From: Tamlana sp. 2_MG-2023
Lineage (GTDB): Bacteria; Bacteroidota; Bacteroidia; Flavobacteriales; Flavobacteriaceae
Direction of reading: 5' to 3'
Length of the DNA stretch: 64,000 nucleotides
Assembly (NCBI RefSeq): GCF_030548465.1
Contig: NZ_JAUOSF010000001.1
Coordinates: 124,001-188,000 of the forward strand
Every line of letters starts with the position of its first letter. Position 1 is the stretch's first letter. The translations under genes were made by a program, and so were the position numbers. This document shows, in pieces, positions 1 to 64,000 of the stretch. Under the pieces are notes generated by a model. That model made no database searches. It was given only the letters and a program-made list of their open reading frames with translations, and was not told the origin of the DNA.

Positions 1-1
1 T

Positions 2-877
2 TTTAGACGCGTAAGTTATGGCGTTCAAGATTACAACGAAACCGTGCAAAAGGCGATACATAGAATTCAGCCTTTTGAAAATGTAAAACAAGCTACCGAA
101 ATGGCGCGAGCCATTGGTTATACGTCGGTGGGGCACGATATTATTTTCGGATTGCCGTTTCAAACCATTGAGCACGTTCAGGAAACCATTTTAAAAACAA
201 AGGCATTGCTTCCCGATCGATTGGCATTTTACAGTTATGCGCATGTGCCATGGATTAAAGGCAATGGGCAACGCGGATTTAAGGATTCCGATTTACCTTC
301 CGGGGAATTAAAAAGAAAACAGTACGAGCTAGGAAAACAATTGTTAGCAGAAGTAGGGTACGAGGAAATTGGTATGGATCATTTTTCTCTAAAATCAGAT
401 TCGCTTTATAAATCTATGATTTCTGGTGATTTACATCGGAATTTTATGGGCTATACCGCTTCAAAAACTCAGGCTATGATTGGACTAGGCGTATCGTCTA
501 TAAGCGATAGTTGGTATGGATTCTCTCAAAACGTGAAGTCTATTGAAGCGTACTATAAACTGCTGGAAGAAGATACAATTCCTGTTTATCGCGGACATAT
601 TTTAAATGAAGAAGACCTTATTATTCGTAAGCACATACTCAACTTAATGTGCCGCTTTAAAACATCGTGGACAGCAGATCAACTCTATTTTAAGGAATTG
701 CCAGATGTGCTTGTGAAGCTGCAAGAAATGGAAAAAGATGGCTTGCTGATTAGGACTAAAAACAGTGTAGAAGTCACTCAAAAAGGACAACCTTTTGTGC
801 GTAATATTTGTATGGCATTTGATGTGTTATTACAACGGAAACAGCCGCAAACGCAGTTGTTTTCTATGACGATATAA
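2..877 (+). CDS. hemN: Oxygen-independent coproporphyrinogen III oxidase HemN (5' end outside window)
   Basis: Cytosolic radical SAM enzyme that makes protoporphyrinogen IX from coproporphyrinogen III without oxygen, in haem synthesis. The frame is open to the left edge, so the N-terminal part with the CX3CX2C cluster motif is missing. Visible family blocks are SYGVQDYNETVQKAI at the edge, GLPFQT, GMDHF, HRNFMGYT and the C-terminal NICMAFD, in the order and spacing of E. coli HemN. A GTG at 44 is internal and is not the start. Its place near the cbb3 oxidase and an Fnr-type gene fits low-oxygen haem supply (inference). Confidence 0.95.
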   Translation, partial: FRRVSYGVQDYNETVQKAIHRIQPFENVKQATEMARAIGYTSVGHDIIFGLPFQTIEHVQETILKTKALLPDRLAFYSYAHVPWIKGNGQRGFKDSDLPSGELKRKQYELGKQLLAEVGYEEIGMDHFSLKSDSLYKSMISGDLHRNFMGYTASKTQAMIGLGVSSISDSWYGFSQNVKSIEAYYKLLEEDTIPVYRGHILNEEDLIIRKHILNLMCRFKTSWTADQLYFKELPDVLVKLQEMEKDGLLIRTKNSVEVTQKGQPFVRNICMAFDVLLQRKQPQTQLFSMTI

Positions 878-979
878 AAAAAGGCTATTTGCATATTTGT
901 AAATACTCATAGTAGTGCCCGTCACCTTAAATTTATTTCAAGGTCTCATCATAAAATGTTGACTGAGCAGTTTCATGGG

Positions 980-1060
980 ATACCGAATCAAGTTCGGCAT
1001 GACGAAATCAAAGGAGATGTCAAAGGTTAGAAAAACAGATTCCCGTTTTCAAGGGAATTA
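980..1060. repeat. Two dispersed palindromic repeat fragments upstream of the Usp gene
   Basis: The 206-base spacer after hemN has no gene. It contains CCGAA-tcaag-TTCGG (983-997) followed by CATGAC, and at 1036-1060 an imperfect hairpin beginning CAGATTCCCG. The second is the reverse complement, with one mismatch in 25, of 8423-8447. The first resembles 24842-24866. Both look like members of dispersed intergenic repeat families. Confidence 0.6.
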
Positions 1061-1083
1061 GAAAAGATATAAATATAAGTACC

Positions 1084-1917
1084 ATGGAAAAAATTATTGT
1101 TCCTGTAGATTTTTCTGAACATTCAGAGTATGCTTTACAAACAGCTGCAAAATTAGCTAAAAGGTATCAAGCAGAGCTGTTAGTGCTTCATATGTTGGAA
1201 ATGCCCGAAATGGTATTGACATCAACTGGTAAAAAGCAAAATGAAAAAGCTGGTTTTTTATTACGTTTAACAGAGCAAAAATTTGAGAAACTACTTGATA
1301 AAGATTTTTTATTTGGATTAAAAGTAACCCCAATTATTAAGCATTTTAAGATGTTTAGTGAAGTAAATGATGTCGCTATAGAAAATGGCGCCGACCTTAT
1401 TGTTATGGGAACCCAAGGCGCTAGTGGTTTCAAAGAAATGTTTATGGGATCTAATACTGAACGGGTTATTCGCTATGCGGAAATTCCTGTTTTAGCTGTT
1501 AAAAAAGAGGTCGTGGATGTTAGTTTTGAAGTGATTACTTTTGCGTGCGATTTCTCGGAAGAATGTATTCCAGCTTATTTAAAAGCGCTTGTTTTGTTCG
1601 AAAGCATGAATTCTAAAATGTATTTGGTTTATGTTAATTTGCCTAATGATAAATTTAAAAGCTCTGTAGAAATAGAAAAACGTGTTGCTGATTTTTTCAT
1701 AAAAGCCTGCGGTAATTTAAGACGAATGAAGGATGTTCATTATGTATCGCATTATAGTGTTGAGGAAGGTGTTTTAAATTTTTCCAATAAAATAGGAGCC
1801 GATTTGATTGCGCTTCCAACTCATGGTAAAAAAGGCTTAGCTCATTTTTTTGAAGGTAGCGTAGGTGAAGATGTTGCAAACCATGCGACACTACCAGTTA
1901 TGACATTTAAAATATAA
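1084..1917 (+). CDS. Universal stress protein with two Usp domains
   Basis: 277-residue tandem UspA-domain protein of the cytosol, about residues 1-140 and 148-277. The first domain ends with the ATP-binding pattern G-2X-G-9X-G(S/T), seen as MGTQGASG then MGSNTE. In the second domain the matching segment reads LPTHGKKG then EGSVGE, so the first glycine is a proline and nucleotide binding there is less sure. Such proteins are typical of stress and low-oxygen regulons; the neighbours hemN and cbb3 oxidase fit that, but no specific role can be read from sequence. A strong terminator follows. Confidence 0.9.
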   Translation: MEKIIVPVDFSEHSEYALQTAAKLAKRYQAELLVLHMLEMPEMVLTSTGKKQNEKAGFLLRLTEQKFEKLLDKDFLFGLKVTPIIKHFKMFSEVNDVAIENGADLIVMGTQGASGFKEMFMGSNTERVIRYAEIPVLAVKKEVVDVSFEVITFACDFSEECIPAYLKALVLFESMNSKMYLVYVNLPNDKFKSSVEIEKRVADFFIKACGNLRRMKDVHYVSHYSVEEGVLNFSNKIGADLIALPTHGKKGLAHFFEGSVGEDVANHATLPVMTFKI

Positions 1918-1989
1918 CGAGATTAAAAGCATAGAAGAAAGAGAGCGTGAAAGTAGCTGTAACTGTGATGATGCAATTACTTGGAATAG

Positions 1990-2017
1990 GTAGCTAAATT
2001 TTTAGCTGCTTTTTTTT
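1990..2017 (+). terminator. Rho-independent terminator after the Usp gene
   Basis: GTAGCTAA-attt-TTAGCTGC (one G-T pair) followed by eight T. The T run overlaps the stop codon of the convergent tolC-like gene. Confidence 0.8.
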
Positions 2018-3410
2018 ATAAAATAGATGCTGCAATTATATTAAATAAGTTGGCTTTAGTTTTAAAAAAATCATTTTCTAAAGCAATGGCTTTTAGTTTG
2101 GCATCAATAAGTTTTGATTCTCTGGAGTTTACTAAAAAGAGTGAACTTTCACCTAAAAAGAATTTACGCTCTTCTGCTTCAAGCATTTTATTATAGTCGT
2201 TTACAATTTCGGCGGTGTATTTGTTTTGTAAACTGAAAGAGGTTAACTCTTGGTTAATGGCATTTACTTTATTCTTTAATGAAACTTTCGTGGTTTGTAT
2301 TTCAAATTTAGTATCCATTATTTTTAGCTTAGCAAGCTTGAGATCGGCACGTTCCTTTCTTAAAAACAAAGGAAAACTAATATTAACACCACTTTTGTAG
2401 TCTGAAGTACTAAACGACCGTGCTACACCTGGTGTTTGCGATAAGAAATTGTACTGCAAATCTATTTGTGGTAGTAAGTTATTAGTTTTTAATCGTTTTT
2501 CTACGTTTAAACTTTGGTATTTGTAGTCTAAAGATTGTAGTTTTGGATGTTCGTCAAAGTCAAAATTTTCAATATCTAAAACCGAGGTGTTCAGGGTGTT
2601 GTCAATCGTGTTTAAAGTATTTGTGTCTGGGGTAATGTCCTCTTTTATTTCAATAGGCGTGTTTTCATTCAGCCATAAATAATTAGAGAGCTCTAATGAC
2701 GATTTCATGTATTTAACCCGTGATTTCTCTAAATTTAATTTTCTGTTGTTAAGTGCAATTCTAGCTTCTAAAGTATCAATTGCTGGTACGTCGCCAACTT
2801 CATAACTCTTTTTTACACCGTTAAAACGTATTTGAGCATTCTCTAAAAAATCTTCGTAAACTTGTTTTTCATTGTAGGTTTTAAGCCAGTTAAAATAACT
2901 TATGGTGGCTTCGTAAAGAATATTGTTGACTAGTAATTGCCTGTCGGCTTTGGCTTGGTTTACAAATAATTTAGATTGTTTTAGCATGGCCATACGCTTA
3001 TTGATAAGCAAACCTTTTGCAACAGAGACGGAGACTCCAACGCTATATAATCCGTCGTCAGGGGTGTTGTTTTCAGGGTTCAAATAATAGCCCGTATTTT
3101 CTTCAAAATTACCCTTTAGTTCAATGCCATACCAAGTTGGTATCTTAAAAGCTGCATTTAGCTTATCATAATATTCGGTGTCTTTAAACTTTTTTCTTCC
3201 GTAATCTACTTCCAGTTTAGGGTCAAAGGCACCTCTAGCTTTCATTAATTTCGCTTCACTTTCATTAATAACCAGATTGGCTTGTTTAACAACGGGGTGA
3301 AACGATTTTACAAAACCTAAATATTCAGGTAGGCTAATCACTTTTGTGCTGTCTTGAGCATGGAGCAAAGCGCTAGTAAACAATATGATATGAAAAAATA
3401 ATGCTTTCAT
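2016..3410 (-). CDS. TolC-family outer membrane efflux protein
   Basis: 464 residues with an 18-residue signal peptide ending at ALLHA before QDST. The rest has the OEP/TolC layout of two long helical repeats, with Asn- and Leu-rich coiled-coil stretches and the two strand regions that form the outer membrane barrel. It is the last gene of a tetR-ABC-hlyD-tolC operon, two bases after the hlyD-like gene. Its expected role is the outer membrane channel of a type I secretion-like or drug efflux complex with the next two upstream genes. The substrate is not known. Confidence 0.88.
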   Translation of the reverse strand: MKALFFHIILFTSALLHAQDSTKVISLPEYLGFVKSFHPVVKQANLVINESEAKLMKARGAFDPKLEVDYGRKKFKDTEYYDKLNAAFKIPTWYGIELKGNFEENTGYYLNPENNTPDDGLYSVGVSVSVAKGLLINKRMAMLKQSKLFVNQAKADRQLLVNNILYEATISYFNWLKTYNEKQVYEDFLENAQIRFNGVKKSYEVGDVPAIDTLEARIALNNRKLNLEKSRVKYMKSSLELSNYLWLNENTPIEIKEDITPDTNTLNTIDNTLNTSVLDIENFDFDEHPKLQSLDYKYQSLNVEKRLKTNNLLPQIDLQYNFLSQTPGVARSFSTSDYKSGVNISFPLFLRKERADLKLAKLKIMDTKFEIQTTKVSLKNKVNAINQELTSFSLQNKYTAEIVNDYNKMLEAEERKFFLGESSLFLVNSRESKLIDAKLKAIALENDFFKTKANLFNIIAASIL

Positions 3411-3412
3411 TT

Positions 3413-4768
3413 TTATGTTTTTTTAGAGGCGTCTTTTTGGTTTTTATTAGGTTGGTAGTAATTAGGAGGGAAACTATTGATTTGTCGCCACAATTCGAAC
3501 CAAATTGGCACATCTTCTAGTAAAGCAATGGTACGTGCTCCAGACCCCACTCTAATGGCTTCAGGCCATTTGTAATCTTCTTCGTCGGGAGCCAGTAATA
3601 CACGGTATTTACCGTTGGTGCTTATAAAGTTTTCAATAGCTACAACTCTAGCGCCGTATGTTCCGTAAGATGCGTTTGGCCATCCGCTAAAAACTATGGC
3701 TGGCCAGCCGTCAAATTGTACTCGTACTTTTTCGCCGATATGAAGCAATGGTAAATCGATTGGGCTCGCATAGGTTTCAACGGCTAAATCATATTGTGCA
3801 GGCATGATACTTACCAAGTCTTGGCCTTCTTTAAATGTAACACCAATACCTCCTGTATACGCTCTGTTTATATAGCCGTCTTGGGGAGCGGTTACAAATA
3901 GCAAACTGTTACGAATTTTGTAGTTGGAATGTGCGTTTTCAAGCTTAGTAACTTGAGCTTGAGCGTCAAATCCGCTAGATTGCGCCGTATACATATCACT
4001 TTGTGCTTTAGAGATTTTATCGGCATAAGAAGCACTAATTCTTGAAAGTTCAAGTTGCGCATTTAAAACTTCGTTTTGGCTGGCGATATATTTGTTTTCT
4101 TGTGAAATTAATTTCGCCTGAGTTTCCTGTAGTTTCAATCGTTTTTCCTCAACATCCTTCACAGCTTTTAAACCTTCTTCTTGAAGTGTTTCAATACGTT
4201 CAAATTGACGTTCGGCGATGGTTAAATTGGTTTTGGCAGCTTCTAAATCAATGCTATCACTTTTTACCTTTAATTTCGCCTGGATTAATTTATTTTCAGT
4301 TTGTTTAAACTTTAATTTTTGCTCGTTAAGTATGGCGCCAATTTGTCTATTTAATGCATTCACTTTGCCTTCATAAGCATTTACCGATGATGTTTTTGCT
4401 TCTATCTGTTGGTTTGTTCTTTCCACCAATTTATCATCAAAGTAGTCACTTTTCACTTCAGAAATTCTAAGAATTGTATCTCCTTTTTTTACATAGTCGC
4501 CTTCTTGTACAAACCATTCTTCAATGCGTCCAGGAATTTGCGACATGATATGTTGCGGTCGCTGGTTTGGTTTTAAGGTGGTTACCGTACCGTTTCCCGT
4601 AATGTTTTGAGTCCACGGCAGAAAAAGTATAATCACTATAATTATGGCAAGTGCTATTAAAAACTTGTTGAATTGCTTATAATAGTCTTTATTGAAAATG
4701 TCCTTGCTAGACTTATAACGTGTTAAATCTACCTTTTTGTTTAATTTATTATTAGATATATTTAGCAT
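3413..4768 (-). CDS. HlyD-family periplasmic adaptor
   Basis: 451-residue membrane fusion protein. It has one N-terminal membrane helix (about 36-52, FLIALAIIIVIILFLPW), a lipoyl half (GRIEEWFVQEGDYVKKGDTI), a long coiled-coil hairpin (about 120-285) rich in Gln, Lys and Glu, then the second lipoyl half (APQDGYI) and a C-terminal beta domain. It should bridge the inner membrane ABC protein and the TolC channel. It lies three bases after the ABC gene, so the genes are surely cotranscribed. The adaptor appears fully intact, in contrast to its ABC partner. Confidence 0.9.
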   Translation of the reverse strand: MLNISNNKLNKKVDLTRYKSSKDIFNKDYYKQFNKFLIALAIIIVIILFLPWTQNITGNGTVTTLKPNQRPQHIMSQIPGRIEEWFVQEGDYVKKGDTILRISEVKSDYFDDKLVERTNQQIEAKTSSVNAYEGKVNALNRQIGAILNEQKLKFKQTENKLIQAKLKVKSDSIDLEAAKTNLTIAERQFERIETLQEEGLKAVKDVEEKRLKLQETQAKLISQENKYIASQNEVLNAQLELSRISASYADKISKAQSDMYTAQSSGFDAQAQVTKLENAHSNYKIRNSLLFVTAPQDGYINRAYTGGIGVTFKEGQDLVSIMPAQYDLAVETYASPIDLPLLHIGEKVRVQFDGWPAIVFSGWPNASYGTYGARVVAIENFISTNGKYRVLLAPDEEDYKWPEAIRVGSGARTIALLEDVPIWFELWRQINSFPPNYYQPNKNQKDASKKT

Positions 4769-4771
4769 GAT

Positions 4772-6439
4772 TTATAGGTTTTGAAGGGTTGCGTTACCAT
4801 TTTCTAAAGTCAATAGTTCAGTACAGTTTTCCGCCCAGTTTTTATCATTGCTAATCACGATTACCGACCATGGATTTGACTTGTTAGTTAAAAACTCTAT
4901 AATTTCTAAGGATTCTTCTTTGGAGGACTTGTTTAAAGGTTTTTCAAGAATTAATATTTTTGGAGACTTTAAAACTGCTCGCGCTAAAATAATTTTCTTC
5001 GAAACAGTAAATGACAATTGATTGCCTTCCGCTTGAATGATGGTATTCAAACCTTGTGGTTGTTCTTTAATAAATGATCTCAAACCTACTTTGTCGATAA
5101 TCTCAAATATTTTTTCGTCGGTTATCGCTGGATTTCCAAAAGTTAAATTCTCTCTAATACTGCCGTCAAAAGGAGTTTCTTCAGAAAAGGAAACGCCAAC
5201 TTGAGAACGGAAATGGTTCAAATTTAAACTGCTTATCGACATGTCGTTTACATATACCGCACCAGAAGTGGCTTCATTTACACCTGCAATAAGTCGTAAT
5301 AATGTTGATTTTCCGCTTCCGCTTTCGCCAGTTATGAGAATACGACTATCTTTTTTGATTTTTAAAGAAATGTTGTTTAAAATGGGTTTACTTTTATCGG
5401 AAACTGAATAAGAAACTTGGTCTAATTCAATGGTTAAGCCATTTTTAAAAACGGGCATATCGCCTTCTTGACTTTCCATTTCTTTATCAACGATTTGACC
5501 TATTTTCTCTATTGAAGTTAGGGCATCGTAAAAGGATTCCAAGCCAAGGATCAATTTTTCAACTGAACCTATAATCAATAAAATGATGATTTCTGCAGCT
5601 ACAAACTGACCAATATTCATTTCCTGATTTAAAACCAAAGCACCGCCGATAAGTAAAAGACTGGCGGTAACAATCACTTTAAAGCTTATCATTTGAATAA
5701 ATTGTAACATGAGTATTTTAAAGTGACTTTCTCTCGATTTTAAATACTCACTAACCAATTCATCATTTTTACTCAAGCCTAAACTCGTGCTTCCAGACAG
5801 TTTAAAACTGGTTACCGTTCTGGCAATCTCTTGAATCCAGTGCGCAACTTTATATTTGTTTTTAGATTCTTTTAAACTGGTGTTCAGTCCTTTTTCTGCT
5901 GTAAACTTGAAAATAACAAATATTAGAATCAGTAGTAAAACACCAAAAATAATAAAGAATGAATGGTAAAAAGAAAGTAGAATTAAAGCAAAAATGGTTT
6001 GTAAAACAGCTGTAGGAACATCAATAAGAATTTTTGATAAACTTTTTTGAAATGTTATGGTATCAAAAAAGCGATTTGCTAATTCTGGTGGATGATAATT
6101 ACGAAGTTCTGCCATTTTTATTTTTGGAAACCGGTAGCTTAACTCAAACGATGAGCGCATAAAAACGCGCTGCTGAATGGTTTCTAAAATACGTAATTGC
6201 ATAATTTGTAAGCCGCCAGCGAAAGCCACACCAACAGTTACTAAAACAACTAGTACAATCCATGATGTAGATACCTGGGCACCTTGAATTAGGTTGATAA
6301 TGGCCTGGATTCCTAGAGGGAGCGTTAAGGAAATAACACCCGAAAATATAGCATAATAGAATATTTGTAAAATATCTCTTTTTTCAAGCTCTATTAGTCC
6401 TAGAAAACGTTGCCATGGTGTCATTGTTGGTTCCGCCAT
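4772..6439 (-). CDS. ABC exporter (fused membrane and ATPase domains) with degenerate ATPase motifs
   Basis: 555 residues: a type I exporter membrane domain with about six helices (residues 25-310), then a nucleotide-binding domain (about 335-555). Walker A is intact (GESGSGKST, 371-379). The other motifs are not: the Q-loop glutamine is Ser419, the LSGGQ signature is LSFTV (475-479), Walker B ends in Glu499-Lys500 instead of Asp-Glu, the D-loop is NKSS and the switch histidine is Asn531. The frame is open and the fold elements are conserved, so this is not simple decay. It may bind ATP but is unlikely to hydrolyse it as a homodimer (inference). Operon with hlyD and tolC. Confidence 0.88.
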   Translation of the reverse strand: MAEPTMTPWQRFLGLIELEKRDILQIFYYAIFSGVISLTLPLGIQAIINLIQGAQVSTSWIVLVVLVTVGVAFAGGLQIMQLRILETIQQRVFMRSSFELSYRFPKIKMAELRNYHPPELANRFFDTITFQKSLSKILIDVPTAVLQTIFALILLSFYHSFFIIFGVLLLILIFVIFKFTAEKGLNTSLKESKNKYKVAHWIQEIARTVTSFKLSGSTSLGLSKNDELVSEYLKSRESHFKILMLQFIQMISFKVIVTASLLLIGGALVLNQEMNIGQFVAAEIIILLIIGSVEKLILGLESFYDALTSIEKIGQIVDKEMESQEGDMPVFKNGLTIELDQVSYSVSDKSKPILNNISLKIKKDSRILITGESGSGKSTLLRLIAGVNEATSGAVYVNDMSISSLNLNHFRSQVGVSFSEETPFDGSIRENLTFGNPAITDEKIFEIIDKVGLRSFIKEQPQGLNTIIQAEGNQLSFTVSKKIILARAVLKSPKILILEKPLNKSSKEESLEIIEFLTNKSNPWSVIVISNDKNWAENCTELLTLENGNATLQNL

Positions 6440-6441
6440 TG

Positions 6442-7116
6442 TTATAGTTTTAAGGTGTTTAATGTTAGGTTAATAAAGAAACATGAAGGTAATATGTTTT
6501 CATTGCAATTAGTCATTTTTGGTAAATGATCTTTTAGAAAATGCTGATGTAAACTGCCTTCAATAATGGTACTTGCTAACGAAGATGCAAAGGCGTAATC
6601 TGGGGCGGCTTCAGTAATCATATCACTTAATCGTGCGATCAAACGTTTGTAAATTACAAAGTAACCAGCCTTGTTTTCTTGGTCAACTTCTTTGGTTAAA
6701 AAGGATTTTGAATTTTCGTTAATAATAATGTTATTTAAAATAACTTCATTGATATGTGAAAAATTTGAATCTTCTTTGGTGGTTCTGCATAAAATATAAA
6801 TCGCTTTTTCTAGTTTTTCTTTTTTGTCATGAATACTGTAGGTTTCAAACACCATTTGATACTCTAACCAAGCCCAATACCAAGACGATAGATACAATAA
6901 TAATTTATGCTTATTTTCGAAATAACGATAAATAGAACTTTCATTAGAACCTATTTTAATCCCTAGTTTTTTAAACGTAAAAGATTCAAAACCAATTTCA
7001 TTAATTAAAATAATGCTGTTTTCAATGATGCGTTTGCCTAAGGTTGAAGATTCGGGATCTTTAACGTAAATGATGTCAGGAACTGAAATTTTAAGATTTG
7101 AAAGTAAATTACGCAT
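6442..7116 (-). CDS. TetR-family transcriptional regulator
   Basis: 224 residues. The N-terminal helix-turn-helix lies at about 28-73, with FTFKKLGIKIGSNESSIYRY as the recognition region; the C-terminal ligand domain is poorly conserved as usual. It is the first gene of the operon and ends two bases before the ABC gene. A 17-base perfect palindrome lies 25 bases upstream of its start and overlaps the -7 element, which suggests autorepression that also controls the exporter genes (inference). The inducer is unknown. Confidence 0.85.
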   Translation of the reverse strand: MRNLLSNLKISVPDIIYVKDPESSTLGKRIIENSIILINEIGFESFTFKKLGIKIGSNESSIYRYFENKHKLLLYLSSWYWAWLEYQMVFETYSIHDKKEKLEKAIYILCRTTKEDSNFSHINEVILNNIIINENSKSFLTKEVDQENKAGYFVIYKRLIARLSDMITEAAPDYAFASSLASTIIEGSLHQHFLKDHLPKMTNCNENILPSCFFINLTLNTLKL

Positions 7117-7134
7117 CAGTAACTAATTTGATTT

Positions 7135-7157
7135 CAAATGTAATAGTAAAACTATTA
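7135..7157 (-). promoter_or_regulatory. Promoter and candidate TetR operator for the tetR-ABC-hlyD-tolC operon
   Basis: On the minus strand TACATTTG (7142-7135) matches the Bacteroidota -7 element TAnnTTTG, 18 bases before the tetR start. A perfect inverted repeat with 7-base arms, TAATAGT-aaa-ACTATTA (7141-7157), overlaps its upstream edge. This is where a TetR repressor would block initiation. The assignment of TetR to this site is inferred. Confidence 0.6.
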
Positions 7158-7253
7158 AGGGTGAAATCAACGCTATTATTTCTTTTTATAAGTAATCAAT
7201 AAAATCTATGTGGATGAAATTTTAAAATCAAAAATTGACTTTAAAAAAGGGTG

Positions 7254-7955
7254 TTAATGGCAATCAATTTCTGTTGAAATGGTATCGTAAACTGGAGCAG
7301 GAGAGAGGTATGGGATGCCTAAACCTAAACCGCGGACGATGAATAATGCACCAATAATAACTATAAATACAGGAATTAAATTTTGAATGCGTTGTCTGGC
7401 TGTGCCTTTTAAAAACTGACTAAAATAAATAGCAGTGGTCATTAAAGGAATGGTGCCTAAACCAAAAACGGCCATATATAAGCTTCCAGAAAGTGTATTT
7501 CCACTAGCAATAGCGGCAAAAACGGCCATATAAACTAATCCGCACGGTAAAAAACCATTTAAAAAACCAATCGTTAAAAAGGTATCGTAGGTCTTCTTCT
7601 TAAGGGCTTTTCCTAAAGCTGATTTCACTTTAGAAATGACTTTGTAAATAGGCTTAGAGAAATTGTATTTATTAAAGGTTTTCTGCGGAATTAAAACCAT
7701 AAGAATCATTAAAATTCCAATAATGATAGAGAGCTGCTGCTGAAAACCGAACAAGTACAATTGCTTCCCTATAAAACCAAAAACTAAACCAATGATACTA
7801 TAGGCGAGTAAGCGCCCTAAGTGGTAAATAAATATTTGCGATACTTTTTTTATTTGATTCGAGCGATCAACAGGAAGCATAAAGGCAATGGGGCCGCACA
7901 TACCCACACAATGAAAACTGCCTAATAAGCCTAATATGAATGCCGAAACGAGCAT
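7254..7955 (-). CDS. DsbD/UreH-like polytopic membrane protein of the cbb3 assembly cluster
   Basis: 233 residues with about six membrane helices. It carries GSFHCVGMCGPI near residue 12-23 and GFLNGFLPCGLVY in the second half, the paired Cys-containing loops of the DsbD_2 (UreH-like, often annotated TauE/SafE) family. It starts one base after the ccoH stop. In Bacteroidota this family commonly follows ccoH, and related proteins elsewhere handle copper, nickel or thiols. A role in copper or thiol delivery to the cbb3 oxidase is plausible but not shown. A sulfite exporter role is unlikely here. Confidence 0.75.
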   Translation of the reverse strand: MLVSAFILGLLGSFHCVGMCGPIAFMLPVDRSNQIKKVSQIFIYHLGRLLAYSIIGLVFGFIGKQLYLFGFQQQLSIIIGILMILMVLIPQKTFNKYNFSKPIYKVISKVKSALGKALKKKTYDTFLTIGFLNGFLPCGLVYMAVFAAIASGNTLSGSLYMAVFGLGTIPLMTTAIYFSQFLKGTARQRIQNLIPVFIVIIGALFIVRGLGLGIPYLSPAPVYDTISTEIDCH

Positions 7956-7956
7956 G

Positions 7957-8403
7957 TTAAAGGTGTATTTCTTCCTTAAACAAATATGGTTTTCCTTGGT
8001 ATTCCCATTCTATTCTAAGATCCCAACGGCCATCAAGTAAGCGTTTGTCTTTGATAAGTAATTCAGAATCAGTTAGTGAAATAGGGGTTTCAAAATCTAA
8101 TTTTTTACTTGATGGTCTGTATAAAATTACTTTGCCTTCAATGGTTTTGTAGTCTAGACCCTTTGGAAAAGTAATAACTAGACCGTCTTTGGTTTTCTTA
8201 TAGCTAACATTTTCTGAAAGCGTATTGGCATTGTTTAGTCTGTCAATATCATTTTGGTAGGCTAATTCTACACCATAATAATCTTCTGTTACCAACTCAT
8301 GATCGTATGCTTTATCCACATTCATGGTGATAATAAAATACATGATGAAGGAAATAAATCCCACAAACGCTAATACTATGCTTGTACCCCAGTTTATTTT
8401 CAT
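7957..8403 (-). CDS. ccoH: FixH/CcoH family cbb3 oxidase assembly protein
   Basis: 148 residues with a single N-terminal membrane helix (about 8-27) and a periplasmic domain of FixH type. It has the family features of a YY/AYQ segment after the helix (EDYYGVELAYQNDIDR) and a C-terminal immunoglobulin-like region (DGRWDLRIEWEYQGKPY). CcoH is needed for assembly or stability of cbb3 oxidase. In this window a toxin-antitoxin pair separates it from ccoG, so its transcription may depend on read-through or on a local promoter. Confidence 0.85.
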   Translation of the reverse strand: MKINWGTSIVLAFVGFISFIMYFIITMNVDKAYDHELVTEDYYGVELAYQNDIDRLNNANTLSENVSYKKTKDGLVITFPKGLDYKTIEGKVILYRPSSKKLDFETPISLTDSELLIKDKRLLDGRWDLRIEWEYQGKPYLFKEEIHL

Positions 8404-8422
8404 TGCTATTTTTGTGTTTTTT

Positions 8423-8447
8423 TAATTCCCGTGAAAACGGGAATCTG
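8423..8447. repeat. Palindromic repeat ATTCCC-N8-GGGAAT
   Basis: ATTCCCGT-gaaa-ACGGGAAT (8425-8444) lies between hepT and ccoH. The reverse complement of 8423-8447 matches 1036-1060 at 24 of 25 positions. It could act as a weak hairpin between the two genes. The layout ATTCCC-N8-GGGAAT is the same as the dRS3 repeat described in Neisseria, which may be chance. Confidence 0.7.
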
Positions 8448-8451
8448 TGTT

Positions 8452-8787
8452 TTATTTTTTTAATGCAATAATTTCCTTCCTTAAGTTGGGAAGTTCTTTT
8501 AAAATGATTGTCCAAATTACCTCATCTGAAATACTATCATATTCATGAGCGATTCGGTTTCTTGTTCCAATTATTTTTTTTGCATTTTTAATAGTGATAC
8601 CTGAATGTTTATATTTTAAAATTCTGTTAATCGCTTCTCCTATTATTTCAATATTTCGTTCAATTGCTTTTTTTGTTTTTAAATCTTTTTGGTACTCAGA
8701 AAAATCAAGATTCTCAGGTAAGAAATCATAAATTTCATCAATCGACCTTTCGACATCCTCAAGCCATGAATTAATTCTATTGTCCAT
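8452..8787 (-). CDS. hepT: HepT-like HEPN ribonuclease toxin (DUF86)
   Basis: 111 residues, all-helical HEPN domain. The catalytic motif R-X4-H-X-Y is complete: Arg76, His81, Tyr83 in RNRIAHEY. In the studied Shewanella HepT-MntA system the toxin is an RNase, and MntA blocks it by transferring AMP groups to the tyrosine of this motif. The start overlaps the end of the upstream mntA-like gene by 11 bases, so the two are translationally coupled, with the antitoxin first. The pair sits between ccoG and ccoH, unrelated to respiration. Confidence 0.88.
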   Translation of the reverse strand: MDNRINSWLEDVERSIDEIYDFLPENLDFSEYQKDLKTKKAIERNIEIIGEAINRILKYKHSGITIKNAKKIIGTRNRIAHEYDSISDEVIWTIILKELPNLRKEIIALKK

Positions 8788-9079
8788 AAATCAGGATTTT
8801 TGTTTCATCAAGTTCCTTTTTGAAATATTTATTTTTTATGGCACGGTGTTCAATGAGGTCAATCTGACGTTTTAATAATTTTTCTAGTTTGTCTTTCAGT
8901 TCAAAGTATAAATTAGTGTATTCAAATGGGTCATTTTCATCAAAATCTACAACAAAATCATAATCTGATTCATCGTTAAAATCATCTCTAGTTACAGATC
9001 CAAAAGCAGCGAAGCTTCTAACTTTGTATTGTTCACAAAGTTTTTTAATCCGATATATATTTTTGTCATTTATATTCAT
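8777..9079 (-). CDS. mntA: MntA-like minimal nucleotidyltransferase antitoxin
   Basis: 100 residues. It has the nucleotidyltransferase pattern GSX10DXD exactly (Gly27-Ser28, Asp39, Asp41), and a third likely metal-binding Asp74 in RQIDLIE. Family members neutralise the HEPN toxin by AMPylation. The gene is followed by hepT with an 11-base overlap. On the minus strand TATTTTTG (9091-9084) fits a -7 element only five bases before the ATG, so the transcript may be nearly leaderless (inference). Confidence 0.88.
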   Translation of the reverse strand: MNINDKNIYRIKKLCEQYKVRSFAAFGSVTRDDFNDESDYDFVVDFDENDPFEYTNLYFELKDKLEKLLKRQIDLIEHRAIKNKYFKKELDETKILIYGQ

Positions 9080-9251
9080 ATTTCAAAAATAGTCAAATTT
9101 CTAGTGTGTTTGATTTTACATGAATCTTGTTTTGTTTCAATAAATTTTTTGCGAGATATTAAATCGGGTATAAGAATATATTATAATTTTTTTCATGTTT
9201 TAGCGATAAGGTCTGAGAACTATTCCTTTTTAATTTTTAATTATTCATTAA

Positions 9252-10676
9252 CTATTTAAAACTTCGAGGCCCCAAAAAGTTAGCGGCAGTCGTTTCAATC
9301 AAGTTATCACCTTCGTAAACGCCAATTTCTATTTTATTTCGGTCACCTGATAATGCCGAATTATTAATTTCAACAAATAAAGTACCCTCTGCTAAGCCTT
9401 GACTTGGCACATGAAGTTTATCATTAGTCGCAACAATTTTAAGCATGCCTTTATGTGATAGTAATTTAAGCGTGACATCATCAAAATCGCGTGTGGTTTT
9501 ATTTACCAATTTATAAGTAAATACATTACTAATAATGTTGTTGTCTTTGTGCTCATAAAGTTGCCCCGGAAGTCTTAAAACATTCGCTTCAATATCGTTT
9601 CTTAAGAACAACATACCGGTTAATAATCCAGTAAGAATAACTAAAACGGCGGTGTAACCTTTTAAACGAGGTGTGAATTTAAACTTGGCTTTCTTTTCAA
9701 TTTCTTCCTCACTAGCGTAACGTATCAAACCTTTTGGTAAGTTGATGCTTTCCATAATATGGTCGCATTCATCAATACAGGCGGTACAGTTTACGCATTC
9801 TAATTGTGTCCCGTTACGAATGTCTATTCCTGTAGGACAAACATTTACACATTGCTTACAATCAATACAATCACCATGGCCAAGAGCCTCGCGGTCTTCG
9901 TTTTTCTTGTACTTTTTTCGTCCATTTTCGGCTTCACCTCTTTTGTGGTCGTAGGCAACAACAATCGATTTTGTATCTAGAAGCACGCCTTGTAGCCTTC
10001 CGTAAGGACAAGCGATTATACAGACTTGCTCTCTAAACCAGGCGAAAACAAAGTAAAAAACGGCTGTAAAAATTACGAGTGAAACTAGGGTGCTCAAATG
10101 ATTACTCGGGCCATCTTTTATGTATTGTATGAGTTTATCACTGCCTATCAAATAAGCAAGAAAGACGTTTGCTATTATGAATGAGATGAGTAAAAATATG
10201 AAGAGTTTTAGTCCTTTTTTTCTTATTTTTTCGGCGTTCCAAGGTTGTTTCGCTAAACGCATTTGTTTGCCGCGATCGCCTTCAATCCAATACTCAATAC
10301 GACGGAATACCATTTCCATGAAAATGGTTTGCGGACAAATCCATCCACAAAATATTCTACCAAAAGCTACAGTAAAAAGCGCAATAAAAATAACGCCAAT
10401 AAGCATGGAAATTACAAATAAATAAAAATCTTGAGGCCAGAAAGGGAATCCGAATATATTAAAACGACGTTCTAGTACATTGAACATTAAAAACTGATTG
10501 CCGTTTACTTTTATAAAAGGTGCAGTTAATAGGAATGCTAATAATAGGTAGCTAACGTATTTGCGGTATTTGTATAATCTTCCGCTAGGTTTTTTAGGAA
10601 ATACCCAGGCGCGCTTTCCGTCTTTGGTAACCGTACCAATAGAATCTCTAAATGTTTCGTTGTCCGGTGTTTCCAA
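9252..10676 (-). CDS. ccoG: CcoG/RdxA/FixG cytochrome oxidase accessory ferredoxin
   Basis: 474-residue membrane iron-sulfur protein. Helices lie at about 40-56, 83-104, 157-177 and 196-213. Cys110 and Cys114 sit in FCGWICPQT, a further pair in IIACPYGR, and the two 4Fe-4S ferredoxin motifs use Cys270, 273, 276, 280 and Cys294, 297, 300, 304. A last helix and a FixG immunoglobulin-like domain close the protein. CcoG-type proteins reduce copper during cbb3 oxidase assembly in studied bacteria. It is separated from ccoP by a 73-base spacer with a stem-loop. Confidence 0.95.
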   Translation of the reverse strand: METPDNETFRDSIGTVTKDGKRAWVFPKKPSGRLYKYRKYVSYLLLAFLLTAPFIKVNGNQFLMFNVLERRFNIFGFPFWPQDFYLFVISMLIGVIFIALFTVAFGRIFCGWICPQTIFMEMVFRRIEYWIEGDRGKQMRLAKQPWNAEKIRKKGLKLFIFLLISFIIANVFLAYLIGSDKLIQYIKDGPSNHLSTLVSLVIFTAVFYFVFAWFREQVCIIACPYGRLQGVLLDTKSIVVAYDHKRGEAENGRKKYKKNEDREALGHGDCIDCKQCVNVCPTGIDIRNGTQLECVNCTACIDECDHIMESINLPKGLIRYASEEEIEKKAKFKFTPRLKGYTAVLVILTGLLTGMLFLRNDIEANVLRLPGQLYEHKDNNIISNVFTYKLVNKTTRDFDDVTLKLLSHKGMLKIVATNDKLHVPSQGLAEGTLFVEINNSALSGDRNKIEIGVYEGDNLIETTAANFLGPRSFK

Positions 10677-10691
10677 TATTTTTTGAATTTA

Positions 10692-10720
10692 GACCCCTTG
10701 AGCTGGTAACTCAAGAGGTC
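10692..10720 (-). other. Stem-loop between ccoP and ccoG
   Basis: GACCCCTTGAG (10692-10702) pairs with CTCAAGAGGTC (10710-10720) with one mismatch and a 7-base loop. No T run follows on the minus strand, so it is not a standard terminator. It could lower ccoG expression relative to ccoNOQP or stabilise the upstream mRNA. Confidence 0.6.
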
Positions 10721-10749
10721 AATTTAGTTTAATGTGTGATAATCTAGTC

Positions 10750-11757
10750 TTATTCGTTTATATCTTCAGCAGGTGTTTCTGCTTGTAATGTCGTGTCTAT
10801 TTGTGTTTCAGCAGTTTCTTCTGTTGATTCAGTAGTTACGGCATCAGCATCAGTTGTTGCTTCAGAACCTTCAGTACCTGCATTGGGATCTACGATAATG
10901 TCACCTTCAGCAGCTTTAGGATTTGCAGGTGTTGTGCCTTGAAACGTCATAACGTAACTTGCAACCTGTGCAATCTCTAAAGGTTTTAATTGTGCTTTCC
11001 AAGCAATCATCCCTTTTCCTGAACGACCACCTTCCGAAACCGTATGGAAAATACTTTTAATATCCCCGCCTAAAATCCAGTGCGTGTCTGTTAAATTCGG
11101 ACCAATACCACCGCCACCGTCAGCCATATGACAGGCCACACAGTTGGTGTTGAATATGTTTTTACCCGCAGCTAAATCGGCTGTTTCTGTTAATTGCGTT
11201 ACCGAATTAACATCTACCAATCCTTTAGCTGTTTTCTTATAAGCGTCTATCGCTACTTTAGCTTCAGCAAGTTCAGTGTCAAACTCTTCAATTTGATTTT
11301 GACCGCTAAAAACTTCAAATCTTAAAAGGTAAACGACAGCGAATACAATGGAGATGTAAAAAGCATATTTCCACCAGGGCGGTAAGTCGTTGTCTAATTC
11401 TTTTATACCATCATAACTATGGTCTAAAATGATTTCGTCTTCTTTTTCGAGAGGTTTAGATCCTAATAATTTAATGTAGGTTTTCTTTAACCAATCCAGT
11501 TGTACTGATTTATTTCTGTCGGCAATAAACTTTGCTTTTGCTTCAGGATCTAATTTTTGAAACATGACATTTTCTAGAGAACCAACAATACCTTCGATAG
11601 AAATTAAAATAAATAGCACTAATAGTAAGAACAGCAATACGGCTGGATATTTTACAAAAGCGGGTTGATTTCCAGAATCTACAAAAAATTCGACCGTTCC
11701 TAGAATGATAAAAAACAGGACCGGAACACGAATCCAAGATGGAATTAAGTTTCTCAT
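10750..11757 (-). CDS. ccoP: cbb3 cytochrome c oxidase subunit III, CcoP (one haem c site)
   Basis: 335 residues. Membrane helices lie at about 10-27, 36-57 and 131-148, a pattern longer than the single-helix proteobacterial CcoP. One c-type haem motif, CVACH (206-210), with the sixth ligand region near GMIAWKAQL. The C-terminal tail from about 280 is acidic and rich in Thr and Glu, and looks disordered. Proteobacterial CcoP has two haem motifs; the mono-haem form is common in Bacteroidota. The start overlaps the ccoQ stop by four bases. Confidence 0.93.
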   Translation of the reverse strand: MRNLIPSWIRVPVLFFIILGTVEFFVDSGNQPAFVKYPAVLLFLLLVLFILISIEGIVGSLENVMFQKLDPEAKAKFIADRNKSVQLDWLKKTYIKLLGSKPLEKEDEIILDHSYDGIKELDNDLPPWWKYAFYISIVFAVVYLLRFEVFSGQNQIEEFDTELAEAKVAIDAYKKTAKGLVDVNSVTQLTETADLAAGKNIFNTNCVACHMADGGGGIGPNLTDTHWILGGDIKSIFHTVSEGGRSGKGMIAWKAQLKPLEIAQVASYVMTFQGTTPANPKAAEGDIIVDPNAGTEGSEATTDADAVTTESTEETAETQIDTTLQAETPAEDINE

Positions 11758-11942
11758 GATATGTCGTCGTTTTGGTGGTTGTCTAATGGTAAATTACTTA
11801 CTCTATCGATGTAATCTTTTTTAGCGGTAACTACCCACCAAAATAAGGCTACAAAAAAGATGAAAAAGATTAATAAGGAGATGATCGGGTATATTTCTAT
11901 CCCAGCGATACTCTCCATGTGGTTTTTTATATATTTTAACAT
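11754..11942 (-). CDS. ccoQ: CcoQ/FixQ-type small cbb3 subunit
   Basis: 62 residues with one membrane helix (about 18-38, IYPIISLLIFFIFFVALFWW) and a short charged cytoplasmic tail starting KKDYIDRVSNLPL, the layout of CcoQ, which stabilises the oxidase complex. It lies 22 bases after ccoNO and overlaps ccoP by four bases, the usual N-O-Q-P order. Confidence 0.85.
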   Translation of the reverse strand: MLKYIKNHMESIAGIEIYPIISLLIFFIFFVALFWWVVTAKKDYIDRVSNLPLDNHQNDDIS

Positions 11943-11964
11943 GTTTGCAGTTTTTAGGTGGTTA

Positions 11965-14154
11965 TTATTGTGCGGTTTCCACTTTAATATCTGTTCCTAA
12001 TCGCTGTAAATAAGCAATTATTGCAACGATTTCTCTGTCTTTCATTTCAATGAAATCTTCACCGTTTGCAGCAGCTGCCTTTTTATCAGATTCATATGCA
12101 GCTACAAAATCAGGATCTGAATATAAATTCTTCTCAATTTGAGCACCTTGAGCATCCATACTTTGCTGTGCATTGGCGATTTCTTCATCTGTATAAGGAA
12201 CACCTAGGCTTACCATGGCTTCCATTTTAGCTTCAGTCATCGATTTGTCTAATCGGCTACTTTCTCCAGTAATTAACCATGGGTAACGCGGCATGATAGA
12301 ACCCGAAGAGGTACTTTGCGGATCGTACATGTGGTTAAAGTGCCAGTTGTCTGAATATTTCTGTCCCACACGGTGTAAGTCTGGCCCGGTACGTTTACTA
12401 CCCCATAAAAATGGATGATCGTAAACATATTCCCCAGCTTTAGAGTACTCGCCGTAACGTTCAACCTCATGTCTAAAAGGTCTAATCATTTGTGAGTGAC
12501 ATCCAACACAACCTTCTCTAATGTAAATATCACGACCTTCTAATTCTAAAGGTGTGTATGGTTTTACACTAGCAATGGTTGGAATATTCGATTTTACCAT
12601 AATGGTTGGTACAATCTGGATGACACCACCAATTAGTATAGCAACAGTTGCTAAAATGGTTAATTGAATTGGTCTACGCTCTAACCAGGTATGCCATCCT
12701 TCAGAAGCAGTACGTTTGTTTGTTACTTTTTCTAAAGCCGCAGCTTCAGCCAATTCGTCTTCAACAGGTGTTCCTTGTTTAACCGTGGCAATCACGTTAT
12801 AAACTAAAACGAACATTCCTATGATATATAAGGATCCTCCAATAGCACGCATCCAGTACATTGGCATGATTTCCGTTACGGTTTCTAGAAAGTTTCCGTA
12901 AACTAAAGTACCGTCTGGATTAAATTGTTGCCACATGGAGTATTGCGTAAATCCAGCAACATATAATGGTAAGGCGTACATGATAATCCCTAAAGTGCCT
13001 AACCAAAAGTGTAAATTAGCTAAGGCCAAAGAATATAATTTTGTTTTAAATAACCTCGGAATTAAATAGTAAATAATTCCAAAGGCCATAAATCCGTTCC
13101 ATGCTAAAGCACCAACGTGTACGTGAGCAATGATCCAATCGGTAAAGTGGGCAACAGCATTTACGTTTTTTAATGATAACATTGGACCTTCAAAAGTAGC
13201 CATACCATAACCTGTAATGGCAACAACTAAAAATTTTAAAACAGGATCGGTACGAACTTTATCCCAAGCACCACGAAGAGTTAGGAGTCCGTTTATCATA
13301 CCACCCCAAGAAGGCATTAATAACATGATAGAGAAGGCGACACCTAAATTTTGTGCCCATTCTGGTAAAGCGGTATATAATAAGTGGTGCGGTCCTGCCC
13401 AGATATAGATAAAGATTAACGACCAAAAGTGTACAATAGAAAGTCTGTAAGAATAAACAGGTCTGTTTGCTGCTTTGGGTACGAAGTAATACATCAATCC
13501 TAAAAACGGTGTGGTTAAAAAGAAGGCCACAGCGTTGTGTCCATACCACCATTGTACTAAGGCATCTTGAACTCCTGCGTATACCGAGTAACTTTTCATC
13601 GCACTCACTGGCAATTCTAAACTGTTGAAAATATGAAGTACCGCAACGGTAACAAAAGTGGCAATATAGAACCAGATAGCTACGTATAAATGACGTTGTC
13701 TACGTTTTAAAATCGTCCAAATCATATTAATACCAAAAACGACCCAAATTACGGCAATAGCGATATCAATAGGCCATTCTAATTCGGCGTATTCTTTTGA
13801 AGAGGTGTAACCTAAAGGAAGTGAAATAACGGCAGAAACTATTATAAGTTGCCAACCCCAGAAGTTAATATTACTTAGTAAATCACTAGCCATACGTGCT
13901 TTTAGCAAACGCTGCAGGGAATAATAAATACCCGCAAACATGGCATTACCTACGAAGGCAAAAATAACGGCGTTGGTGTGTAATGGTCTTAATCGCCCAA
14001 AACTAAGCCATGAAATGCCATCGGTTAGATTTGGGAATAAAAACAAAAAGGCAAGTAGTAAACCTACTGCCATGCCCACCACACCAAAAACTATTGTAGC
14101 GTAGATAAATTTGGTTACGATTTTATTATCGTAATGAAACTGTTGCATTTCCAT
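11965..14154 (-). CDS. ccoNO: Fused cbb3 cytochrome c oxidase subunits I and II (CcoN-CcoO)
   Basis: 729 residues. Residues 1-about 480 are CcoN, the catalytic haem-copper subunit with about 12 helices. Ligand histidines are seen in RPLHTN, WWYGHNAV, AGPHHLLY and AHFTDWIIAHVHVG. After a charged linker and one helix, residues about 500-729 are the mono-haem CcoO, with CVGCH at 549-553 followed by SQMIRPF. The enzyme reduces oxygen at low concentration and pumps protons. In Proteobacteria these are two genes; the fusion is known in Bacteroidota. It lies nine bases after ccoS. Confidence 0.96.
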   Translation of the reverse strand: MEMQQFHYDNKIVTKFIYATIVFGVVGMAVGLLLAFLFLFPNLTDGISWLSFGRLRPLHTNAVIFAFVGNAMFAGIYYSLQRLLKARMASDLLSNINFWGWQLIIVSAVISLPLGYTSSKEYAELEWPIDIAIAVIWVVFGINMIWTILKRRQRHLYVAIWFYIATFVTVAVLHIFNSLELPVSAMKSYSVYAGVQDALVQWWYGHNAVAFFLTTPFLGLMYYFVPKAANRPVYSYRLSIVHFWSLIFIYIWAGPHHLLYTALPEWAQNLGVAFSIMLLMPSWGGMINGLLTLRGAWDKVRTDPVLKFLVVAITGYGMATFEGPMLSLKNVNAVAHFTDWIIAHVHVGALAWNGFMAFGIIYYLIPRLFKTKLYSLALANLHFWLGTLGIIMYALPLYVAGFTQYSMWQQFNPDGTLVYGNFLETVTEIMPMYWMRAIGGSLYIIGMFVLVYNVIATVKQGTPVEDELAEAAALEKVTNKRTASEGWHTWLERRPIQLTILATVAILIGGVIQIVPTIMVKSNIPTIASVKPYTPLELEGRDIYIREGCVGCHSQMIRPFRHEVERYGEYSKAGEYVYDHPFLWGSKRTGPDLHRVGQKYSDNWHFNHMYDPQSTSSGSIMPRYPWLITGESSRLDKSMTEAKMEAMVSLGVPYTDEEIANAQQSMDAQGAQIEKNLYSDPDFVAAYESDKKAAAANGEDFIEMKDREIVAIIAYLQRLGTDIKVETAQ

Positions 14155-14163
14155 AGTTGAGAA

Positions 14164-14349
14164 TTAGTCTTTTTTGGTTAGAATTGATTTTTTGGGTTTT
14201 TCTTTTACGAGTTCGTCTTCAAACAACATACGAACAGAAGGGGTATAGCTATCGTCATATTGTCCGCTTCTTACTGCGACTACAAAGGCAATAAAGAAGC
14301 CAACGGCAACTATGATGCTGATTGCTAATAAGATGTATATCACACTCAT
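14164..14349 (-). CDS. ccoS: CcoS cbb3 oxidase maturation protein
   Basis: 61 residues: one membrane helix (about 3-26) followed by the family signature AVRSGQYDD and a short charged tail. CcoS is needed for haem and copper insertion into CcoN. It is the first gene of the ccoS-NO-Q-P unit and is preceded by a promoter with an Fnr-type operator. Confidence 0.92.
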   Translation of the reverse strand: MSVIYILLAISIIVAVGFFIAFVVAVRSGQYDDSYTPSVRMLFEDELVKEKPKKSILTKKD

Positions 14350-14378
14350 TTGGTAGTTCTGAATTGTTGTTTAGTGTT

Positions 14379-14422
14379 CAAATATATTTTGATACGGCAT
14401 TCTAAAATATGACATTTATCAT
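14379..14422 (-). promoter_or_regulatory. ccoS operon promoter with Fnr-type operator
   Basis: On the minus strand TATATTTG (14386-14379) is a perfect TAnnTTTG -7 element. ATGACATTTATCAT (14409-14422) has the TGA-N6-TCA half-sites of Crp/Fnr regulators and is centred 36.5 bases upstream of the last base of the -7 element, about -41 from a start near 14375. It overlaps the ccoI stop codon. No TTG -33 element is seen at the normal place, in line with activator dependence. The site matches the one upstream of ccoI at 15 of 16 bases. Confidence 0.75.
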
Positions 14423-16812
14423 GTTTTTTCAACCTTATCACGAATTTTTTTTCCTACGAAGTTAGTGCTAATTGTCGTAAATACAACAATGCTTATGGAA
14501 CTTAAAGGCATTAAAATGGCTGCAATTACTGGTGCTAATTGGCCTGTAACTGCAAAATAGAGTCCGATGCAGTTATAAATTAACGATAAAGCAAAGCTCC
14601 ATTTTATGATTTTAATAGCCGATTTTGAGGCTTTTATGAAGTTGTATAGCTGATTAAAGCTAGAAGCATCTAAAATAGCGTCGCAAGCCGGAGAAAAAAC
14701 ATTCACATTTTCAGAAATGGCAATACCTACATCACTTTGTGCTAAAGCACCAGCATCGTTTAGTCCGTCGCCTATCATTAAGACCTTGGCGCCTGAAGTT
14801 TGATGATGCTTAATGTATTCCAGTTTATCTTCTGGTTTCTGATTAAAAAGCAACTTCGTTTTTGCAGGAAGTAATTTGGTGAGGTTTTCTTGTTCTCCAG
14901 AATTGTCCCCTGAAAGAATAACTAAATCGTACTCCTTTTTTAACTGATTAAAAAGTTTAGAAAGGCCTTTGCGGTAGCGGTTATAAAAAGTAAATCGGCC
15001 TTTATATTGATTGTTTGTGCTTACATGTACCGCCGTGTTTAAGGTTTCTGTTTCTGAAGTATAACCAACAAAAGCGCCAGAACCAATTTTTATCGAATCT
15101 TGATTAGATTGCGCTTCAATACCTTTACCAATATGTTCTTCGTAGTTTTCAATGGTAACAATATCATGTTTGTTTAAAAGCGCATAAAGTGATCTGCTTA
15201 AGGGGTGATTAGAGTTTCTTAAGGTGCTTTTTAGAAAAGCCTCTTCATTTGTTGATAATTTTGAACCTTCATAGGCGATTGTGGTTTCTTTATTAGCCGT
15301 AATCGTTCCTGTTTTATCAAAAATAATGGTGTTTATTTGTGATAATTGCTCAATTACCGAAGCGTTTTTAGCATAGAATTTCTGCCTGCCAAAAATACGA
15401 AGCATATTTCCTAGAGTGAAAGGAGCTGCAAGTGCAATAGCACATGGGCAAGCAATAATAAGTACCGCAGTAAAAACATTCAAGGCTTTAGAGCTGTCGT
15501 TTAATAGCCAATATGCCGTAGCGACAAATGCAATGCTTAAAATAGCAATGGTAAATCGTTTACTAATAGTATTCGTTAAAGTTGTAAAAGCATCTTCTTT
15601 ATTTTTATTGAACACATCGTTGCTCCAAAGCTGGGTTAAATAACTTTGTTCAACACTTTTTAAAACATCAACTTCAATACTGCCTTCAACTTGTTTGCCA
15701 CCGGCGTATAATTTATCGCCAGATTGCTTTGAAACCGCTTCAGATTCACCGGTAACAAAACTATAATCAATGCGAGCTCTTCCGTTAATTAAAATACAAT
15801 CAACAGGAATTAATTCTTCGTTTCTAATTAGGAGTCGGTCACCTTTTTGAATGTCATAAACTTGAATGGATTCTTCGTCACCTTCAGCAGTTATTTTAGT
15901 GATTCCGATAGGGAAATAAGATTTATAATCGCGTTCAAAAGATAGAAAGCTGTAGGTTTTCTGCTGAAAAAATTTTCCGAGAAGAAGAAAAAATATTAAT
16001 CCCGCGAGGCTATCAAAAAATCCGGTTCCTAAATCTAGAACGATTTCGGCTGTACTTCTAATAAATAAAACGGCCGCACCCAAAGCTATAGGTACGTCAA
16101 TATTTAAAATACCTGATTTTAGACCTTTATATGCTGAAATAAAATAATCTTGAGCCGAATAAAAAATTACAGGCAGTGAAAAGGTAAACATGAGCCATCT
16201 AAACAATGGTTTAAACTGTTCGAGCCAAAACTCACCGACTTGAAAATATTCAGGAAATGATAGAAACATGATGTTTCCGAAGGCAAAACCTGCAACGCCT
16301 AATTTGTAAATAAGCGACCGGTCTACATTCTTTTTTCCAACCGAATAGTCATCTAGGCTGATAAAAGGTTCGTAACCAATGCTGCTAAGTAATTTGACTA
16401 ATGCTTTTATGGAAATACTTTCAGAATTATAAGTGACACGAACTGTTTTCTTTCCGAAATTAACGATGGAAGCCGTAATGCCAGGGTTCAATTTGTTTAA
16501 GTTTTCAAGAACCCAAATACAAGAACTGCAGTGAATATGTGGAATATAAAGTGTAACAATTTGCGTGTGCTCATCGTTAAACTCAAGCAGGGTTTCTACA
16601 ATTTTAGCATTGTCTAAAAAATTGTATTTGCCTTCAGTTTCTATAGGTGTAGCACCGGGAGCTTGTTGTAAATCGTAATATGAAGTCAAATCGTTTGCCG
16701 AAAAGATCTCGTATACCGTTTTACAACCGTTACAACAAAAAGATTTTTCATCATAAATGATTTCCGAAGCTGTTGAATCTAGCCCACAGTGGAAACATGT
16801 GTTATGTTCCAT
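14419..16812 (-). CDS. ccoI: CcoI/FixI-type copper-translocating P-type ATPase
   Basis: 797 residues from the ATG at 16812. N-terminal Cys cluster CFHC (6-9) and FCCNGC (26-30), HMA domain with CSSC (95-98), membrane helices, TGES (354-357), the copper-binding CPC (455-457), phosphorylated Asp499 in DKTGTIT and the hinge GDGLNDAGAL. It supplies copper for the CcoN binuclear centre. An upstream in-frame TTG (16845) was rejected because the predicted transcript starts near 16839. It is divergent from the Fnr-type gene, with a shared operator. Confidence 0.94.
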   Translation of the reverse strand: MEHNTCFHCGLDSTASEIIYDEKSFCCNGCKTVYEIFSANDLTSYYDLQQAPGATPIETEGKYNFLDNAKIVETLLEFNDEHTQIVTLYIPHIHCSSCIWVLENLNKLNPGITASIVNFGKKTVRVTYNSESISIKALVKLLSSIGYEPFISLDDYSVGKKNVDRSLIYKLGVAGFAFGNIMFLSFPEYFQVGEFWLEQFKPLFRWLMFTFSLPVIFYSAQDYFISAYKGLKSGILNIDVPIALGAAVLFIRSTAEIVLDLGTGFFDSLAGLIFFLLLGKFFQQKTYSFLSFERDYKSYFPIGITKITAEGDEESIQVYDIQKGDRLLIRNEELIPVDCILINGRARIDYSFVTGESEAVSKQSGDKLYAGGKQVEGSIEVDVLKSVEQSYLTQLWSNDVFNKNKEDAFTTLTNTISKRFTIAILSIAFVATAYWLLNDSSKALNVFTAVLIIACPCAIALAAPFTLGNMLRIFGRQKFYAKNASVIEQLSQINTIIFDKTGTITANKETTIAYEGSKLSTNEEAFLKSTLRNSNHPLSRSLYALLNKHDIVTIENYEEHIGKGIEAQSNQDSIKIGSGAFVGYTSETETLNTAVHVSTNNQYKGRFTFYNRYRKGLSKLFNQLKKEYDLVILSGDNSGEQENLTKLLPAKTKLLFNQKPEDKLEYIKHHQTSGAKVLMIGDGLNDAGALAQSDVGIAISENVNVFSPACDAILDASSFNQLYNFIKASKSAIKIIKWSFALSLIYNCIGLYFAVTGQLAPVIAAILMPLSSISIVVFTTISTNFVGKKIRDKVEKT

Positions 16813-16842
16813 AAAAATTTTGCTTGTTTTTTTGTCAATTAA

Positions 16843-16887
16843 CAAAAATGAAAAATGAACAAATCAATACACATGATAATTGTCATG
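16843..16887. promoter_or_regulatory. Divergent ccoI / fnr-type control region with operator
   Basis: CATGATAATTGTCATG (16872-16887) is a near-perfect palindrome with TGA-N6-TCA half-sites. On the minus strand CATTTTTG (16850-16843), one base off TAnnTTTG, ends 36.5 bases from the operator centre, the same distance as at ccoS; this predicts a ccoI transcript start near 16839. Toward the regulator gene the operator lies about 36-51 bases before its ATG, which would suit autoregulation. Confidence 0.72.
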
Positions 16888-16922
16888 ATTTATTTATTTT
16901 TACAAAATACAAAATAATAGGT

Positions 16923-17600
16923 ATGAGCAAGTGTGAACAATGTATAATTAAACAGTTTAATTCTTTAAAAGCTTTAACTAAGGATGAGTTGGTGCGTATT
17001 TCTTCGTGCAAAACATCGCATACCATTAAAAAAGGAGCAGTTATTTTTGAAGAAGGAGAGGTTTTAAACGGTGTTTATTGTATAAAAGATGGCATTTGTA
17101 AACTATCTAAGCTCAGTGAAAACGGCAAGGATCAAATTGTGAAAATGGTTGTAAAAGGGCAACTTTTAGGTCAGCGTTCTTTAATTAGTGAAGAGAGTTC
17201 AAACTTGCAAGCTACGGCCTTAAATGATATGGAAGTTTGCTTTATTCCTAAAAGTGAAATTTTTGCCGATTTGCAGAAGAATCCTAAGTTTTCATTCGAA
17301 GTGCTCAAAGATATGGCGCACGATTTAAGAGACTCAGACGATATTATTGTGAACATGGCGCAGAAATCAGTACGTCAGCGCTTGGCGGAAACCTTAATAT
17401 ATATTCATGAAAACTTCGGAACCAATCCTGATGATACTTTAAGCGTGCTTTTATCTCGTGAAGATTATGCTGGTATCGTAGGAACCGCAACCGAATCTGC
17501 TATTCGTGTGCTTTCTCAGTTTAAAAAAGAAGGTTTAATTGAAGCCGTAGGGAAGTATATAAAAATTATTGACTTCGCAGGTCTGGAGCGTGTGGAGTAA
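16923..17600 (+). CDS. Fnr-type Crp/Fnr family regulator
   Basis: 225 residues from the ATG at 16923; frames starting further upstream would cross the operator. Cysteines at 4 and 7 (CEQC) plus 29, 53 and 59 could hold an Fe-S cluster as in Fnr. A cyclic-nucleotide-like barrel (about 35-120) is followed by a dimer helix and the DNA-binding motif at about 178-204. The recognition helix keeps Glu191 and Arg195 (TESAIRVL), the residues that read TGA in Fnr and Crp sites. Divergent from ccoI; the likely activator of the cbb3 genes (inference). Confidence 0.88.
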   Translation: MSKCEQCIIKQFNSLKALTKDELVRISSCKTSHTIKKGAVIFEEGEVLNGVYCIKDGICKLSKLSENGKDQIVKMVVKGQLLGQRSLISEESSNLQATALNDMEVCFIPKSEIFADLQKNPKFSFEVLKDMAHDLRDSDDIIVNMAQKSVRQRLAETLIYIHENFGTNPDDTLSVLLSREDYAGIVGTATESAIRVLSQFKKEGLIEAVGKYIKIIDFAGLERVE

Positions 17601-18065
17601 TTTCTAGAAGTACTCAGTTACAGTTTTCAGTCTCAGTTGTCGGTTCAACGATTAAACAAATAAACAAAGGGCAATTAATAATTAAAAAGGAATAATTAAA
17701 AATTGGCCAGTTGAAAGGAGTAATAAGTCTAATAACAATCTGTGGGAATCTGTGAAATCTGTGTCTAAATTCAGGTAGGTTGTTTAATCGTTTATTTGTT
17801 TAACTGTTGAATCGGCGGGAGGAAATCTAGTCCTGGGTTTCAAGTTTCAAGTTTTCATTCCTGACGAAAGAAGAAGTCTTTTCAATTGGAGTTTTTAGTT
17901 GAACAGTTACACTTCTGTATGAAACATTAATAACCCTCTGTGCCCCTCTGTGAAATCTCAGCGTAGCTCCGTGTAATAATTTTTCGCAAGAGTAAGCATC
18001 CAATAACCAAAAACTAATCACCCCATTTTCATATTTCTAGAAAATTATAGTATTTTTATGGAGCT
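17601..18065. repeat. 465-base spacer made largely of degenerate dispersed repeats
   Basis: No gene seen. 17641-17668 and 17781-17816 are inverted copies of a unit containing TTCAAC..TTAAACAAATAAAC, with a third copy at 19361-19398. 17737-17770 (CTGTGAAATCTGTGTCT) is the inverse of 26026-26057. About 17931-17997 (CTCTGTG..CCGTGT) matches in inverse orientation the CACAGAGG..CACGGAGG text at 25811-26010. Confidence 0.7.
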
Positions 18066-19193
18066 ATGAAAAATAAAAAGACACTACGGAAAGGCTTTGT
18101 TTTCAAAACCTTCGAAGCGCCTTATCAATCGCCTTTTGATAAACTTTTTGAGATTTTCAAAGAACTTATCACGCATACTTCAGGTGATTTTGATGAAGCC
18201 ATAGATTGGTTGCGTGAATTGGATGTGGAATACAAATTAACCACCCCAGAATATACCATAGACGATTTTATTGAAGATCTTAAAAAGAAAGGCTATATAC
18301 GCGATGAAATTAAACCAGACGGAAAAGGAGGTACGGCTATTACTGCGAAAACTGAACGCGCCATTAGGCAGCAAGCACTAGATCGTATTTTTGGGAATAT
18401 CAAGCGCAGCGGACAAGGGAATCATAAAAGTAAAACCCCAGGATCTGGCGATGAACATACTGGTGATTTTAGAAATTACCAGTTTGGTGATGCGCTCGAT
18501 AAAGTCTCTATGACCGAAAGTTTAAAAAATGCGCAAATAAGTCATGGTATTGGTGATTTTATCCTTTCGGAAGACGATTTGGTAGTTGAAGAAACCTTGC
18601 ATAAGTCGCAAATGAGTACAGTGCTCATGATTGATATTAGCCATAGTATGATCTTATATGGCGAAGATCGTATCACACCAGCCAAAAAAGTGGCTATGGC
18701 ACTTGCCGAATTAATTACCACACGCTATCCAAAAGACACTTTAGATATTTTGGTTTTTGGAAACGACGCATGGCAAATTGAAATTAAGGATCTGCCTTAT
18801 TTAAAAGTAGGACCTTATCACACAAACACGGTGGCGGGATTGCAATTGGCCATGGACTTGCTACGCCGAAAACGAAACACCAACAAACAAATTTTTATGA
18901 TAACCGATGGCAAACCAAGTTGTTTAAGACTTCCCGACGGTGAATATTATAAAAACAGCATGGGCTTAGATGCGCATATCGTCAATAAATGTTATGCTAT
19001 GGCGCAACAGGCGCGCCGTTTACATATTCCCATAACAACGTTTATGATTGCTCAAGACGCTTATTTACGACAGTTTGTTAGGGAGTTTACACATGCCAAT
19101 CAAGGAAAAGCCTTTTATACCGGTATTAAAGGTCTAGGCGAAATGATTTTTGAGGATTATGAAACGAATAGGAAGAAACGGATTAGGGGGTAG
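18066..19193 (+). CDS. VWA-domain protein paired with a MoxR-type ATPase
   Basis: 375 residues. The N-terminal half (1-about 170) is charged and without recognised domain, with a Gly/Lys/Ser-rich linker near 115-130. The C-terminal half is a von Willebrand A domain with the metal site (MIDAS): DISHS, a Thr in PYHTNTVAG and the Asp in MITDGKPS. No signal peptide, so cytosolic. The next gene on the same strand is a MoxR/magnesium-chelatase-like AAA+ ATPase. Such pairs act as ATP-driven remodelling or metal-insertion factors; the client here is unknown. Confidence 0.85.
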   Translation: MKNKKTLRKGFVFKTFEAPYQSPFDKLFEIFKELITHTSGDFDEAIDWLRELDVEYKLTTPEYTIDDFIEDLKKKGYIRDEIKPDGKGGTAITAKTERAIRQQALDRIFGNIKRSGQGNHKSKTPGSGDEHTGDFRNYQFGDALDKVSMTESLKNAQISHGIGDFILSEDDLVVEETLHKSQMSTVLMIDISHSMILYGEDRITPAKKVAMALAELITTRYPKDTLDILVFGNDAWQIEIKDLPYLKVGPYHTNTVAGLQLAMDLLRRKRNTNKQIFMITDGKPSCLRLPDGEYYKNSMGLDAHIVNKCYAMAQQARRLHIPITTFMIAQDAYLRQFVREFTHANQGKAFYTGIKGLGEMIFEDYETNRKKRIRG

Positions 19194-19404
19194 ATAGAAG
19201 TTGTCAGTCGCAGTCGCAGTTTTCAGTTAAACAATTAATAAGTTAAGAGTTATGAATTTGAATTTATGTCATTCCGACGTTAGGAGGAATCCTTTAATTT
19301 AGAAAAGAGCTGTAAGCTATGGTAGTAGGCCATTTGCTATTGGAAATTAACAATGGAAGTGCCGATTCAACGAATAATCAAATAAACGAATAAACAAAAA
19401 AGTA
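19194..19404. repeat. Spacer with repeat fragments between the VWA and ATPase genes
   Basis: 211 bases. It holds a CAGTCGCAGT-type repeat near 19201-19225, a GTCATTCCGAC fragment near 19267, and at 19361-19398 the third copy of the TTCAAC..AAATAAAC unit, which ends just before the next start codon. No gene seen. Confidence 0.55.
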
Positions 19405-20862
19405 ATGAACATAAAAACTTTAGGAGCACTTAAAGCATCAGGATATAAGAGTCAGTCGATAAAAGACGAATTGCGACATAATCTCATTCAGAAAATAAAA
19501 AATAAAGAAACTACTTTTGAAGGGGTTCATGGTTATGAAAATACGGTGATTCCCGAATTGGAACGCGCCATTTTATCACGTCATAATATTAATTTGCTAG
19601 GACTACGCGGACAAGCAAAAACGCGTTTAGCGCGATTGATGCTAAATCTTTTAGATGAATATATTCCCTATGTGGAAGGTTCAGAAATTAATGACGATCC
19701 GTTACAACCAATTTCCAGATTTGCTATAGAGCTGATAAAAGAAAAAGGAGATGATACACCTATTGCTTGGTTACATCGAAGCGAACGTTTTGCCGAAAAG
19801 TTAGCCACGCCCGACGTGACGGTAGCCGATATTATTGGTGACGTAGATCCTATTAAAGCCGCCAATTTAAAATTAAGTTATGCCGATGATCGCGTGATTC
19901 ACTACGGGATGATACCAAGAGCAAACCGTTGCATATTTGTTATTAACGAGTTGCCCGATTTACAGGCACGTATTCAAGTGGCTTTATTCAATATTTTACA
20001 GGAAGGCGATATTCAAATTAGAGGGTTTAAACTGCGATTGCCTTTAGATATTCAGTTTTTATTTACTGCAAACCCTGAAGATTATACCAATAGAGGAAGT
20101 ATCGTAACACCTTTAAAAGATAGAATTGGTTCGCAAATTTTAACGCATTACCCAATAAATGTTGAAACAGCAAGACAAATTACTCAACAAGAAGCGAAAC
20201 TGGTAGAGGCACAAAAATCTTCAGTAGTCGTTCCAAATTTAGCTCGTGATTTGTTAGAACAAATTGTTTTTGAAGCCCGTGAAAGCGAATACATTGATGC
20301 AAAGAGTGGTGTAAGTGCACGTTTAAGTATTACGGCTCTAGAGAATCTATTAAGTACAGCCGAGCGTCGTGCTTTATTGGCAGGCGATGAACAAACAACG
20401 GTGCGTTTATCTGATTTTGTTGGAATCATTCCGTCTATTACCGGGAAAGTCGAATTGGTTTATGAAGGTGAGCAGGAAGGTGCTGCGCTAGTGGCTTACA
20501 ATTTAATAGGTGAGGCTGTAAAAACCATGTTTGTAGAATATTTTCCAAAAATTGAAAAACTTCAAAAGCAAGAAGATGATGGGGAATATGACGATATTGT
20601 ATCCTGGTTTTTTAATCAGAAGGAAGGTTTTGAGTTGTTAGACGATTCCAAAGACAAAGATTATAAAAGGTTATTAAGTGGTATTTCTCCTTTAGATGAT
20701 TTGTTAGGAAAACATCAACCGAATTTATCTTTAGAAGACAGTTATTTCGTTAAGGAATTTGTGCTTTGGGCTCTGGTGGAATTCAAACAATTAAGCAAAC
20801 ATAGGTTTACAGAAGGGATGCAGTTTAAAGATCCTTATGGGAGTTTTATAAGTGGAATTTAA
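19405..20862 (+). CDS. MoxR / magnesium chelatase subunit I-like AAA+ ATPase
   Basis: 485 residues. Walker A is GLRGQAKT (66-73), the GxxGxAKT form of MoxR proteins. Walker B reads CIFVINELPDL, with the catalytic Glu but Asn in place of the preceding Asp. Then follow a sensor-like FLFTANPED and an arginine-bearing PLKDRIGSQ. A C-terminal extension (about 370-485) has no clear domain. With the preceding VWA protein it forms a MoxR-VWA type pair resembling BchI/BchD of magnesium chelatase, although no chlorophyll genes are present. Confidence 0.85.
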   Translation: MNIKTLGALKASGYKSQSIKDELRHNLIQKIKNKETTFEGVHGYENTVIPELERAILSRHNINLLGLRGQAKTRLARLMLNLLDEYIPYVEGSEINDDPLQPISRFAIELIKEKGDDTPIAWLHRSERFAEKLATPDVTVADIIGDVDPIKAANLKLSYADDRVIHYGMIPRANRCIFVINELPDLQARIQVALFNILQEGDIQIRGFKLRLPLDIQFLFTANPEDYTNRGSIVTPLKDRIGSQILTHYPINVETARQITQQEAKLVEAQKSSVVVPNLARDLLEQIVFEARESEYIDAKSGVSARLSITALENLLSTAERRALLAGDEQTTVRLSDFVGIIPSITGKVELVYEGEQEGAALVAYNLIGEAVKTMFVEYFPKIEKLQKQEDDGEYDDIVSWFFNQKEGFELLDDSKDKDYKRLLSGISPLDDLLGKHQPNLSLEDSYFVKEFVLWALVEFKQLSKHRFTEGMQFKDPYGSFISGI

Positions 20863-21082
20863 GTTTATTTTTAGGTAATTTCCATATTCATGGTATAAGG
20901 AGTATATATTTTTAAATACATATTTTCAAGTATGTAATATTTTTATTTCAGTAAAAATAAATTCAGCAGTTCATATCCAATCTGATTGAGGACGCTTTTA
21001 TGGCTTTTTTTGCTTAATTTAAGCCAATAAACATGTTTTTTTTGGTTGTTTTTGAGTGAAAACAATCGAAAATGCTTAAAAA
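20863..21082. other. AT-rich upstream region of the sugar cluster
   Basis: 220 bases with no gene. It probably holds the promoter of the sugar cluster. TACATA-N8-TATGTA near 20916-20935 is a weak inverted repeat that could be an operator; no confident -7 element was identified. Confidence 0.35.
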
Positions 21083-23179
21083 ATGTCTTTCTTATATATG
21101 GATACAAACCCTGTTAATAAGAGCACTATTAAGCTCTTGTCTTTCGATATTGACAACACGTTAATAGATTTTCACACTTACAAAAGTAATTTTCGTAAAA
21201 TTTGGGAACAGTATAAGCCATCAGATGATGTGTTATTAACCTATAACACCGGGCGGCTTATTGATGATGTTTTAAATCTTATAAAAACTAAAGTTTTGCC
21301 AGAGCCTGATTATATCATTTCTGGTGTAGGAACGCACATTTATAACTATAATACCCAAAGTGTTGTTAAGGAATTTAATGATATTCTGGATGATGGCTGG
21401 AACTTAGATGCTGTTGAAAAAGTTATAAAAGGAATCACGCACCCCATAAGCGACCAACCTGCAAGGTTTCAGCATGCCTACAAAAGAAGTTACTTTTTTC
21501 ATGATGCTACACCTGCTTTAATTGAAAGTATTGAGCAAGATTTTATCAATGCCAATATGGACATTAATGTGGTGTATTCTGGTGAACAATATTTGGATGT
21601 TTTACCTAAATGGGCGAATAAAGGAAACGCTTTACAGTGGTTGCTCAGAAATCTAGATATAGATTCTTGCAACGTTGTAGTGGCGGGCGATAGCGGAAAT
21701 GATTCGGCTATGTTCGATTTAAAGGATGTTAAAGGTATTGTTGTGGCTAATGCCCATGAAGAACTTTATGCATATACCAAACACCGTAAAGTTTATCATT
21801 CTGAAAAGGAACAAGGTGATGGTATTGTTGAAGGTCTGGTTTTTTATGCGGTGTTATCAGAAGAAGCAAATTGTGCCGTAGACGTTGATCATACCGATGA
21901 TTTTTTTGTTCAGCAGGAATTGAATAATATGGCTACTGAAGATGAAGATGAAAAAATAGCACTTATTAAGGTAGGCTATGAAAAAGCAGTTGAAGCTCTA
22001 AAGAAAAACATTACGCCTCTAGGGTTTTCTGCATGTTCTATTGTAGATAATATTACACACGGAACCGATGTCAATTATCATAGTGTTTGGGCTCGAGACG
22101 GTGCTATTACTGTGATTGGTTCTCTACCGCTTATTCACGATGAAGAAATTCATAAATGCCAGCGTCAAACCCTTTTAACATTATTAGAACACATTTCTAG
22201 AAATGGTCAAATTCCATCGAATGTGCGTATTAAAGACAATGTTCCTGACTACTCAGGAGTAGGAGGGATATGTTCTATAGACAGTGGTATTTGGGTAATT
22301 ATAGCCTTATATGAATACGTAAATGTAACTAAAGACATTGAGTTCTTAAGAACCCATATTGAAGATATAAAGAAAACCATGAATTGGTTGGGCGCTCACG
22401 ATAGTAATAATGATGCCTTATTAGAAATTCCTGAAGCTGGAGATTGGACAGATTTATTCGGAAGAAGTTATAACATTCTTTATGATGAAATTTTATGGTA
22501 CCGTTCTAATGTGTGTTTCGGGCGCATGTTGGAAATGTTAGGCGATTCAGAACAGGCCGGTGAATACATTAGGTGGTCACAGGTGATAAAAAAGGAAATC
22601 GTTCAGAATTTCTGGCCCTCTACGAAACAGCAAATGTTTAATTCGGTGTCTTTTGCCGAAAAACAATTCACCTTAGGAGATACCTCTTATTTAATTGCAC
22701 AAACCACACCTTTTGATTTTAGCTGGCGCTGTGATACCTTAGGAAACATCCTAGCATTCTTACATGGTACGGTAGATTCAGAAAAGGCTCATCAAACCTT
22801 TCGATTTATGTTAGGAGCTGGAGTGAATGATCCGTTCCCTGTGGCTAATGTGTATCCGGTGGTTATGCCAGGAGATCCCGATTGGCGTCCTTACTACACC
22901 GTAAACCTTTTAAACTTACCAAATCATTATCATAATGGTGGTATTTGGCCATTCGTAGGTGGTTTTTGGGTGAAGTTTGTGAATAAATTAGGTCAAAAAG
23001 AAATGGCTATTTCAGAACTGTATAAACTCGCTTTAATTAATAAAGAAGGGATGAGTGAAGAATGGGAATTCACAGAATGGGCACATGGTGTTACCGGAAA
23101 ACCAATGGGGAAAGCCTACCAAGCTTGGTCTGCGGCGCAGTACATTTCAGCTTGTCACGATTTAAAAATAACTAAATAA
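21083..23179 (+). CDS. HAD sucrose-phosphatase-like domain fused to an invertase-like glycosidase
   Basis: 698 residues. Residues 16-about 245 are a HAD phosphatase of the sucrose-6-phosphatase type: nucleophile Asp22 in FDIDNTLI, TYNTGR, and GDSGNDSAMF. Residues about 290-690 form an (alpha/alpha)6-type glycosidase with WARDGAI, GQIPSNV, DSGIWVI, EIPEAGDWTDLFGRSYN and YHNGGIWPF, close in kind to neutral invertases (GH100) and debranching-type enzymes. It would release a disaccharide from its phosphate and perhaps cleave it. The start could also be Met6 (21098). It is 19 bases before the glycosyltransferase gene. Confidence 0.8.
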   Translation: MSFLYMDTNPVNKSTIKLLSFDIDNTLIDFHTYKSNFRKIWEQYKPSDDVLLTYNTGRLIDDVLNLIKTKVLPEPDYIISGVGTHIYNYNTQSVVKEFNDILDDGWNLDAVEKVIKGITHPISDQPARFQHAYKRSYFFHDATPALIESIEQDFINANMDINVVYSGEQYLDVLPKWANKGNALQWLLRNLDIDSCNVVVAGDSGNDSAMFDLKDVKGIVVANAHEELYAYTKHRKVYHSEKEQGDGIVEGLVFYAVLSEEANCAVDVDHTDDFFVQQELNNMATEDEDEKIALIKVGYEKAVEALKKNITPLGFSACSIVDNITHGTDVNYHSVWARDGAITVIGSLPLIHDEEIHKCQRQTLLTLLEHISRNGQIPSNVRIKDNVPDYSGVGGICSIDSGIWVIIALYEYVNVTKDIEFLRTHIEDIKKTMNWLGAHDSNNDALLEIPEAGDWTDLFGRSYNILYDEILWYRSNVCFGRMLEMLGDSEQAGEYIRWSQVIKKEIVQNFWPSTKQQMFNSVSFAEKQFTLGDTSYLIAQTTPFDFSWRCDTLGNILAFLHGTVDSEKAHQTFRFMLGAGVNDPFPVANVYPVVMPGDPDWRPYYTVNLLNLPNHYHNGGIWPFVGGFWVKFVNKLGQKEMAISELYKLALINKEGMSEEWEFTEWAHGVTGKPMGKAYQAWSAAQYISACHDLKITK

Positions 23180-23198
23180 AAACTAAAAAATAGAATAC

Positions 23199-24473
23199 AT
23201 GAAGTCAATATTAATGATCTCGTTGCACGGATATGTTGCAGCAAACCCAGAATTAGGAAAACCAGATACCGGCGGACAAGTAGTTTATGTTTTAGAGCTC
23301 GCAGAACGTTTTAGTCGTTTAGGACGTAATGTCGATTTAGTAACGCGTCAGTTTGAAGATCAGCCTGAATATGATGAGGTTAATGAAAATTATAATGTTT
23401 GGCGTATCCCTTTCGGTGGAAAAAAATTCATCAGAAAAGAAGATATGCATGATCATCTTAAAGCCTTTGTTACAAATACTTTAGCGGCGATTAAAAAGGA
23501 ACGCAAAAAATATGATATCGTGTATTCTCATTATTGGGATGCAGGATGGGCCGGACAAAAAATTGCTGAAGAATTAGGGATTTCGCACGTACACACGCCG
23601 CATTCCTTAGGATGGTGGAAACAGCACTCTATGGGAAGTGATATGGATGAAAAGGAAATGGAGAAAACCTACCGTTTCAAAGAGCGTATTCGAAAAGAAT
23701 ATTTCGTGTATCAAATGTGTAATTATGTGATTGCAACTACTTTACCTCAGGTTGATTTGTTAACCCAGCAGTATGATGTTTTAGCGCGTAACTGTGGCAT
23801 GATTCCTCCAGGAATTGATGAAAACCGCTTTTATCCCGTTCCAACAAAGGAGAATGATAAAATACGACTCAAATATGACATTCATCCTACCGATATTTTG
23901 GCATTAGGGCGTATGGCTCATAATAAGGGTTACGACTTGTTAATTAAGGCCTTGCCAACTGTTTTTGATCTTTGTCCTGAAGCACGATTAGTTGCGGCTG
24001 TTGGTGGAGACTCTAAACAAGATAAGCAAGGGGTTGAAAATTTGGTTAAGTTAGCCACAGAATTAGGGGTTGCCGATAAAATTAAATGGAAAAATTATAT
24101 TGCAGATGAAGATTTAGCAAACGTTTACCGTTCGGCAAATATTTTTGCCATGCCTTCTAGGTATGAACCTTTCGGAATGGTAGCTATTGAAGCCATGGCT
24201 TGCGGAACACCAAGTGTGGTGACTGTTCACGGTGGTTTGTATGATTTAATTGATTTTGGAAATCAAGCTTTGTTTGCCGATCCGCATCGTCCGGTTGAAT
24301 TTGGAGCGATGATGTCAATGCCTTTATTATATCCGAATTTAAGAAATGAACTGTCTGTGGAAGGAGCTCGTTTTGCACGACGTAATTTTGGGTGGACGGG
24401 TATTGCTAAACGTATTTTAGAAATATTTAAAAACTCTATTAATCAGCAAACCATGGAATCGAATATTTATTAA
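23199..24473 (+). CDS. GT4 glycosyltransferase of the sucrose/mannosylfructose-phosphate synthase type
   Basis: 424 residues, two Rossmann domains (GT-B). SLHGYVA then PDTGGQVVYVLELA at the N-terminus is the fructose-6-phosphate side of sucrose-phosphate synthases, and resembles the Agrobacterium mannosylfructose-phosphate synthase. YSHYWDAGWAG, HTPHSLG, PPGIDENRF, the donor-site region LGRMAHNKGYD and the E-X7-E motif (EPFGMVAIE) follow. Expected reaction: sugar nucleotide plus fructose-6-phosphate gives a disaccharide phosphate, which the phosphatase domain of the preceding gene would hydrolyse. Whether the donor is UDP-glucose or GDP-mannose cannot be told from sequence alone. Confidence 0.85.
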   Translation: MKSILMISLHGYVAANPELGKPDTGGQVVYVLELAERFSRLGRNVDLVTRQFEDQPEYDEVNENYNVWRIPFGGKKFIRKEDMHDHLKAFVTNTLAAIKKERKKYDIVYSHYWDAGWAGQKIAEELGISHVHTPHSLGWWKQHSMGSDMDEKEMEKTYRFKERIRKEYFVYQMCNYVIATTLPQVDLLTQQYDVLARNCGMIPPGIDENRFYPVPTKENDKIRLKYDIHPTDILALGRMAHNKGYDLLIKALPTVFDLCPEARLVAAVGGDSKQDKQGVENLVKLATELGVADKIKWKNYIADEDLANVYRSANIFAMPSRYEPFGMVAIEAMACGTPSVVTVHGGLYDLIDFGNQALFADPHRPVEFGAMMSMPLLYPNLRNELSVEGARFARRNFGWTGIAKRILEIFKNSINQQTMESNIY

Positions 24474-24887
24474 AAAGCATCACGTGGGGTATAGAGATTA
24501 TGGTCATTAGCTTGAGCCGATTGTTGTCAGTTTTAGCAGACTATTGTCAGCTTGTTGAGCACAGTCGAAAGCGTTTCTGAGTAAGACGGTGTTCGAGCGG
24601 AGTCGAGAACATTGATACTATAAAACTGAATTCAATATCGACTCTACTATCATTGAGTGATAAGACCCTTCAGGTTTTTGAAACCTGAAGGGTCTGCAAA
24701 CCAAAAAATAAATCACATCAATATCACCGTTTTACAAAATTTTTGTAGGATGCCTCGATCTGACGCCTAACCTAGCGCTTAATTTTATTGGCTTATAAAT
24801 TTCTGATTTCAGAAAACAATTAAAGAAATAATAAAGTTGAAATGCTGAAACAAGTTCAGTATAACGAAAATTAATAAAAATTAAGAC
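24474..24887. repeat. 414-base spacer with several dispersed repeat fragments
   Basis: No gene seen. Near 24545-24615 lie TTGAGCACAGTCGAAAG and TTCGAGCGGAGTCGAGAAC, a common bacterial intergenic motif in degraded form. 24663-24695 is a strong palindrome listed separately. 24842-24866 contains CTGAA-acaag-TTCAG, related to 980-1003. The fructokinase promoter should be in the last 60 bases but is not clear. Confidence 0.6.
24663..24695. repeat. 33-base palindromic repeat, copy 1
   Basis: AGACCCTTCAGGTTT, a three-base loop, then the exact complementary arm. It is followed by GCAAA. Copy 2 at 26070-26102 differs only in the loop, and its TTTGC flank is on the other side, so the two copies are inverted. 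It may act as a bidirectional terminator between the glycosyltransferase and kinase genes. Confidence 0.85.
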
Positions 24888-25772
24888 ATGTCCAATATTG
24901 TTTGTTTTGGAGAAGTACTCTGGGATGTTTTTCCAGAGCATAAAAAAATAGGAGGAGCGCCATTAAATGTAGCTTTAAGATTGGCGTCGTTTGAACACAA
25001 CGTTTCGATGATTAGTGCCGTTGGTCATGATGAGCTTGGTACGACTTTGTTGAAATTTGTTGAAGAAAATAATATAAATACAGAGCATGTTCAAAAGTTA
25101 GAAGACTTTAAAACTGGCGATGTTCAAGTGGTTTTAAGTGATAAAGGTTCTGCCAGTTACACCATTGAATATCCACGTGCATGGGATAAAATTACCGTGG
25201 TAGATGCTGCAGTATTAACCGTTAAAAATGCAGATGCTTTTGTTTTTGGTAGTTTAGCCACTCGTGATGCTATTTCTAAACAAACGCTTTATGACTTAAT
25301 CGAAGTGGCTTCGTATAAAATTTTCGATCTCAATTTGCGTCCGCCATTTTATAACATCGATATTTTAATTTATCTCATGAATAAAGCTGATTTTATTAAG
25401 TTTAACGATGATGAACTTTTTGAAGTGAGCGCTTATCTAGGGTCTAAATTCAACGGATTGGAACAAAATTTAATGCTTATTGCTGAAAAAACAAACACGA
25501 AGCATATTTGTGTTACCAAAGGTTCGCATGGTGCCGTTTTGTTATACGATAACCAATTATACTATAATAGTGGTTATCAAATAGAAGTGAAAGATACGGT
25601 TGGTGCAGGCGATTCTTTTTTAGCATCGCTAGTGAGTCAGCTATTAAATAATATAGAACCGCAAATGGCAATTAACTTTGCAAGTGCGGTTGGTGCGCTT
25701 GTCGCGGAAAGAGAAGGGGCTAATCCTAAGTTATCTACTTTTGATATTGAGACGTTTATTAATCCGAAGTAG
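24888..25772 (+). CDS. PfkB-family sugar kinase, fructokinase-like
   Basis: 294 residues, the usual length. N-terminal FGEVLWDVFP and the glycine pair in GGAPLNVA identify the ribokinase/PfkB family. The C-terminal signature DTVGAGDSF holds the catalytic Asp (242). FGEVLWD..PEHKKIGGAPLN is typical of bacterial fructokinases. With the two upstream genes it would phosphorylate fructose released by the glycosidase domain, or return it to the synthase. It is separated from them by a repeat-rich spacer, so it is probably transcribed on its own. Confidence 0.85.
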   Translation: MSNIVCFGEVLWDVFPEHKKIGGAPLNVALRLASFEHNVSMISAVGHDELGTTLLKFVEENNINTEHVQKLEDFKTGDVQVVLSDKGSASYTIEYPRAWDKITVVDAAVLTVKNADAFVFGSLATRDAISKQTLYDLIEVASYKIFDLNLRPPFYNIDILIYLMNKADFIKFNDDELFEVSAYLGSKFNGLEQNLMLIAEKTNTKHICVTKGSHGAVLLYDNQLYYNSGYQIEVKDTVGAGDSFLASLVSQLLNNIEPQMAINFASAVGALVAEREGANPKLSTFDIETFINPK

Positions 25773-26069
25773 CTGCTTAGTTATAAGGCTGAGGTTACAA
25801 CTAAAAAATATTATTACGCAGAGAATCACAGAGGATTTCACAGAGGCGCGCTAAGCTTTCTTTTTGACACGAATTTCACTAATGCTCACGAATTTTACGT
25901 GTTAAATTTTTGCGGCTTAGCGTCTTCGCAAGAAATTATGTTAGTTTTTAGTTTTTGAAGCTTACTCTTTCGAGATTATAACACGGAGGTATACAGAGAA
26001 TTCACAGTGACTCACTCAGATTTTTTTAGACACAGATTTCACAGATTTTCACAGATGAAATGACTTTGC

Positions 26070-26102
26070 AGACCCTTCAGGTTTTTAAAACCTGAAGGGT
26101 CT
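26070..26102. repeat. 33-base palindromic repeat, copy 2
   Basis: Same 15-base arms as 24663-24695 (AGACCCTTCAGGTTT and its complement) around a three-base loop, preceded by TTTGC. Inverted relative to copy 1. The two copies bracket the fructokinase-like gene. Confidence 0.85.
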
Positions 26103-26169
26103 TTTGTTACTAAAAAATATCTTAATCCAGATGAATTCAGAATAGCCTAAAATCTATTTATTTAAACCA

Positions 26170-26199
26170 AAAAAGTCTGAACCGAAGTCCAGACTTTTT
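26170..26199. terminator. Bidirectional terminator for the FKBP gene
   Basis: AAAAAGTCTG (26170-26179) pairs perfectly with CAGACTTTTT (26190-26199) around a 10-base loop. It gives a hairpin followed by T residues on both strands, placed 24 bases after the FKBP stop on the minus strand. Confidence 0.8.
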
Positions 26200-26223
26200 A
26201 TATTATTAACTTGTAATTAGAAA

Positions 26224-26652
26224 TTATTTGATCTCTACAAGCTCTAAATCGAATGTTAAATCTTGACCAGCTAAAGGGTGATTTGCATCAACGATGATGT
26301 ATTCATCATGTACTTCAGCAACTCTAAATTGAACTTCTCTACCATCAGGATCTTTAGATGCTAAGCCCATCCCAACTTCAGGAGCCATATCTTGAGGTAA
26401 TTGTTCTTTTTTTACTTCATATAATAATTCTTGACGCACATCTCCGTAAGCTTCAGCAACAGGAATGTTAACTGTCTTTTTCTCGTTTACTTTCATGTCA
26501 ATAATACCTGCTTCAAAACCAGGAATAAGCATACCTTGACCTAGAGTTACTTCTAAAGGTTCTCTTTCCAAAGAGCTGTCAAAAACTTGACCATTTCCTA
26601 ATTTTCCTGTGTAATGAACTTTTACGGTATCATTTTCTTTTACTTGACTCAT
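26224..26652 (-). CDS. FKBP-type peptidyl-prolyl isomerase, SlyD-like
   Basis: 142 residues. N-terminal FKBP half (VKVHYTGKL, GQVFDSS, GQGMLIPGFEAG), an inserted chaperone-like domain (about 68-120), and the closing strand with NHPLAGQDLTFDLELVEI. This is the SlyD layout, but the metal-binding His-rich tail is absent. It assists proline isomerisation and folding in the cytosol. Single gene with its own promoter and terminator. Confidence 0.93.
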   Translation of the reverse strand: MSQVKENDTVKVHYTGKLGNGQVFDSSLEREPLEVTLGQGMLIPGFEAGIIDMKVNEKKTVNIPVAEAYGDVRQELLYEVKKEQLPQDMAPEVGMGLASKDPDGREVQFRVAEVHDEYIIVDANHPLAGQDLTFDLELVEIK

Positions 26653-26688
26653 AAATAATTATGTTTACTGTTTTAATAAATCGAAGGG

Positions 26689-26696
26689 CAAAGCTA
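26689..26696 (-). promoter_or_regulatory. -7 element upstream of the FKBP gene
   Basis: TAGCTTTG on the minus strand fits TAnnTTTG and predicts a transcript start near 26685, about 33 bases before the ATG. No clear -33 TTG was found at the normal spacing. Confidence 0.5.
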
Positions 26697-26815
26697 CAAT
26701 TTATGAATTGAACGTCACAGTTTTATACGTTAAATACTGTTAATTGTTGACTTTGTGATGCTTAGGTTTCTGTAGAAGACATTACTAAGTCCTTGTATGT
26801 AAATAAATGAAGGTT

Positions 26816-27322
26816 TTAAGGTTTAGGATGCCTTACGGGGAATTCAATCACTTCTAAATTATCAATTTTCTGGCCATCTATAGTAAAGCGCAGCATGGTT
26901 CTCACTTTGTGAAATCCGTGTTTACCAACAGCTCCAGGATTCATATGAATTAAGTTCAGCTTTTTGTCTGGCATCACCTTTAGAATATGGGAGTGCCCAC
27001 AAATGAATAAACGAGGAGGGTTGACTTTAATTTCATCTATTACTCTCACATTATATTTAGGTGGGTAGCCACCAATGTGGGTGATCCAAACATCAACACC
27101 TTCACACATAAAACGGTTGTGTTCTGGAAATTCTACGCGAATTTCAGCGTCATCAATATTGCCGTAAACACCCCGAAGCGGCTTTAGCTTTTTAATAGCA
27201 TCGGTCACTTGTAAATCACCTATGTCACCAGCATGCCAAACTTCATCTGCTTGTTTTACATATTTTAAAATATCAGCGTCCATATAGCTGTGCGTATCGG
27301 AAAGCAGTAGGATTTTAGTCAT
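26816..27322 (-). CDS. YfcE/MJ0936-type metallophosphoesterase
   Basis: 168 residues, whole-length calcineurin-like phosphoesterase. Metal-binding motifs appear in order: LSDTHSYMD, HAGDIGD, GVYGNID, a His in ITHIGG, and ICGHSH. Members of this family hydrolyse phosphodiesters in vitro; the natural substrate is mostly unknown. It is divergent from truA with 87 bases between them. Confidence 0.9.
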   Translation of the reverse strand: MTKILLLSDTHSYMDADILKYVKQADEVWHAGDIGDLQVTDAIKKLKPLRGVYGNIDDAEIRVEFPEHNRFMCEGVDVWITHIGGYPPKYNVRVIDEIKVNPPRLFICGHSHILKVMPDKKLNLIHMNPGAVGKHGFHKVRTMLRFTIDGQKIDNLEVIEFPVRHPKP

Positions 27323-27378
27323 GAAAATCTTTTAATATAGAATTAAGATGCAGACTTCTTAAGAAGCATAAAACTGCC

Positions 27379-27386
27379 TATCTTTG
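27379..27386 (+). promoter_or_regulatory. -7 element upstream of truA
   Basis: TATCTTTG fits TAnnTTTG and predicts a transcript start near 27390, twenty bases before the TTG start codon of truA. Confidence 0.5.
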
Positions 27387-27409
27387 TTGATTGAACAAAT
27401 GTATTAAAA

Positions 27410-28153
27410 TTGAGATATTTTTTAGAACTTTCTTATAACGGAAAACCTTATCACGGTTGGCAAAATCAGCCCAATGCGATTTCAGTGCAAGAGGTTTTAG
27501 AAAAGGCCTTATCAACTATTCTGGGAGAAGCTATTTCAATCATGGGTGCGGGCAGAACAGATGCTGGTGTACATGCTTCGCAAATGTTTGCACATTTTGA
27601 TACCGATGTTGTTTTTGAAAACAGCAATTTACTTTATAAGCTTAATTCATATTTGCCAATAGATATTGCAGTTCATGATGTTTTTAAGGTTAAGCCCGAA
27701 GCCCATACGCGATTTAATGCGTTAAGTAGACAGTATTTGTATCGTATTACGACCAAAAAAAATGTATTTCAATACCAAAATACGTATTTCGTAAAGAAGC
27801 CTTTAGATATTGATAAAATGAATGCTGCGTGTCAGGTGTTATTTCAATACAAGGATTTTCAATGCTTTTCAAAAAGTAATACCGATGTGAAAACTTATAA
27901 TTGTGACATCATGAAAGCAGAATGGTTTTATAAAGATGATGAGCTTCATTTTATTATCAAAGCCGATCGTTTTTTGCGTAACATGGTACGTGCGATTGTT
28001 GGAACTATGATCAACATCGGATTAGGGAAAATGGAAGTTGAAGCATTACATGATATTATCAAATCTAAAAGTAGGTGTGAAGCCGGTTTTTCGGTACCAG
28101 CACACGGTTTGTTTTTAACGCATATTGAATACCCAGAAGATATAAGATATTAA
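27410..28153 (+). CDS. truA: tRNA pseudouridine(38-40) synthase TruA
   Basis: 247 residues. The catalytic Asp51 lies in AGRTDAGVHA. RFNALSRQYLYRI, FQCFSK and FLRNMVRAIVGT are further family blocks. It modifies uridines in the tRNA anticodon stem. The start codon is TTG (27410): no in-frame ATG exists between it and the upstream stop, and the protein begins at the expected RYFLELSYNG. Eight bases before the ABC exporter gene, so probably one operon. Confidence 0.95.
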   Translation: MRYFLELSYNGKPYHGWQNQPNAISVQEVLEKALSTILGEAISIMGAGRTDAGVHASQMFAHFDTDVVFENSNLLYKLNSYLPIDIAVHDVFKVKPEAHTRFNALSRQYLYRITTKKNVFQYQNTYFVKKPLDIDKMNAACQVLFQYKDFQCFSKSNTDVKTYNCDIMKAEWFYKDDELHFIIKADRFLRNMVRAIVGTMINIGLGKMEVEALHDIIKSKSRCEAGFSVPAHGLFLTHIEYPEDIRY

Positions 28154-28161
28154 GACTTTAG

Positions 28162-29931
28162 ATGAGTAAACCAAAAGAAAATTTATTTGACTTTCAGCTT
28201 TTTAAGCGGCTTTTTGACTATATAAAACCTTATAGAACGGTTTTTTATGGTCTTATTGTATGTGTGATTTTGTTGGCAATTTTTAGTGCAGCAACACCTT
28301 ATTTAACCAAATATGCCATAGATGAAAGTATCACCAAAAAGGAAGAGAGAGACTTTTTGTTTTATGTGGTTATCATGCTGGCGGTACTTTTAATTTCAAC
28401 CGTCCTTCAGTTGTTATTTATCTATTACGCCACATGGTTAGGTCAGAATTTAGTGGTTGATGTGCGTATAAAATTATTCAACCATTTACTGCGGTTTAAA
28501 ATGAAGTATTACGATAATTCTTCGGTAGGGGTTTTAATCACCAGAGCAGTAACCGATATGGAACGTATTGCAGATATTTTTGGTCAGGGATTATTTATGA
28601 TTGTTCGTGATTTATTGACTATGCTTGTTGTTTTTGGGGTTATGGTGTATATCAATTTTCAGCTAAGTTTGATTGTTTTTGCCATGTTACCACTGTTGTT
28701 ATACGCGACACGTGTGTTTCAGAAGTATATGAAAAAGGCTTTTGAAGAAGTACGAAATGAAGTCTCAAATTTAAATTCCTTTGTGCAAGAGCGTTTAACT
28801 GGAATGAAAATTTTGCAACTTTTTACGCGTGAAGATATAGAATATAAAAATTTCAAAGCCATTAACGAACGTCATAAAAAAGGCTGGTTAAAAACCGTTT
28901 GGTATAACTCTATTTTCTTTCCCTTGGCCGATTTATCAGCGTCAATTACTATTGGTTTAGTAGCTTGGTATGGTGGATTAAACGTTGTTATGGAAGATAG
29001 CACTGTCTCTCAAGGTGATTTAGTAGCCTTCATAATGTTCGTACCCATGCTTTTTAGGCCTTTACGACAAATAGCCGATAAATTTAATACCCTTCAAATG
29101 GGGATGGTAGCCGCTAACAGAGTTTTTAAAGTGATTGATACCACCTCTCAAATTGATGACCATGGTACACATGTTGCCGATAATTTTAAAGGTGCGATTG
29201 CTTTTGATAAGGTTTATTTTAATTACGTTGAAGATGAAACCGTTTTAAAAGGGATTTCCTTTGATGTGAAAGCAGGTGAAACCATTGCTATTGTTGGAGC
29301 AACTGGAGCAGGGAAATCAACCATTATAAATTTACTAAACCGTTTTTATGAAATTAAATCGGGCGTTATTTCTGTTGATGGTGTCGATATAAAACAAGTA
29401 ACTTTAGCTTCCTTAAGAACGCAAATAGCTGTGGTATTGCAAGATGTATTTTTGTTTGCAGATACCATTATGAATAACATAACCTTAAATCACCCAGAAA
29501 TTACTGAAGAGCAAGTGTTTCAAGCGGCGAAAGATATTGGAATTCACGATTTTATTATGTCCCTTCCAAATGGTTATAATTATAATGTGAAAGAACGTGG
29601 TGTCATGTTGTCTTCGGGGCAGCGTCAACTCATTTCCTTTTTACGTGCTTATGTCACCAATCCAAGTATTTTAGTATTGGATGAAGCAACATCATCGGTT
29701 GATTCCTATTCAGAACAACTCATTCAAACAGCAACCGATAAAATCACCAAAGGCAGAACTTCCATCGTGATTGCCCATCGTTTAGCAACCATTCAAAAAG
29801 CAGATAAAATTCTTGTTATGGATGCTGGTGAAATTGTAGAACAAGGCACGCACGAGCAATTACTCAAAAAAGAAAACGGTTACTACAAAAACTTGTATGA
29901 AGTGCAGTTTTTGAAGGAACATGTGGCTTAG
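28162..29931 (+). CDS. MsbA-like ABC exporter, fused membrane and ATPase domains
   Basis: 589 residues. Six membrane helices (about 20-310) with the FxxLMRQ-like coupling region, then a complete ATPase: Walker A GATGAGKST, Q-loop VLQDVFLF, signature LSSGQRQ, Walker B ILVLDEATSSVD and switch His in IAHRLATI. This is a useful contrast to the degenerate ABC protein at 4772-6439. Probable substrates are lipids or drugs. It follows truA closely. Confidence 0.92.
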   Translation: MSKPKENLFDFQLFKRLFDYIKPYRTVFYGLIVCVILLAIFSAATPYLTKYAIDESITKKEERDFLFYVVIMLAVLLISTVLQLLFIYYATWLGQNLVVDVRIKLFNHLLRFKMKYYDNSSVGVLITRAVTDMERIADIFGQGLFMIVRDLLTMLVVFGVMVYINFQLSLIVFAMLPLLLYATRVFQKYMKKAFEEVRNEVSNLNSFVQERLTGMKILQLFTREDIEYKNFKAINERHKKGWLKTVWYNSIFFPLADLSASITIGLVAWYGGLNVVMEDSTVSQGDLVAFIMFVPMLFRPLRQIADKFNTLQMGMVAANRVFKVIDTTSQIDDHGTHVADNFKGAIAFDKVYFNYVEDETVLKGISFDVKAGETIAIVGATGAGKSTIINLLNRFYEIKSGVISVDGVDIKQVTLASLRTQIAVVLQDVFLFADTIMNNITLNHPEITEEQVFQAAKDIGIHDFIMSLPNGYNYNVKERGVMLSSGQRQLISFLRAYVTNPSILVLDEATSSVDSYSEQLIQTATDKITKGRTSIVIAHRLATIQKADKILVMDAGEIVEQGTHEQLLKKENGYYKNLYEVQFLKEHVA

Positions 29932-30011
29932 AGGAGGGTTATTTATTGTTGTTCATTAACACACTCAGCCGAAAACTAATTCTGAATCTAAATTATTTAA
30001 ATATTTTTTCT

Positions 30012-30035
30012 TAACTTTGTATCCAGGTAGATACA
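30012..30035 (+). promoter_or_regulatory. Promoter and candidate operator of the RelE-type toxin-antitoxin operon
   Basis: TAACTTTG (30012-30019) is a TAnnTTTG -7 element 22 bases before the toxin ATG. TGTATC-N6-GATACA (30018-30035) is an inverted repeat overlapping the predicted transcript start, where an antitoxin repressor would bind. Confidence 0.6.
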
Positions 30036-30041
30036 GTTTTT

Positions 30042-30341
30042 ATGTTCTTTATTGAGAAAACAAATGAATTTGACAAATGGCTGAGAAAGCTAAAAGACTT
30101 TAAAGCAAAAGCCAAAATTTTATTCAGAATTCAAAAATTAGAGACTAATGAACACTTCGGCGATTGCAAAACTATTGGCGAAGGAATTCGGGAAATGCGA
30201 ATAAATTTTGCAAAAGGCTACAGAGTTTACTTCAAAGAAAAGGATGGTAAAATAATTATTCTTCTGATTGGTGGAGATAAATCAACACAACAAAAGGACA
30301 TCGAGAAAGCAAAAGTGATTTGGAAAAAATTAAATAAATAG
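30042..30341 (+). CDS. RelE/HigB-type toxin (Gp49-like family)
   Basis: 99 residues of the phage-derived Gp49-like / RelE superfamily. Features are the N-terminal EKTNEFDKWLRKLKD, central GEGIREMRINFAKGYRVYF and C-terminal ILLIGGDKSTQQKDI. The conserved Arg and Tyr of GYRVYF and the terminal Lys-rich helix fit ribosome-dependent mRNA interferases. The partner antitoxin begins three bases after its stop, with the toxin first as in HigBA systems. Confidence 0.88.
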   Translation: MFFIEKTNEFDKWLRKLKDFKAKAKILFRIQKLETNEHFGDCKTIGEGIREMRINFAKGYRVYFKEKDGKIIILLIGGDKSTQQKDIEKAKVIWKKLNK

Positions 30342-30344
30342 AAA

Positions 30345-30629
30345 ATGGGAACTTCAAGATTTGAAATAGCTGATTATTTGGACAGTAAAGAAATGATTGC
30401 GGAATATCTTAACACTGTTTTGGAAGAAGGTAATAATGCAGATATAATCAACGCAATCGGACATATTGCAAAGGCTATCGGAATGACAAAAATTGCGGAG
30501 GAAACTGGGTTAAGTAGACCAAGTTTATATAAAGCACTATCTGAGGGAGCGAAACCTCAATTCGCAACGATTATGAAAGTATTAAAAGCAATAGGAGGAC
30601 AAATACAGATAAATCCTGCGTCTGCTTAA
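30345..30629 (+). CDS. HigA-like addiction module antidote protein
   Basis: 94 residues with a helix-turn-helix at about 50-78 (MTKIAEETGLSRPSLYKAL), matching the probable addiction-module antidote family usually paired with Gp49-like toxins. The N-terminal part (DYLDSKEMIAEYLNTVLEEG) is the family lead-in. It should neutralise the toxin and repress the shared promoter. Confidence 0.9.
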   Translation: MGTSRFEIADYLDSKEMIAEYLNTVLEEGNNADIINAIGHIAKAIGMTKIAEETGLSRPSLYKALSEGAKPQFATIMKVLKAIGGQIQINPASA

Positions 30630-30640
30630 AATAACGCACC

Positions 30641-30838
30641 ACAACAATGCCTATACTTAATACGGGTTTTGGTGCTTAATCAAAAGTTTAGTTTGTATTT
30701 GCAAAGTCCGCCATATCTTTTGATTTGGCTTTATTTCTAAAAAAGATAAAACAAAATAAAAAGATTTGGCTAAGTGTTTAAACTGAAAAGTTATTACTTT
30801 TAAATCCCGTACTAAGCATAGCTGAGAACGTTGTAAAC
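30641..30838. repeat. Cassette-spacer repeat R1
   Basis: Between the antidote and hydroxylase genes. It aligns over its length with 32224-32373: CGGGTTTTGGTGCTTAAT, AAAGTCCGCC, CTTTTGATTTGGCT, AAGTG, ATTACTTTTAAATCCC, AGCATAGC and GAACGTT all recur in order. R1 has an extra segment of about 41 bases bounded by two GATTTGGCT (30722-30730 and 30763-30771). Short complementary ends ACAAC and GTTGT. Confidence 0.85.
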
Positions 30839-30892
30839 ACATAATAACATGATCAGTCAAACATCTTACAATAAAGAAATATTGAATATATT

Positions 30893-31546
30893 ATGGAGTT
30901 AAAAAATCCAATTACTTTTTTTTCACTACTAATAATAGCGAATATTTTCACCTATATATTAACTATTGCAATTAGTAAGTTGTGGAATAAAATATACAAT
31001 TATCAAGAAGATCTGCTTAAAAAGGAAATAATAGGTTCAATACTTATTTTGTGTATAAATATTATAATAGCCATACCTGGCTATATATTATGGGTTAATG
31101 ATTTAATTATATTTTCTGAATACAATATTTGGTTCTCTTTTGTTGCTGTATTCTTGTTAATGGATTTTTTAATGTATGCTTTACACTATCTATCTCATCG
31201 TTTAAGTTTATTAAAAAAAATTCACTCAAAACATCACGAACATTCAGATAAATTTAATTCTGTTAGTTTATATCATATGTCTCCTTGGGAAGCTATATTT
31301 TTCGGATTATTACTAACTTTGATAACTGTTTTGTTTCAGTTTAATATTTATGGTTTTATTTTATTTTTATTTTTCAATTGGCTGTATGGTTTAATAACAC
31401 ATTTAAATGGGAACACCTACAAACCTTTCTTATTTATCTTCACAACAAATACATTTCATAAAGCTCATCATAAGCTTAATAATGGGAATTTTGGATTTTA
31501 TACATTTTTTTGGGATAAATTATTTAAAACAGAGGCGAAAAGATGA
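30893..31546 (+). CDS. Fatty acid hydroxylase / sterol desaturase family membrane protein
   Basis: 217 residues with about five membrane helices. The di-iron histidine motifs are present: HYLSHR, HSKHHEH, a His in ITHLNG, and FHKAHH. The family hydroxylates lipids, carotenoids or sterols at the membrane, using oxygen. Substrate unknown. It is a lone cargo gene of the accessory island, flanked by repeat-like spacers, and very AT-rich compared with the genes outside the island. Confidence 0.85.
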   Translation: MELKNPITFFSLLIIANIFTYILTIAISKLWNKIYNYQEDLLKKEIIGSILILCINIIIAIPGYILWVNDLIIFSEYNIWFSFVAVFLLMDFLMYALHYLSHRLSLLKKIHSKHHEHSDKFNSVSLYHMSPWEAIFFGLLLTLITVLFQFNIYGFILFLFFNWLYGLITHLNGNTYKPFLFIFTTNTFHKAHHKLNNGNFGFYTFFWDKLFKTEAKR

Positions 31547-31677
31547 AATGCGTTTGCTAACAATGTATAAAAAAACACATGGCTTTTGTGTTAACTCCAA
31601 AGGTCTTTGTTTATAAGTGAAGTCCACTAAATATAAAACTTGGTGTATTTATAAGATAAAATAAAAGCAAAATATTA

Positions 31678-32238
31678 ATGAAAAATAGAAAAGCTTTATT
31701 AGTAATTGATATGCAAAAAGGCTCTTTCACGCCAAAAAAACCAAGATTTGACACAACTGGAGTTATTAGGCGAATCAACATTCTTTCAGAATTATTTCGC
31801 AAATTAAACTTTCCCGTTATTTGTATCCAACACGACGGAACAGGAACCGGTGAATTTGAAAAGTATAGTACCGATTGGCAAATTTTGGATGATTTAATCA
31901 TATTAGCTAATGATGTTCGAATTGATAAATATGCAAATGATGTCTTTTACAGATCGCAACTTCAGTTAATGCTTAAAAAATTAAATGTAAATGAATTAGT
32001 TATTACCGGCTGCGCAACTGATTTTTGTGTAGAATCTACTATCCAATCCGCACTAATAAAGGATTACAATATAACTGTTGTTGAAGATGGACATACAACA
32101 GGGGAAAGACCACACTTAAATGCTAGACAAGTAATTGAGCATTATAACTGGGTTTGGAGAAATATGATACCGACAAAAGGGAAGATCAAAGTAGAAAAAG
32201 CGGAAGAAATAAAAACGTTACACCAACTATACCTATAA
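31678..32238 (+). CDS. Isochorismatase-like cysteine hydrolase
   Basis: 186 residues. The catalytic Asp is in LVIDMQKGSF, a Lys in RIDKYANDVF, and the nucleophile Cys in ITGCATDFCVEST. These are the triad of the isochorismatase/nicotinamidase superfamily, acting on amides or vinyl ethers. Substrate not predictable. Spacer repeat R2 begins at the very end of the gene and overlaps its last codons. Confidence 0.88.
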   Translation: MKNRKALLVIDMQKGSFTPKKPRFDTTGVIRRINILSELFRKLNFPVICIQHDGTGTGEFEKYSTDWQILDDLIILANDVRIDKYANDVFYRSQLQLMLKKLNVNELVITGCATDFCVESTIQSALIKDYNITVVEDGHTTGERPHLNARQVIEHYNWVWRNMIPTKGKIKVEKAEEIKTLHQLYL

Positions 32239-32373
32239 TTAATTAGGGTTTGGTGTTTAATTCAAAAGTTAGTATGTATTTACTAAGTCCACAAAACCTT
32301 TTGATTTGGCTAAGTGCTTATTAGGAAATTAACTACTTTTAAATCCCCTACAAAGTATAGCAGAACGTTCTCC
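32224..32373. repeat. Cassette-spacer repeat R2
   Basis: Copy of R1 without the 41-base insertion: AGGGTTTGGTGTTTAATT, TACTAAGTCC, CCTTTTGATTTGGCTAAGTG, CTACTTTTAAATCCCC, AGTATAGCAGAACGTT. It overlaps the last 15 bases of the isochorismatase-like gene. The following 140 bases to the next gene show nothing clear, apart from AAACTTGGTGTTAATTT near 32487, which resembles text near 31640. Confidence 0.85.
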
Positions 32374-32515
32374 ATGGAAAAATAATTAACTAGTTTCCAT
32401 CTACTTAGAAAACACTATGAGTTTTCTTATGTTTCGTTTCATTTTGTCTAAATTAGGCCTTTAATCACGTAGCTAGTCTCATACATAAACTTGGTGTTAA
32501 TTTAAAAAACTGAAA

Positions 32516-32971
32516 ATGGAGATTAGAGAAATACATAGAGATGAATATACCATTTCGACCGATAAGAATAAATTAGATGTTTTGAGTATCCACAACTTCC
32601 TTGCAAAAGAAACTGATTGGGCTAATGGAATTCCAATCAATACTTTGAAAACATCAATTGAAAACTCTTTGAATTTTGGGCTTTACTGCGAAAACAAACA
32701 AATTGGTTTTGCTAGAATAATTTCAGACTATTCAACAATTGCATATTTAGGAGATGTATATATTCTAAAGGAATATAGAGGAAAAGGATTAAGTAAATGG
32801 TTGATAAAAGAAATAATGGAACATCCAAATCTTCAAGGATTAAGACGTTGGATTTTATTAACCAATACAGCAGAATGGCTTTATAAAAAATTCGAATTTA
32901 GGGAGTTATCTAATCCTGAATTTTATATGGAAAAGCATAATTCAAATGTTTATAGCGAAGAAAAAAACTAA
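32516..32971 (+). CDS. GNAT-family N-acetyltransferase
   Basis: 151 residues. The acetyl-CoA motif appears as DVYILKEYRGKGLSKWLIKE, with R-x-x-G-x-G/A form RGKGLS, followed by the strand RWILLTN and a C-terminal LYKKFEFRE. Substrate unknown. Cargo gene of the island. Confidence 0.88.
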   Translation: MEIREIHRDEYTISTDKNKLDVLSIHNFLAKETDWANGIPINTLKTSIENSLNFGLYCENKQIGFARIISDYSTIAYLGDVYILKEYRGKGLSKWLIKEIMEHPNLQGLRRWILLTNTAEWLYKKFEFRELSNPEFYMEKHNSNVYSEEKN

Positions 32972-32989
32972 TGCCTACTCCGTATAATT

Positions 32990-33125
32990 TAATGATAGCT
33001 CTAGCCTACTTGCGAAAATTCTCCCGTCCCGATAGCAATCAGGATTCTATTAGTTTTATTTGTTAAATTACGGGGTAAACCACGCAACAAATCATATATA
33101 AAAATGCTAGCAGTAAATACATAAA
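32990..33125. repeat. Spacer with a second type of probable dispersed repeat
   Basis: Text such as CTAGCCTACTTGCGAAAATT, AATTACGGGGTAAACCACGC and AATCATATATA fills the space between the acetyltransferase and the Crp-like gene. Only one copy is in the window. I recall similar spacers in other flavobacterial genomes but cannot verify it here. Confidence 0.4.
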
Positions 33126-33689
33126 ATGAGGAACTATCTAGAAACATTTGGAATACTCACCACCGAAGATATTGATTTATTAGAAAAGAAGGTCGTTCTT
33201 AAAAAATTGAAAAAGGGCGAATTTTTTATTAAAGAAGGTCAAACATCTACTGAAGTTGGTTTTGTAACTTCTGGATTATTCAGGTCATTTTATTATTCAT
33301 CATTAGAAGAAGAAGTAACCTATTGTTTTACTTTTTCAAATACATTTGTGAGTGCATATTCTTCGTTTTTATCTCAAAATAAAACTGTTGAGAATATTCA
33401 AGCCCTAACCGATACTGAAATTTTAACGATATCTAGGCGTGATATTTTAAAATTGGAGGAATCAAGTACCAATTGGTTGAAGTTTTTTAAACTCATCGCA
33501 GAACAAGAATATATCAAAATGGAAAAAAGGATATTCCTGTTGCAAAAGGAATCTGCTGAAAAAAGGTATCGAGATTTACTCGAAAATCATCCAGAATTTT
33601 TGCAATTAATACCTCTTAACTTCCTTTCTTCATATTTAGGGATTACTCAAAGACATTTAAGCCGAATAAGAAAGGCGATTTCGAATTAG
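33126..33689 (+). CDS. Crp/Fnr-family regulator, cyclic-nucleotide-binding-domain type
   Basis: 187 residues. The barrel (about 15-120) contains KKGEFFIKEGQTSTEVGFV and the C-terminal part has NFLSSYLGITQRHLSRIRK, a helix-turn-helix (about 158-184). No cysteines are placed for an Fe-S cluster, unlike the Fnr-type gene at 16923. It is directly upstream of a quinone reductase-like gene on the same strand, 63 bases apart, and may regulate it. Confidence 0.87.
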   Translation: MRNYLETFGILTTEDIDLLEKKVVLKKLKKGEFFIKEGQTSTEVGFVTSGLFRSFYYSSLEEEVTYCFTFSNTFVSAYSSFLSQNKTVENIQALTDTEILTISRRDILKLEESSTNWLKFFKLIAEQEYIKMEKRIFLLQKESAEKRYRDLLENHPEFLQLIPLNFLSSYLGITQRHLSRIRKAISN

Positions 33690-33752
33690 ACAAATGTCCT
33701 TTTAAAGAAGCTTGATGACACAGTTCTTTGTAAAAAAAAACATAGAACAAAT

Positions 33753-34331
33753 ATGAAACACGTACTGATTATTAATGGGCATCCAGATAAAGAGAGTTTT
33801 AATTATGCGTTATCTGAGGCTTACAAGAAAGGTGTAAATAAAACAGATTCAATACTGAGCCAAATTAACATCGCGGAATTGGAGTTTAACCCTAATCTGC
33901 AATTTGGTTACCGAAAAAGAACAGCATTGGAACCCGATTTAGTTGATGCTATTGATAAAATAAAACAAGCTGACCATATCGTGTGGGTATTTCCAGTGTG
34001 GTGGTATAGCTACCCTGCATTAATGAAAGGGTTTATTGATAGAACATTTCTGCCTGGGATTACTTACCAACTCATTGATGGGAAACCATTTCCAGAAAAA
34101 CTCTTGAAAGGTAAATCGGCACGATTGATTATTACAGCAGACACTCCTAAATGGTACGATTTTTTAATTATGAAAAGACCAGCAATAAACCAATTTAAAA
34201 AAGGAACTTTACAATTTTGCGGAATAAACCCCGTTAAAGTCACTTATATTTCAACAATTAAAAGTTCAAGTTCCGTTTTTAGAAAAAAATGGTTGGAAAA
34301 AATAGCTTTGTTAGGAGAAAGTATACAATAA
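33753..34331 (+). CDS. NAD(P)H-dependent flavodoxin-fold oxidoreductase (NQO-like)
   Basis: 192 residues. N-terminal INGHPDKESFNYALSEA is the FMN/FAD loop of the NAD(P)H:quinone oxidoreductase family. VWVFPVWWYSYPALMKGFID is the isoalloxazine-binding segment, followed by a C-terminal CGINPVKV strand. It probably carries out two-electron reduction of quinones or electrophiles. It pairs with the preceding Crp-like regulator. Confidence 0.88.
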   Translation: MKHVLIINGHPDKESFNYALSEAYKKGVNKTDSILSQINIAELEFNPNLQFGYRKRTALEPDLVDAIDKIKQADHIVWVFPVWWYSYPALMKGFIDRTFLPGITYQLIDGKPFPEKLLKGKSARLIITADTPKWYDFLIMKRPAINQFKKGTLQFCGINPVKVTYISTIKSSSSVFRKKWLEKIALLGESIQ

Positions 34332-34482
34332 CTATGATTAATAGCGTTTGAAATTGGTTGATGACTCAAGCTATAAAGGTTTAATGATTAAGCATTAAAC
34401 CTAATTTCATTACAGATTTAGAAAAGTAATTAAAAAATCCAGAATGGTACTCCTTAAAAGTGCCAACCCTTAAAATTTATAA

Positions 34483-34896
34483 ATGGCAATAGAAAAAGAC
34501 CTCATAAAACGAGAAATACAAAAACTGAATTTATTACTGACAGGTTTAATTGAAAAAATAGGAGGAAGAAACCCAGATGATTATAAAAGTAGAATAGAGG
34601 AGTTGAATGCCGTTTTAAATAATGAATTTAATATGTCATTAAATAATATTTCTGAAATGAAAGCTTCGGAATTAATAAAGCAACTTTCAGAAATAGAAGC
34701 ATCTCATACAGATAAGATCGCTGAATTGATTTATCTAGTTTTGAAGGATTCGTTATCGGTGGATTCTGAAGTAGGTTGTTATAAAAATAAGCTAGCAGCA
34801 AACGCTATTGTGATGATTGATTTTCTGAATGAAAACTCACAGACATTCTCCTTCAAAAGAATGAATATGAAAAATGAACTTCAGCAGTATGTATAG
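34483..34896 (+). CDS. Hypothetical helical protein
   Basis: 137 residues, not recognised. The sequence is charged and helical without membrane segment or signal peptide, and looks like a two- or three-helix bundle (KREIQKLNLLLTGLIEKIGG, SRIEELNAVLNNEF, TDKIAELIYLVLKDSL). The single Cys is at SEVGCYK. It lies in the accessory island upstream of the broken ParDE pair, with 57 bases between. It may be a cargo gene of its own cassette. No function assigned. Confidence 0.6.
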   Translation: MAIEKDLIKREIQKLNLLLTGLIEKIGGRNPDDYKSRIEELNAVLNNEFNMSLNNISEMKASELIKQLSEIEASHTDKIAELIYLVLKDSLSVDSEVGCYKNKLAANAIVMIDFLNENSQTFSFKRMNMKNELQQYV

Positions 34897-34953
34897 CTAA
34901 TGGCTTGTTTATGTTACCAATGTTTAGTGATTTTGGATTAAATAGTATTCGAA

Positions 34954-35195
34954 ATGGGAAAAAACACATCAATATCACTTGGGAATCATTTTGAAGATTT
35001 CATCAGAAAGGAAGTAAATTCTGATAGATATGGTTCTGTTAGCGTAGTCATTCGTTCGGCATTACGTTTGTTGGAGCGCGAAGAAAAAAAGAAAGGGAAC
35101 TCATAAAAGCCCTAAAAGTAGGTGAAAATAGTGGTTTTGTTGAAGATTTTAATCCAAAAGAAAATCTGTCTAAATTGCACGGTAAACACTTATGA
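34954..35195 (+). pseudogene. parD: ParD-like antitoxin with a frameshift
   Basis: From the ATG at 34954 the frame gives MGKNTSISLGNHFEDFIR, a ribbon-helix-helix antitoxin start, and stops at 35104 after 50 residues. The missing C-terminus continues in another frame: ELIKALKVGENSGFVEDF then NPKENLSKLHGKHL, ending at 35195. This is typical ParD tail sequence that binds ParE. One extra A in the run of seven A at 35084-35090 would restore one frame. The gene then overlaps parE by four bases (ATGA). Confidence 0.82.
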
Positions 35196-35495
35196 GTAAA
35201 AACAAATATCGAATAAGTAAACAAGCTATTGCTGATTTAAATGATATTTGGGTTTATACTTTTCTTAAATGGTCAAAAGAGCAAGCTGATAGATATTACG
35301 ATTTAATAATTGGAGAAATCGAATTTATAGCAGATCATTATCTCGTAGGGAAATCGGCAGAACAAACTCGAAAGGATTATAGAGTAACGAAAATTAAATC
35401 ACATCTCATTTTTTACAAAAAAAGTTGAAGGTGGCTTGGTTGAAATCGTTAGAGTTTTGCAGCAAAGAATGGATGTTAAAAAAGGATTGAAATAA
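35192..35495 (+). pseudogene. parE: ParE-like toxin with a frameshift
   Basis: The first frame (35192-35428, 78 residues) is ParE-like: ISKQAIADLNDIWVYTFLKW, QADRYYDLI and DYRVTKIKSHLIFYK. It stops early at TGA. One A less in the run of seven A near 35418-35424 would continue it as VEGGLVEIVRVLQQRMDV to a stop at 35493, the usual ParE end (FYKK..VEIVRVLHQRMD). Either both genes decayed, or the two A-runs are sequencing errors. Confidence 0.82.
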
Positions 35496-35570
35496 ATATT
35501 CGCACTAACGGTTGCAAACTTTCGACCAGCTGAAAATATAATATACATTTATTTCAGGCTTTACAACAAC

Positions 35571-36356
35571 CTAAACCAACTCACGTTTAATAAGATTCTT
35601 CAATTCATTTAAATCATCATAAACCACAAACTCACCATCTTTAAAACAGGAAATATGACCTGTTTCTTCACTAACCACTAAAGCAATAGCATCTGTTTTT
35701 TCGGAAACTCCAATACCTGCTCTATGGCGTAAGCCAAAACGTTTAGGGATGTTTTTTTCGTTGTTTACAGGTAAAATAACGCGGGTCGCTTTTACTGTAT
35801 TGTTATTTATAACGATGGCGCCATCGTGTAGCGGACTATTCTTAAAAAAGATGCTTTCAATAATGGGTTGGGTGACTTTTATGTTCATTTCATCACCAGA
35901 TTCCGATAAAAAATCGAGGTTGTTATTACGTTCAAAAACAATTAAGGCTCCAGTTTTAGTTTGAGCCATTTTATTACAAGCCGAAATTATAGCATCTACA
36001 TCGGTTTCGTTGCTTGCTTCAGATTTTAAAAAGTTTAATTGCTTGAATAGTTTTCCACGTCGTCCAATATTTGTAGAGCCTACCATCAATAGGAACTTCC
36101 TGATTTCAGGTTGAAAAACGACAATCAAGGCAATAATACCTACTTTCATAAAGCCTCCAAAAATTCCAGTGAGGAGTTCCATGTTAAGGAAGTCGGTTAA
36201 TCGCCAAGCCCCGTAAATAATAATGATTCCAATAAATATATTGATGGCTACGGTGCCTTTAACTAATCGATATAGGTAGTAAAGCAGTACCGCAACAAGA
36301 ATAACATCGATAATATCTACTACAGTAAAGTTTAGGATGTCTTTAAATATTTCCAA
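35571..36356 (-). CDS. cdaA: Diadenylate cyclase CdaA (c-di-AMP synthase)
   Basis: 261 residues. Three N-terminal membrane helices (about 12-95) precede the DAC domain (about 105-245). Catalytic motifs are DGAIVI and RHRAG, in FFKNSPLHDGAIVI and RFGLRHRAGIGVSEKTDAI. It makes cyclic di-AMP from two ATP. It is the last gene of a folP-lipoprotein-cdaA leftward group; folP next to cdaA is usual in Bacteroidota. Confidence 0.94.
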   Translation of the reverse strand: MEIFKDILNFTVVDIIDVILVAVLLYYLYRLVKGTVAINIFIGIIIIYGAWRLTDFLNMELLTGIFGGFMKVGIIALIVVFQPEIRKFLLMVGSTNIGRRGKLFKQLNFLKSEASNETDVDAIISACNKMAQTKTGALIVFERNNNLDFLSESGDEMNIKVTQPIIESIFFKNSPLHDGAIVINNNTVKATRVILPVNNEKNIPKRFGLRHRAGIGVSEKTDAIALVVSEETGHISCFKDGEFVVYDDLNELKNLIKRELV

Positions 36357-36403
36357 TGATAAAAGTGATTTTTTGTAAATTTAGTGAAATATGAGAACGC
36401 GTT

Positions 36404-37063
36404 CTAATTAAAAATAAATTCGTTATTTGAAATCTTTATATTTTTTAAATTGAGTTTTGATAGTTCAGATTTAAAAGTAATATAATCTTCAAAAGGAAGT
36501 TTATCATAGAAAGATAAACCTATAGAGCCTGCTTCTTTAGCCTGAGAAGTTGTTTTCATTACAGTATTTACTAAATCTTTAATGTCTGTTTTATGTTCAG
36601 TACCATTTAGTCCAAAAACAATAATTTGATTCAAGTCAAAAGTTGCAATAAAATAGGTGTCTTCGGGAGTTAATTGGTCGGAGTCATTGCTATAAACAAT
36701 ATCGGTAAATTCAATAAAGCCCAAATCTTTTCGACTTATATCGTTACAGGTGTAGTAGTTTTTTGCGTTTTCATTTTTATGACTCGAATTCTCTTTTTTT
36801 TCTTGCAAAAACTGAATGTGAGGAACTACTTGTTTCAGTGATAGGCGTTTATCAACATTAATAAGCCAATTGGTTGAAACGATGAGGTTTTTTCGGTTAA
36901 GTTCAACACTATCTTTTTGTGTTTCATCGTAAAATAAATAAGCCGCTGAAACATCGTTAATTTCTGTAATTTCAGAATGGTCTATTTCTGGAAGTTGAAT
37001 TACTTTTTCATTTCCGCAGGCACACAATAGAAGCGTCATTAATAGTAAAATAAAGTATCTCAT
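36404..37063 (-). CDS. Hypothetical lipoprotein between folP and cdaA
   Basis: 219 residues. The N-terminus MRYFILLLMTLLLCAC is a lipoprotein signal with the modified Cys at about 16, so the protein is probably anchored in a membrane facing the periplasm. The rest is mixed alpha/beta with no domain I recognise. It starts six bases after the folP stop and is 47 bases from cdaA, so it is in one operon with both. A link to c-di-AMP signalling is only suggested by position. Confidence 0.75.
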   Translation of the reverse strand: MRYFILLLMTLLLCACGNEKVIQLPEIDHSEITEINDVSAAYLFYDETQKDSVELNRKNLIVSTNWLINVDKRLSLKQVVPHIQFLQEKKENSSHKNENAKNYYTCNDISRKDLGFIEFTDIVYSNDSDQLTPEDTYFIATFDLNQIIVFGLNGTEHKTDIKDLVNTVMKTTSQAKEAGSIGLSFYDKLPFEDYITFKSELSKLNLKNIKISNNEFIFN

Positions 37064-37069
37064 GACGGT

Positions 37070-37921
37070 TTATTGTTTTAAAGCTTCAACAAGTTTAATC
37101 GTTTCAACAGCTTCTTTCACATCGTGAACGCGTAAAATAGAAGCTCCTTTTTGTAAGGCAATGGTGTTTAAAATTGACGTGCCGTTTAAGGCCTTGTCAG
37201 CAGTAGTTTCTAAGGTTTTATAAATCATAGATTTTCTTGAAATGCCTGCCAGCAAAGGTTTATCGGTCATTTTTAAGAGTTCCAATTTATTGAGTAGCTC
37301 AAAATTTTGTTCTAAAGTTTTCGCGAAACCAAAACCTGGGTCTACAATAATATCAATGATTCCTAGGGCTTTAGCGGCAGCAATCCGTTCAGAAAAATAA
37401 AATAATACGTCTTTTAGTAAATCGTTATAATCGGTTTGTTGTTGCATGGTTTTAGGCGTGCCACGCATGTGCATCATGATGTAAGGTACTTTTAAGTCGG
37501 CCACCGTTTGCAACATATTATCATCTAATTTTCCAGACGAAATATCGTTAATCAATGCCGCGCCTGCTTCAATACTTTGTTTGGCAACTTCACTTCTAAA
37601 CGTATCAATAGATAATAAAATATCAGGAAAGTTTTTTACAAGAGATTTTACAATGGGAAGCATACGATTTAACTCTTCGGTTTCACTCACATGATCGGCA
37701 TTGGGGCGTGAACTATAAGCGCCAACATCAATAAAAGTAGCGCCATCTTTTAGCATTTTTTCTACTACCAAAAGGGTTTCTTTTTCATTTTTATGAACGC
37801 CGCCATCATAAAACGAATCTGGTGTCATGTTTAATATGCCCATCACTTTTGGTGATGCTAAATCGATGAGTTGTCCTTTACAATTTATGGTCATTGATAT
37901 GGTTTTGTGTGGTCTAGCCAT
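37070..37921 (-). CDS. folP: Dihydropteroate synthase FolP
   Basis: 283 residues, TIM barrel. Family motifs appear in order: MGILNMTPDSFYDGG, IDVGAYSSRP, LSIDTFRSEVA, INDISSG, IMMHMRG, DPGFGFAKT, GISRKSMI and RVHDV. It joins pterin pyrophosphate and p-aminobenzoate in folate synthesis, and is the sulfonamide target. The start gives a short extension (MARPHKTIS) before the family core. Divergent from the DUF1599 gene. Confidence 0.95.
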   Translation of the reverse strand: MARPHKTISMTINCKGQLIDLASPKVMGILNMTPDSFYDGGVHKNEKETLLVVEKMLKDGATFIDVGAYSSRPNADHVSETEELNRMLPIVKSLVKNFPDILLSIDTFRSEVAKQSIEAGAALINDISSGKLDDNMLQTVADLKVPYIMMHMRGTPKTMQQQTDYNDLLKDVLFYFSERIAAAKALGIIDIIVDPGFGFAKTLEQNFELLNKLELLKMTDKPLLAGISRKSMIYKTLETTADKALNGTSILNTIALQKGASILRVHDVKEAVETIKLVEALKQ

Positions 37922-37998
37922 ATTAATTGAACTTTAAGACTTAAACCTTTGAACTTTCTAATAATTTATGCGAAATTTACGCAAAATTCAATTTATTC

Positions 37999-38544
37999 AT
38001 GCAAGATACTTCAAAACAATACGATGCCGTAATAGATACCTGTAAAAGTTTATTTATTAAGAAAATGAGTGATTACGGAAGTGCATGGCGAATTTTAAGA
38101 TTACCATCGCTTACCGATCAGATTTTTATCAAGGCACAACGTATTAGAGGTTTGCAACAAAATGAGGTGAGAAAGGTTGATGAAGGAGAGGTTAGTGAGT
38201 TTATCGGGATTATAAATTACAGTATTATGGCCTTAATTCAGTTAGAAAAAGGCGTGGTAGAACAACCCGATTTATCTACTGAAGAAGCGACCGAATTATA
38301 CACAAAAATGGCCGCTGTAACGAAAAAACTTATGGAGGATAAAAACCATGATTATGGTGAAGCCTGGCGGGATATGCGCGTGAGTAGTTTAACCGATTTA
38401 ATCTTGCAAAAGTTACTACGTGTAAAGCAAATTGAAGATAATAAAGGAAAAACCATTGTTAGCGAAGGCATTGATGCCAATTATCAAGACATGATTAATT
38501 ACGCGATCTTCGCAATGATCCACTTAAACGCAGATAACGCATGA
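37999..38544 (+). CDS. DUF1599 protein with two internal repeats
   Basis: 181 residues of the DUF1599 family, which has been linked by others to nucleotide modification; function unproven. The protein is an internal duplication: KKMSDYGSAWRILRLPSLTD (about 17-36) and DKNHDYGEAWRDMRVSSLTD (about 115-134) align, each followed by a helix ending in QRI/LRVKQI and a second part with INYSIMALIQL / INYAIFAMIHL. It overlaps the next gene by four bases. Confidence 0.85.
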   Translation: MQDTSKQYDAVIDTCKSLFIKKMSDYGSAWRILRLPSLTDQIFIKAQRIRGLQQNEVRKVDEGEVSEFIGIINYSIMALIQLEKGVVEQPDLSTEEATELYTKMAAVTKKLMEDKNHDYGEAWRDMRVSSLTDLILQKLLRVKQIEDNKGKTIVSEGIDANYQDMINYAIFAMIHLNADNA

Positions 38545-39635
38545 GACTATTAGTTGCTATTTCAAGAATTTTTGTTGGTGTCCTATTTATTATTTCCGGA
38601 TTTATTAAACTGAATGATCCGCTAGGGTTTTCATATAAATTACAAGAATATTTTGGTGCCGATGTATTGAATATTGAAGTCTTAATACCTTATGCGCTAG
38701 GGATTTCAATATTAGTAGTTGTTTTCGAAGTGGTTTTAGGGGTGTTTTTATTAATAGGGTACAAGCCGAAATTCACGGTTTGGAGCTTACTTTTAATGAT
38801 TGTCTTTTTCACATTCCTAACCTTCTATTCAGCATATTTCGATAAAGTTAAAGACTGCGGTTGCTTTGGTGATGCCCTAAAATTAACACCATGGGAAAGT
38901 TTTACTAAAGATTTAGTACTACTGGTATTTATTCTCATCCTATTTGTAGGTGTAAAATACATTCATCCTGTTTTTGGGAAATTACAAACTACCATTTTTG
39001 CGTTGCTTAGTTTTATCTTAAGTTTATGGTTTGGTTTTCATGTTTTAGAACACCTACCAGCTATAGATTTTAGAGCCTATAAAATTGGTGCCAATATCAC
39101 TGAAGGCATGACAGTTCCTGAAAATGCGCCAAAACCGGTTCAAGAATACAGTTGGACATTCAAGGTGAATGGAGAAGAAAAAGTGATAAAAACCAATGGT
39201 TCTTATCCGTCTGTAGATGGTGAATACGTAAGTGTTGAAACCAAAGTGATTCAAGAAGGCTACGTACCACCAATTTACGATTTCTCCATAGAAAGCGAGG
39301 AAGAAGATCTAACAGCGCAGTTTTTAGCAGAAGAAAAATTGATTGTTGTGGTATCTTACAGTCTTGAAAAGATAGAAAAAGGTGGTGCTGTGAAATTAAA
39401 AGCACTGCAAGATAGAGCCAGACAAAATGGTTTTAAAATTATAGGATTAACGGCTTCTGGAGAAGCTGCTAAACAACGCATAAAAGAAGCTTATAGTATC
39501 GATTTTGAATTCTATCTTTGTGATGAAAAGGCGTTAAAAACCGTGGTGCGATCAAACCCTGGAATTATAGAGTTAGACAAAGGGACGGTGATGCAAAAAG
39601 TACATTGGAACGATATTGAAGATTTAAAATTATAA
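38541..39635 (+). CDS. DoxX-type membrane protein with periplasmic thioredoxin-like C-terminus
   Basis: 364 residues. Four membrane helices form a DoxX/MauE-like domain (about 1-180) with the motif DCGCFGDALKLTPWESF, a Cys pair seen in MauE-type redox proteins. The C-terminal half (about 190-364) looks like a degenerate thioredoxin fold without an active CXXC. This is the arrangement of the Bacteroides BT_3928 family. Neighbours DUF1599, TlpA-like protein and tpiA keep the group usual for Bacteroidota. A role in thiol redox balance at the membrane is inferred. Confidence 0.85.
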   Translation: MRLLVAISRIFVGVLFIISGFIKLNDPLGFSYKLQEYFGADVLNIEVLIPYALGISILVVVFEVVLGVFLLIGYKPKFTVWSLLLMIVFFTFLTFYSAYFDKVKDCGCFGDALKLTPWESFTKDLVLLVFILILFVGVKYIHPVFGKLQTTIFALLSFILSLWFGFHVLEHLPAIDFRAYKIGANITEGMTVPENAPKPVQEYSWTFKVNGEEKVIKTNGSYPSVDGEYVSVETKVIQEGYVPPIYDFSIESEEEDLTAQFLAEEKLIVVVSYSLEKIEKGGAVKLKALQDRARQNGFKIIGLTASGEAAKQRIKEAYSIDFEFYLCDEKALKTVVRSNPGIIELDKGTVMQKVHWNDIEDLKL

Positions 39636-39676
39636 TTTTAGACTTATTAAACGTTAACAAATAAACCATAATCTAT

Positions 39677-40753
39677 TTGATAGGCTATTTATTAAATAAA
39701 ATTTTATATGCTATACTCACTCTCTTTGGGGTGGTTACGGTGATATTCTTTTTATTTAATGTGCTTCCTGGTGATCCAGCACAAATGATGTTGGGTCAAA
39801 ATGAAGACAGTGAACAGTTAGCACTGGTAAAGCAAAAGTATGGTTTCGATAAACCAATAAGTACCCAGTATTTATACTACATCAACGATTTATCACCTTT
39901 ATCCTTTCACTCTAATAATTCTAACGACTATACCTTTTTAAGAGCAGGAAAGTATCATGAAACGCAATTGTTTTCTATTGGAAACACCACCACGGTATTA
40001 AAACTCCCTTATTTAAGAGAATCCTTTACAAAACAAGGTAAGTTGGTGAGCCAGGTTTTAAGTGAAACGTTGCCAAACACCTTTGTTTTGGCTATTACAG
40101 CCATTGTAATTGCGATGCTTTTAGGTGTGTTTCTAGGTGTTATTTCAGCGTTAAATAAGGATACTTGGTTGGATAAATTAATTCAAATAATAAGTACCTT
40201 TGGTATGAGTGTACCATCCTTTTTTAGTGCTATTCTATTCGCCTGGTTTTTTGGTTTTGTTTTGCATGAATATACTAATTTGGAAATGACAGGAAGCTTA
40301 TATGAATTGGACGATTTTGGAGAAGGCATGCACATCCGTTGGAAAAACTTAATACTACCAGCCATAGTGTTGGGTATTCGTCCGCTAGCTGTCGTTATTC
40401 AGCTCATGCGTAATTCCTTATTAGAAGTATTTAATCAAGATTATATCAGAACAGCAAGAGCTAAAGGTTTAAGTGAGTTTCAAATTATAAATAGACACGC
40501 GATTAAAAATGCCTTGAACCCTGTGGTTACAGCTATTTCAGGTTGGTTTGCTTCCATGTTGGCCGGTGCCGTTTTTGTGGAGTATATTTTTGGTTGGAAC
40601 GGACTAGGAAAAGAAATAGTAAACGCGTTAAACACTTTAGATTTACCCGTAATTATGGGCGCTGTGCTTATTATCGCGTTGCTGTTTATCATTATAAATA
40701 TTTTTGTAGACCTTATTTACGTTTGGTTAGATCCCAAAGTGAAGTTAGAATAA
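39677..40753 (+). CDS. DppB/OppB-type ABC transporter permease
   Basis: 358 residues with six membrane helices and the permease coupling motif ARAKGLSEFQIINRHAIKNA. N-terminal LFGVVTVIFFLFNVLPGDPA is the family opening. A periplasmic insertion of about 60 residues after helix 1 is normal in Bacteroidota. The start codon is TTG (39677); no ATG is available upstream. The partner permease, ATPases and binding protein are not in the window, so it works with genes elsewhere or alone. Confidence 0.85.
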   Translation: MIGYLLNKILYAILTLFGVVTVIFFLFNVLPGDPAQMMLGQNEDSEQLALVKQKYGFDKPISTQYLYYINDLSPLSFHSNNSNDYTFLRAGKYHETQLFSIGNTTTVLKLPYLRESFTKQGKLVSQVLSETLPNTFVLAITAIVIAMLLGVFLGVISALNKDTWLDKLIQIISTFGMSVPSFFSAILFAWFFGFVLHEYTNLEMTGSLYELDDFGEGMHIRWKNLILPAIVLGIRPLAVVIQLMRNSLLEVFNQDYIRTARAKGLSEFQIINRHAIKNALNPVVTAISGWFASMLAGAVFVEYIFGWNGLGKEIVNALNTLDLPVIMGAVLIIALLFIIINIFVDLIYVWLDPKVKLE

Positions 40754-40820
40754 AGTGTTGTTTGTGTTAGTTTCAAGCAGAAAATAAGACCGATTAGTTT
40801 AATAATAAATCATCATTAAA

Positions 40821-41312
40821 ATGAAAAAAATAGTTTACCTACTTGTTATCTTATTAAGTTTTACATCGTGTAACGCACAAACCCCAACAAAATTTACCCA
40901 AGCCGCATTAAACGATACTTTTCTTAGTTTAGAAGGGAAATCTGTGGCTCTTAAAGATATTTTAAAAGCACACCAAGGCAAGGACGTCGTTATCGATATT
41001 TGGGCCTCTTGGTGTAGCGATTGTATAAAAGGCATGCCAAAAGTAAAAGCTTTACAAGAAAAACACCCCGATGTTGCCTATGTATTTTTATCTTTAGACC
41101 GAAAATTAGATGCTTGGAAAAATGGCATTAAAAAGTACAAAGTTGAAGGCGAACATTATTACTTAGAGAACGGTAAAAAAAGCGCCTTTGGAGATTTTGT
41201 AAATATAGATTGGATACCACGCTATATGGTGGTTGATGCAGAAGGGAACATAAAGTTATTTAAAGCCGTTGAGGCCGATGACAAGAATATAGAACACATT
41301 TTAAACAACTAA
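40821..41312 (+). CDS. TlpA-like thioredoxin-fold lipoprotein
   Basis: 163 residues. Signal peptide with lipobox ending SFTSC (Cys about 17), then a thioredoxin fold with the active site WASWCSDC and the cis-Pro in WIPRYMV. It is expected to reduce or transfer disulfides in the periplasm. Eight bases upstream of the tpiA reading frame, so cotranscribed with it. Confidence 0.9.
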   Translation: MKKIVYLLVILLSFTSCNAQTPTKFTQAALNDTFLSLEGKSVALKDILKAHQGKDVVIDIWASWCSDCIKGMPKVKALQEKHPDVAYVFLSLDRKLDAWKNGIKKYKVEGEHYYLENGKKSAFGDFVNIDWIPRYMVVDAEGNIKLFKAVEADDKNIEHILNN

Positions 41313-41344
41313 TAAAATCCTTGATAAAACAAGGTAAAACTACC

Positions 41345-42094
41345 ATGAGAAAACAAATTGTAGCCGGAAACTGGAAAATGAACAACGATTTAGCGCAAAC
41401 AGAAACGTTAATAACAAAGTTGAAAGCACAGACAAAAACTACAAATGCAGAAGTCATGATTGCGCCTACTGCAACCAACTTATGGCATGCCTACAACAGT
41501 ACAAAAGGTACAGGTATTGAGGTAATTGCTCAAAATATGCATTTCGCTGAAAATGGCGCTTATACAGGTGAAGTTAGTGCTGCAATGCTAAAAAGTATCG
41601 GTATAAATACGGTTATTTTAGGACATAGTGAGCGTCGTGAGTATTTCAATGAAACCGACGAAACTCTAGCTAAAAAAGTAGATGCGGCTTTAGCTAAAGG
41701 TATGCGTATTATCTTTTGTTTTGGTGAAGAGTTAGCCGATAGAAAAGCAGGAAACGAAGAAGCTGTTGTTGGAAGTCAGATTAAAAATGCACTATTTCAT
41801 TTGGCAGCTGCCGATTTTCAAAATATCGTTTTAGCATACGAGCCAGTTTGGGCCATCGGAACAGGTGAAACAGCTACTGCAGACCAAGCACAAGACATGC
41901 ACGCCTTCATTAGAAAGACTTTAGCCGATAAATACGGTAACGATATTGCAGAAGACGTTTCAATCCTTTACGGAGGAAGTGTAAAACCAGCAAACGCCGA
42001 AGAGATTTTCTCTAAACCAGACGTAGATGGTGGTTTAATTGGTGGTGCTGCACTTAACGCCGAAGATTTCTTTGGTATCGTAAATGCGTTTTAA
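41345..42094 (+). CDS. tpiA: Triosephosphate isomerase TpiA
   Basis: 249 residues from the ATG at 41345, where the protein begins MRKQIVAGNWKMN as in the family; an upstream in-frame start at 41321 would add eight residues without support. Active site residues are Lys in GNWKMN, His in LGHSERRE and Glu in AYEPVWAIGTG; the phosphate loop is LYGGSVKPAN and GGLIGGAAL. A glycolytic enzyme of the cytosol. Confidence 0.96.
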   Translation: MRKQIVAGNWKMNNDLAQTETLITKLKAQTKTTNAEVMIAPTATNLWHAYNSTKGTGIEVIAQNMHFAENGAYTGEVSAAMLKSIGINTVILGHSERREYFNETDETLAKKVDAALAKGMRIIFCFGEELADRKAGNEEAVVGSQIKNALFHLAAADFQNIVLAYEPVWAIGTGETATADQAQDMHAFIRKTLADKYGNDIAEDVSILYGGSVKPANAEEIFSKPDVDGGLIGGAALNAEDFFGIVNAF

Positions 42095-42440
42095 ACTCTA
42101 ATAAAATAACCCATTTTCGTTAATCCGGAAAGGTATTAAAATAATTTGGGCGTTACCCCGATGAAAAATCGGGGTCGCGCTTTACGTTATATCTTTTTCT
42201 CGTACCTCAAAAAAGGATGCCACTTCAATCGCTAACGCGGGTACCACGTCCTTACGTTATTCTACACTTGATTGAGAATCCATTCGCTAAATAATTAGTT
42301 CTACAGCCTAGTATTTAGTTGTATACTTTTAAATTTTAAAGATGCTAACAATGCGCCAGCCTAAAGGAGTGCCGTCTAAAAGTATGTAACTAGCTACCGA
42401 CCTCTATTAAAAGGATTTATTTGAATTCTGCGAAACAAAA
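42095..42440. repeat. 346-base spacer with a dispersed-repeat-like element
   Basis: No gene seen. 42147-42240 starts with TTTGGGCGTTACCCCGAT and ends with CAATCGCTAACGCGG, with a perfect hairpin CCCCGAT-gaaaa-ATCGGGG (42157-42175) near the start. The ends are roughly complementary (GGCGTTA and TAACGC). The hairpin may end transcription of tpiA. In many flavobacteria prmA follows tpiA; it is absent here. Confidence 0.65.
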
Positions 42441-43214
42441 TTAACAACGAATCATAAAATGTTCCTTAACCTGTTCTTTTCTAAAAAAGATTAATCCCCA
42501 GAAAAAAGTATCAATACTTACCGTTACTTTGGGGTGTTGTTTTATGATTTCCCAAGCTTCAGTCATGCCTTCAGACCAGTAAATATCATCAAAAATAAAT
42601 ACAGAATCGTTAGTCGCTGATTGTAGTAAAGTCTCAAAATATTCTAAAGTGGATGCTTTTTGGTGATTGCCATCAAAAAAAATTAGGTCGTAGTTATTAG
42701 AGGTTATTTTTTTGATTTCAGAAGAAAAATCACCTTGAACGCTTTCGATATTATTAAGTTTTTCGTCTTTAAAACGCCTTTTTGAAAATTCTGAAATATT
42801 CGGACATCCTTCAATAGTGGTGATGTGTGACTCCGGATTTCCTAAACTTAAGGCCTGCGTAGCGATGCCTAGAGAGGTGCCAAGTTCAAGGATGTTTTTA
42901 GGTTTGAAATAAGCACTAAGGCGGTACAATAATTTAGCGCGTTTAAGCGTGGTTCCTGCGTTCTTAGCCATATTGCAGACTAGGCGTTCTTGTTGTTTCA
43001 TCACTTGTGAGCCAGCGCCTAAATCAGTAACCTTGATACTACCTTTATCTTGAAGCAGGTTTTTTTTATAATTTTGAATGGTTTTATAAGCATCGTGCGG
43101 ATTTCGATCATAAAAACATTTGGTCACCAAATTATAAACAAAAGGCGAGTGCACCCCGTGCTGATTGCTAGATTTTAAAAGGAATTTAATGTATTTGGTT
43201 GCTTGGTATAGCAT
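42441..43214 (-). CDS. Class I SAM-dependent methyltransferase
   Basis: 257 residues from the ATG at 43214; an earlier in-frame start at 43247 adds only 11 unconventional residues. SAM-binding motif I is ILELGTSLGIATQAL, and the motif II/III region is IFFDGNHQKASTLEYFE, with a metal-dependent O-methyltransferase-like layout. The N-terminal helix region (YIKFLLKSSNQHGVHSPFVY) is conserved in Bacteroidota relatives as I recall. Substrate unknown. Confidence 0.85.
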   Translation of the reverse strand: MLYQATKYIKFLLKSSNQHGVHSPFVYNLVTKCFYDRNPHDAYKTIQNYKKNLLQDKGSIKVTDLGAGSQVMKQQERLVCNMAKNAGTTLKRAKLLYRLSAYFKPKNILELGTSLGIATQALSLGNPESHITTIEGCPNISEFSKRRFKDEKLNNIESVQGDFSSEIKKITSNNYDLIFFDGNHQKASTLEYFETLLQSATNDSVFIFDDIYWSEGMTEAWEIIKQHPKVTVSIDTFFWGLIFFRKEQVKEHFMIRC

Positions 43215-43330
43215 GGTTGTATTTCGAAAGTCGGGGTTGCGGCACAAATCTACTTAAAAAAATGATATTTTACATTTAGTTGTTAGTTACTGGTCAATTA
43301 CTCTAGCGTTCATTTTCTAGACACTTCAAA

Positions 43331-43533
43331 GTCAAAAGTCAACGGTCAACAGTCAACAGTCAAAGGTCAAAAGTCAAAAGTCAAAGGTCAACAGTCAACA
43401 GTCAAAAGTCAACAGTCAAAAGTCAAAGGTCAACAGTCAACAGTCAAAGGTCAACAGTCAACAGTCAAAGGTCAACAGTCAACAGTCAACAGTCAACAGT
43501 CAACAGTCAACAGTCAAAAGTCAAAGGCCAACA
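43331..43533. repeat. Heptanucleotide tandem repeat, 29 units
   Basis: Twenty-nine consecutive 7-base units of the form GTCAAMR (GTCAACA, GTCAAAA, GTCAAAG; one GTCAACG and a last GCCAACA). It ends three bases before the stop codon of the ABC-F gene on the minus strand, so it lies in that gene's 3' untranslated region. Read on the minus strand it repeats TGTTGAC and CTTTGAC. Confidence 0.97.
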
Positions 43534-43535
43534 GT

Positions 43536-45398
43536 CTACCCCTCCAACTTCGCCGACAACTCAAACCATCGTTCTTCTTTTTCGTCCATGGTATCAATAA
43601 TTTTCTGTAGTTCATCAGACAGTTTATTGATTTGTTCCTGTGTTAAATCGGGGTTGTTGAATTTGTTTTCCAGTTCTTTTTTATCATAAGTGAGAGATTT
43701 AAGCTTGCTTTCAATGTTTTTAAGCTCTTTTTCTTCATTATAAGACAGTTTAGCAATTTCGTTTTGTTTCTGCGATTTGTTGTCTTTTTTCTCTTCGGTG
43801 ATTGCTGAAACCGCTGGCTGACTATCTTCATAAACACGGTAATCGGTGTAGTTTCCAGGGAAATCTTCAATAACACCTTCGCCTCTAAAAACGAATAAGT
43901 GATCGACAACTTTATCCATGAAATAACGGTCGTGAGACACGACGATAATGCAACCAGGAAAATCTAATAAGAAACTCTCAAGAACGTTTAGCGTAACAAT
44001 ATCTAAATCGTTGGTAGGCTCATCGAGAATTAAAAAATTCGGATTCTGAATTAAAACCGTACATAAATAGAGGCGTTTGCGTTCGCCACCACTTAGTTTT
44101 TCAACAAAATCGTATTGCTTTTTTCTGCTGAATAAAAAACGCTCTAAAAGTTGTTGCGCACTAATTTGGCGTCCTTTTTTTAGAGGAATGTAATCACCAA
44201 ATTCACGAATCACATCTATAACCTTTTGTTCAGGCTTTATAGTGATGCCGTTTTGGGTGTAGTAACCAAATTTAACGGTTTCACCTTTAACAACTTTTCC
44301 AGAATCTGGTTCAGCGGTTTGGGTTAGAATATTTAAAAAGGTAGTTTTTCCCGTGCCATTTTTCCCTATAATACCAATGCGTTCCCCTTTTTTAAAGTTG
44401 TATTCAAAATTATCAAGAATGACTTTGTCTTTAAAAGCTTTGCCTACTTTGTGAAACTCAAGGATTTTACTTCCTATGCGTTCCATGTTAAGTTCCAGTT
44501 GCACTTCATGATCGTTTCTACGTTGGTGCGCGCGGTGTTTAATATCGGCAAAGTCGTCAATTCTAGACTTAGACTTGGTGGTTCGCGCTTTTGGTTGTCG
44601 ACGCATCCAGTCCAATTCCTTTTTAAAGAGTTGCTTGGCTTTACCGGTTTCAACGGCTTCACGTTCAATACGAGCTTCACGTTTTTCAAGGTAGTAAGAA
44701 TAGTTCCCTTTGTAGCTATACATCTGGCCTTCATCCAACTCAATAATTTCATTACAAACACGCTCTAAAAAATAGCGGTCGTGCGTGACCATAAAAAGGG
44801 TGATGTTTTCCTTAGCAAAAAAAGCTTCCAGCCATTCAATCATTTCAAGATCCAAATGGTTGGTAGGTTCATCTAAAATTAAAAGGTCAGGTTTATTGAT
44901 TAAAGCATTCGCTAAAGCCAAACGTTTTTTTTGTCCGCCCGAAAGCACACTAACTTTCATGTCCAGCTTTTCAAGTTTTAATTTGAAAAGAATTTGTTTG
45001 TATAAGGTTTCAAAATCCCAAGCTTGATGGCGCTCCATGGCTTCAAAAGCGGCTTGGTAAGCATCGGTATCTTCTGGGTTTAAAAGCGATTTTTCATAAT
45101 TGGCAATCACTTTTAAAATAGGGCTGTCGCTAGCAAAAATAGTTTCTTCAACCGTTAAAGCAGGATCGAATTTCGGGTCTTGCGACAGGAAGGACACTTT
45201 AATATCTTTTCGATAAATTACATTTCCCGAATCGGCTTGGTCATCACCAGAAAGAATATTTAAAATGGAGGTTTTTCCGGTGCCGTTTTTGGCTACGAAG
45301 GCAATTTTCTGATCTTTATGAACACTAAACGAAATGTCTTCAAAAAGGACATGCTCGCCGTATGATTTTGATATGTTTTCAACAGTTAAATAATTCAA
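43536..45398 (-). CDS. ABC-F family ATPase (Uup-like)
   Basis: 620 residues with two ATPase domains and no membrane helices. Domain 1: Walker A KNGTGKTS, signature LSGGQKKRLALA, Walker B LLILDEPTNHLD. Domain 2: GKNGTGKTT, LSGGERKRLYL, FLILDEPTNDLD. Between them is the charged linker (about 230-310) that reaches toward the ribosome, and at the C-terminus a coiled-coil (about 540-620). ABC-F proteins act on ribosomes, rescuing stalled translation or resolving structures. The C-terminal coil fits Uup rather than EttA. Confidence 0.93.
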   Translation of the reverse strand: MNYLTVENISKSYGEHVLFEDISFSVHKDQKIAFVAKNGTGKTSILNILSGDDQADSGNVIYRKDIKVSFLSQDPKFDPALTVEETIFASDSPILKVIANYEKSLLNPEDTDAYQAAFEAMERHQAWDFETLYKQILFKLKLEKLDMKVSVLSGGQKKRLALANALINKPDLLILDEPTNHLDLEMIEWLEAFFAKENITLFMVTHDRYFLERVCNEIIELDEGQMYSYKGNYSYYLEKREARIEREAVETGKAKQLFKKELDWMRRQPKARTTKSKSRIDDFADIKHRAHQRRNDHEVQLELNMERIGSKILEFHKVGKAFKDKVILDNFEYNFKKGERIGIIGKNGTGKTTFLNILTQTAEPDSGKVVKGETVKFGYYTQNGITIKPEQKVIDVIREFGDYIPLKKGRQISAQQLLERFLFSRKKQYDFVEKLSGGERKRLYLCTVLIQNPNFLILDEPTNDLDIVTLNVLESFLLDFPGCIIVVSHDRYFMDKVVDHLFVFRGEGVIEDFPGNYTDYRVYEDSQPAVSAITEEKKDNKSQKQNEIAKLSYNEEKELKNIESKLKSLTYDKKELENKFNNPDLTQEQINKLSDELQKIIDTMDEKEERWFELSAKLEG

Positions 45399-45472
45399 AG
45401 TCTATCTATTTTTTTTGTAAAGAACGTAAAAAAAAAAATATGGCATAAGTTTCATGGTTAAAGTCGAACAGT

Positions 45473-45480
45473 TATATTTG
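45473..45480 (+). promoter_or_regulatory. -7 element of the wza polysaccharide operon
   Basis: TATATTTG fits TAnnTTTG perfectly and predicts a transcript start near 45484, 16 bases before the wza ATG. No TTG at the -33 position is evident. It probably drives wza-wzc. Confidence 0.6.
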
Positions 45481-45499
45481 TACAGAAAAATAACCTTAT

Positions 45500-46300
45500 A
45501 TGAATAAATGGTTTCTTGTAGTTTTAGTGGTGGTAAACACGGTTTTTGTGTCCTGTATCACTAATAAAGATGTGGTGTACTTACAAGATCATAGGGATGA
45601 AAACGATACGATTCCAGTATTACGAGAGCTTCCGAAACCTTATAAAGTTCAGGTTAACGACCTTTTAAGTATTAATGTAAAGGCTTTGGATGAGGAGTTG
45701 ACTAAGATTTTTAATCCAGTAGAAACTAACAATAACAATGCTAATGGTCAAAACCAGTCGAATTTATATTTTAATGGCTTTACGGTAGATGACCACGGGA
45801 AAATTAAGTTTCCTATACTTGGTGAAATTACCGTATTGGGCTATACGACTATCGAAATAGAGGAGTTAGTTAAGAAAGAATTGTTAGAACAATATTTTAA
45901 AGAAACGGCTGAGTTGTTTGTTACGGTGCGACTTCCTGGTGTAACTTATACGGTTACAGGAGAGGTTAATGGTACAGGGATTTATACCATTTTTGAAGAT
46001 CGTGTAAATATTATTGATGCCCTAGCCAATGCTGGTGATGTCATGCTTACTGCAAATAGAAAGGATATTTTAATTGTAAGGCAATACCCAGACGGACAAC
46101 GCATTCATCATATCGATTTAACCGATATAAGTGCAATGAATTCGCCGTATTATTATATTCAACCAAACGATATCATATTAGTAAAACCATTAAAGCGTAA
46201 AGTAATTGGTGCCGGACAAACGGTGATCCAAAATTTTGCTGCAATTATGTCAATTCTAGCAGGAATTACGTCCATATATGTGTTAACAAATAGTTTATAA
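45500..46300 (+). CDS. wza: Wza-like polysaccharide export lipoprotein (OPX)
   Basis: 266 residues. Lipoprotein signal with the Cys in VFVSC (about 19). Poly_export domain (about 48-140, YKVQVNDLLSINVKAL) and one SLBB domain (VTGEVNGTGIYTIFEDRVNI). The C-terminal helix (VIQNFAAIMSILAGITSIYV) may span the outer membrane as in Wza. It is shorter than E. coli Wza, as usual in Bacteroidota. It forms the outer membrane exit for the polysaccharide and is followed ten bases later by wzc. Confidence 0.9.
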   Translation: MNKWFLVVLVVVNTVFVSCITNKDVVYLQDHRDENDTIPVLRELPKPYKVQVNDLLSINVKALDEELTKIFNPVETNNNNANGQNQSNLYFNGFTVDDHGKIKFPILGEITVLGYTTIEIEELVKKELLEQYFKETAELFVTVRLPGVTYTVTGEVNGTGIYTIFEDRVNIIDALANAGDVMLTANRKDILIVRQYPDGQRIHHIDLTDISAMNSPYYYIQPNDIILVKPLKRKVIGAGQTVIQNFAAIMSILAGITSIYVLTNSL

Positions 46301-46310
46301 TTTTGAAACT

Positions 46311-48779
46311 GTGACGGAAGAATTTGAAGCTTCAGAATCATCGGCCTCAAGCTTTGATATAAAAAAATTTTTATTTCGAGCCTTGAGCTATTGGAAGTTG
46401 TTCGTATTGCTTCTAGCAATAGGTGTTTTTTTAGTATATCAAAAAAATATCAGAGAAGAGTTTTCGTATCGCTTAGGGACCAAGATATCTATTGAGGATG
46501 ATAGCAATCCGTTATTCACATCAAATGCCAGTTTAACTTTTAACTGGGGAGGGGTGACTTCAAAAGTACAAACCATGATTGTGACCTTGAAGTCGCGATC
46601 GCATCATGAAAAAGTTGTAGACCGTTTAGAGTTTTATAAAACCTACTTAAAAGAAGGCCGTTTTAGAAAGCAAGACATTTATAAAGCTGCACCATTTCGG
46701 TTTTATCAAGATAACGACTTTGCACAACTTATTGGAACCCCCATTAAAATTACGTTTTTAGAGCAGGATACTTTTGAGCTAAGTACTGAGTTTACAGGAA
46801 CGACTGTAGCAGTTCAAAACTTTAATACCAAGGAAATTTCCAGAGTTGATGTGCCGGTAGGGGTATTTAAAGAAACTTTTAAATTGGGAGAATCTATTAC
46901 ATTACCTTTTTTAAAAGGGATTGTTCGATTGGCTGAAAACCGAAAAGCAGCACAAGGATCCGTGTTCTTTATTCAATTCAATAATTTTGATGGCGTCGTT
47001 GCTAGTTACAACTCTAGAATGAACGTAGCAAATTCAAGTAGTTCACCTATTTTAGATCTTACTTTAATTGATAAAAATACCGAGAAGATCGTGGATTACT
47101 TAAATATGGTAGTCGATGTTTTAAGTGAAGATCAATTAAATCGAAAAAATCAATACGCCACGAACGCTATTAAATTTATAGACGAGCAAATAGCCCGTGT
47201 AAAAGTGGAGATGACGGATAATGCTGAGGAACTCAACGATTACCGAAAAGAAAATAAAATTTATCAACTGGATAGCGACGGCACTTTACTGAATGAGAAA
47301 TTGTCTAAGTATGAAGAAGAAAAGGAAGCGATAAATAGGCAGTTAGACTATTATTCAAGTCTTAAAAACTATCTATTAACAAGTAACACATTTACAGATG
47401 TTCCTGCGCCTTCTATTTCAGGAGTTGGTGACCCAAATATCTTGGCAAATGTGTCCAAAATTAATGAGCTTTCGGTTGAGAAATCGAAATTACAGTATTC
47501 TGTTAAAAATGACGCATCTATTTTTAGCGATTTAAACCGACAAATAGAAGGTTTGAAAAACGTGCTTTTGGAGAATATTAGTTCGGTGACTAGTGTTTTA
47601 AGAAGGGATTTAGAAATGGTTTATTCTAATCTACGTAGAGTAGAGTCAGAATTCAGTAAGTTGCCTGAAGATCAGCAAAAAATGCTAACCATAAAGCGCC
47701 AATATACCTTAAGCGAGAAAACCTATAATGTATTTTTGGCCAAGCGTGGTGAAGCTGAAATTATAAAAGCGTCCAATGTGTCAGACATCTTAGTGGTCGA
47801 CCCGGCTAAAAACACAGGAGCTACCGTATTAGGAAGAAATTTAAATGTTCGTTACGTTTTTGCTTTTTTTGCTGCTTTACTGTTTCCTTTAATCATCGCC
47901 TTTGTTTTAACCTTTTTAGATAACAATATTCATAGTCCGATGGACATTGAAAAACTATCTACCATTCCGCTGTTAGGGGTGGTTGGCAAAAACACTTTGG
48001 AAGACAATTTAGTAGTCCATAGAAAACCAAAATCGGCAGTAGCGGAGTCTTTTAGAGCTATTCGAAGTAATTTACAGTATTATTATAAAACCAAAGACGT
48101 TAATGGTGCCAAAACACTCATGGTAACTTCTTCGGTAAGTGGTGAAGGAAAAACATTCTGTTCTATTAATATGGCTACGGTTTTCGCTTTAAGCGGAAAG
48201 AAAACCATTTTACTAGGCTTAGACCTTAGGAAACCAAAAATTTTCGGAGATTTTAAGATTAAGAATGATTTAGGGGTGGTGAATTACCTAATCGGACAAT
48301 CAACATTGGAAGAAGTGGTTCAAAATAGTGGTATCGACCATTTAGATTTGATTGTTTCTGGGCCCATTCCGCCAAACCCTTCAGAACTATTGATTGGGGA
48401 AAACATGAAAACCTTAATTAATGAACTGAAAAAAGAGTATGATTACATTGTATTAGATACCCCTCCAGTAGGTTTAGTAGCCGATGCCTTAGAGCTTTTA
48501 GATTTTGTTGATGCCTCCATTTACGTTGTGCGCCAAGATTATACTAAAAAAGGCATGCTTAATTTTATTAATGAAAAGTATAAATCAAAACAAATAAAAA
48601 ACCTCAGTTTAGTCTATAATGGTTACGACCAAAAGGCCAAATATGGTTACGGTTATGGCTACGGTTATGGTTACGGCTATGGCTACGGAAACTATGCTAA
48701 CGGCTATCATGATGAGGATAAAAAACAAGGTGTTTTTTATAAAATAAAGCGATTTTTTAAGAAGAATAAAAGGGCTTAG
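46311..48779 (+). CDS. wzc: Wzc-like chain-length regulator and tyrosine autokinase
   Basis: 822 residues from a GTG start. Membrane helices at about 27-44 and near 515-535 bracket a large periplasmic Wzz/coiled-coil region. The cytoplasmic BY-kinase has Walker A SSVSGEGKTF, Walker A' LLGLDLRKPKI and Walker B YIVLDTPPVG. The tail carries eight Tyr-Gly pairs (48642-48689) and further Tyr residues, the sites of autophosphorylation. It controls length and export of the polysaccharide with Wza. Confidence 0.93.
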   Translation: MTEEFEASESSASSFDIKKFLFRALSYWKLFVLLLAIGVFLVYQKNIREEFSYRLGTKISIEDDSNPLFTSNASLTFNWGGVTSKVQTMIVTLKSRSHHEKVVDRLEFYKTYLKEGRFRKQDIYKAAPFRFYQDNDFAQLIGTPIKITFLEQDTFELSTEFTGTTVAVQNFNTKEISRVDVPVGVFKETFKLGESITLPFLKGIVRLAENRKAAQGSVFFIQFNNFDGVVASYNSRMNVANSSSSPILDLTLIDKNTEKIVDYLNMVVDVLSEDQLNRKNQYATNAIKFIDEQIARVKVEMTDNAEELNDYRKENKIYQLDSDGTLLNEKLSKYEEEKEAINRQLDYYSSLKNYLLTSNTFTDVPAPSISGVGDPNILANVSKINELSVEKSKLQYSVKNDASIFSDLNRQIEGLKNVLLENISSVTSVLRRDLEMVYSNLRRVESEFSKLPEDQQKMLTIKRQYTLSEKTYNVFLAKRGEAEIIKASNVSDILVVDPAKNTGATVLGRNLNVRYVFAFFAALLFPLIIAFVLTFLDNNIHSPMDIEKLSTIPLLGVVGKNTLEDNLVVHRKPKSAVAESFRAIRSNLQYYYKTKDVNGAKTLMVTSSVSGEGKTFCSINMATVFALSGKKTILLGLDLRKPKIFGDFKIKNDLGVVNYLIGQSTLEEVVQNSGIDHLDLIVSGPIPPNPSELLIGENMKTLINELKKEYDYIVLDTPPVGLVADALELLDFVDASIYVVRQDYTKKGMLNFINEKYKSKQIKNLSLVYNGYDQKAKYGYGYGYGYGYGYGYGNYANGYHDEDKKQGVFYKIKRFFKKNKRA

Positions 48780-48788
48780 TTTTTTGAC

Positions 48789-48903
48789 TTCATTCTGAAC
48801 TTTTATCTGTAAGAGGTAGGTAATTCGGTATCTCATTATCAATCTAAGTCGTAGTGTCATTCTGAATTTTTACCTACCGGAGGTAGGTGTTTCAGGATCT
48901 CAC
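48789..48903. repeat. Two imperfect direct repeats between wzc and wzm
   Basis: 48789-48835 and 48856-48903 both read TCATTCTGAA..AGGTAGGT..GGTATCTCA or GGATCTCA. The second holds the palindrome ACCTACC-gg-AGGTAGGT. They resemble degraded forms of the CTGAA/TTCAG family seen at 24842-24866. The 161-base spacer has no gene. Confidence 0.65.
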
Positions 48904-48940
48904 TAGAAACAAAAAATAAGCCTAAGAATTACAAACATCA

Positions 48941-49786
48941 ATGGCATTAGAAACGAGAATATATCAAAAGGAAAATCAGTTACGACTGGGCCACATGTTT
49001 AGAGCCAGCTTTAAGGATTTAATTAGTTCACGTTTTTTAGCAAAGCAATTGGCGGTTCGCGATATTAAAGCTCAATATCGACAAAGTTATTTGGGGATTT
49101 TATGGGCATTTATTACGCCTTTATTTACTGCATTTGTTTGGGTTTTTCTATCACGTTCAGGAACGGTTACTTTAACTGATACTGGGGCGCCATATCCGGT
49201 ATTTGCTTTTACGGGAACTTTAATCTGGTCTATCATCACCGAATCTATTAATGCGCCCACAGCGAGCACCAAAAGTGCCAAGGGGATTATGTCTAAAATA
49301 AATTTCCCTAAAGAAGCACTTATACTTTCAGGAGTATATAAACTGTTGTTTAATACAGGCATTAAATGCATATTATTATTGTTTTTCATATTTTTTTATG
49401 GCGTAGGCTTTCATGCTACACAGTTGCTATTTCCACTTGCAATTTTGGTAGCTATTTTATTTGGTACCACCATAGGATTGTTTTTAACCCCTATTGGTAT
49501 GTTGTATAGTGATGTAGGTAAGATTATTAGTGTAGGACTCAGTTTTTTAATGTACGTGACACCTGTAGTTTATGTGATTCCTAAAACAGGTATCATGAAA
49601 ACCATTATGGAAATAAATCCCTTAACTCCACTTATTTTAACAGCAAGAGACTTGATTTTGGGGAATACTCCAGCTTTTTTTAATTATTTTATAGGCATCT
49701 TTGTAGGGAGTTTGCTCTTGTTTTCTGTGGCGCTGGTTTTTTACCGTATATCCATTCCTATTCTAGTAGAAAGGTCTAATGCGTAG
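48941..49786 (+). CDS. wzm: ABC-2 polysaccharide exporter permease (Wzm-like)
   Basis: 281 residues with six membrane helices. The N-terminal cytoplasmic part RDIKAQYRQSYLGILWAF is the conserved coupling region of the Wzm/KpsM/TagG family. It forms the inner membrane channel for a finished, lipid-linked polysaccharide, with the ATPase encoded at 50061. A 274-base repeat-rich spacer separates the two. Confidence 0.92.
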   Translation: MALETRIYQKENQLRLGHMFRASFKDLISSRFLAKQLAVRDIKAQYRQSYLGILWAFITPLFTAFVWVFLSRSGTVTLTDTGAPYPVFAFTGTLIWSIITESINAPTASTKSAKGIMSKINFPKEALILSGVYKLLFNTGIKCILLLFFIFFYGVGFHATQLLFPLAILVAILFGTTIGLFLTPIGMLYSDVGKIISVGLSFLMYVTPVVYVIPKTGIMKTIMEINPLTPLILTARDLILGNTPAFFNYFIGIFVGSLLLFSVALVFYRISIPILVERSNA

Positions 49787-50060
49787 GGGTGTTTGTGAAA
49801 CGGGAAGTTGTTTGTGGAGTCTCGTGAAACGTCTTTAGTGAAGCGTTTTTCGTAAATCGTGAAACGTGAGCCGTGAAACGCGATTTACGTATGAGTTTGG
49901 AATTAAAGGTGAAAACGTTGAAATATGAAATGTGAATCGTAAAACGTAGATCGTGAAACGTGAGAGGAAATTTACGTATAACTAAGTGTTTAGGTTAATA
50001 AGCTCGAAACCCGTTTCACGAAACCCGTTTCACGCCTACCCAGGCTAATGAGCAAAAAAA
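49787..50060. repeat. Spacer of degenerate CGTGAAACG repeats between wzm and wzt
   Basis: At least six GTGAAACG-type units occur (for example near 49795, 49825, 49858, 49874, 49948), mixed with GATTTACGTAT and its near copy AATTTACGTAT, and the inverse CGTTTCACG twice near 50008-50032. No gene seen. It splits two genes that are normally adjacent. Confidence 0.65.
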
Positions 50061-51287
50061 ATGAAAGAAGAAAAAAACATACAAACAAATAATGAGGTTC
50101 TTGTTAAGGTAGAAGGCCTCAGCAAAAAGTTCTGCAAGGATTTAAAAACCAGTTTGTGGTATGGTATCAAAGATTTGACCTCAAATGTCTTTGGTAATAA
50201 AAATGACCGTGAGCTTCGCGATCAAGAATTTTGGGCTGTAAAAGATATTAATTTTGAACTGCGTCGTGGTGAATGTCTAGGCCTTATTGGGCATAATGGT
50301 GCCGGAAAATCTACCTTGCTTAAAATATTGAATGGCCTAATAAACCCAGATGCGGGTAAAGTCACTATAAAAGGACGTGTAGGGGCGCTAATCGAGTTAG
50401 GTGCCGGATTTAACCCCATTTTGAGCGGACGTGAAAATATTTATAACAACGGTGCCATTTTAGGCTTTAGTAAAAAGGAAATAGACGAAAAGGTGGAGGA
50501 CATTATCGATTTCTCCGAAATACGCGAGTTTATTGATATGCCCGTGCAAAATTACAGCTCAGGGATGAAAGTTCGTTTAGGTTTCGCCGTAGCCGCTCAA
50601 ATGGAACCTGATGTCTTGATTATTGATGAGGTTTTGGCTGTGGGGGATTTGGGGTTTATATTAAAGTGTTTTAAAACGATTGATACTATCTTACCAAAAA
50701 CCGCTATAGTATTTGTAAGTCATAGTATGCCCATGGTATCTCGTATTTGTAGCCAGATTATTTTGATGGAGCATGGTAGGACGCAGTTTCAGGGGGATAA
50801 CGTTAGTGAAGCGATTGACTTATATTATACTAGATTTTCTAATAATGAAACTAATGTTATTTTTGATGATGGAAGTATTGAATTAGAAAAAGTTGAAATA
50901 AATAATACAGTTAAAAAAGAAGGTATTTCTCACTTGGAATGGGGCAGTAACATGGAGCTTAGCTTTAAATTTAAAAATCACAAATTAAAAGAGCTACCAG
51001 TTTTTCAATTTGTAATTTTTGATAAGGAGCAAAGACCTGTGGCTATTTTAAAGCCGAATACATCGAATGCAGCTATTTTATTTAATGATAGTGTTATTAC
51101 ATTTAAAATTATACATAAAAAACTGCAATTATCTAAAGGTATTTATACGTTAAATGTATCGGTAAATGATTCAAATACTAAAGAACCGTTCTTAAGAATA
51201 AATGGAGTTATAGATTTTCAGGTGCTCAGTGAGCATCAGGTTTGGCAGCCATTTTTATTAGATACTCATTATTATACTGAAAATTAG
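50061..51287 (+). CDS. wzt: ABC transporter ATPase with C-terminal substrate-binding domain (Wzt-like)
   Basis: 408 residues. ATPase: Walker A GHNGAGKST, signature YSSGMKVRLGFA, Walker B VLIIDEVLAVGD, switch His in VSHSMPM. After about residue 260 follows a beta-sandwich like the carbohydrate-binding domain of Wzt, which reads the non-reducing end of the O-polysaccharide. That suggests the exported glycan carries a terminating group. Partner of the Wzm-like permease. Confidence 0.92.
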   Translation: MKEEKNIQTNNEVLVKVEGLSKKFCKDLKTSLWYGIKDLTSNVFGNKNDRELRDQEFWAVKDINFELRRGECLGLIGHNGAGKSTLLKILNGLINPDAGKVTIKGRVGALIELGAGFNPILSGRENIYNNGAILGFSKKEIDEKVEDIIDFSEIREFIDMPVQNYSSGMKVRLGFAVAAQMEPDVLIIDEVLAVGDLGFILKCFKTIDTILPKTAIVFVSHSMPMVSRICSQIILMEHGRTQFQGDNVSEAIDLYYTRFSNNETNVIFDDGSIELEKVEINNTVKKEGISHLEWGSNMELSFKFKNHKLKELPVFQFVIFDKEQRPVAILKPNTSNAAILFNDSVITFKIIHKKLQLSKGIYTLNVSVNDSNTKEPFLRINGVIDFQVLSEHQVWQPFLLDTHYYTEN

Positions 51288-51290
51288 ATT

Positions 51291-51938
51291 ATGATGTTAT
51301 TTAGAAGGGGTAAAGTTAGAAAGCATAAAGAAAAAATATTCTGTATAGGAAGAAACAAAACAGGAACAACTAGTTTAGAGAGTGTGTTAGGAGAATTTGG
51401 TTATAAGTTAGGTGATCAAATTGAAGGAGAGATGTTGGTCAAAGCTTATGCTAATAAAGATTGGGGTGAAATAACCAACTTTTGTGAAAGTGCAGAGGCA
51501 TTTCAAGACGCTCCATTTTCATGGCCGTATACATGGTTGTTTTTATATAATGCCTATCCTAAAGCCAAATTCATACTTACTATAAGAGATACGGAATCCT
51601 GGTATGAATCTATTACGCGTTTTCATTCTAAAATATTTGCCAATGGAGAAAGAATACCTAATAAAGAAGATTTATTAAATGCGAATTATAGATATGAAGG
51701 TTTTGTTTGGGAAACAAGTAGAGCTGTATGGAAAACTCCAGAAAATGATGTGTATAACAAAGAAATGTTTATTAGAAACTATATTAGGCATAATGAAGAT
51801 GTTATACACTTTTTTAAGGATAACTCTAACTTTTTATGTATAGATGTTACGAAAAAAGGAAGTTATAAGGAACTAGCTGATTTTTTAAATAAAAAGATGC
51901 TACATCAAGAGTTTCCTCATCTTAATAAAACACAATGA
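51291..51938 (+). CDS. Sulfotransferase family protein 1
   Basis: 215 residues. The 5'-phosphosulfate-binding loop for PAPS is seen at 20-28 in FCIGRNKTGTTSLE, and a 3'-phosphate-binding region in KFILTIRDTESWYES. This resembles the shorter Sulfotransfer_4-type family. It is expected to transfer sulfate from PAPS, probably to a sugar of the surface polysaccharide. It overlaps the next gene by four bases. Confidence 0.8.
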   Translation: MMLFRRGKVRKHKEKIFCIGRNKTGTTSLESVLGEFGYKLGDQIEGEMLVKAYANKDWGEITNFCESAEAFQDAPFSWPYTWLFLYNAYPKAKFILTIRDTESWYESITRFHSKIFANGERIPNKEDLLNANYRYEGFVWETSRAVWKTPENDVYNKEMFIRNYIRHNEDVIHFFKDNSNFLCIDVTKKGSYKELADFLNKKMLHQEFPHLNKTQ

Positions 51939-53011
51939 TTAACGTAACCAAAACATTTCTACCGCCACAAGAAGAATACCAAGCCATATTAAAACGCGCT
52001 TGGGATACAGGGTGGATGACTAACCGTGGTGTTTTGGTAAAGGAGTTAGAAGTGAAATTAAAGGATTATCTACAAGTCCCTAATATTATTGCGATGACCA
52101 ATGGCACTTTACCTTTGCAAATCGCTATTAAAGCTTTAGGTTTAACGGGAGAAATAATAACCACGCCTTTTAGCTATGTGGCGACAACCTCAAGTATCAT
52201 TTGGGAGGGCTGTACACCAGTTTTTGTGGATATTCATCCTGAATATCTAACTATTGATGAAACTAAAATTGAAGCTGCTATTACCAGTAAAACTTCAGCT
52301 ATTTTGGCAACTCATGTGTTTGGTAATCCTTGTGATGTAGAAGTAATTGAAAAGATAGCGAAGAAACATGACTTAAAGATTATATATGATGCCGCCCATT
52401 GTTTTGGGGTGAAGTATAAAGGCCAATCGTTATTTAATTATGGGGATGTGAGTACTTGTAGCTTTCATGCAACTAAACTGTTTCACACCGGTGAAGGTGG
52501 CGCTTTGTTTTGTAATTCAGAATACTTTGAAACGATGTATTCAAAACATAATTTTGGACATGATGGGCCAGAGAAATTTCAAGGTTTAGGAATTAATGCA
52601 AAAATGAGTGAGCCTCAAGCGGCTATGGGTTTAGCTGTGTTTAATCATCTTAATGAGATTTTCGAAAGTAGAAAAAAAATAGTCCAATTATATCAAGAGT
52701 TATTAGATGATTCAGATTTTAAGTTCTTGAAAATAAGAGAAAGCACAGAATGGAATTATCATTATTTTCCTGTTATTTTTAAAACAGAAGAAGATTTACT
52801 TTTGGCTAAAGAAAGATTAAATAAAATTGATGTTTTTCCAAGACGCTATTTTTACCCAAGTTTAAATACAATTGATTATTTAAATGGGAGTAACACTTGC
52901 ACAATAAGTGAATCTATAAGTGAAAGGGTATTGTGTTTGCCTTTGTTTGTAGGCTTAGAAAATGTTTGGGTAGAACGAATTATTAATCAAATTAAAAATG
53001 ATGACCGTTAA
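51935..53011 (+). CDS. DegT/DnrJ/EryC1/StrS-family sugar aminotransferase
   Basis: 358 residues. PLP-binding Lys181 lies in SFHATKLFHTGEGGAL. MTNGTLPLQIAIKAL and YDAAHCFGVKY are further family blocks. It converts a keto nucleotide sugar to an amino sugar (as WecE or VioA do), so the locus likely makes a 3- or 4-amino-6-deoxy sugar. No 4,6-dehydratase is visible in the window. It overlaps the next gene by 14 bases. Confidence 0.92.
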   Translation: MINVTKTFLPPQEEYQAILKRAWDTGWMTNRGVLVKELEVKLKDYLQVPNIIAMTNGTLPLQIAIKALGLTGEIITTPFSYVATTSSIIWEGCTPVFVDIHPEYLTIDETKIEAAITSKTSAILATHVFGNPCDVEVIEKIAKKHDLKIIYDAAHCFGVKYKGQSLFNYGDVSTCSFHATKLFHTGEGGALFCNSEYFETMYSKHNFGHDGPEKFQGLGINAKMSEPQAAMGLAVFNHLNEIFESRKKIVQLYQELLDDSDFKFLKIRESTEWNYHYFPVIFKTEEDLLLAKERLNKIDVFPRRYFYPSLNTIDYLNGSNTCTISESISERVLCLPLFVGLENVWVERIINQIKNDDR

Positions 53012-53708
53012 GAAAATAGCTATCATGCAACCTTATTTTTTTCCCTATATAGGTTATTTTCAGTTAATCAATACGGTTGATAAATTTGTGTTTTATGATG
53101 ATGTGAATTTTATTAAGGGAGGTTTTGTTAATAGGAATAGTATATTGTTGGGAAACAAATCATTACGGATAAATGTCATGTTAAAAAAAGCATCCTCGTT
53201 TAAAAAAATTAATGAAATAACTATCAATAATCAAATAAATTGGCAAAAGAAACTATTAAAGCAGATATCTCAAAGCTATTCTAAAGCGCCGCAATTTGAT
53301 GTCATATATAATTTAATTGAAAAAATCATACTTAATAAAGAAGAGTGTCTTTCAGGATTTTTGAAACAAGGAATAGTTCAAGTTTGCAATTATTTAGATA
53401 TTGAAACAGAGATTATTAATAGTTCAAAAATTTATGAAAATAAAGAATTAAAGGGTAAGGAGCGAATTTTTGATATTTGTAAACAAGAACGATCTAGTCA
53501 TTATTTTAATGCCATAGGAGGTATCGCTTTGTACGATAAACAGGAATTTTTAAATGAATCGATCAAGTTAGACTTTTTGAAAACAGGAGAAATAAAATAC
53601 GCCCAATTTGCTAATACGTTTGTTCCTAATCTATCAATAATAGATGTGTTAATGTTTAATTCAAAAGTAGATGTTCAGAAAATGCTGTTAAATTATAAGC
53701 TATCTTAA
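52998..53708 (+). CDS. WbqC-like family protein
   Basis: 236 residues. The N-terminal block IAIMQPYFFPYIGYFQLI followed by FYDDVNFIKGGFVNRN identifies the WbqC family, found in O-antigen and capsule loci. Its reaction is not established; a role in modification of an amino sugar is often proposed. It comes directly after the aminotransferase, with overlap, which fits modification of its product (inference). Confidence 0.88.
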   Translation: MMTVKKIAIMQPYFFPYIGYFQLINTVDKFVFYDDVNFIKGGFVNRNSILLGNKSLRINVMLKKASSFKKINEITINNQINWQKKLLKQISQSYSKAPQFDVIYNLIEKIILNKEECLSGFLKQGIVQVCNYLDIETEIINSSKIYENKELKGKERIFDICKQERSSHYFNAIGGIALYDKQEFLNESIKLDFLKTGEIKYAQFANTFVPNLSIIDVLMFNSKVDVQKMLLNYKLS

Positions 53709-54521
53709 ATGAAACGTATAGCTATACATAGTGTTCCTAGAAGTGGGTCTAGTTGGCTGGGAAGTATATTCGATTCCTCACCCCATGTTGCTTATAGGTT
53801 ACAGCCACTCTTTTCATATACACATAAAGGACAAATAGGCGAACAGGCTAATTTGTATGAGATTAATGCTTTTTTTGCTGATATTTATAATACAGAGGAT
53901 GAATTTGTATTGCAACGTGATTCAAAGTTAAGAGGAATTATTCCAAGATTCGAAAAGGATGAAATAAGTCATATACTTTATAAAGAAGTACGTTATCATA
54001 ATGTACTTAAAAACTTATTAGAAAAGGATAAAGAGCTTAAAGTTATTGGTCTTATTCGAAATCCTTTTTCTGTAATTAGTTCATGGTTAAAAGCTCCAAA
54101 GGAGTTTAAAAAAGAATTAGGTTGGGTTGTCGATGAGGAGTGGCGTTGGGCACCTAAAAAAAATAAAGGAAAAGTTGAAGAGTTCAATGGGTTTGAAAAA
54201 TGGAAAGAAGTAGTGTTTTTGTTTTTAAAATTAAAACAAAAATTCCCTGAGCAATTCTACCTTTTGGAGTATGAAGATTTAATTTCAAACAAAAAAGTGC
54301 AAATAGAAAAACTTTTTTCATTTTCAGATTTGGAAATACATGAGCAAACCTTGGGTTTTTTAGAAAATTCTAGTAAAAAAAACGATAAGGATGCGTATTC
54401 AGTTTTTAAAATAAAAAAACATGATGAAGATTGGAAGGAAGAATTACCAAAAAATATTATTGAAGATATTAAAGGAGATAAAGAATATCAAATCTTAAAT
54501 GAAAAATTTCAATGGACATAG
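53709..54521 (+). CDS. Sulfotransferase family protein 2
   Basis: 270 residues. PAPS loop PRSGSSWLGSIFDSS (about 10-24) at the N-terminus and a second nucleotide-binding block KVIGLIRNPFSVISSWLKA (about 113-131). It begins immediately after the wbqC-like stop and overlaps the next glycosyltransferase by ten bases, so it is part of the polysaccharide operon. Acceptor probably a sugar residue. Confidence 0.85.
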   Translation: MKRIAIHSVPRSGSSWLGSIFDSSPHVAYRLQPLFSYTHKGQIGEQANLYEINAFFADIYNTEDEFVLQRDSKLRGIIPRFEKDEISHILYKEVRYHNVLKNLLEKDKELKVIGLIRNPFSVISSWLKAPKEFKKELGWVVDEEWRWAPKKNKGKVEEFNGFEKWKEVVFLFLKLKQKFPEQFYLLEYEDLISNKKVQIEKLFSFSDLEIHEQTLGFLENSSKKNDKDAYSVFKIKKHDEDWKEELPKNIIEDIKGDKEYQILNEKFQWT

Positions 54522-55432
54522 TGTCATTCAAGAAAAAATTTGAAAAGGTAATAGTAAATCCGTGTCCGAATCAGGTATCAAGTACCGTAACGGTATCAGT
54601 TTGTATTCAAACCTATCAACATAAAGAGTATATCCAAGAATGCTTGGATAGTATTCTTATACAGAAAACGAACTTTGATTTTGAGATTTTATTGGGAGAC
54701 GATGCTTCTATTGATGGAACTCGTAAAATTTGTGAGTTATACGCAAAGAAGTTCCCAGATAAAATAAGATTGTTTTTACATCATAGAGAAAATAACATAA
54801 AAATTAACAACCAACCAACAGGGCGATTTATTTTTTTGTACAATTTATATGCAGCCCAAGGTAAATATATAGCACTTTGTGAGGGCGATGACTATTGGAC
54901 AGATCCTTTAAAATTACAAAAGCAGGTTGATTTTTTGGAGGCTAATGAAGCATTTGTAGGAGTGTTTCATAACACTTCTTATATAGATGAACGTGTACCT
55001 AATTATATGCCTAAACCTTGGCGAACCTATAATAAGGATGTGTTTACAGCCGAAGATACAATTAGGAAGACTTCGCTTTTTCATACAAGTTCTTATTTTT
55101 TTCGAAATTTAAATATAGATTATAAGAATTTAGCAAATAAAAGAATAACCAGTGGGGATATGTATTTGTTGGGTCTTATTTCAAAATATGGCAAACTTAA
55201 GTTGTTAAACGAGTTTATGTCTGTTTACAGAAAAAACGAAGGAGGTGTTACTTCAAATGAGTCGTTAATAAACTACCATAAGAATAGAGTTGTTTTAAAT
55301 AAAGCTCTAAATAAATATTTTAACTATAAGTATAGGCAACAAGCAAAAAAACTTATAAATTATCATAAAGAAGAGTTGTATAAGATTAAGTATCCGATGT
55401 TATATAAACTTTTAAAGAAATTAGCTTTTTAA
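54512..55432 (+). CDS. Family 2 glycosyltransferase
   Basis: 306 residues, GT-A fold. SVCIQTYQHKEYIQECLDSI is the nucleotide-binding start, ILLGDDASIDGTRKI holds the first Asp pair, and LCEGDDYWTDPLKLQKQVDF the metal-binding DxD-like region. The GDDYW form is frequent in Bacteroidota GT2 enzymes. No membrane segment. Donor and acceptor unknown. Confidence 0.9.
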   Translation: MDIVSFKKKFEKVIVNPCPNQVSSTVTVSVCIQTYQHKEYIQECLDSILIQKTNFDFEILLGDDASIDGTRKICELYAKKFPDKIRLFLHHRENNIKINNQPTGRFIFLYNLYAAQGKYIALCEGDDYWTDPLKLQKQVDFLEANEAFVGVFHNTSYIDERVPNYMPKPWRTYNKDVFTAEDTIRKTSLFHTSSYFFRNLNIDYKNLANKRITSGDMYLLGLISKYGKLKLLNEFMSVYRKNEGGVTSNESLINYHKNRVVLNKALNKYFNYKYRQQAKKLINYHKEELYKIKYPMLYKLLKKLAF

Positions 55433-55541
55433 TTACGTCTTAACTTATATTGTAAATTAAAACAGAGAAAATAATTATTATTGATGAAATTAATCTTCTC
55501 AGGAAACAAAAGGAAACAATATTGTATGGAACCGCAACCAA

Positions 55542-56648
55542 ATGAGTAAAACTTTGAATATCGCTATTTTTTCACCAAGTCAGAATCCATATTCAGAGAC
55601 CTTTATTCAAGCCCATAAAAATGGGTTAAAGGGAAATGTGTTTTATTACTTCGGTACCGGTCTAGAAATTAAGCTAGAGGGCGAAAAAAAATTAATGCCT
55701 TATATTTTGTATAAATTACACCGTATAAATGCTAAATTTTTCAGGAAAGGAAGCCGCTACTTATGGACACAAAAAGTGCTATATAACTTAAAGAAGCATA
55801 AAATTGATACGATATTAGTGGAGTATGGCACGCATGCCCATCACTTATTGCCAGTTTTAAAAGTGGCTAAGTTACCTGTTACGGTTCATTTTCATGGTTA
55901 TGACGCTAGCATAAACCATGTAATTACAAGTTGTGGCGCATACAAAGAAGTATTTGCTGTGGCAAAAAATGTCATAGCCGTTTCAACAGTAATGTATGAT
56001 AGCTTATTAAAATTGGGCTGCCCTAAAGCCAAATTAATTTATAATGTTTATGGTCCACAATCTCTATTTGAAACTGTAAAGCCTAAATTCAGTAAAAAAC
56101 AATTTGTAGCGATTGGTCGTTTTACAGATAAAAAAGCACCTTATTATACCATTTTAGCTTTTAAAGCTATTTTGAAAAAGCATCCAGATGCACAGTTGCT
56201 TATAGCAGGAATTGGAGAGTTATTGAATACCTGTGAAAACTTAATAAAATATTTTAATTTAGAAGAGAATATTGAGCTTTTAGGAGTCATCTCTCCAAAT
56301 GACTACGTCGCTTTATTAGAAACCTCTTTGGCTTTTGTACAACATTCCATTACAGCTAAAATAGGTGATATGGAAGGGACTCCCTTAGCCGTTTTAGAAG
56401 CGAGTGTAGCAGGTTTACCAGTAATTGCAACAAAGCATGCTGGTATTCCGGATGTTATTGTTCATAACGAAACAGGATTACTATCCGATGAACACGATGT
56501 AGAAACCATGTCTGCAAATATGTTGCGAGTTTTGGATGATTTGGATTTTGCCAAACAGTTAGGAGCCGCTGGAAAGCAACGTATTCTAGAACAGTTTAAT
56601 TTACAAAAGCATTTGGAGAAGTTGCAAAAGGCTATAGGTAACGATTAA
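55542..56648 (+). CDS. Family 4 glycosyltransferase
   Basis: 368 residues, GT-B fold with NPYSETFIQAHKNGL at the N-terminus, VHFHGYDAS in the acceptor side, VAIGRFTDKKAPYYTI in the donor domain and the E-X7-E region EGTPLAVLEASVAGLP. The start ATG at 55542 gives the family-usual N-terminus. The preceding 109-base spacer holds nothing clear. Confidence 0.9.
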   Translation: MSKTLNIAIFSPSQNPYSETFIQAHKNGLKGNVFYYFGTGLEIKLEGEKKLMPYILYKLHRINAKFFRKGSRYLWTQKVLYNLKKHKIDTILVEYGTHAHHLLPVLKVAKLPVTVHFHGYDASINHVITSCGAYKEVFAVAKNVIAVSTVMYDSLLKLGCPKAKLIYNVYGPQSLFETVKPKFSKKQFVAIGRFTDKKAPYYTILAFKAILKKHPDAQLLIAGIGELLNTCENLIKYFNLEENIELLGVISPNDYVALLETSLAFVQHSITAKIGDMEGTPLAVLEASVAGLPVIATKHAGIPDVIVHNETGLLSDEHDVETMSANMLRVLDDLDFAKQLGAAGKQRILEQFNLQKHLEKLQKAIGND

Positions 56649-56875
56649 TAAGAAGTCTGTTTCTCTGAGAAATAAAGTAAATATTATCCAGGTAACACAT
56701 TCAAGTAGTCTTTATAGACTAGTGGATTAGTATGTATCATCTCACAACTGGCTGTTTCTATCTATTTAAAAAGGTTAAAGAGTCTTTCAATAAATTAAAT
56801 TTCCAATTGTTTCTCCGTTAAATTTACAAAATAATTGAGTAGCTCACATCTAAATTTATATTTTAGCCATACTTA

Positions 56876-57802
56876 ATGTTAATAATGAGTAAACCTATCT
56901 TTTCAATACTTGTTGCAAATTATAATAACGGCCATTTTTTTAAGGACTGCTATCAAAGTATTATTAACCAAACATATTATAATTGGGAAGTTATTATTGT
57001 AGATGATGCCTCTACAAATGATTCTGTTAGTGTTATTAAAGATTTGATTAAGAATGATACAAGGTTTAAAATATTTCAAAACGAAATAAATAAAGGTTGT
57101 GGTTATACAAAGCATAGGTGTGCTACATTGGCAAAGGGCGAGGTGCTTGGGTTTTTAGATCCTGATGATACTTTGGTTCCAGAAGCTTTAGATTGTATGG
57201 TTCAAGCACATCTCTCAGATAAAGATATTGCGATTGTCACTTCAAAATATGAATTTGTTGATTTAGAAATGAATTTCACCAAATTAGGCGTTCATGGAAG
57301 TAGTATACCAAAAGGAAAGTCCTATTTAACTTATGGTAAAGGTGCTTTAACCCATTTTGCTACGTTTAAAAAAGTAAGCTATCAAAGTTCGGGAGGAATA
57401 AATCCCATTATGAAACGCGCGGTTGATCAGGATTTGTATTATAAGCTAGAAGAGCAAGGTTCTCATATGTTTTTAGAAGAGGTTCTTTATCGTTATAGGG
57501 TGCATAAAAATAGCATATCAAATAACAAGAATCTTTTTAAAGCAGAATATTGGCATTTTTATGCCAAGTTGAAAGCGTATAAGCGACGAAAAAAAAATCA
57601 GACTAAAATTGATAATTTCACAAAGCAATATATTGAGGAATTTGCCTCTAATTATTACTTAAAAAGATTTGAACGCTTAAAGTTTTCAAAGAAAAAATGG
57701 TCACAGTATTACTTACTATTTAAGGCCATCGGTGCGAACCCGATGCACAGGACTTCCTTTAAAATAAAAAGTCTAGTTGTTTTAATCTTGAGAAGAATAT
57801 GA
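56876..57802 (+). CDS. Family 2 glycosyltransferase
   Basis: 308 residues; SILVANYNNGHFFKDCYQSI, EVIIVDDASTNDS and LGFLDPDDTLVPEALD are the three classic blocks of GT2. The start may be Met4 (56885), where MSKPIFSILV begins. The basic C-terminus (KAYKRRKKNQ) may touch the membrane. The 227-base spacer before it has no gene and may hold a separate promoter. It overlaps the next gene by four bases. Confidence 0.9.
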   Translation: MLIMSKPIFSILVANYNNGHFFKDCYQSIINQTYYNWEVIIVDDASTNDSVSVIKDLIKNDTRFKIFQNEINKGCGYTKHRCATLAKGEVLGFLDPDDTLVPEALDCMVQAHLSDKDIAIVTSKYEFVDLEMNFTKLGVHGSSIPKGKSYLTYGKGALTHFATFKKVSYQSSGGINPIMKRAVDQDLYYKLEEQGSHMFLEEVLYRYRVHKNSISNNKNLFKAEYWHFYAKLKAYKRRKKNQTKIDNFTKQYIEEFASNYYLKRFERLKFSKKKWSQYYLLFKAIGANPMHRTSFKIKSLVVLILRRI

Positions 57803-58821
57803 GAGGTAAGCCCTTAATTTCAGTTGTATTACCAGTTTTTAATGTTGAAAAATACATTAAAGAATGTATGGATTCTATATTAAGTCAAACCATACAAGAT
57901 TTTGAAATTATTGTTATTGACGATTGTTCTACTGATAATACCTTAGTTGTTGTTGAATCTTATAAAGATACCAGAATTAGAATTATAAAAAAAACAAAAA
58001 ATAAAGGGCTTGTTGATAGTTTAAACATAGGGTTTAAGGAAGCTAAAGGTAAGTATATTGCTAGAGTTGACGGTGATGATATTAATGTGTTGACTAGATT
58101 TGAAAAACAGTTAAAAATTTTAGAATCTAATAATGGAATTAATGCTTGTGGGTGTTGGTTGCAACAATTTGGTGAAGTTAATAGAGTATTAAAACATAAA
58201 GAATTTCATGATGAAATTGTAGCTAGAATGCTACTGCACTGTTCAATGAATATAGGGGCCGTAATGTTTGAAAGAAATGCAGTTAAAAATTATAAATTTA
58301 ACCAAAACAAAACTCATGTTGAAGATTATGATTTTTGGGTAAGAATTGCTTGGCATTGTAAGTTTTATAATATTCAAGAGGTCTTATATTATTATAGAGT
58401 TCATAAAACTCAAGTTACTAATATTTATAGGGAGCATCAGATCAAAGCCGATATTCCGATAAAGTTGATTTTATTTAAAAAGCTTAATTATAACACAAAG
58501 GCTTATTCTGATGAGTTAATAACTAAAATGCTATTATTGAATAAAACTATTGAGGTTAAAGAAGTTTCGTTGTTCATCAATTGGCTTAAGGAATTAAGTA
58601 AATTGAATAAGAAATATAAAGTATACTCTCAGAAAGAATTAGTGCCTGTTCTACGAAGCATACTTAGGATTTTAGTGTTTTATTTATATTTTAAAAAGAA
58701 AGCGGTCGGTGTTGATAAAAAAATGAGGAAACAATTGTTTTTTAAATTACCTATGAGAGAAATACTTTTCGTAACAAGTGTAAAAGGAAGGGAAATTAAA
58801 AAAACTTTTTTTCAAAAATGA
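57799..58821 (+). CDS. Family 2 glycosyltransferase
   Basis: 340 residues. ISVVLPVFNVEKYIKECMDS, EIIVIDDCSTDNT and YIARVDGDDINVLTRFEKQL are the GT2 blocks. HVEDYDFWVRIAWHC carries the ED acceptor-base region. A basic C-terminal region after 270 (VFYLYFKKKAVG) may associate with the membrane. Overlaps neighbours by four bases on both sides. Confidence 0.9.
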   Translation: MRGKPLISVVLPVFNVEKYIKECMDSILSQTIQDFEIIVIDDCSTDNTLVVVESYKDTRIRIIKKTKNKGLVDSLNIGFKEAKGKYIARVDGDDINVLTRFEKQLKILESNNGINACGCWLQQFGEVNRVLKHKEFHDEIVARMLLHCSMNIGAVMFERNAVKNYKFNQNKTHVEDYDFWVRIAWHCKFYNIQEVLYYYRVHKTQVTNIYREHQIKADIPIKLILFKKLNYNTKAYSDELITKMLLLNKTIEVKEVSLFINWLKELSKLNKKYKVYSQKELVPVLRSILRILVFYLYFKKKAVGVDKKMRKQLFFKLPMREILFVTSVKGREIKKTFFQK

Positions 58822-59840
58822 TTAATAATGAGAATATAAATACAAACCAACAACTCGGTATTTCAATTTTAAGAATAGTTTCAACCTTTTCTGTTATTTT
58901 AATTCATGTTTCAGGCCCGTTGGTTGTAAAGTTTGGAGAAATACCTTTGATGGATTGGTATATTGCAAATATTTTTGACGGCTTAAGCAGGTATTCTGTT
59001 CCAATGTTTTTTATGATCAGTGGAGCATTATTATTAAGTAAAGATTACAAGTTATATTATTTTATAAAAAAGAGATTCGGAAAAATTATTCCACCATTTT
59101 TATTTTGGTCCTTAATATATAGTCTTTTAAATAGATATGTGTTCAATAGTGAGATTTTTCGCGTTGATAAAGTGATAAGGGATATATTTTATGGTAGTGA
59201 ATATCACTTGTGGTTTGTATATGCTTTAATGGGGATTTATTTGATAACTCCTATTATTAGAAAATGGATTAAAAATGCTTCTCAAAATGAAATTTTGTAT
59301 GTTTTAATTATTTGGTTATTTACTTTAATAATTGGTATCCCTGGTTTTAACAATTATTTTCCTAAAATAAACCTTTCTTATTTTACAGGTTTCATAGGTT
59401 ATTTTGTGTTAGGTTATTTCTTAAAACAGTTTGCTGGCAACAGACAAAAGTTTGCTATTTTGGCTATTGCTTTTGGAGCTTTTATAACCATTGTTGGAAC
59501 ATCTTACTTTACTCTTAAGAATTCTACATTTTACCCATATTTCTATGAGTATTTAAATCTAAATACATTGTTGGTTGCTCTTGGTGTTTTTCTTTTTTTT
59601 AATAAAATAAATGTTACAAACGATAGATTAAAGGAACTACTTTTAAAGTTAAACCAATGTTGTTTTGGCATCTATCTTATTCATCCATTAGTTCTAAAGG
59701 TTTTTATCTTAAATGGATTTAATCTGAATGGATTAAACCCAGCCATCGCTATTGTATTAATAGTATTGTTATGTTTCTTACTTAGCTTTATCATAATTTA
59801 TTGTCTTAAAAGCTTAAAAATAGGATATTTAATGACTTAA
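58818..59840 (+). CDS. Acyltransferase family 3 membrane protein (O-acyltransferase)
   Basis: 340 residues with about ten membrane helices. The family block RIVSTFSVILIHVSGPLV at the N-terminus has the conserved Arg and His, and YHLWFVYALMGIYLITPII is the next family block. Proteins of this family (WecH/OafA type) add acetyl or other acyl groups to surface glycans at the inner membrane. Its presence predicts an acylated polysaccharide. Confidence 0.9.
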   Translation: MINNENINTNQQLGISILRIVSTFSVILIHVSGPLVVKFGEIPLMDWYIANIFDGLSRYSVPMFFMISGALLLSKDYKLYYFIKKRFGKIIPPFLFWSLIYSLLNRYVFNSEIFRVDKVIRDIFYGSEYHLWFVYALMGIYLITPIIRKWIKNASQNEILYVLIIWLFTLIIGIPGFNNYFPKINLSYFTGFIGYFVLGYFLKQFAGNRQKFAILAIAFGAFITIVGTSYFTLKNSTFYPYFYEYLNLNTLLVALGVFLFFNKINVTNDRLKELLLKLNQCCFGIYLIHPLVLKVFILNGFNLNGLNPAIAIVLIVLLCFLLSFIIIYCLKSLKIGYLMT

Positions 59841-59847
59841 GAACGAT

Positions 59848-61089
59848 ATGAAAGAAATAGAAGAAAATAGAAAAAAAATAGTTTTTAAAATCCCTGAATT
59901 CCCGCATTTTTCGGAAACGTTTCTGGTAGCGCAAATCCTAACAGCTATTAAATTAGGTTACGACGTTAGAATTATAACAAGAAAAATTATAACCAATAAC
60001 ATTCATTTAGTTGAAGATTATCAATTGTTAAATAAAATTATTATAGATGACTATAAGGTTCCAAAAAATAAATTTGTTAGGGTTTTAAAATGGTGCCTAT
60101 TATTCGTTTTTTATTTAAAGCAATTTCGCTATATATATGGTTATTTTAAACAACATGAAAAGTTTAGTTTAACATGGCTCTATCAGTGGGTTTTTTATTA
60201 TCAATTTGATGAAGCTACAATATTTCATATACAATATGGTACATACAAGTATCCGGTTGACCTATTAAAAAAAACAGGTTTTTTTAAGCCTAAAGTTATA
60301 GTAACATTTCATGGTCATGACGCTTTTTTTCCATTGTACGGTTATATTGAGAATAATGGCTACTATGATAATTTATTTCATTATGCTGACATAGTTACAG
60401 CTAACACACCATATTTACGAAATCAACTATTAAGGTTGGGGTGTCAAAAAAATAAAATTGAACTTGTTCCTGTTGGTGTTGATACGGAACGTTTTTTTAG
60501 AAAAAATGAGAAATACGCTATTGGGAATACATTGAAATTAATTACCGTTGGTCGTTTAAATATTGTTAAAGGTCAAATCTATGCGCTGGAAGTTCTCAAA
60601 AAATTAATTGTTTCTGGACATAGAGTGGAATTTAAAATAATAGGTGATGGTCCAGAAAAAGGAGCGCTTCAAAATTATATCGATCAAAATAATTTAAGTG
60701 CTAATGTAAAATTAATGGGATCTAGAACTTCGAAGGAAATAATTACATTACTTAGAGAAAGCCATTTGTTTTTATTTACTTCAGTATCAAAATATCAGGG
60801 CAAAAGCACTGAAACGCAGGGTTTAGCGACTTTAGAGGCTATGTCCTGCGGGTTGCCAGTGATAGGATTTGATTCAGGAGGTATTAAATATACTTTTGAA
60901 GATAGTGTTTCAGGTTTTCTTTGCAACGAATATGACGTTAATTGTGTGTTTAATAAGGTGAAGTATTTAATTGAGAATCCTAAAATTCTTGAAAAAATGG
61001 GAGTTGAAGCCATAAAGTTTGTAAATAAAAATTATTCCCAAAAAATTGTTGATGAAAAGTGGAAGTATATTTACGAAAAAGCATTATAA
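59848..61089 (+). CDS. Family 4 glycosyltransferase (WcaL-like)
   Basis: 413 residues, GT-B. IPEFPHFSETFLVAQILTAI is the start typical of colanic-acid WcaL-type enzymes. VTFHGHDAFF, LVPVGVDTERFF and VGRLNIVKGQIYAL follow, and the E-X7-E region is TQGLATLEAMSCGLPVIGF. Eight bases after the acyltransferase gene. Confidence 0.9.
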   Translation: MKEIEENRKKIVFKIPEFPHFSETFLVAQILTAIKLGYDVRIITRKIITNNIHLVEDYQLLNKIIIDDYKVPKNKFVRVLKWCLLFVFYLKQFRYIYGYFKQHEKFSLTWLYQWVFYYQFDEATIFHIQYGTYKYPVDLLKKTGFFKPKVIVTFHGHDAFFPLYGYIENNGYYDNLFHYADIVTANTPYLRNQLLRLGCQKNKIELVPVGVDTERFFRKNEKYAIGNTLKLITVGRLNIVKGQIYALEVLKKLIVSGHRVEFKIIGDGPEKGALQNYIDQNNLSANVKLMGSRTSKEIITLLRESHLFLFTSVSKYQGKSTETQGLATLEAMSCGLPVIGFDSGGIKYTFEDSVSGFLCNEYDVNCVFNKVKYLIENPKILEKMGVEAIKFVNKNYSQKIVDEKWKYIYEKAL

Positions 61090-61095
61090 GTATAT

Positions 61096-62058
61096 ATGAT
61101 AAAAAGAATAAAAAAAAAGTTTAGATATGTAATTCTTACTTCGATATTGAATTGCAAGCAGTTTGCTTTAAAGAATACTATAATTATATGTAGTGACCCT
61201 AGAGGAGGTAGTACTTGGTTAATGGAGATTTTTAATGCTTTACCCTATACAATAGTTAATTTGGAGCCACTTCATGTGAATTCAGGCGTTGTTTCAAAAA
61301 AGAATAAATTAGGTTGGTTCCCGTACTTGCCAAAGGAATATTCTAATTTGCAATTTGAAAATCTATTTTTTAATATTCTTACACTAAAAATTTATAACAA
61401 ATGGACAACGAGTTTTGTAAGTGTAAAAAAAATACTATGTGCTAAAATAGTAGTCACAAAATTTGTGTTAGCTAATCAATTATTACCATGGCTAGTTGAT
61501 AAGTTTGGTGATGAATTAAAGTTTAAACCCGTATATTTAGTAAGGCACCCGATTACCACCTGTATATCTCAATTAAAAACGTTTCATAATATAAAGGACA
61601 AAGACTTATTTAAACCTCTTGATAATTCAGAAAAGTTTATTGTTCCTAAAGTAATTTTTAACGAACGATTTAAAAAACATGAATCGTATATAAATTCATT
61701 AAACACTAGGTTAGAACGGCAGATAGCCATGTGGTGTATAAATAATGCTAATTTAATTTTTAATGAATACCCTTGTGGGTGGATAATAGTATTTTATGAG
61801 GTGACTAAACTACTTAAAGCGATTAACATTGATTTTAATATTGAAAAATTGAGAAATTTTAACTTTAAAAAACCAAGTCATTCTAATTTCAATAAAGATT
61901 ATCAGGATGATGCTAATTTACAGTTAGAATCTTTTTTTAGTAAGTTTTCAAAAGAAGAGCTACTTAGAATTCAGAATATTTTCGATTACTTTAATTTTAC
62001 TGTATATTCTGCTTTTGAAGCATATCCCAGAATTGATAAAGAACTAAACGTTAGCTAA
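61096..62058 (+). CDS. Sulfotransferase family protein 3
   Basis: 320 residues. PAPS loop SDPRGGSTWLMEIF (about 33-46), and the 3'-phosphate region PVYLVRHPITTCISQL (about 148-163). A long, basic, aromatic-rich C-terminal part of no clear domain. Third PAPS-dependent enzyme in the locus, six bases after the GT4 gene. Expected acceptor: a sugar of the exported glycan. Confidence 0.84.
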   Translation: MIKRIKKKFRYVILTSILNCKQFALKNTIIICSDPRGGSTWLMEIFNALPYTIVNLEPLHVNSGVVSKKNKLGWFPYLPKEYSNLQFENLFFNILTLKIYNKWTTSFVSVKKILCAKIVVTKFVLANQLLPWLVDKFGDELKFKPVYLVRHPITTCISQLKTFHNIKDKDLFKPLDNSEKFIVPKVIFNERFKKHESYINSLNTRLERQIAMWCINNANLIFNEYPCGWIIVFYEVTKLLKAINIDFNIEKLRNFNFKKPSHSNFNKDYQDDANLQLESFFSKFSKEELLRIQNIFDYFNFTVYSAFEAYPRIDKELNVS

Positions 62059-62101
62059 ATTCTCTAACAAGAAACAATAATTTAATTTACAAATATAGTA
62101 A

Positions 62102-63028
62102 ATGAGTAGCCCTTTAATTTCCATAATTATCCCCTGTTATAATCAAGGAAAATATTTAAACGAGTCTTTACTTTCAGTTTATAATCAAACCTATCAAAAT
62201 TGGGAATGTCTTATTATTAATGATGGTAGTACAGATGATTCAGAAAAGATTGCTCAAGAATGGGTTTATAAAGATGACAGGTTTAAATATTTTCATAAGA
62301 AAAATGGAGGTGTAAGTTCCGCTAGGAATTTTGCAATAGAAAAAGTAAAAGGAAATTATATTCAATTTTTAGATGCAGATGATTTTTTAGACTCAAAAAA
62401 GCTTGAATTATCATTGAATGCTCTTGAACTGTTACCTAATGATAATAAACAGCTTGTATTGTCAAATTTTAGAATGTTTTTGCTTAATACCAATAAAACA
62501 ACCGGCCCCTATTGCTTTTTAAGAAAAGACCTTTTTACGTTTGAAAGTTTGCTGTATGAATGGAATGCCTCCTTCTCGATTCCTATACATTGTGCTATAT
62601 TTGAAACTTCGTTATTTGATGAAATTCACTTTCCTACAAATTTAACAGCACAAGAAGATTGGATTGTGTGGGTTCAAATATTTAAATTGAATCCATTGGT
62701 TTATTTTGTAGATAAACCACTAGCTTTGTATAGGAGAAACCCAGAAGGAAGAACAAAATCTCGCAGCTTACTTCCTGATCAAATGATAGCTTTTGATATG
62801 TTTAAAACCATCTTAAATAAAGATGAATTTTATGGGCTTTCAAAAGTTTTGATCTCAAGATATTACGTCGAACAAAAGGCCTTAAAAGCAAGATTACAAA
62901 TAGTAAAATCATCATACCCTTATCAAACAGGGTTAATGATAAAAAAAACACTGAAAATTTTAGGGTTGTTAAAAATCTCTAGAAAATTATTTCCGTTTTT
63001 TTTGAAATTCAAATCCAAAATAGAATAA
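62102..63028 (+). CDS. Family 2 glycosyltransferase
   Basis: 308 residues. ISIIIPCYNQGKYLNESLLS, ECLIINDGSTDDSEK and YIQFLDADDFLDSKKLELSL are the standard GT2 blocks, then AQEDWIVWVQIF with the ED motif. C-terminal basic stretch KKTLKILGLLKISRKLFPF may bind the membrane. Confidence 0.91.
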   Translation: MSSPLISIIIPCYNQGKYLNESLLSVYNQTYQNWECLIINDGSTDDSEKIAQEWVYKDDRFKYFHKKNGGVSSARNFAIEKVKGNYIQFLDADDFLDSKKLELSLNALELLPNDNKQLVLSNFRMFLLNTNKTTGPYCFLRKDLFTFESLLYEWNASFSIPIHCAIFETSLFDEIHFPTNLTAQEDWIVWVQIFKLNPLVYFVDKPLALYRRNPEGRTKSRSLLPDQMIAFDMFKTILNKDEFYGLSKVLISRYYVEQKALKARLQIVKSSYPYQTGLMIKKTLKILGLLKISRKLFPFFLKFKSKIE

Positions 63029-63039
63029 GCAAATAAAAT

Positions 63040-63933
63040 ATGCTCGCCATAGTCATACCTTATTATAAATATGCTTTTTTCGAATCGACTTTACTGTCGT
63101 TACAAAACCAGACGAATAAAGCCTTTACGGTGTACATAGGTGATGATGCTAGCTCAGAAAACCCTAAAAATCTACTAGAAAAATACAAGGGGAAGTTAGC
63201 TTATCAGTATAAACGATTCGATTCTAATTTAGGAGGTATATCACTTACCCAACAATGGGAACGTTGTTTAGAAATGGTACAAGGTGAAACTTGGGTGATG
63301 ATTTTAGGTGATGACGATACAATTAGTGATAATTTTGTTGAAGCTTTTTATAAGCATATAGACGAAATAAATCAATTAAAAATTAGTGTTATTAGATATG
63401 CATCTGTTGTAGTGAATACTAAAGGTGAACAGGTTTCTAAACAATACATTCATCCAAATTTAGAAACGGCTGTTGATTTTTTAAAGCGAAAATATAAAGG
63501 GGGAACTAGAAGTTCACTAAGTGAATATATTTTTAAAAAAGAGGTAGTGAATGCTATTAGGTTTAAAAATTTTCCCTTGGCTTGGTCTAGTGATACATTA
63601 GCAGTTGTTGAATTTTCAAGGGGTAAAAATATTTATAGCATTAACGAAGCGTTTATGTACTTTAGATTAAGTGATATAAATATTACCGGCCAGGTTGACT
63701 CACTTGATAAAAATGAAGCTTGGTTTAAATTTTATGTGTATTTGCTTGAGAATTATGGAAAGAAATACCCTGTTAATTTAGTCAATACTTTGTTTGAACG
63801 ACTTGAAAAAGTGCAGTGCAATAATAAAAAGACACCTGGACGGTGGTTAAAACTCATTGTTTTATATATTCGTTTTTCTAAATATCCTAGGTTTTTATCG
63901 TTATTTTCGAAGATTAAAAGAAGTATTGTATGA
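63040..63933 (+). CDS. Family 2 glycosyltransferase
   Basis: 297 residues. LAIVIPYYKYAFFESTLLSL, TVYIGDDASSENPKN and WVMILGDDDTISDNFVEAFY are the GT2 blocks. This type with LGDDD is common in Bacteroidota polysaccharide loci. It overlaps the next gene by four bases (ATGA). Confidence 0.9.
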   Translation: MLAIVIPYYKYAFFESTLLSLQNQTNKAFTVYIGDDASSENPKNLLEKYKGKLAYQYKRFDSNLGGISLTQQWERCLEMVQGETWVMILGDDDTISDNFVEAFYKHIDEINQLKISVIRYASVVVNTKGEQVSKQYIHPNLETAVDFLKRKYKGGTRSSLSEYIFKKEVVNAIRFKNFPLAWSSDTLAVVEFSRGKNIYSINEAFMYFRLSDINITGQVDSLDKNEAWFKFYVYLLENYGKKYPVNLVNTLFERLEKVQCNNKKTPGRWLKLIVLYIRFSKYPRFLSLFSKIKRSIV

Positions 63934-64000
63934 GGTTTTTAGTAATAGCACAAGACTTAAGAGTTAGTGGTACAAGTGCTGGAATAGTAACTAGATCCTT
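63930..64000 (+). CDS. Probable family 4 glycosyltransferase, cut by the window end
   Basis: ATG at 63930 opens a frame giving MRFLVIAQDLRVSGTSAGIV, a start typical of GT4 enzymes (hydrophobic strand, then a short glycine- or serine-rich loop). Only 23 codons are visible. Its overlap with the preceding stop codon supports it as the next gene of the operon. Confidence 0.7.
   Translation, partial: MRFLVIAQDLRVSGTSAGIVTRS

Follow-up and report, generated by a model that had tools for sequence, protein, structure and literature searches.

Two palindromic sites in the window (the whole 64,000-nucleotide stretch of DNA analysed here) are very probably operators of an Fnr-type activator, which is most likely encoded by the gene at 16923-17600. 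From these sites, the activator would switch on the genes of the cbb3 oxidase and further targets in a class II manner at low oxygen, and would also repress its own gene. The sites, their spacing, their conservation, the content of the regulon and the recognition residues of the protein were read directly from sequences, and from them we infer that the protein binds DNA, responds to oxygen by way of an Fe-S cluster, activates these promoters and represses its own.

Two operators at the cco locus

The sites are located upstream of ccoS and ccoI, the latter being divergent from the gene of the regulator (fnr). The features of the locus are:

11965..14154, minus strand: ccoN-ccoO, fused cbb3 oxidase subunit I/II, downstream of ccoS (PF00115, PF02433, NF011053)
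14164..14349, minus strand: ccoS (FixS, cbb3 maturation; PF03597, 2.6e-19)
14379..14386, minus strand (read from 14386 to 14379): -7 box of the ccoS promoter, TATATTTG
14409..14422, centre 14415.5, minus strand: operator S, ATGATAAATGTCAT, predicted class II activator site of the ccoS promoter (-41.5)
14419..16812, minus strand: ccoI, copper P-type ATPase for cbb3 assembly (PF00122, PF00702, PF12156, PF00403)
16843..16850, minus strand (read from 16850 to 16843): -7 box of the ccoI promoter, without T at -12, CATTTTTG
16873..16886, centre 16879.5, minus strand: operator I, ATGACAATTATCAT, predicted at -41.5 for ccoI and at about -27.5 for fnr
16895..16902, plus strand: predicted -7 box of fnr, TATTTTTA, 22.5 bases from the centre of operator I
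16923..17600, plus strand: gene of the Fnr-type regulator, 225 aa (PF00027, 6.9e-18; PF13545, 3.3e-15)

For ccoI, the ATG at 16812 was preferred as start codon over a TTG at 16845.

The consensus of both operators is the 14-base palindrome ATGAYAnnTRTCAT. The first-pass annotation of this DNA had described the sites as a pair of 16-mers with TGA-N6-TCA half-sites. The half-sites were seen in both operators, and both 16-mers exist, the second at 16871-16886 as reported; the first, however, lies at 14409-14424 and had been placed two bases too low (14407-14422). Recomputation agreed with the two -7 boxes and with the distance proposed for them, as the operator centre is 36.5 bases from the last G of the box at both promoters (14415.5 to 14379; 16879.5 to 16843).

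Mapping of start sites in Flavobacterium psychrophilum located the sigma-A box, TAnnTTTG, at -12 to -5 and yielded a median leader of 24 nt (PMC9723704). Provided that the box occupies the same positions here, a distance of 36.5 bases from its end sets the operator centre at -41.5, the class II position. The transcripts of ccoS and ccoI are predicted to start near 14374 and 16838, respectively, giving leader lengths close to 25 and 26 nt. Both the class II placement (-41) and the assignment to an Fnr-type protein, already put forward in the first-pass annotation, appear supported by the conserved spacing, by the occurrence of the sites in step with a regulator that has these recognition residues, and by the Fnr-like regulon.

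The stop codon of ccoI, TGA at 14421-14419, doubles as the TGA half-site of operator S. This overlap recurred in only a few relatives and was rejected as a general functional design, since the distance from site to stop varies among loci.

Conservation of the spacing

Within the window, nine matches to the 16-mer were found at up to three mismatches, compared to 3.5 expected, and this number was reached in 2 of 100 shuffles; only two of the nine are exact copies. The coincidence of spacing at the two sites arose in 0.08% of base shuffles in which the two flanks were shuffled. Across the 4.0-Mb genome, ATGAYAnnTRTCAT occurred exactly at nine sites, all of which had a box (at least five of six letters) at exactly 36.5 bases in one orientation, and any other offset was shared by two of the nine at most. 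With the offset fixed in advance, such an outcome has a chance of about 1e-15, and allowing for 60 offsets raises this to 7e-14. The earlier suspicion that the matched spacing was improbable by chance was thus borne out by both the shuffles and the genome-wide counts.

A variable-gap search (gaps 10 to 34) was performed in 150 Flavobacteriaceae genomes and gave 150 pairs of site and box among the matches listed. The fixed spacing of class II type, present at all nine sites of the window's own genome, was also that of 126 of these 150 pairs among the matches listed (gap 22, equal to 36.5 bases); gap 23 accounted for seven and gap 21 for four, the rest were scattered, and the reversed-pattern control was near zero. 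A composite pattern of site plus box was about 18-fold above its reversed control in the 150 genomes. In a class-wide sample, 36.5 was the commonest spacing outside the Flavobacteriaceae too (among the matches listed).

When 80 named loci around Fnr orthologs were read, the ccoI operator was present at 36.5 in nearly all of them and the ccoS operator, with TAnnTTTG boxes, in most. Close relatives, in which loss of the sites had been proposed as a check, kept those of ccoS and ccoI at the identical spacing.

The Fnr-type regulator

The 225-aa protein consists of a cNMP-binding-like domain and HTH_Crp, as FNR-type regulators do. Its best relatives among solved structures (phmmer) were FNR structures, ranked behind 2gau, a Crp/Fnr-family protein. 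It scored 92 bits against the NCBIfam Fnr model NF008365, whose cut-off is 228, and is an FNR-like protein outside this proteobacterial model.

In the recognition helix, E191, I194 and R195 were invariant across 81 homologs. E191 and R195 correspond to E209 and R213 of E. coli FNR, in line with the initial remark that the Glu and Arg that read TGA are kept in the adjacent protein, and Ile stands at the position of Ser212. Judging by known FNR contacts, this Ile would fit an outer base other than T, that is, ATGA rather than TTGA.

The [4Fe-4S] cluster of E. coli FNR is bound by C20, C23, C29 and C122. C4, C7 and C106 of the 225-aa protein align with C20, C23 and C122 and were invariant in the 81 homologs, as was C53, and its own C29 and C59 were present in 80 of the 81. 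The position of E. coli FNR C29, the canonical third Fe-S cysteine, is not Cys.

A second Fnr-type protein, with CxxC-x4-C and an E..IR recognition helix, is encoded in this genome at C1:292666-293310 (L016). This paralog adjoins putative anaerobic-respiration genes, where one membrane subunit was read as NrfD-like, with a putative c-type heme lipoprotein alongside. In its vicinity, a porin-like gene (L005) has an exact operator, and a MoeA-like gene (L013) has a near-site at a spacing of 37.5.

Predicted regulon

The composite pattern TGAYAnnnRTCA-N24-AnnTTTR was found at 15 places in the genome, compared to two for the reversed control, and 13 of the 15 lie 19-92 nt ahead of an ORF. Based on Pfam and sequence, the genes behind these sites include ccoS-ccoNO, ccoI, hemN, hemE and the gene of a PFL-like (pyruvate formate-lyase-like) protein, together with those of a thioredoxin-like protein, a permease and a porin-like protein. 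An AAA_26 protein behind a further site was tentatively read as phosphate acetyltransferase, and transporter genes beside the porin-like protein as nitrate uptake. With cbb3, hemN, hemE and the PFL-like gene, the predicted regulon is classically Fnr-like.

At C45:62186-63834, two near-identical operators (L008, L009) about 1.6 kb apart have CAACTTTG boxes at 36.5 which, like the ccoI box, are without T at -12. One of these operators is upstream of a lipoprotein read as FKBP-like.

The ccoI -7 box and the divergent fnr promoter

In 90 of 92 loci of relatives, T was absent from position -12 of the ccoI box, and the two exceptions with T, TAAAATTT and TTCCTTTG, were poor boxes as well. Along the ccoI protein tree, the base at -12 changed at least 29 times, compared to 35 times at -10 and 26 times at -9, both free positions. 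The changes at -12 were almost all among A, C and G, whereas T is frequent at -10 and -9, a pattern that resembles selection against T at -12. The simplest reason would be a promoter unable to fire without its activator, suggesting that activator dependence as such may be under selection.

On the fnr side of operator I, transcription is predicted to start near 16907. Of 76 homologous loci, 68 had a TAnnTTT[GA] box on this side at a distance of 22.5-24.5 bases from the centre of the operator (22.5 in 46 of them). Given this conserved box and the lack of one at 36.5 on the same side, operator I was rejected as a symmetric class II site for fnr. At about -27.5 it would lie over the promoter core of fnr, where repression is expected, and this position suggests that Fnr probably activates ccoI and limits its own gene through a single shared operator.

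Apparent exchange of regulators in the Flavobacteriaceae

Thirty of the 150 Flavobacteriaceae genomes had no close match to the window's Fnr but did encode a receiver-Crp fusion, in which a response-regulator receiver is joined to a cNMP domain and to an HTH_Crp whose helix reads ATESLIR. Where examined, this fusion usually adjoins a FixL-like PAS kinase, and the PAS of one such kinase had FixL as its best PDB match (5.1e-18). When 21 distinct kinases were aligned over the PAS region (that of L169, aligned twice, was counted once, and some came from genomes with both regulators), the proximal heme His of FixL was found in 20 and the distal Arg in 19 of the 21. With these residues in place, the kinases beside the fusion are putative FixL-type oxygen sensors.

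Most of the cco loci read in fusion-only genomes keep the ccoI and ccoS operators at 36.5, and a few showed none at the thresholds used. CTGA is often the outer half-site in these loci, and the ccoI box is again without T at -12. A change of the outer operator base from A to C by co-evolution with the regulator swap was left unsupported, as there were too few independent pairs.

The ccoS box of fusion-only genomes (L164-L206) was often TAnnTTTA, with a final A instead of G. In one of these genomes (L169), a universal stress protein gene (7143-7994) stands divergent from ccoI in place of fnr, and more universal stress protein genes adjoin the pair of kinase and receiver-Crp fusion.

The mean number of composite sites per genome was 9.2 with Fnr only, 10.3 with the fusion only, 17.5 with both and 1.4 (median 0) with neither, the high values in this last group including those of two genomes that are 82% and 73% complete. 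All 55 Fnr-only genomes had at least one composite site, and 11 of the 55 were without an exact site plus exact box.

The regulator label switched five times on the ccoI tree, at least three of them on well-supported branches; the number of exchanges is unsure, as the tree was built quickly and contains some long branches, sampling differed between the two sets and absence was defined by search thresholds. Since the operators and their spacing were kept in most Fnr-less fusion genomes, the operator appears to outlive its reader. On balance, we lean towards the view that, in the Flavobacteriaceae, the low-oxygen operator at -41.5, including the T-less ccoI box, is more durable than its regulator. 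Fe-S-type Fnr and a FixL-like kinase with the receiver-Crp fusion, a single protein in the roles of FixJ and FixK, would have changed places several times at operators that stayed the same, and the number of sites is roughly doubled in genomes with both.

Proposed mechanism and alternative readings

At low oxygen, an Fnr dimer would bind ATGAYA-nn-TRTCAT centred at -41.5 and, from this class II position, contact sigma-A RNA polymerase wherever the promoter has a -7 box of the TAnnTTTG type. In this way, ccoI and ccoS-ccoNO would be switched on along with roughly a dozen further promoters, those of hemN, hemE and the PFL-like gene among them. The operator between ccoI and fnr would have two roles, activation of ccoI and, probably, repression of fnr, and the ccoI promoter would be held weak through the avoidance of T at -12.

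It is unlikely, in our view, that the main reader of the sites is another Crp/Fnr protein, either the paralog at C1:292666-293310 or, in other genera, the fusion driven by a FixL-like kinase, with the adjacent Fnr being one of several. The paralog keeps E..IR and could share sites, and the 30 Fnr-less genomes with the ATESLIR fusion have their mean of 10.3 composite sites, with the sites kept at 36.5 in most of the cco loci read. However, no receiver-Crp fusion was found in the window's genome at E<=1e-60, and genomes in which the ortholog of the window's Fnr was the single Fnr-type match, without a fusion, had a mean of 8.5 composite sites, showing that an Fnr of the window's type alone is enough to accompany the sites.

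A cAMP- or nutrient-responsive regulator of Crp type, instead of an oxygen-responsive Fnr, is more improbable still. The -41.5 geometry is common to Crp and Fnr and the regulator does contain a cNMP-binding-type domain, but the targets in this genome are cbb3, hemN, hemE and the PFL-like gene, and the N-terminal CxxC and the Cys at the position of FNR C122 are those of the 81 homologs without exception. Further, the kinases of the fusion lineage carry a FixL-like PAS, and the genome's two remaining strong Crp-family proteins have R..NR or R..SR helices, not E..IR.

Finally, a chance origin of the identical spacing in AT-rich intergenic DNA has next to no probability: -7-like octamers (five of six letters) do occur at about 1.2% of positions and degenerate matches to the 16-mer are common, but the genome-wide counts, with nine of nine exact sites, 126 of 150 family pairs among the matches listed and a reversed control near zero, rule it out.

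Relation to known systems

Fnr/FixK-type control of cbb3, as proposed here for the adjacent Fnr, is a system of a known kind. The regulator resembles E. coli FNR in its Crp/Fnr fold with HTH_Crp, its N-terminal CxxC, its Cys at the C122 position and the E and R of its recognition helix, and E. coli class II FNR promoters share the palindromic TGA-N6-TCA operator at -41.5, here predicted from sequence. It differs in the operator (ATGA vs. TTGA), in Ile at the Ser212 position, and in having an invariant C53 and no Cys at the C29 position, and the promoters have a TAnnTTTG -7 box where those of E. coli have TATAAT.

Similarly, in the FixL/FixJ/FixK and FnrL systems of alphaproteobacteria (fixNOQP), cbb3 is under oxygen control by Crp/Fnr-type activators, and the kinases beside the flavobacterial fusion mostly keep the heme His and Arg of FixL. 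In contrast, the functions of FixJ and FixK would be joined in one flavobacterial protein, and the window's genome has Fnr-type proteins only.

To our knowledge, oxygen regulation in Bacteroidota is poorly described. HcpR/DNR regulons of Bacteroides and others were likewise reconstructed by comparative genomics, with Fnr-like regulators and palindromic operators, but the site predicted for HcpR2 of Bacteroides, at hcp genes, is GTAACnnnnGTTAC (PMC1274295), as opposed to ATGAYAnnTRTCAT at cco genes here. The sigma-A promoters of F. psychrophilum share the TAnnTTTG box, and oxygen limitation induces cbb3 and heme genes in this species; the main text of that study gives no description of an Fnr operator (PMC9723704).

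No account of a flavobacterial Fnr operator consensus, its geometry, a FixL/receiver-Crp system or regulator exchange was found among the open-access papers searched. Nor did these papers describe the system in its present form, namely the consensus, the predicted -41.5 geometry on Bacteroidota promoters, the operator shared by ccoI and fnr, the conserved defective ccoI box and the putative regulator exchange. These results provide an operator consensus and its constant distance from the -7 box, an unusual element of Bacteroidota. From site plus box, a regulon can be predicted in any flavobacterial genome. Putative oxygen sensors of two distinct types acting on the same promoters would also make a testable case.

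Other features of the locus

A HepT-like gene (PF01934) and a nucleotidyltransferase gene (PF18765/PF01909) at 8452-9079 on the minus strand form a HepT/MntA-type toxin-antitoxin module, placed within the string of cco genes between ccoG (9252-10676) and ccoH (7957-8403). The Usp gene of the window (1084-1917) comes after hemN.
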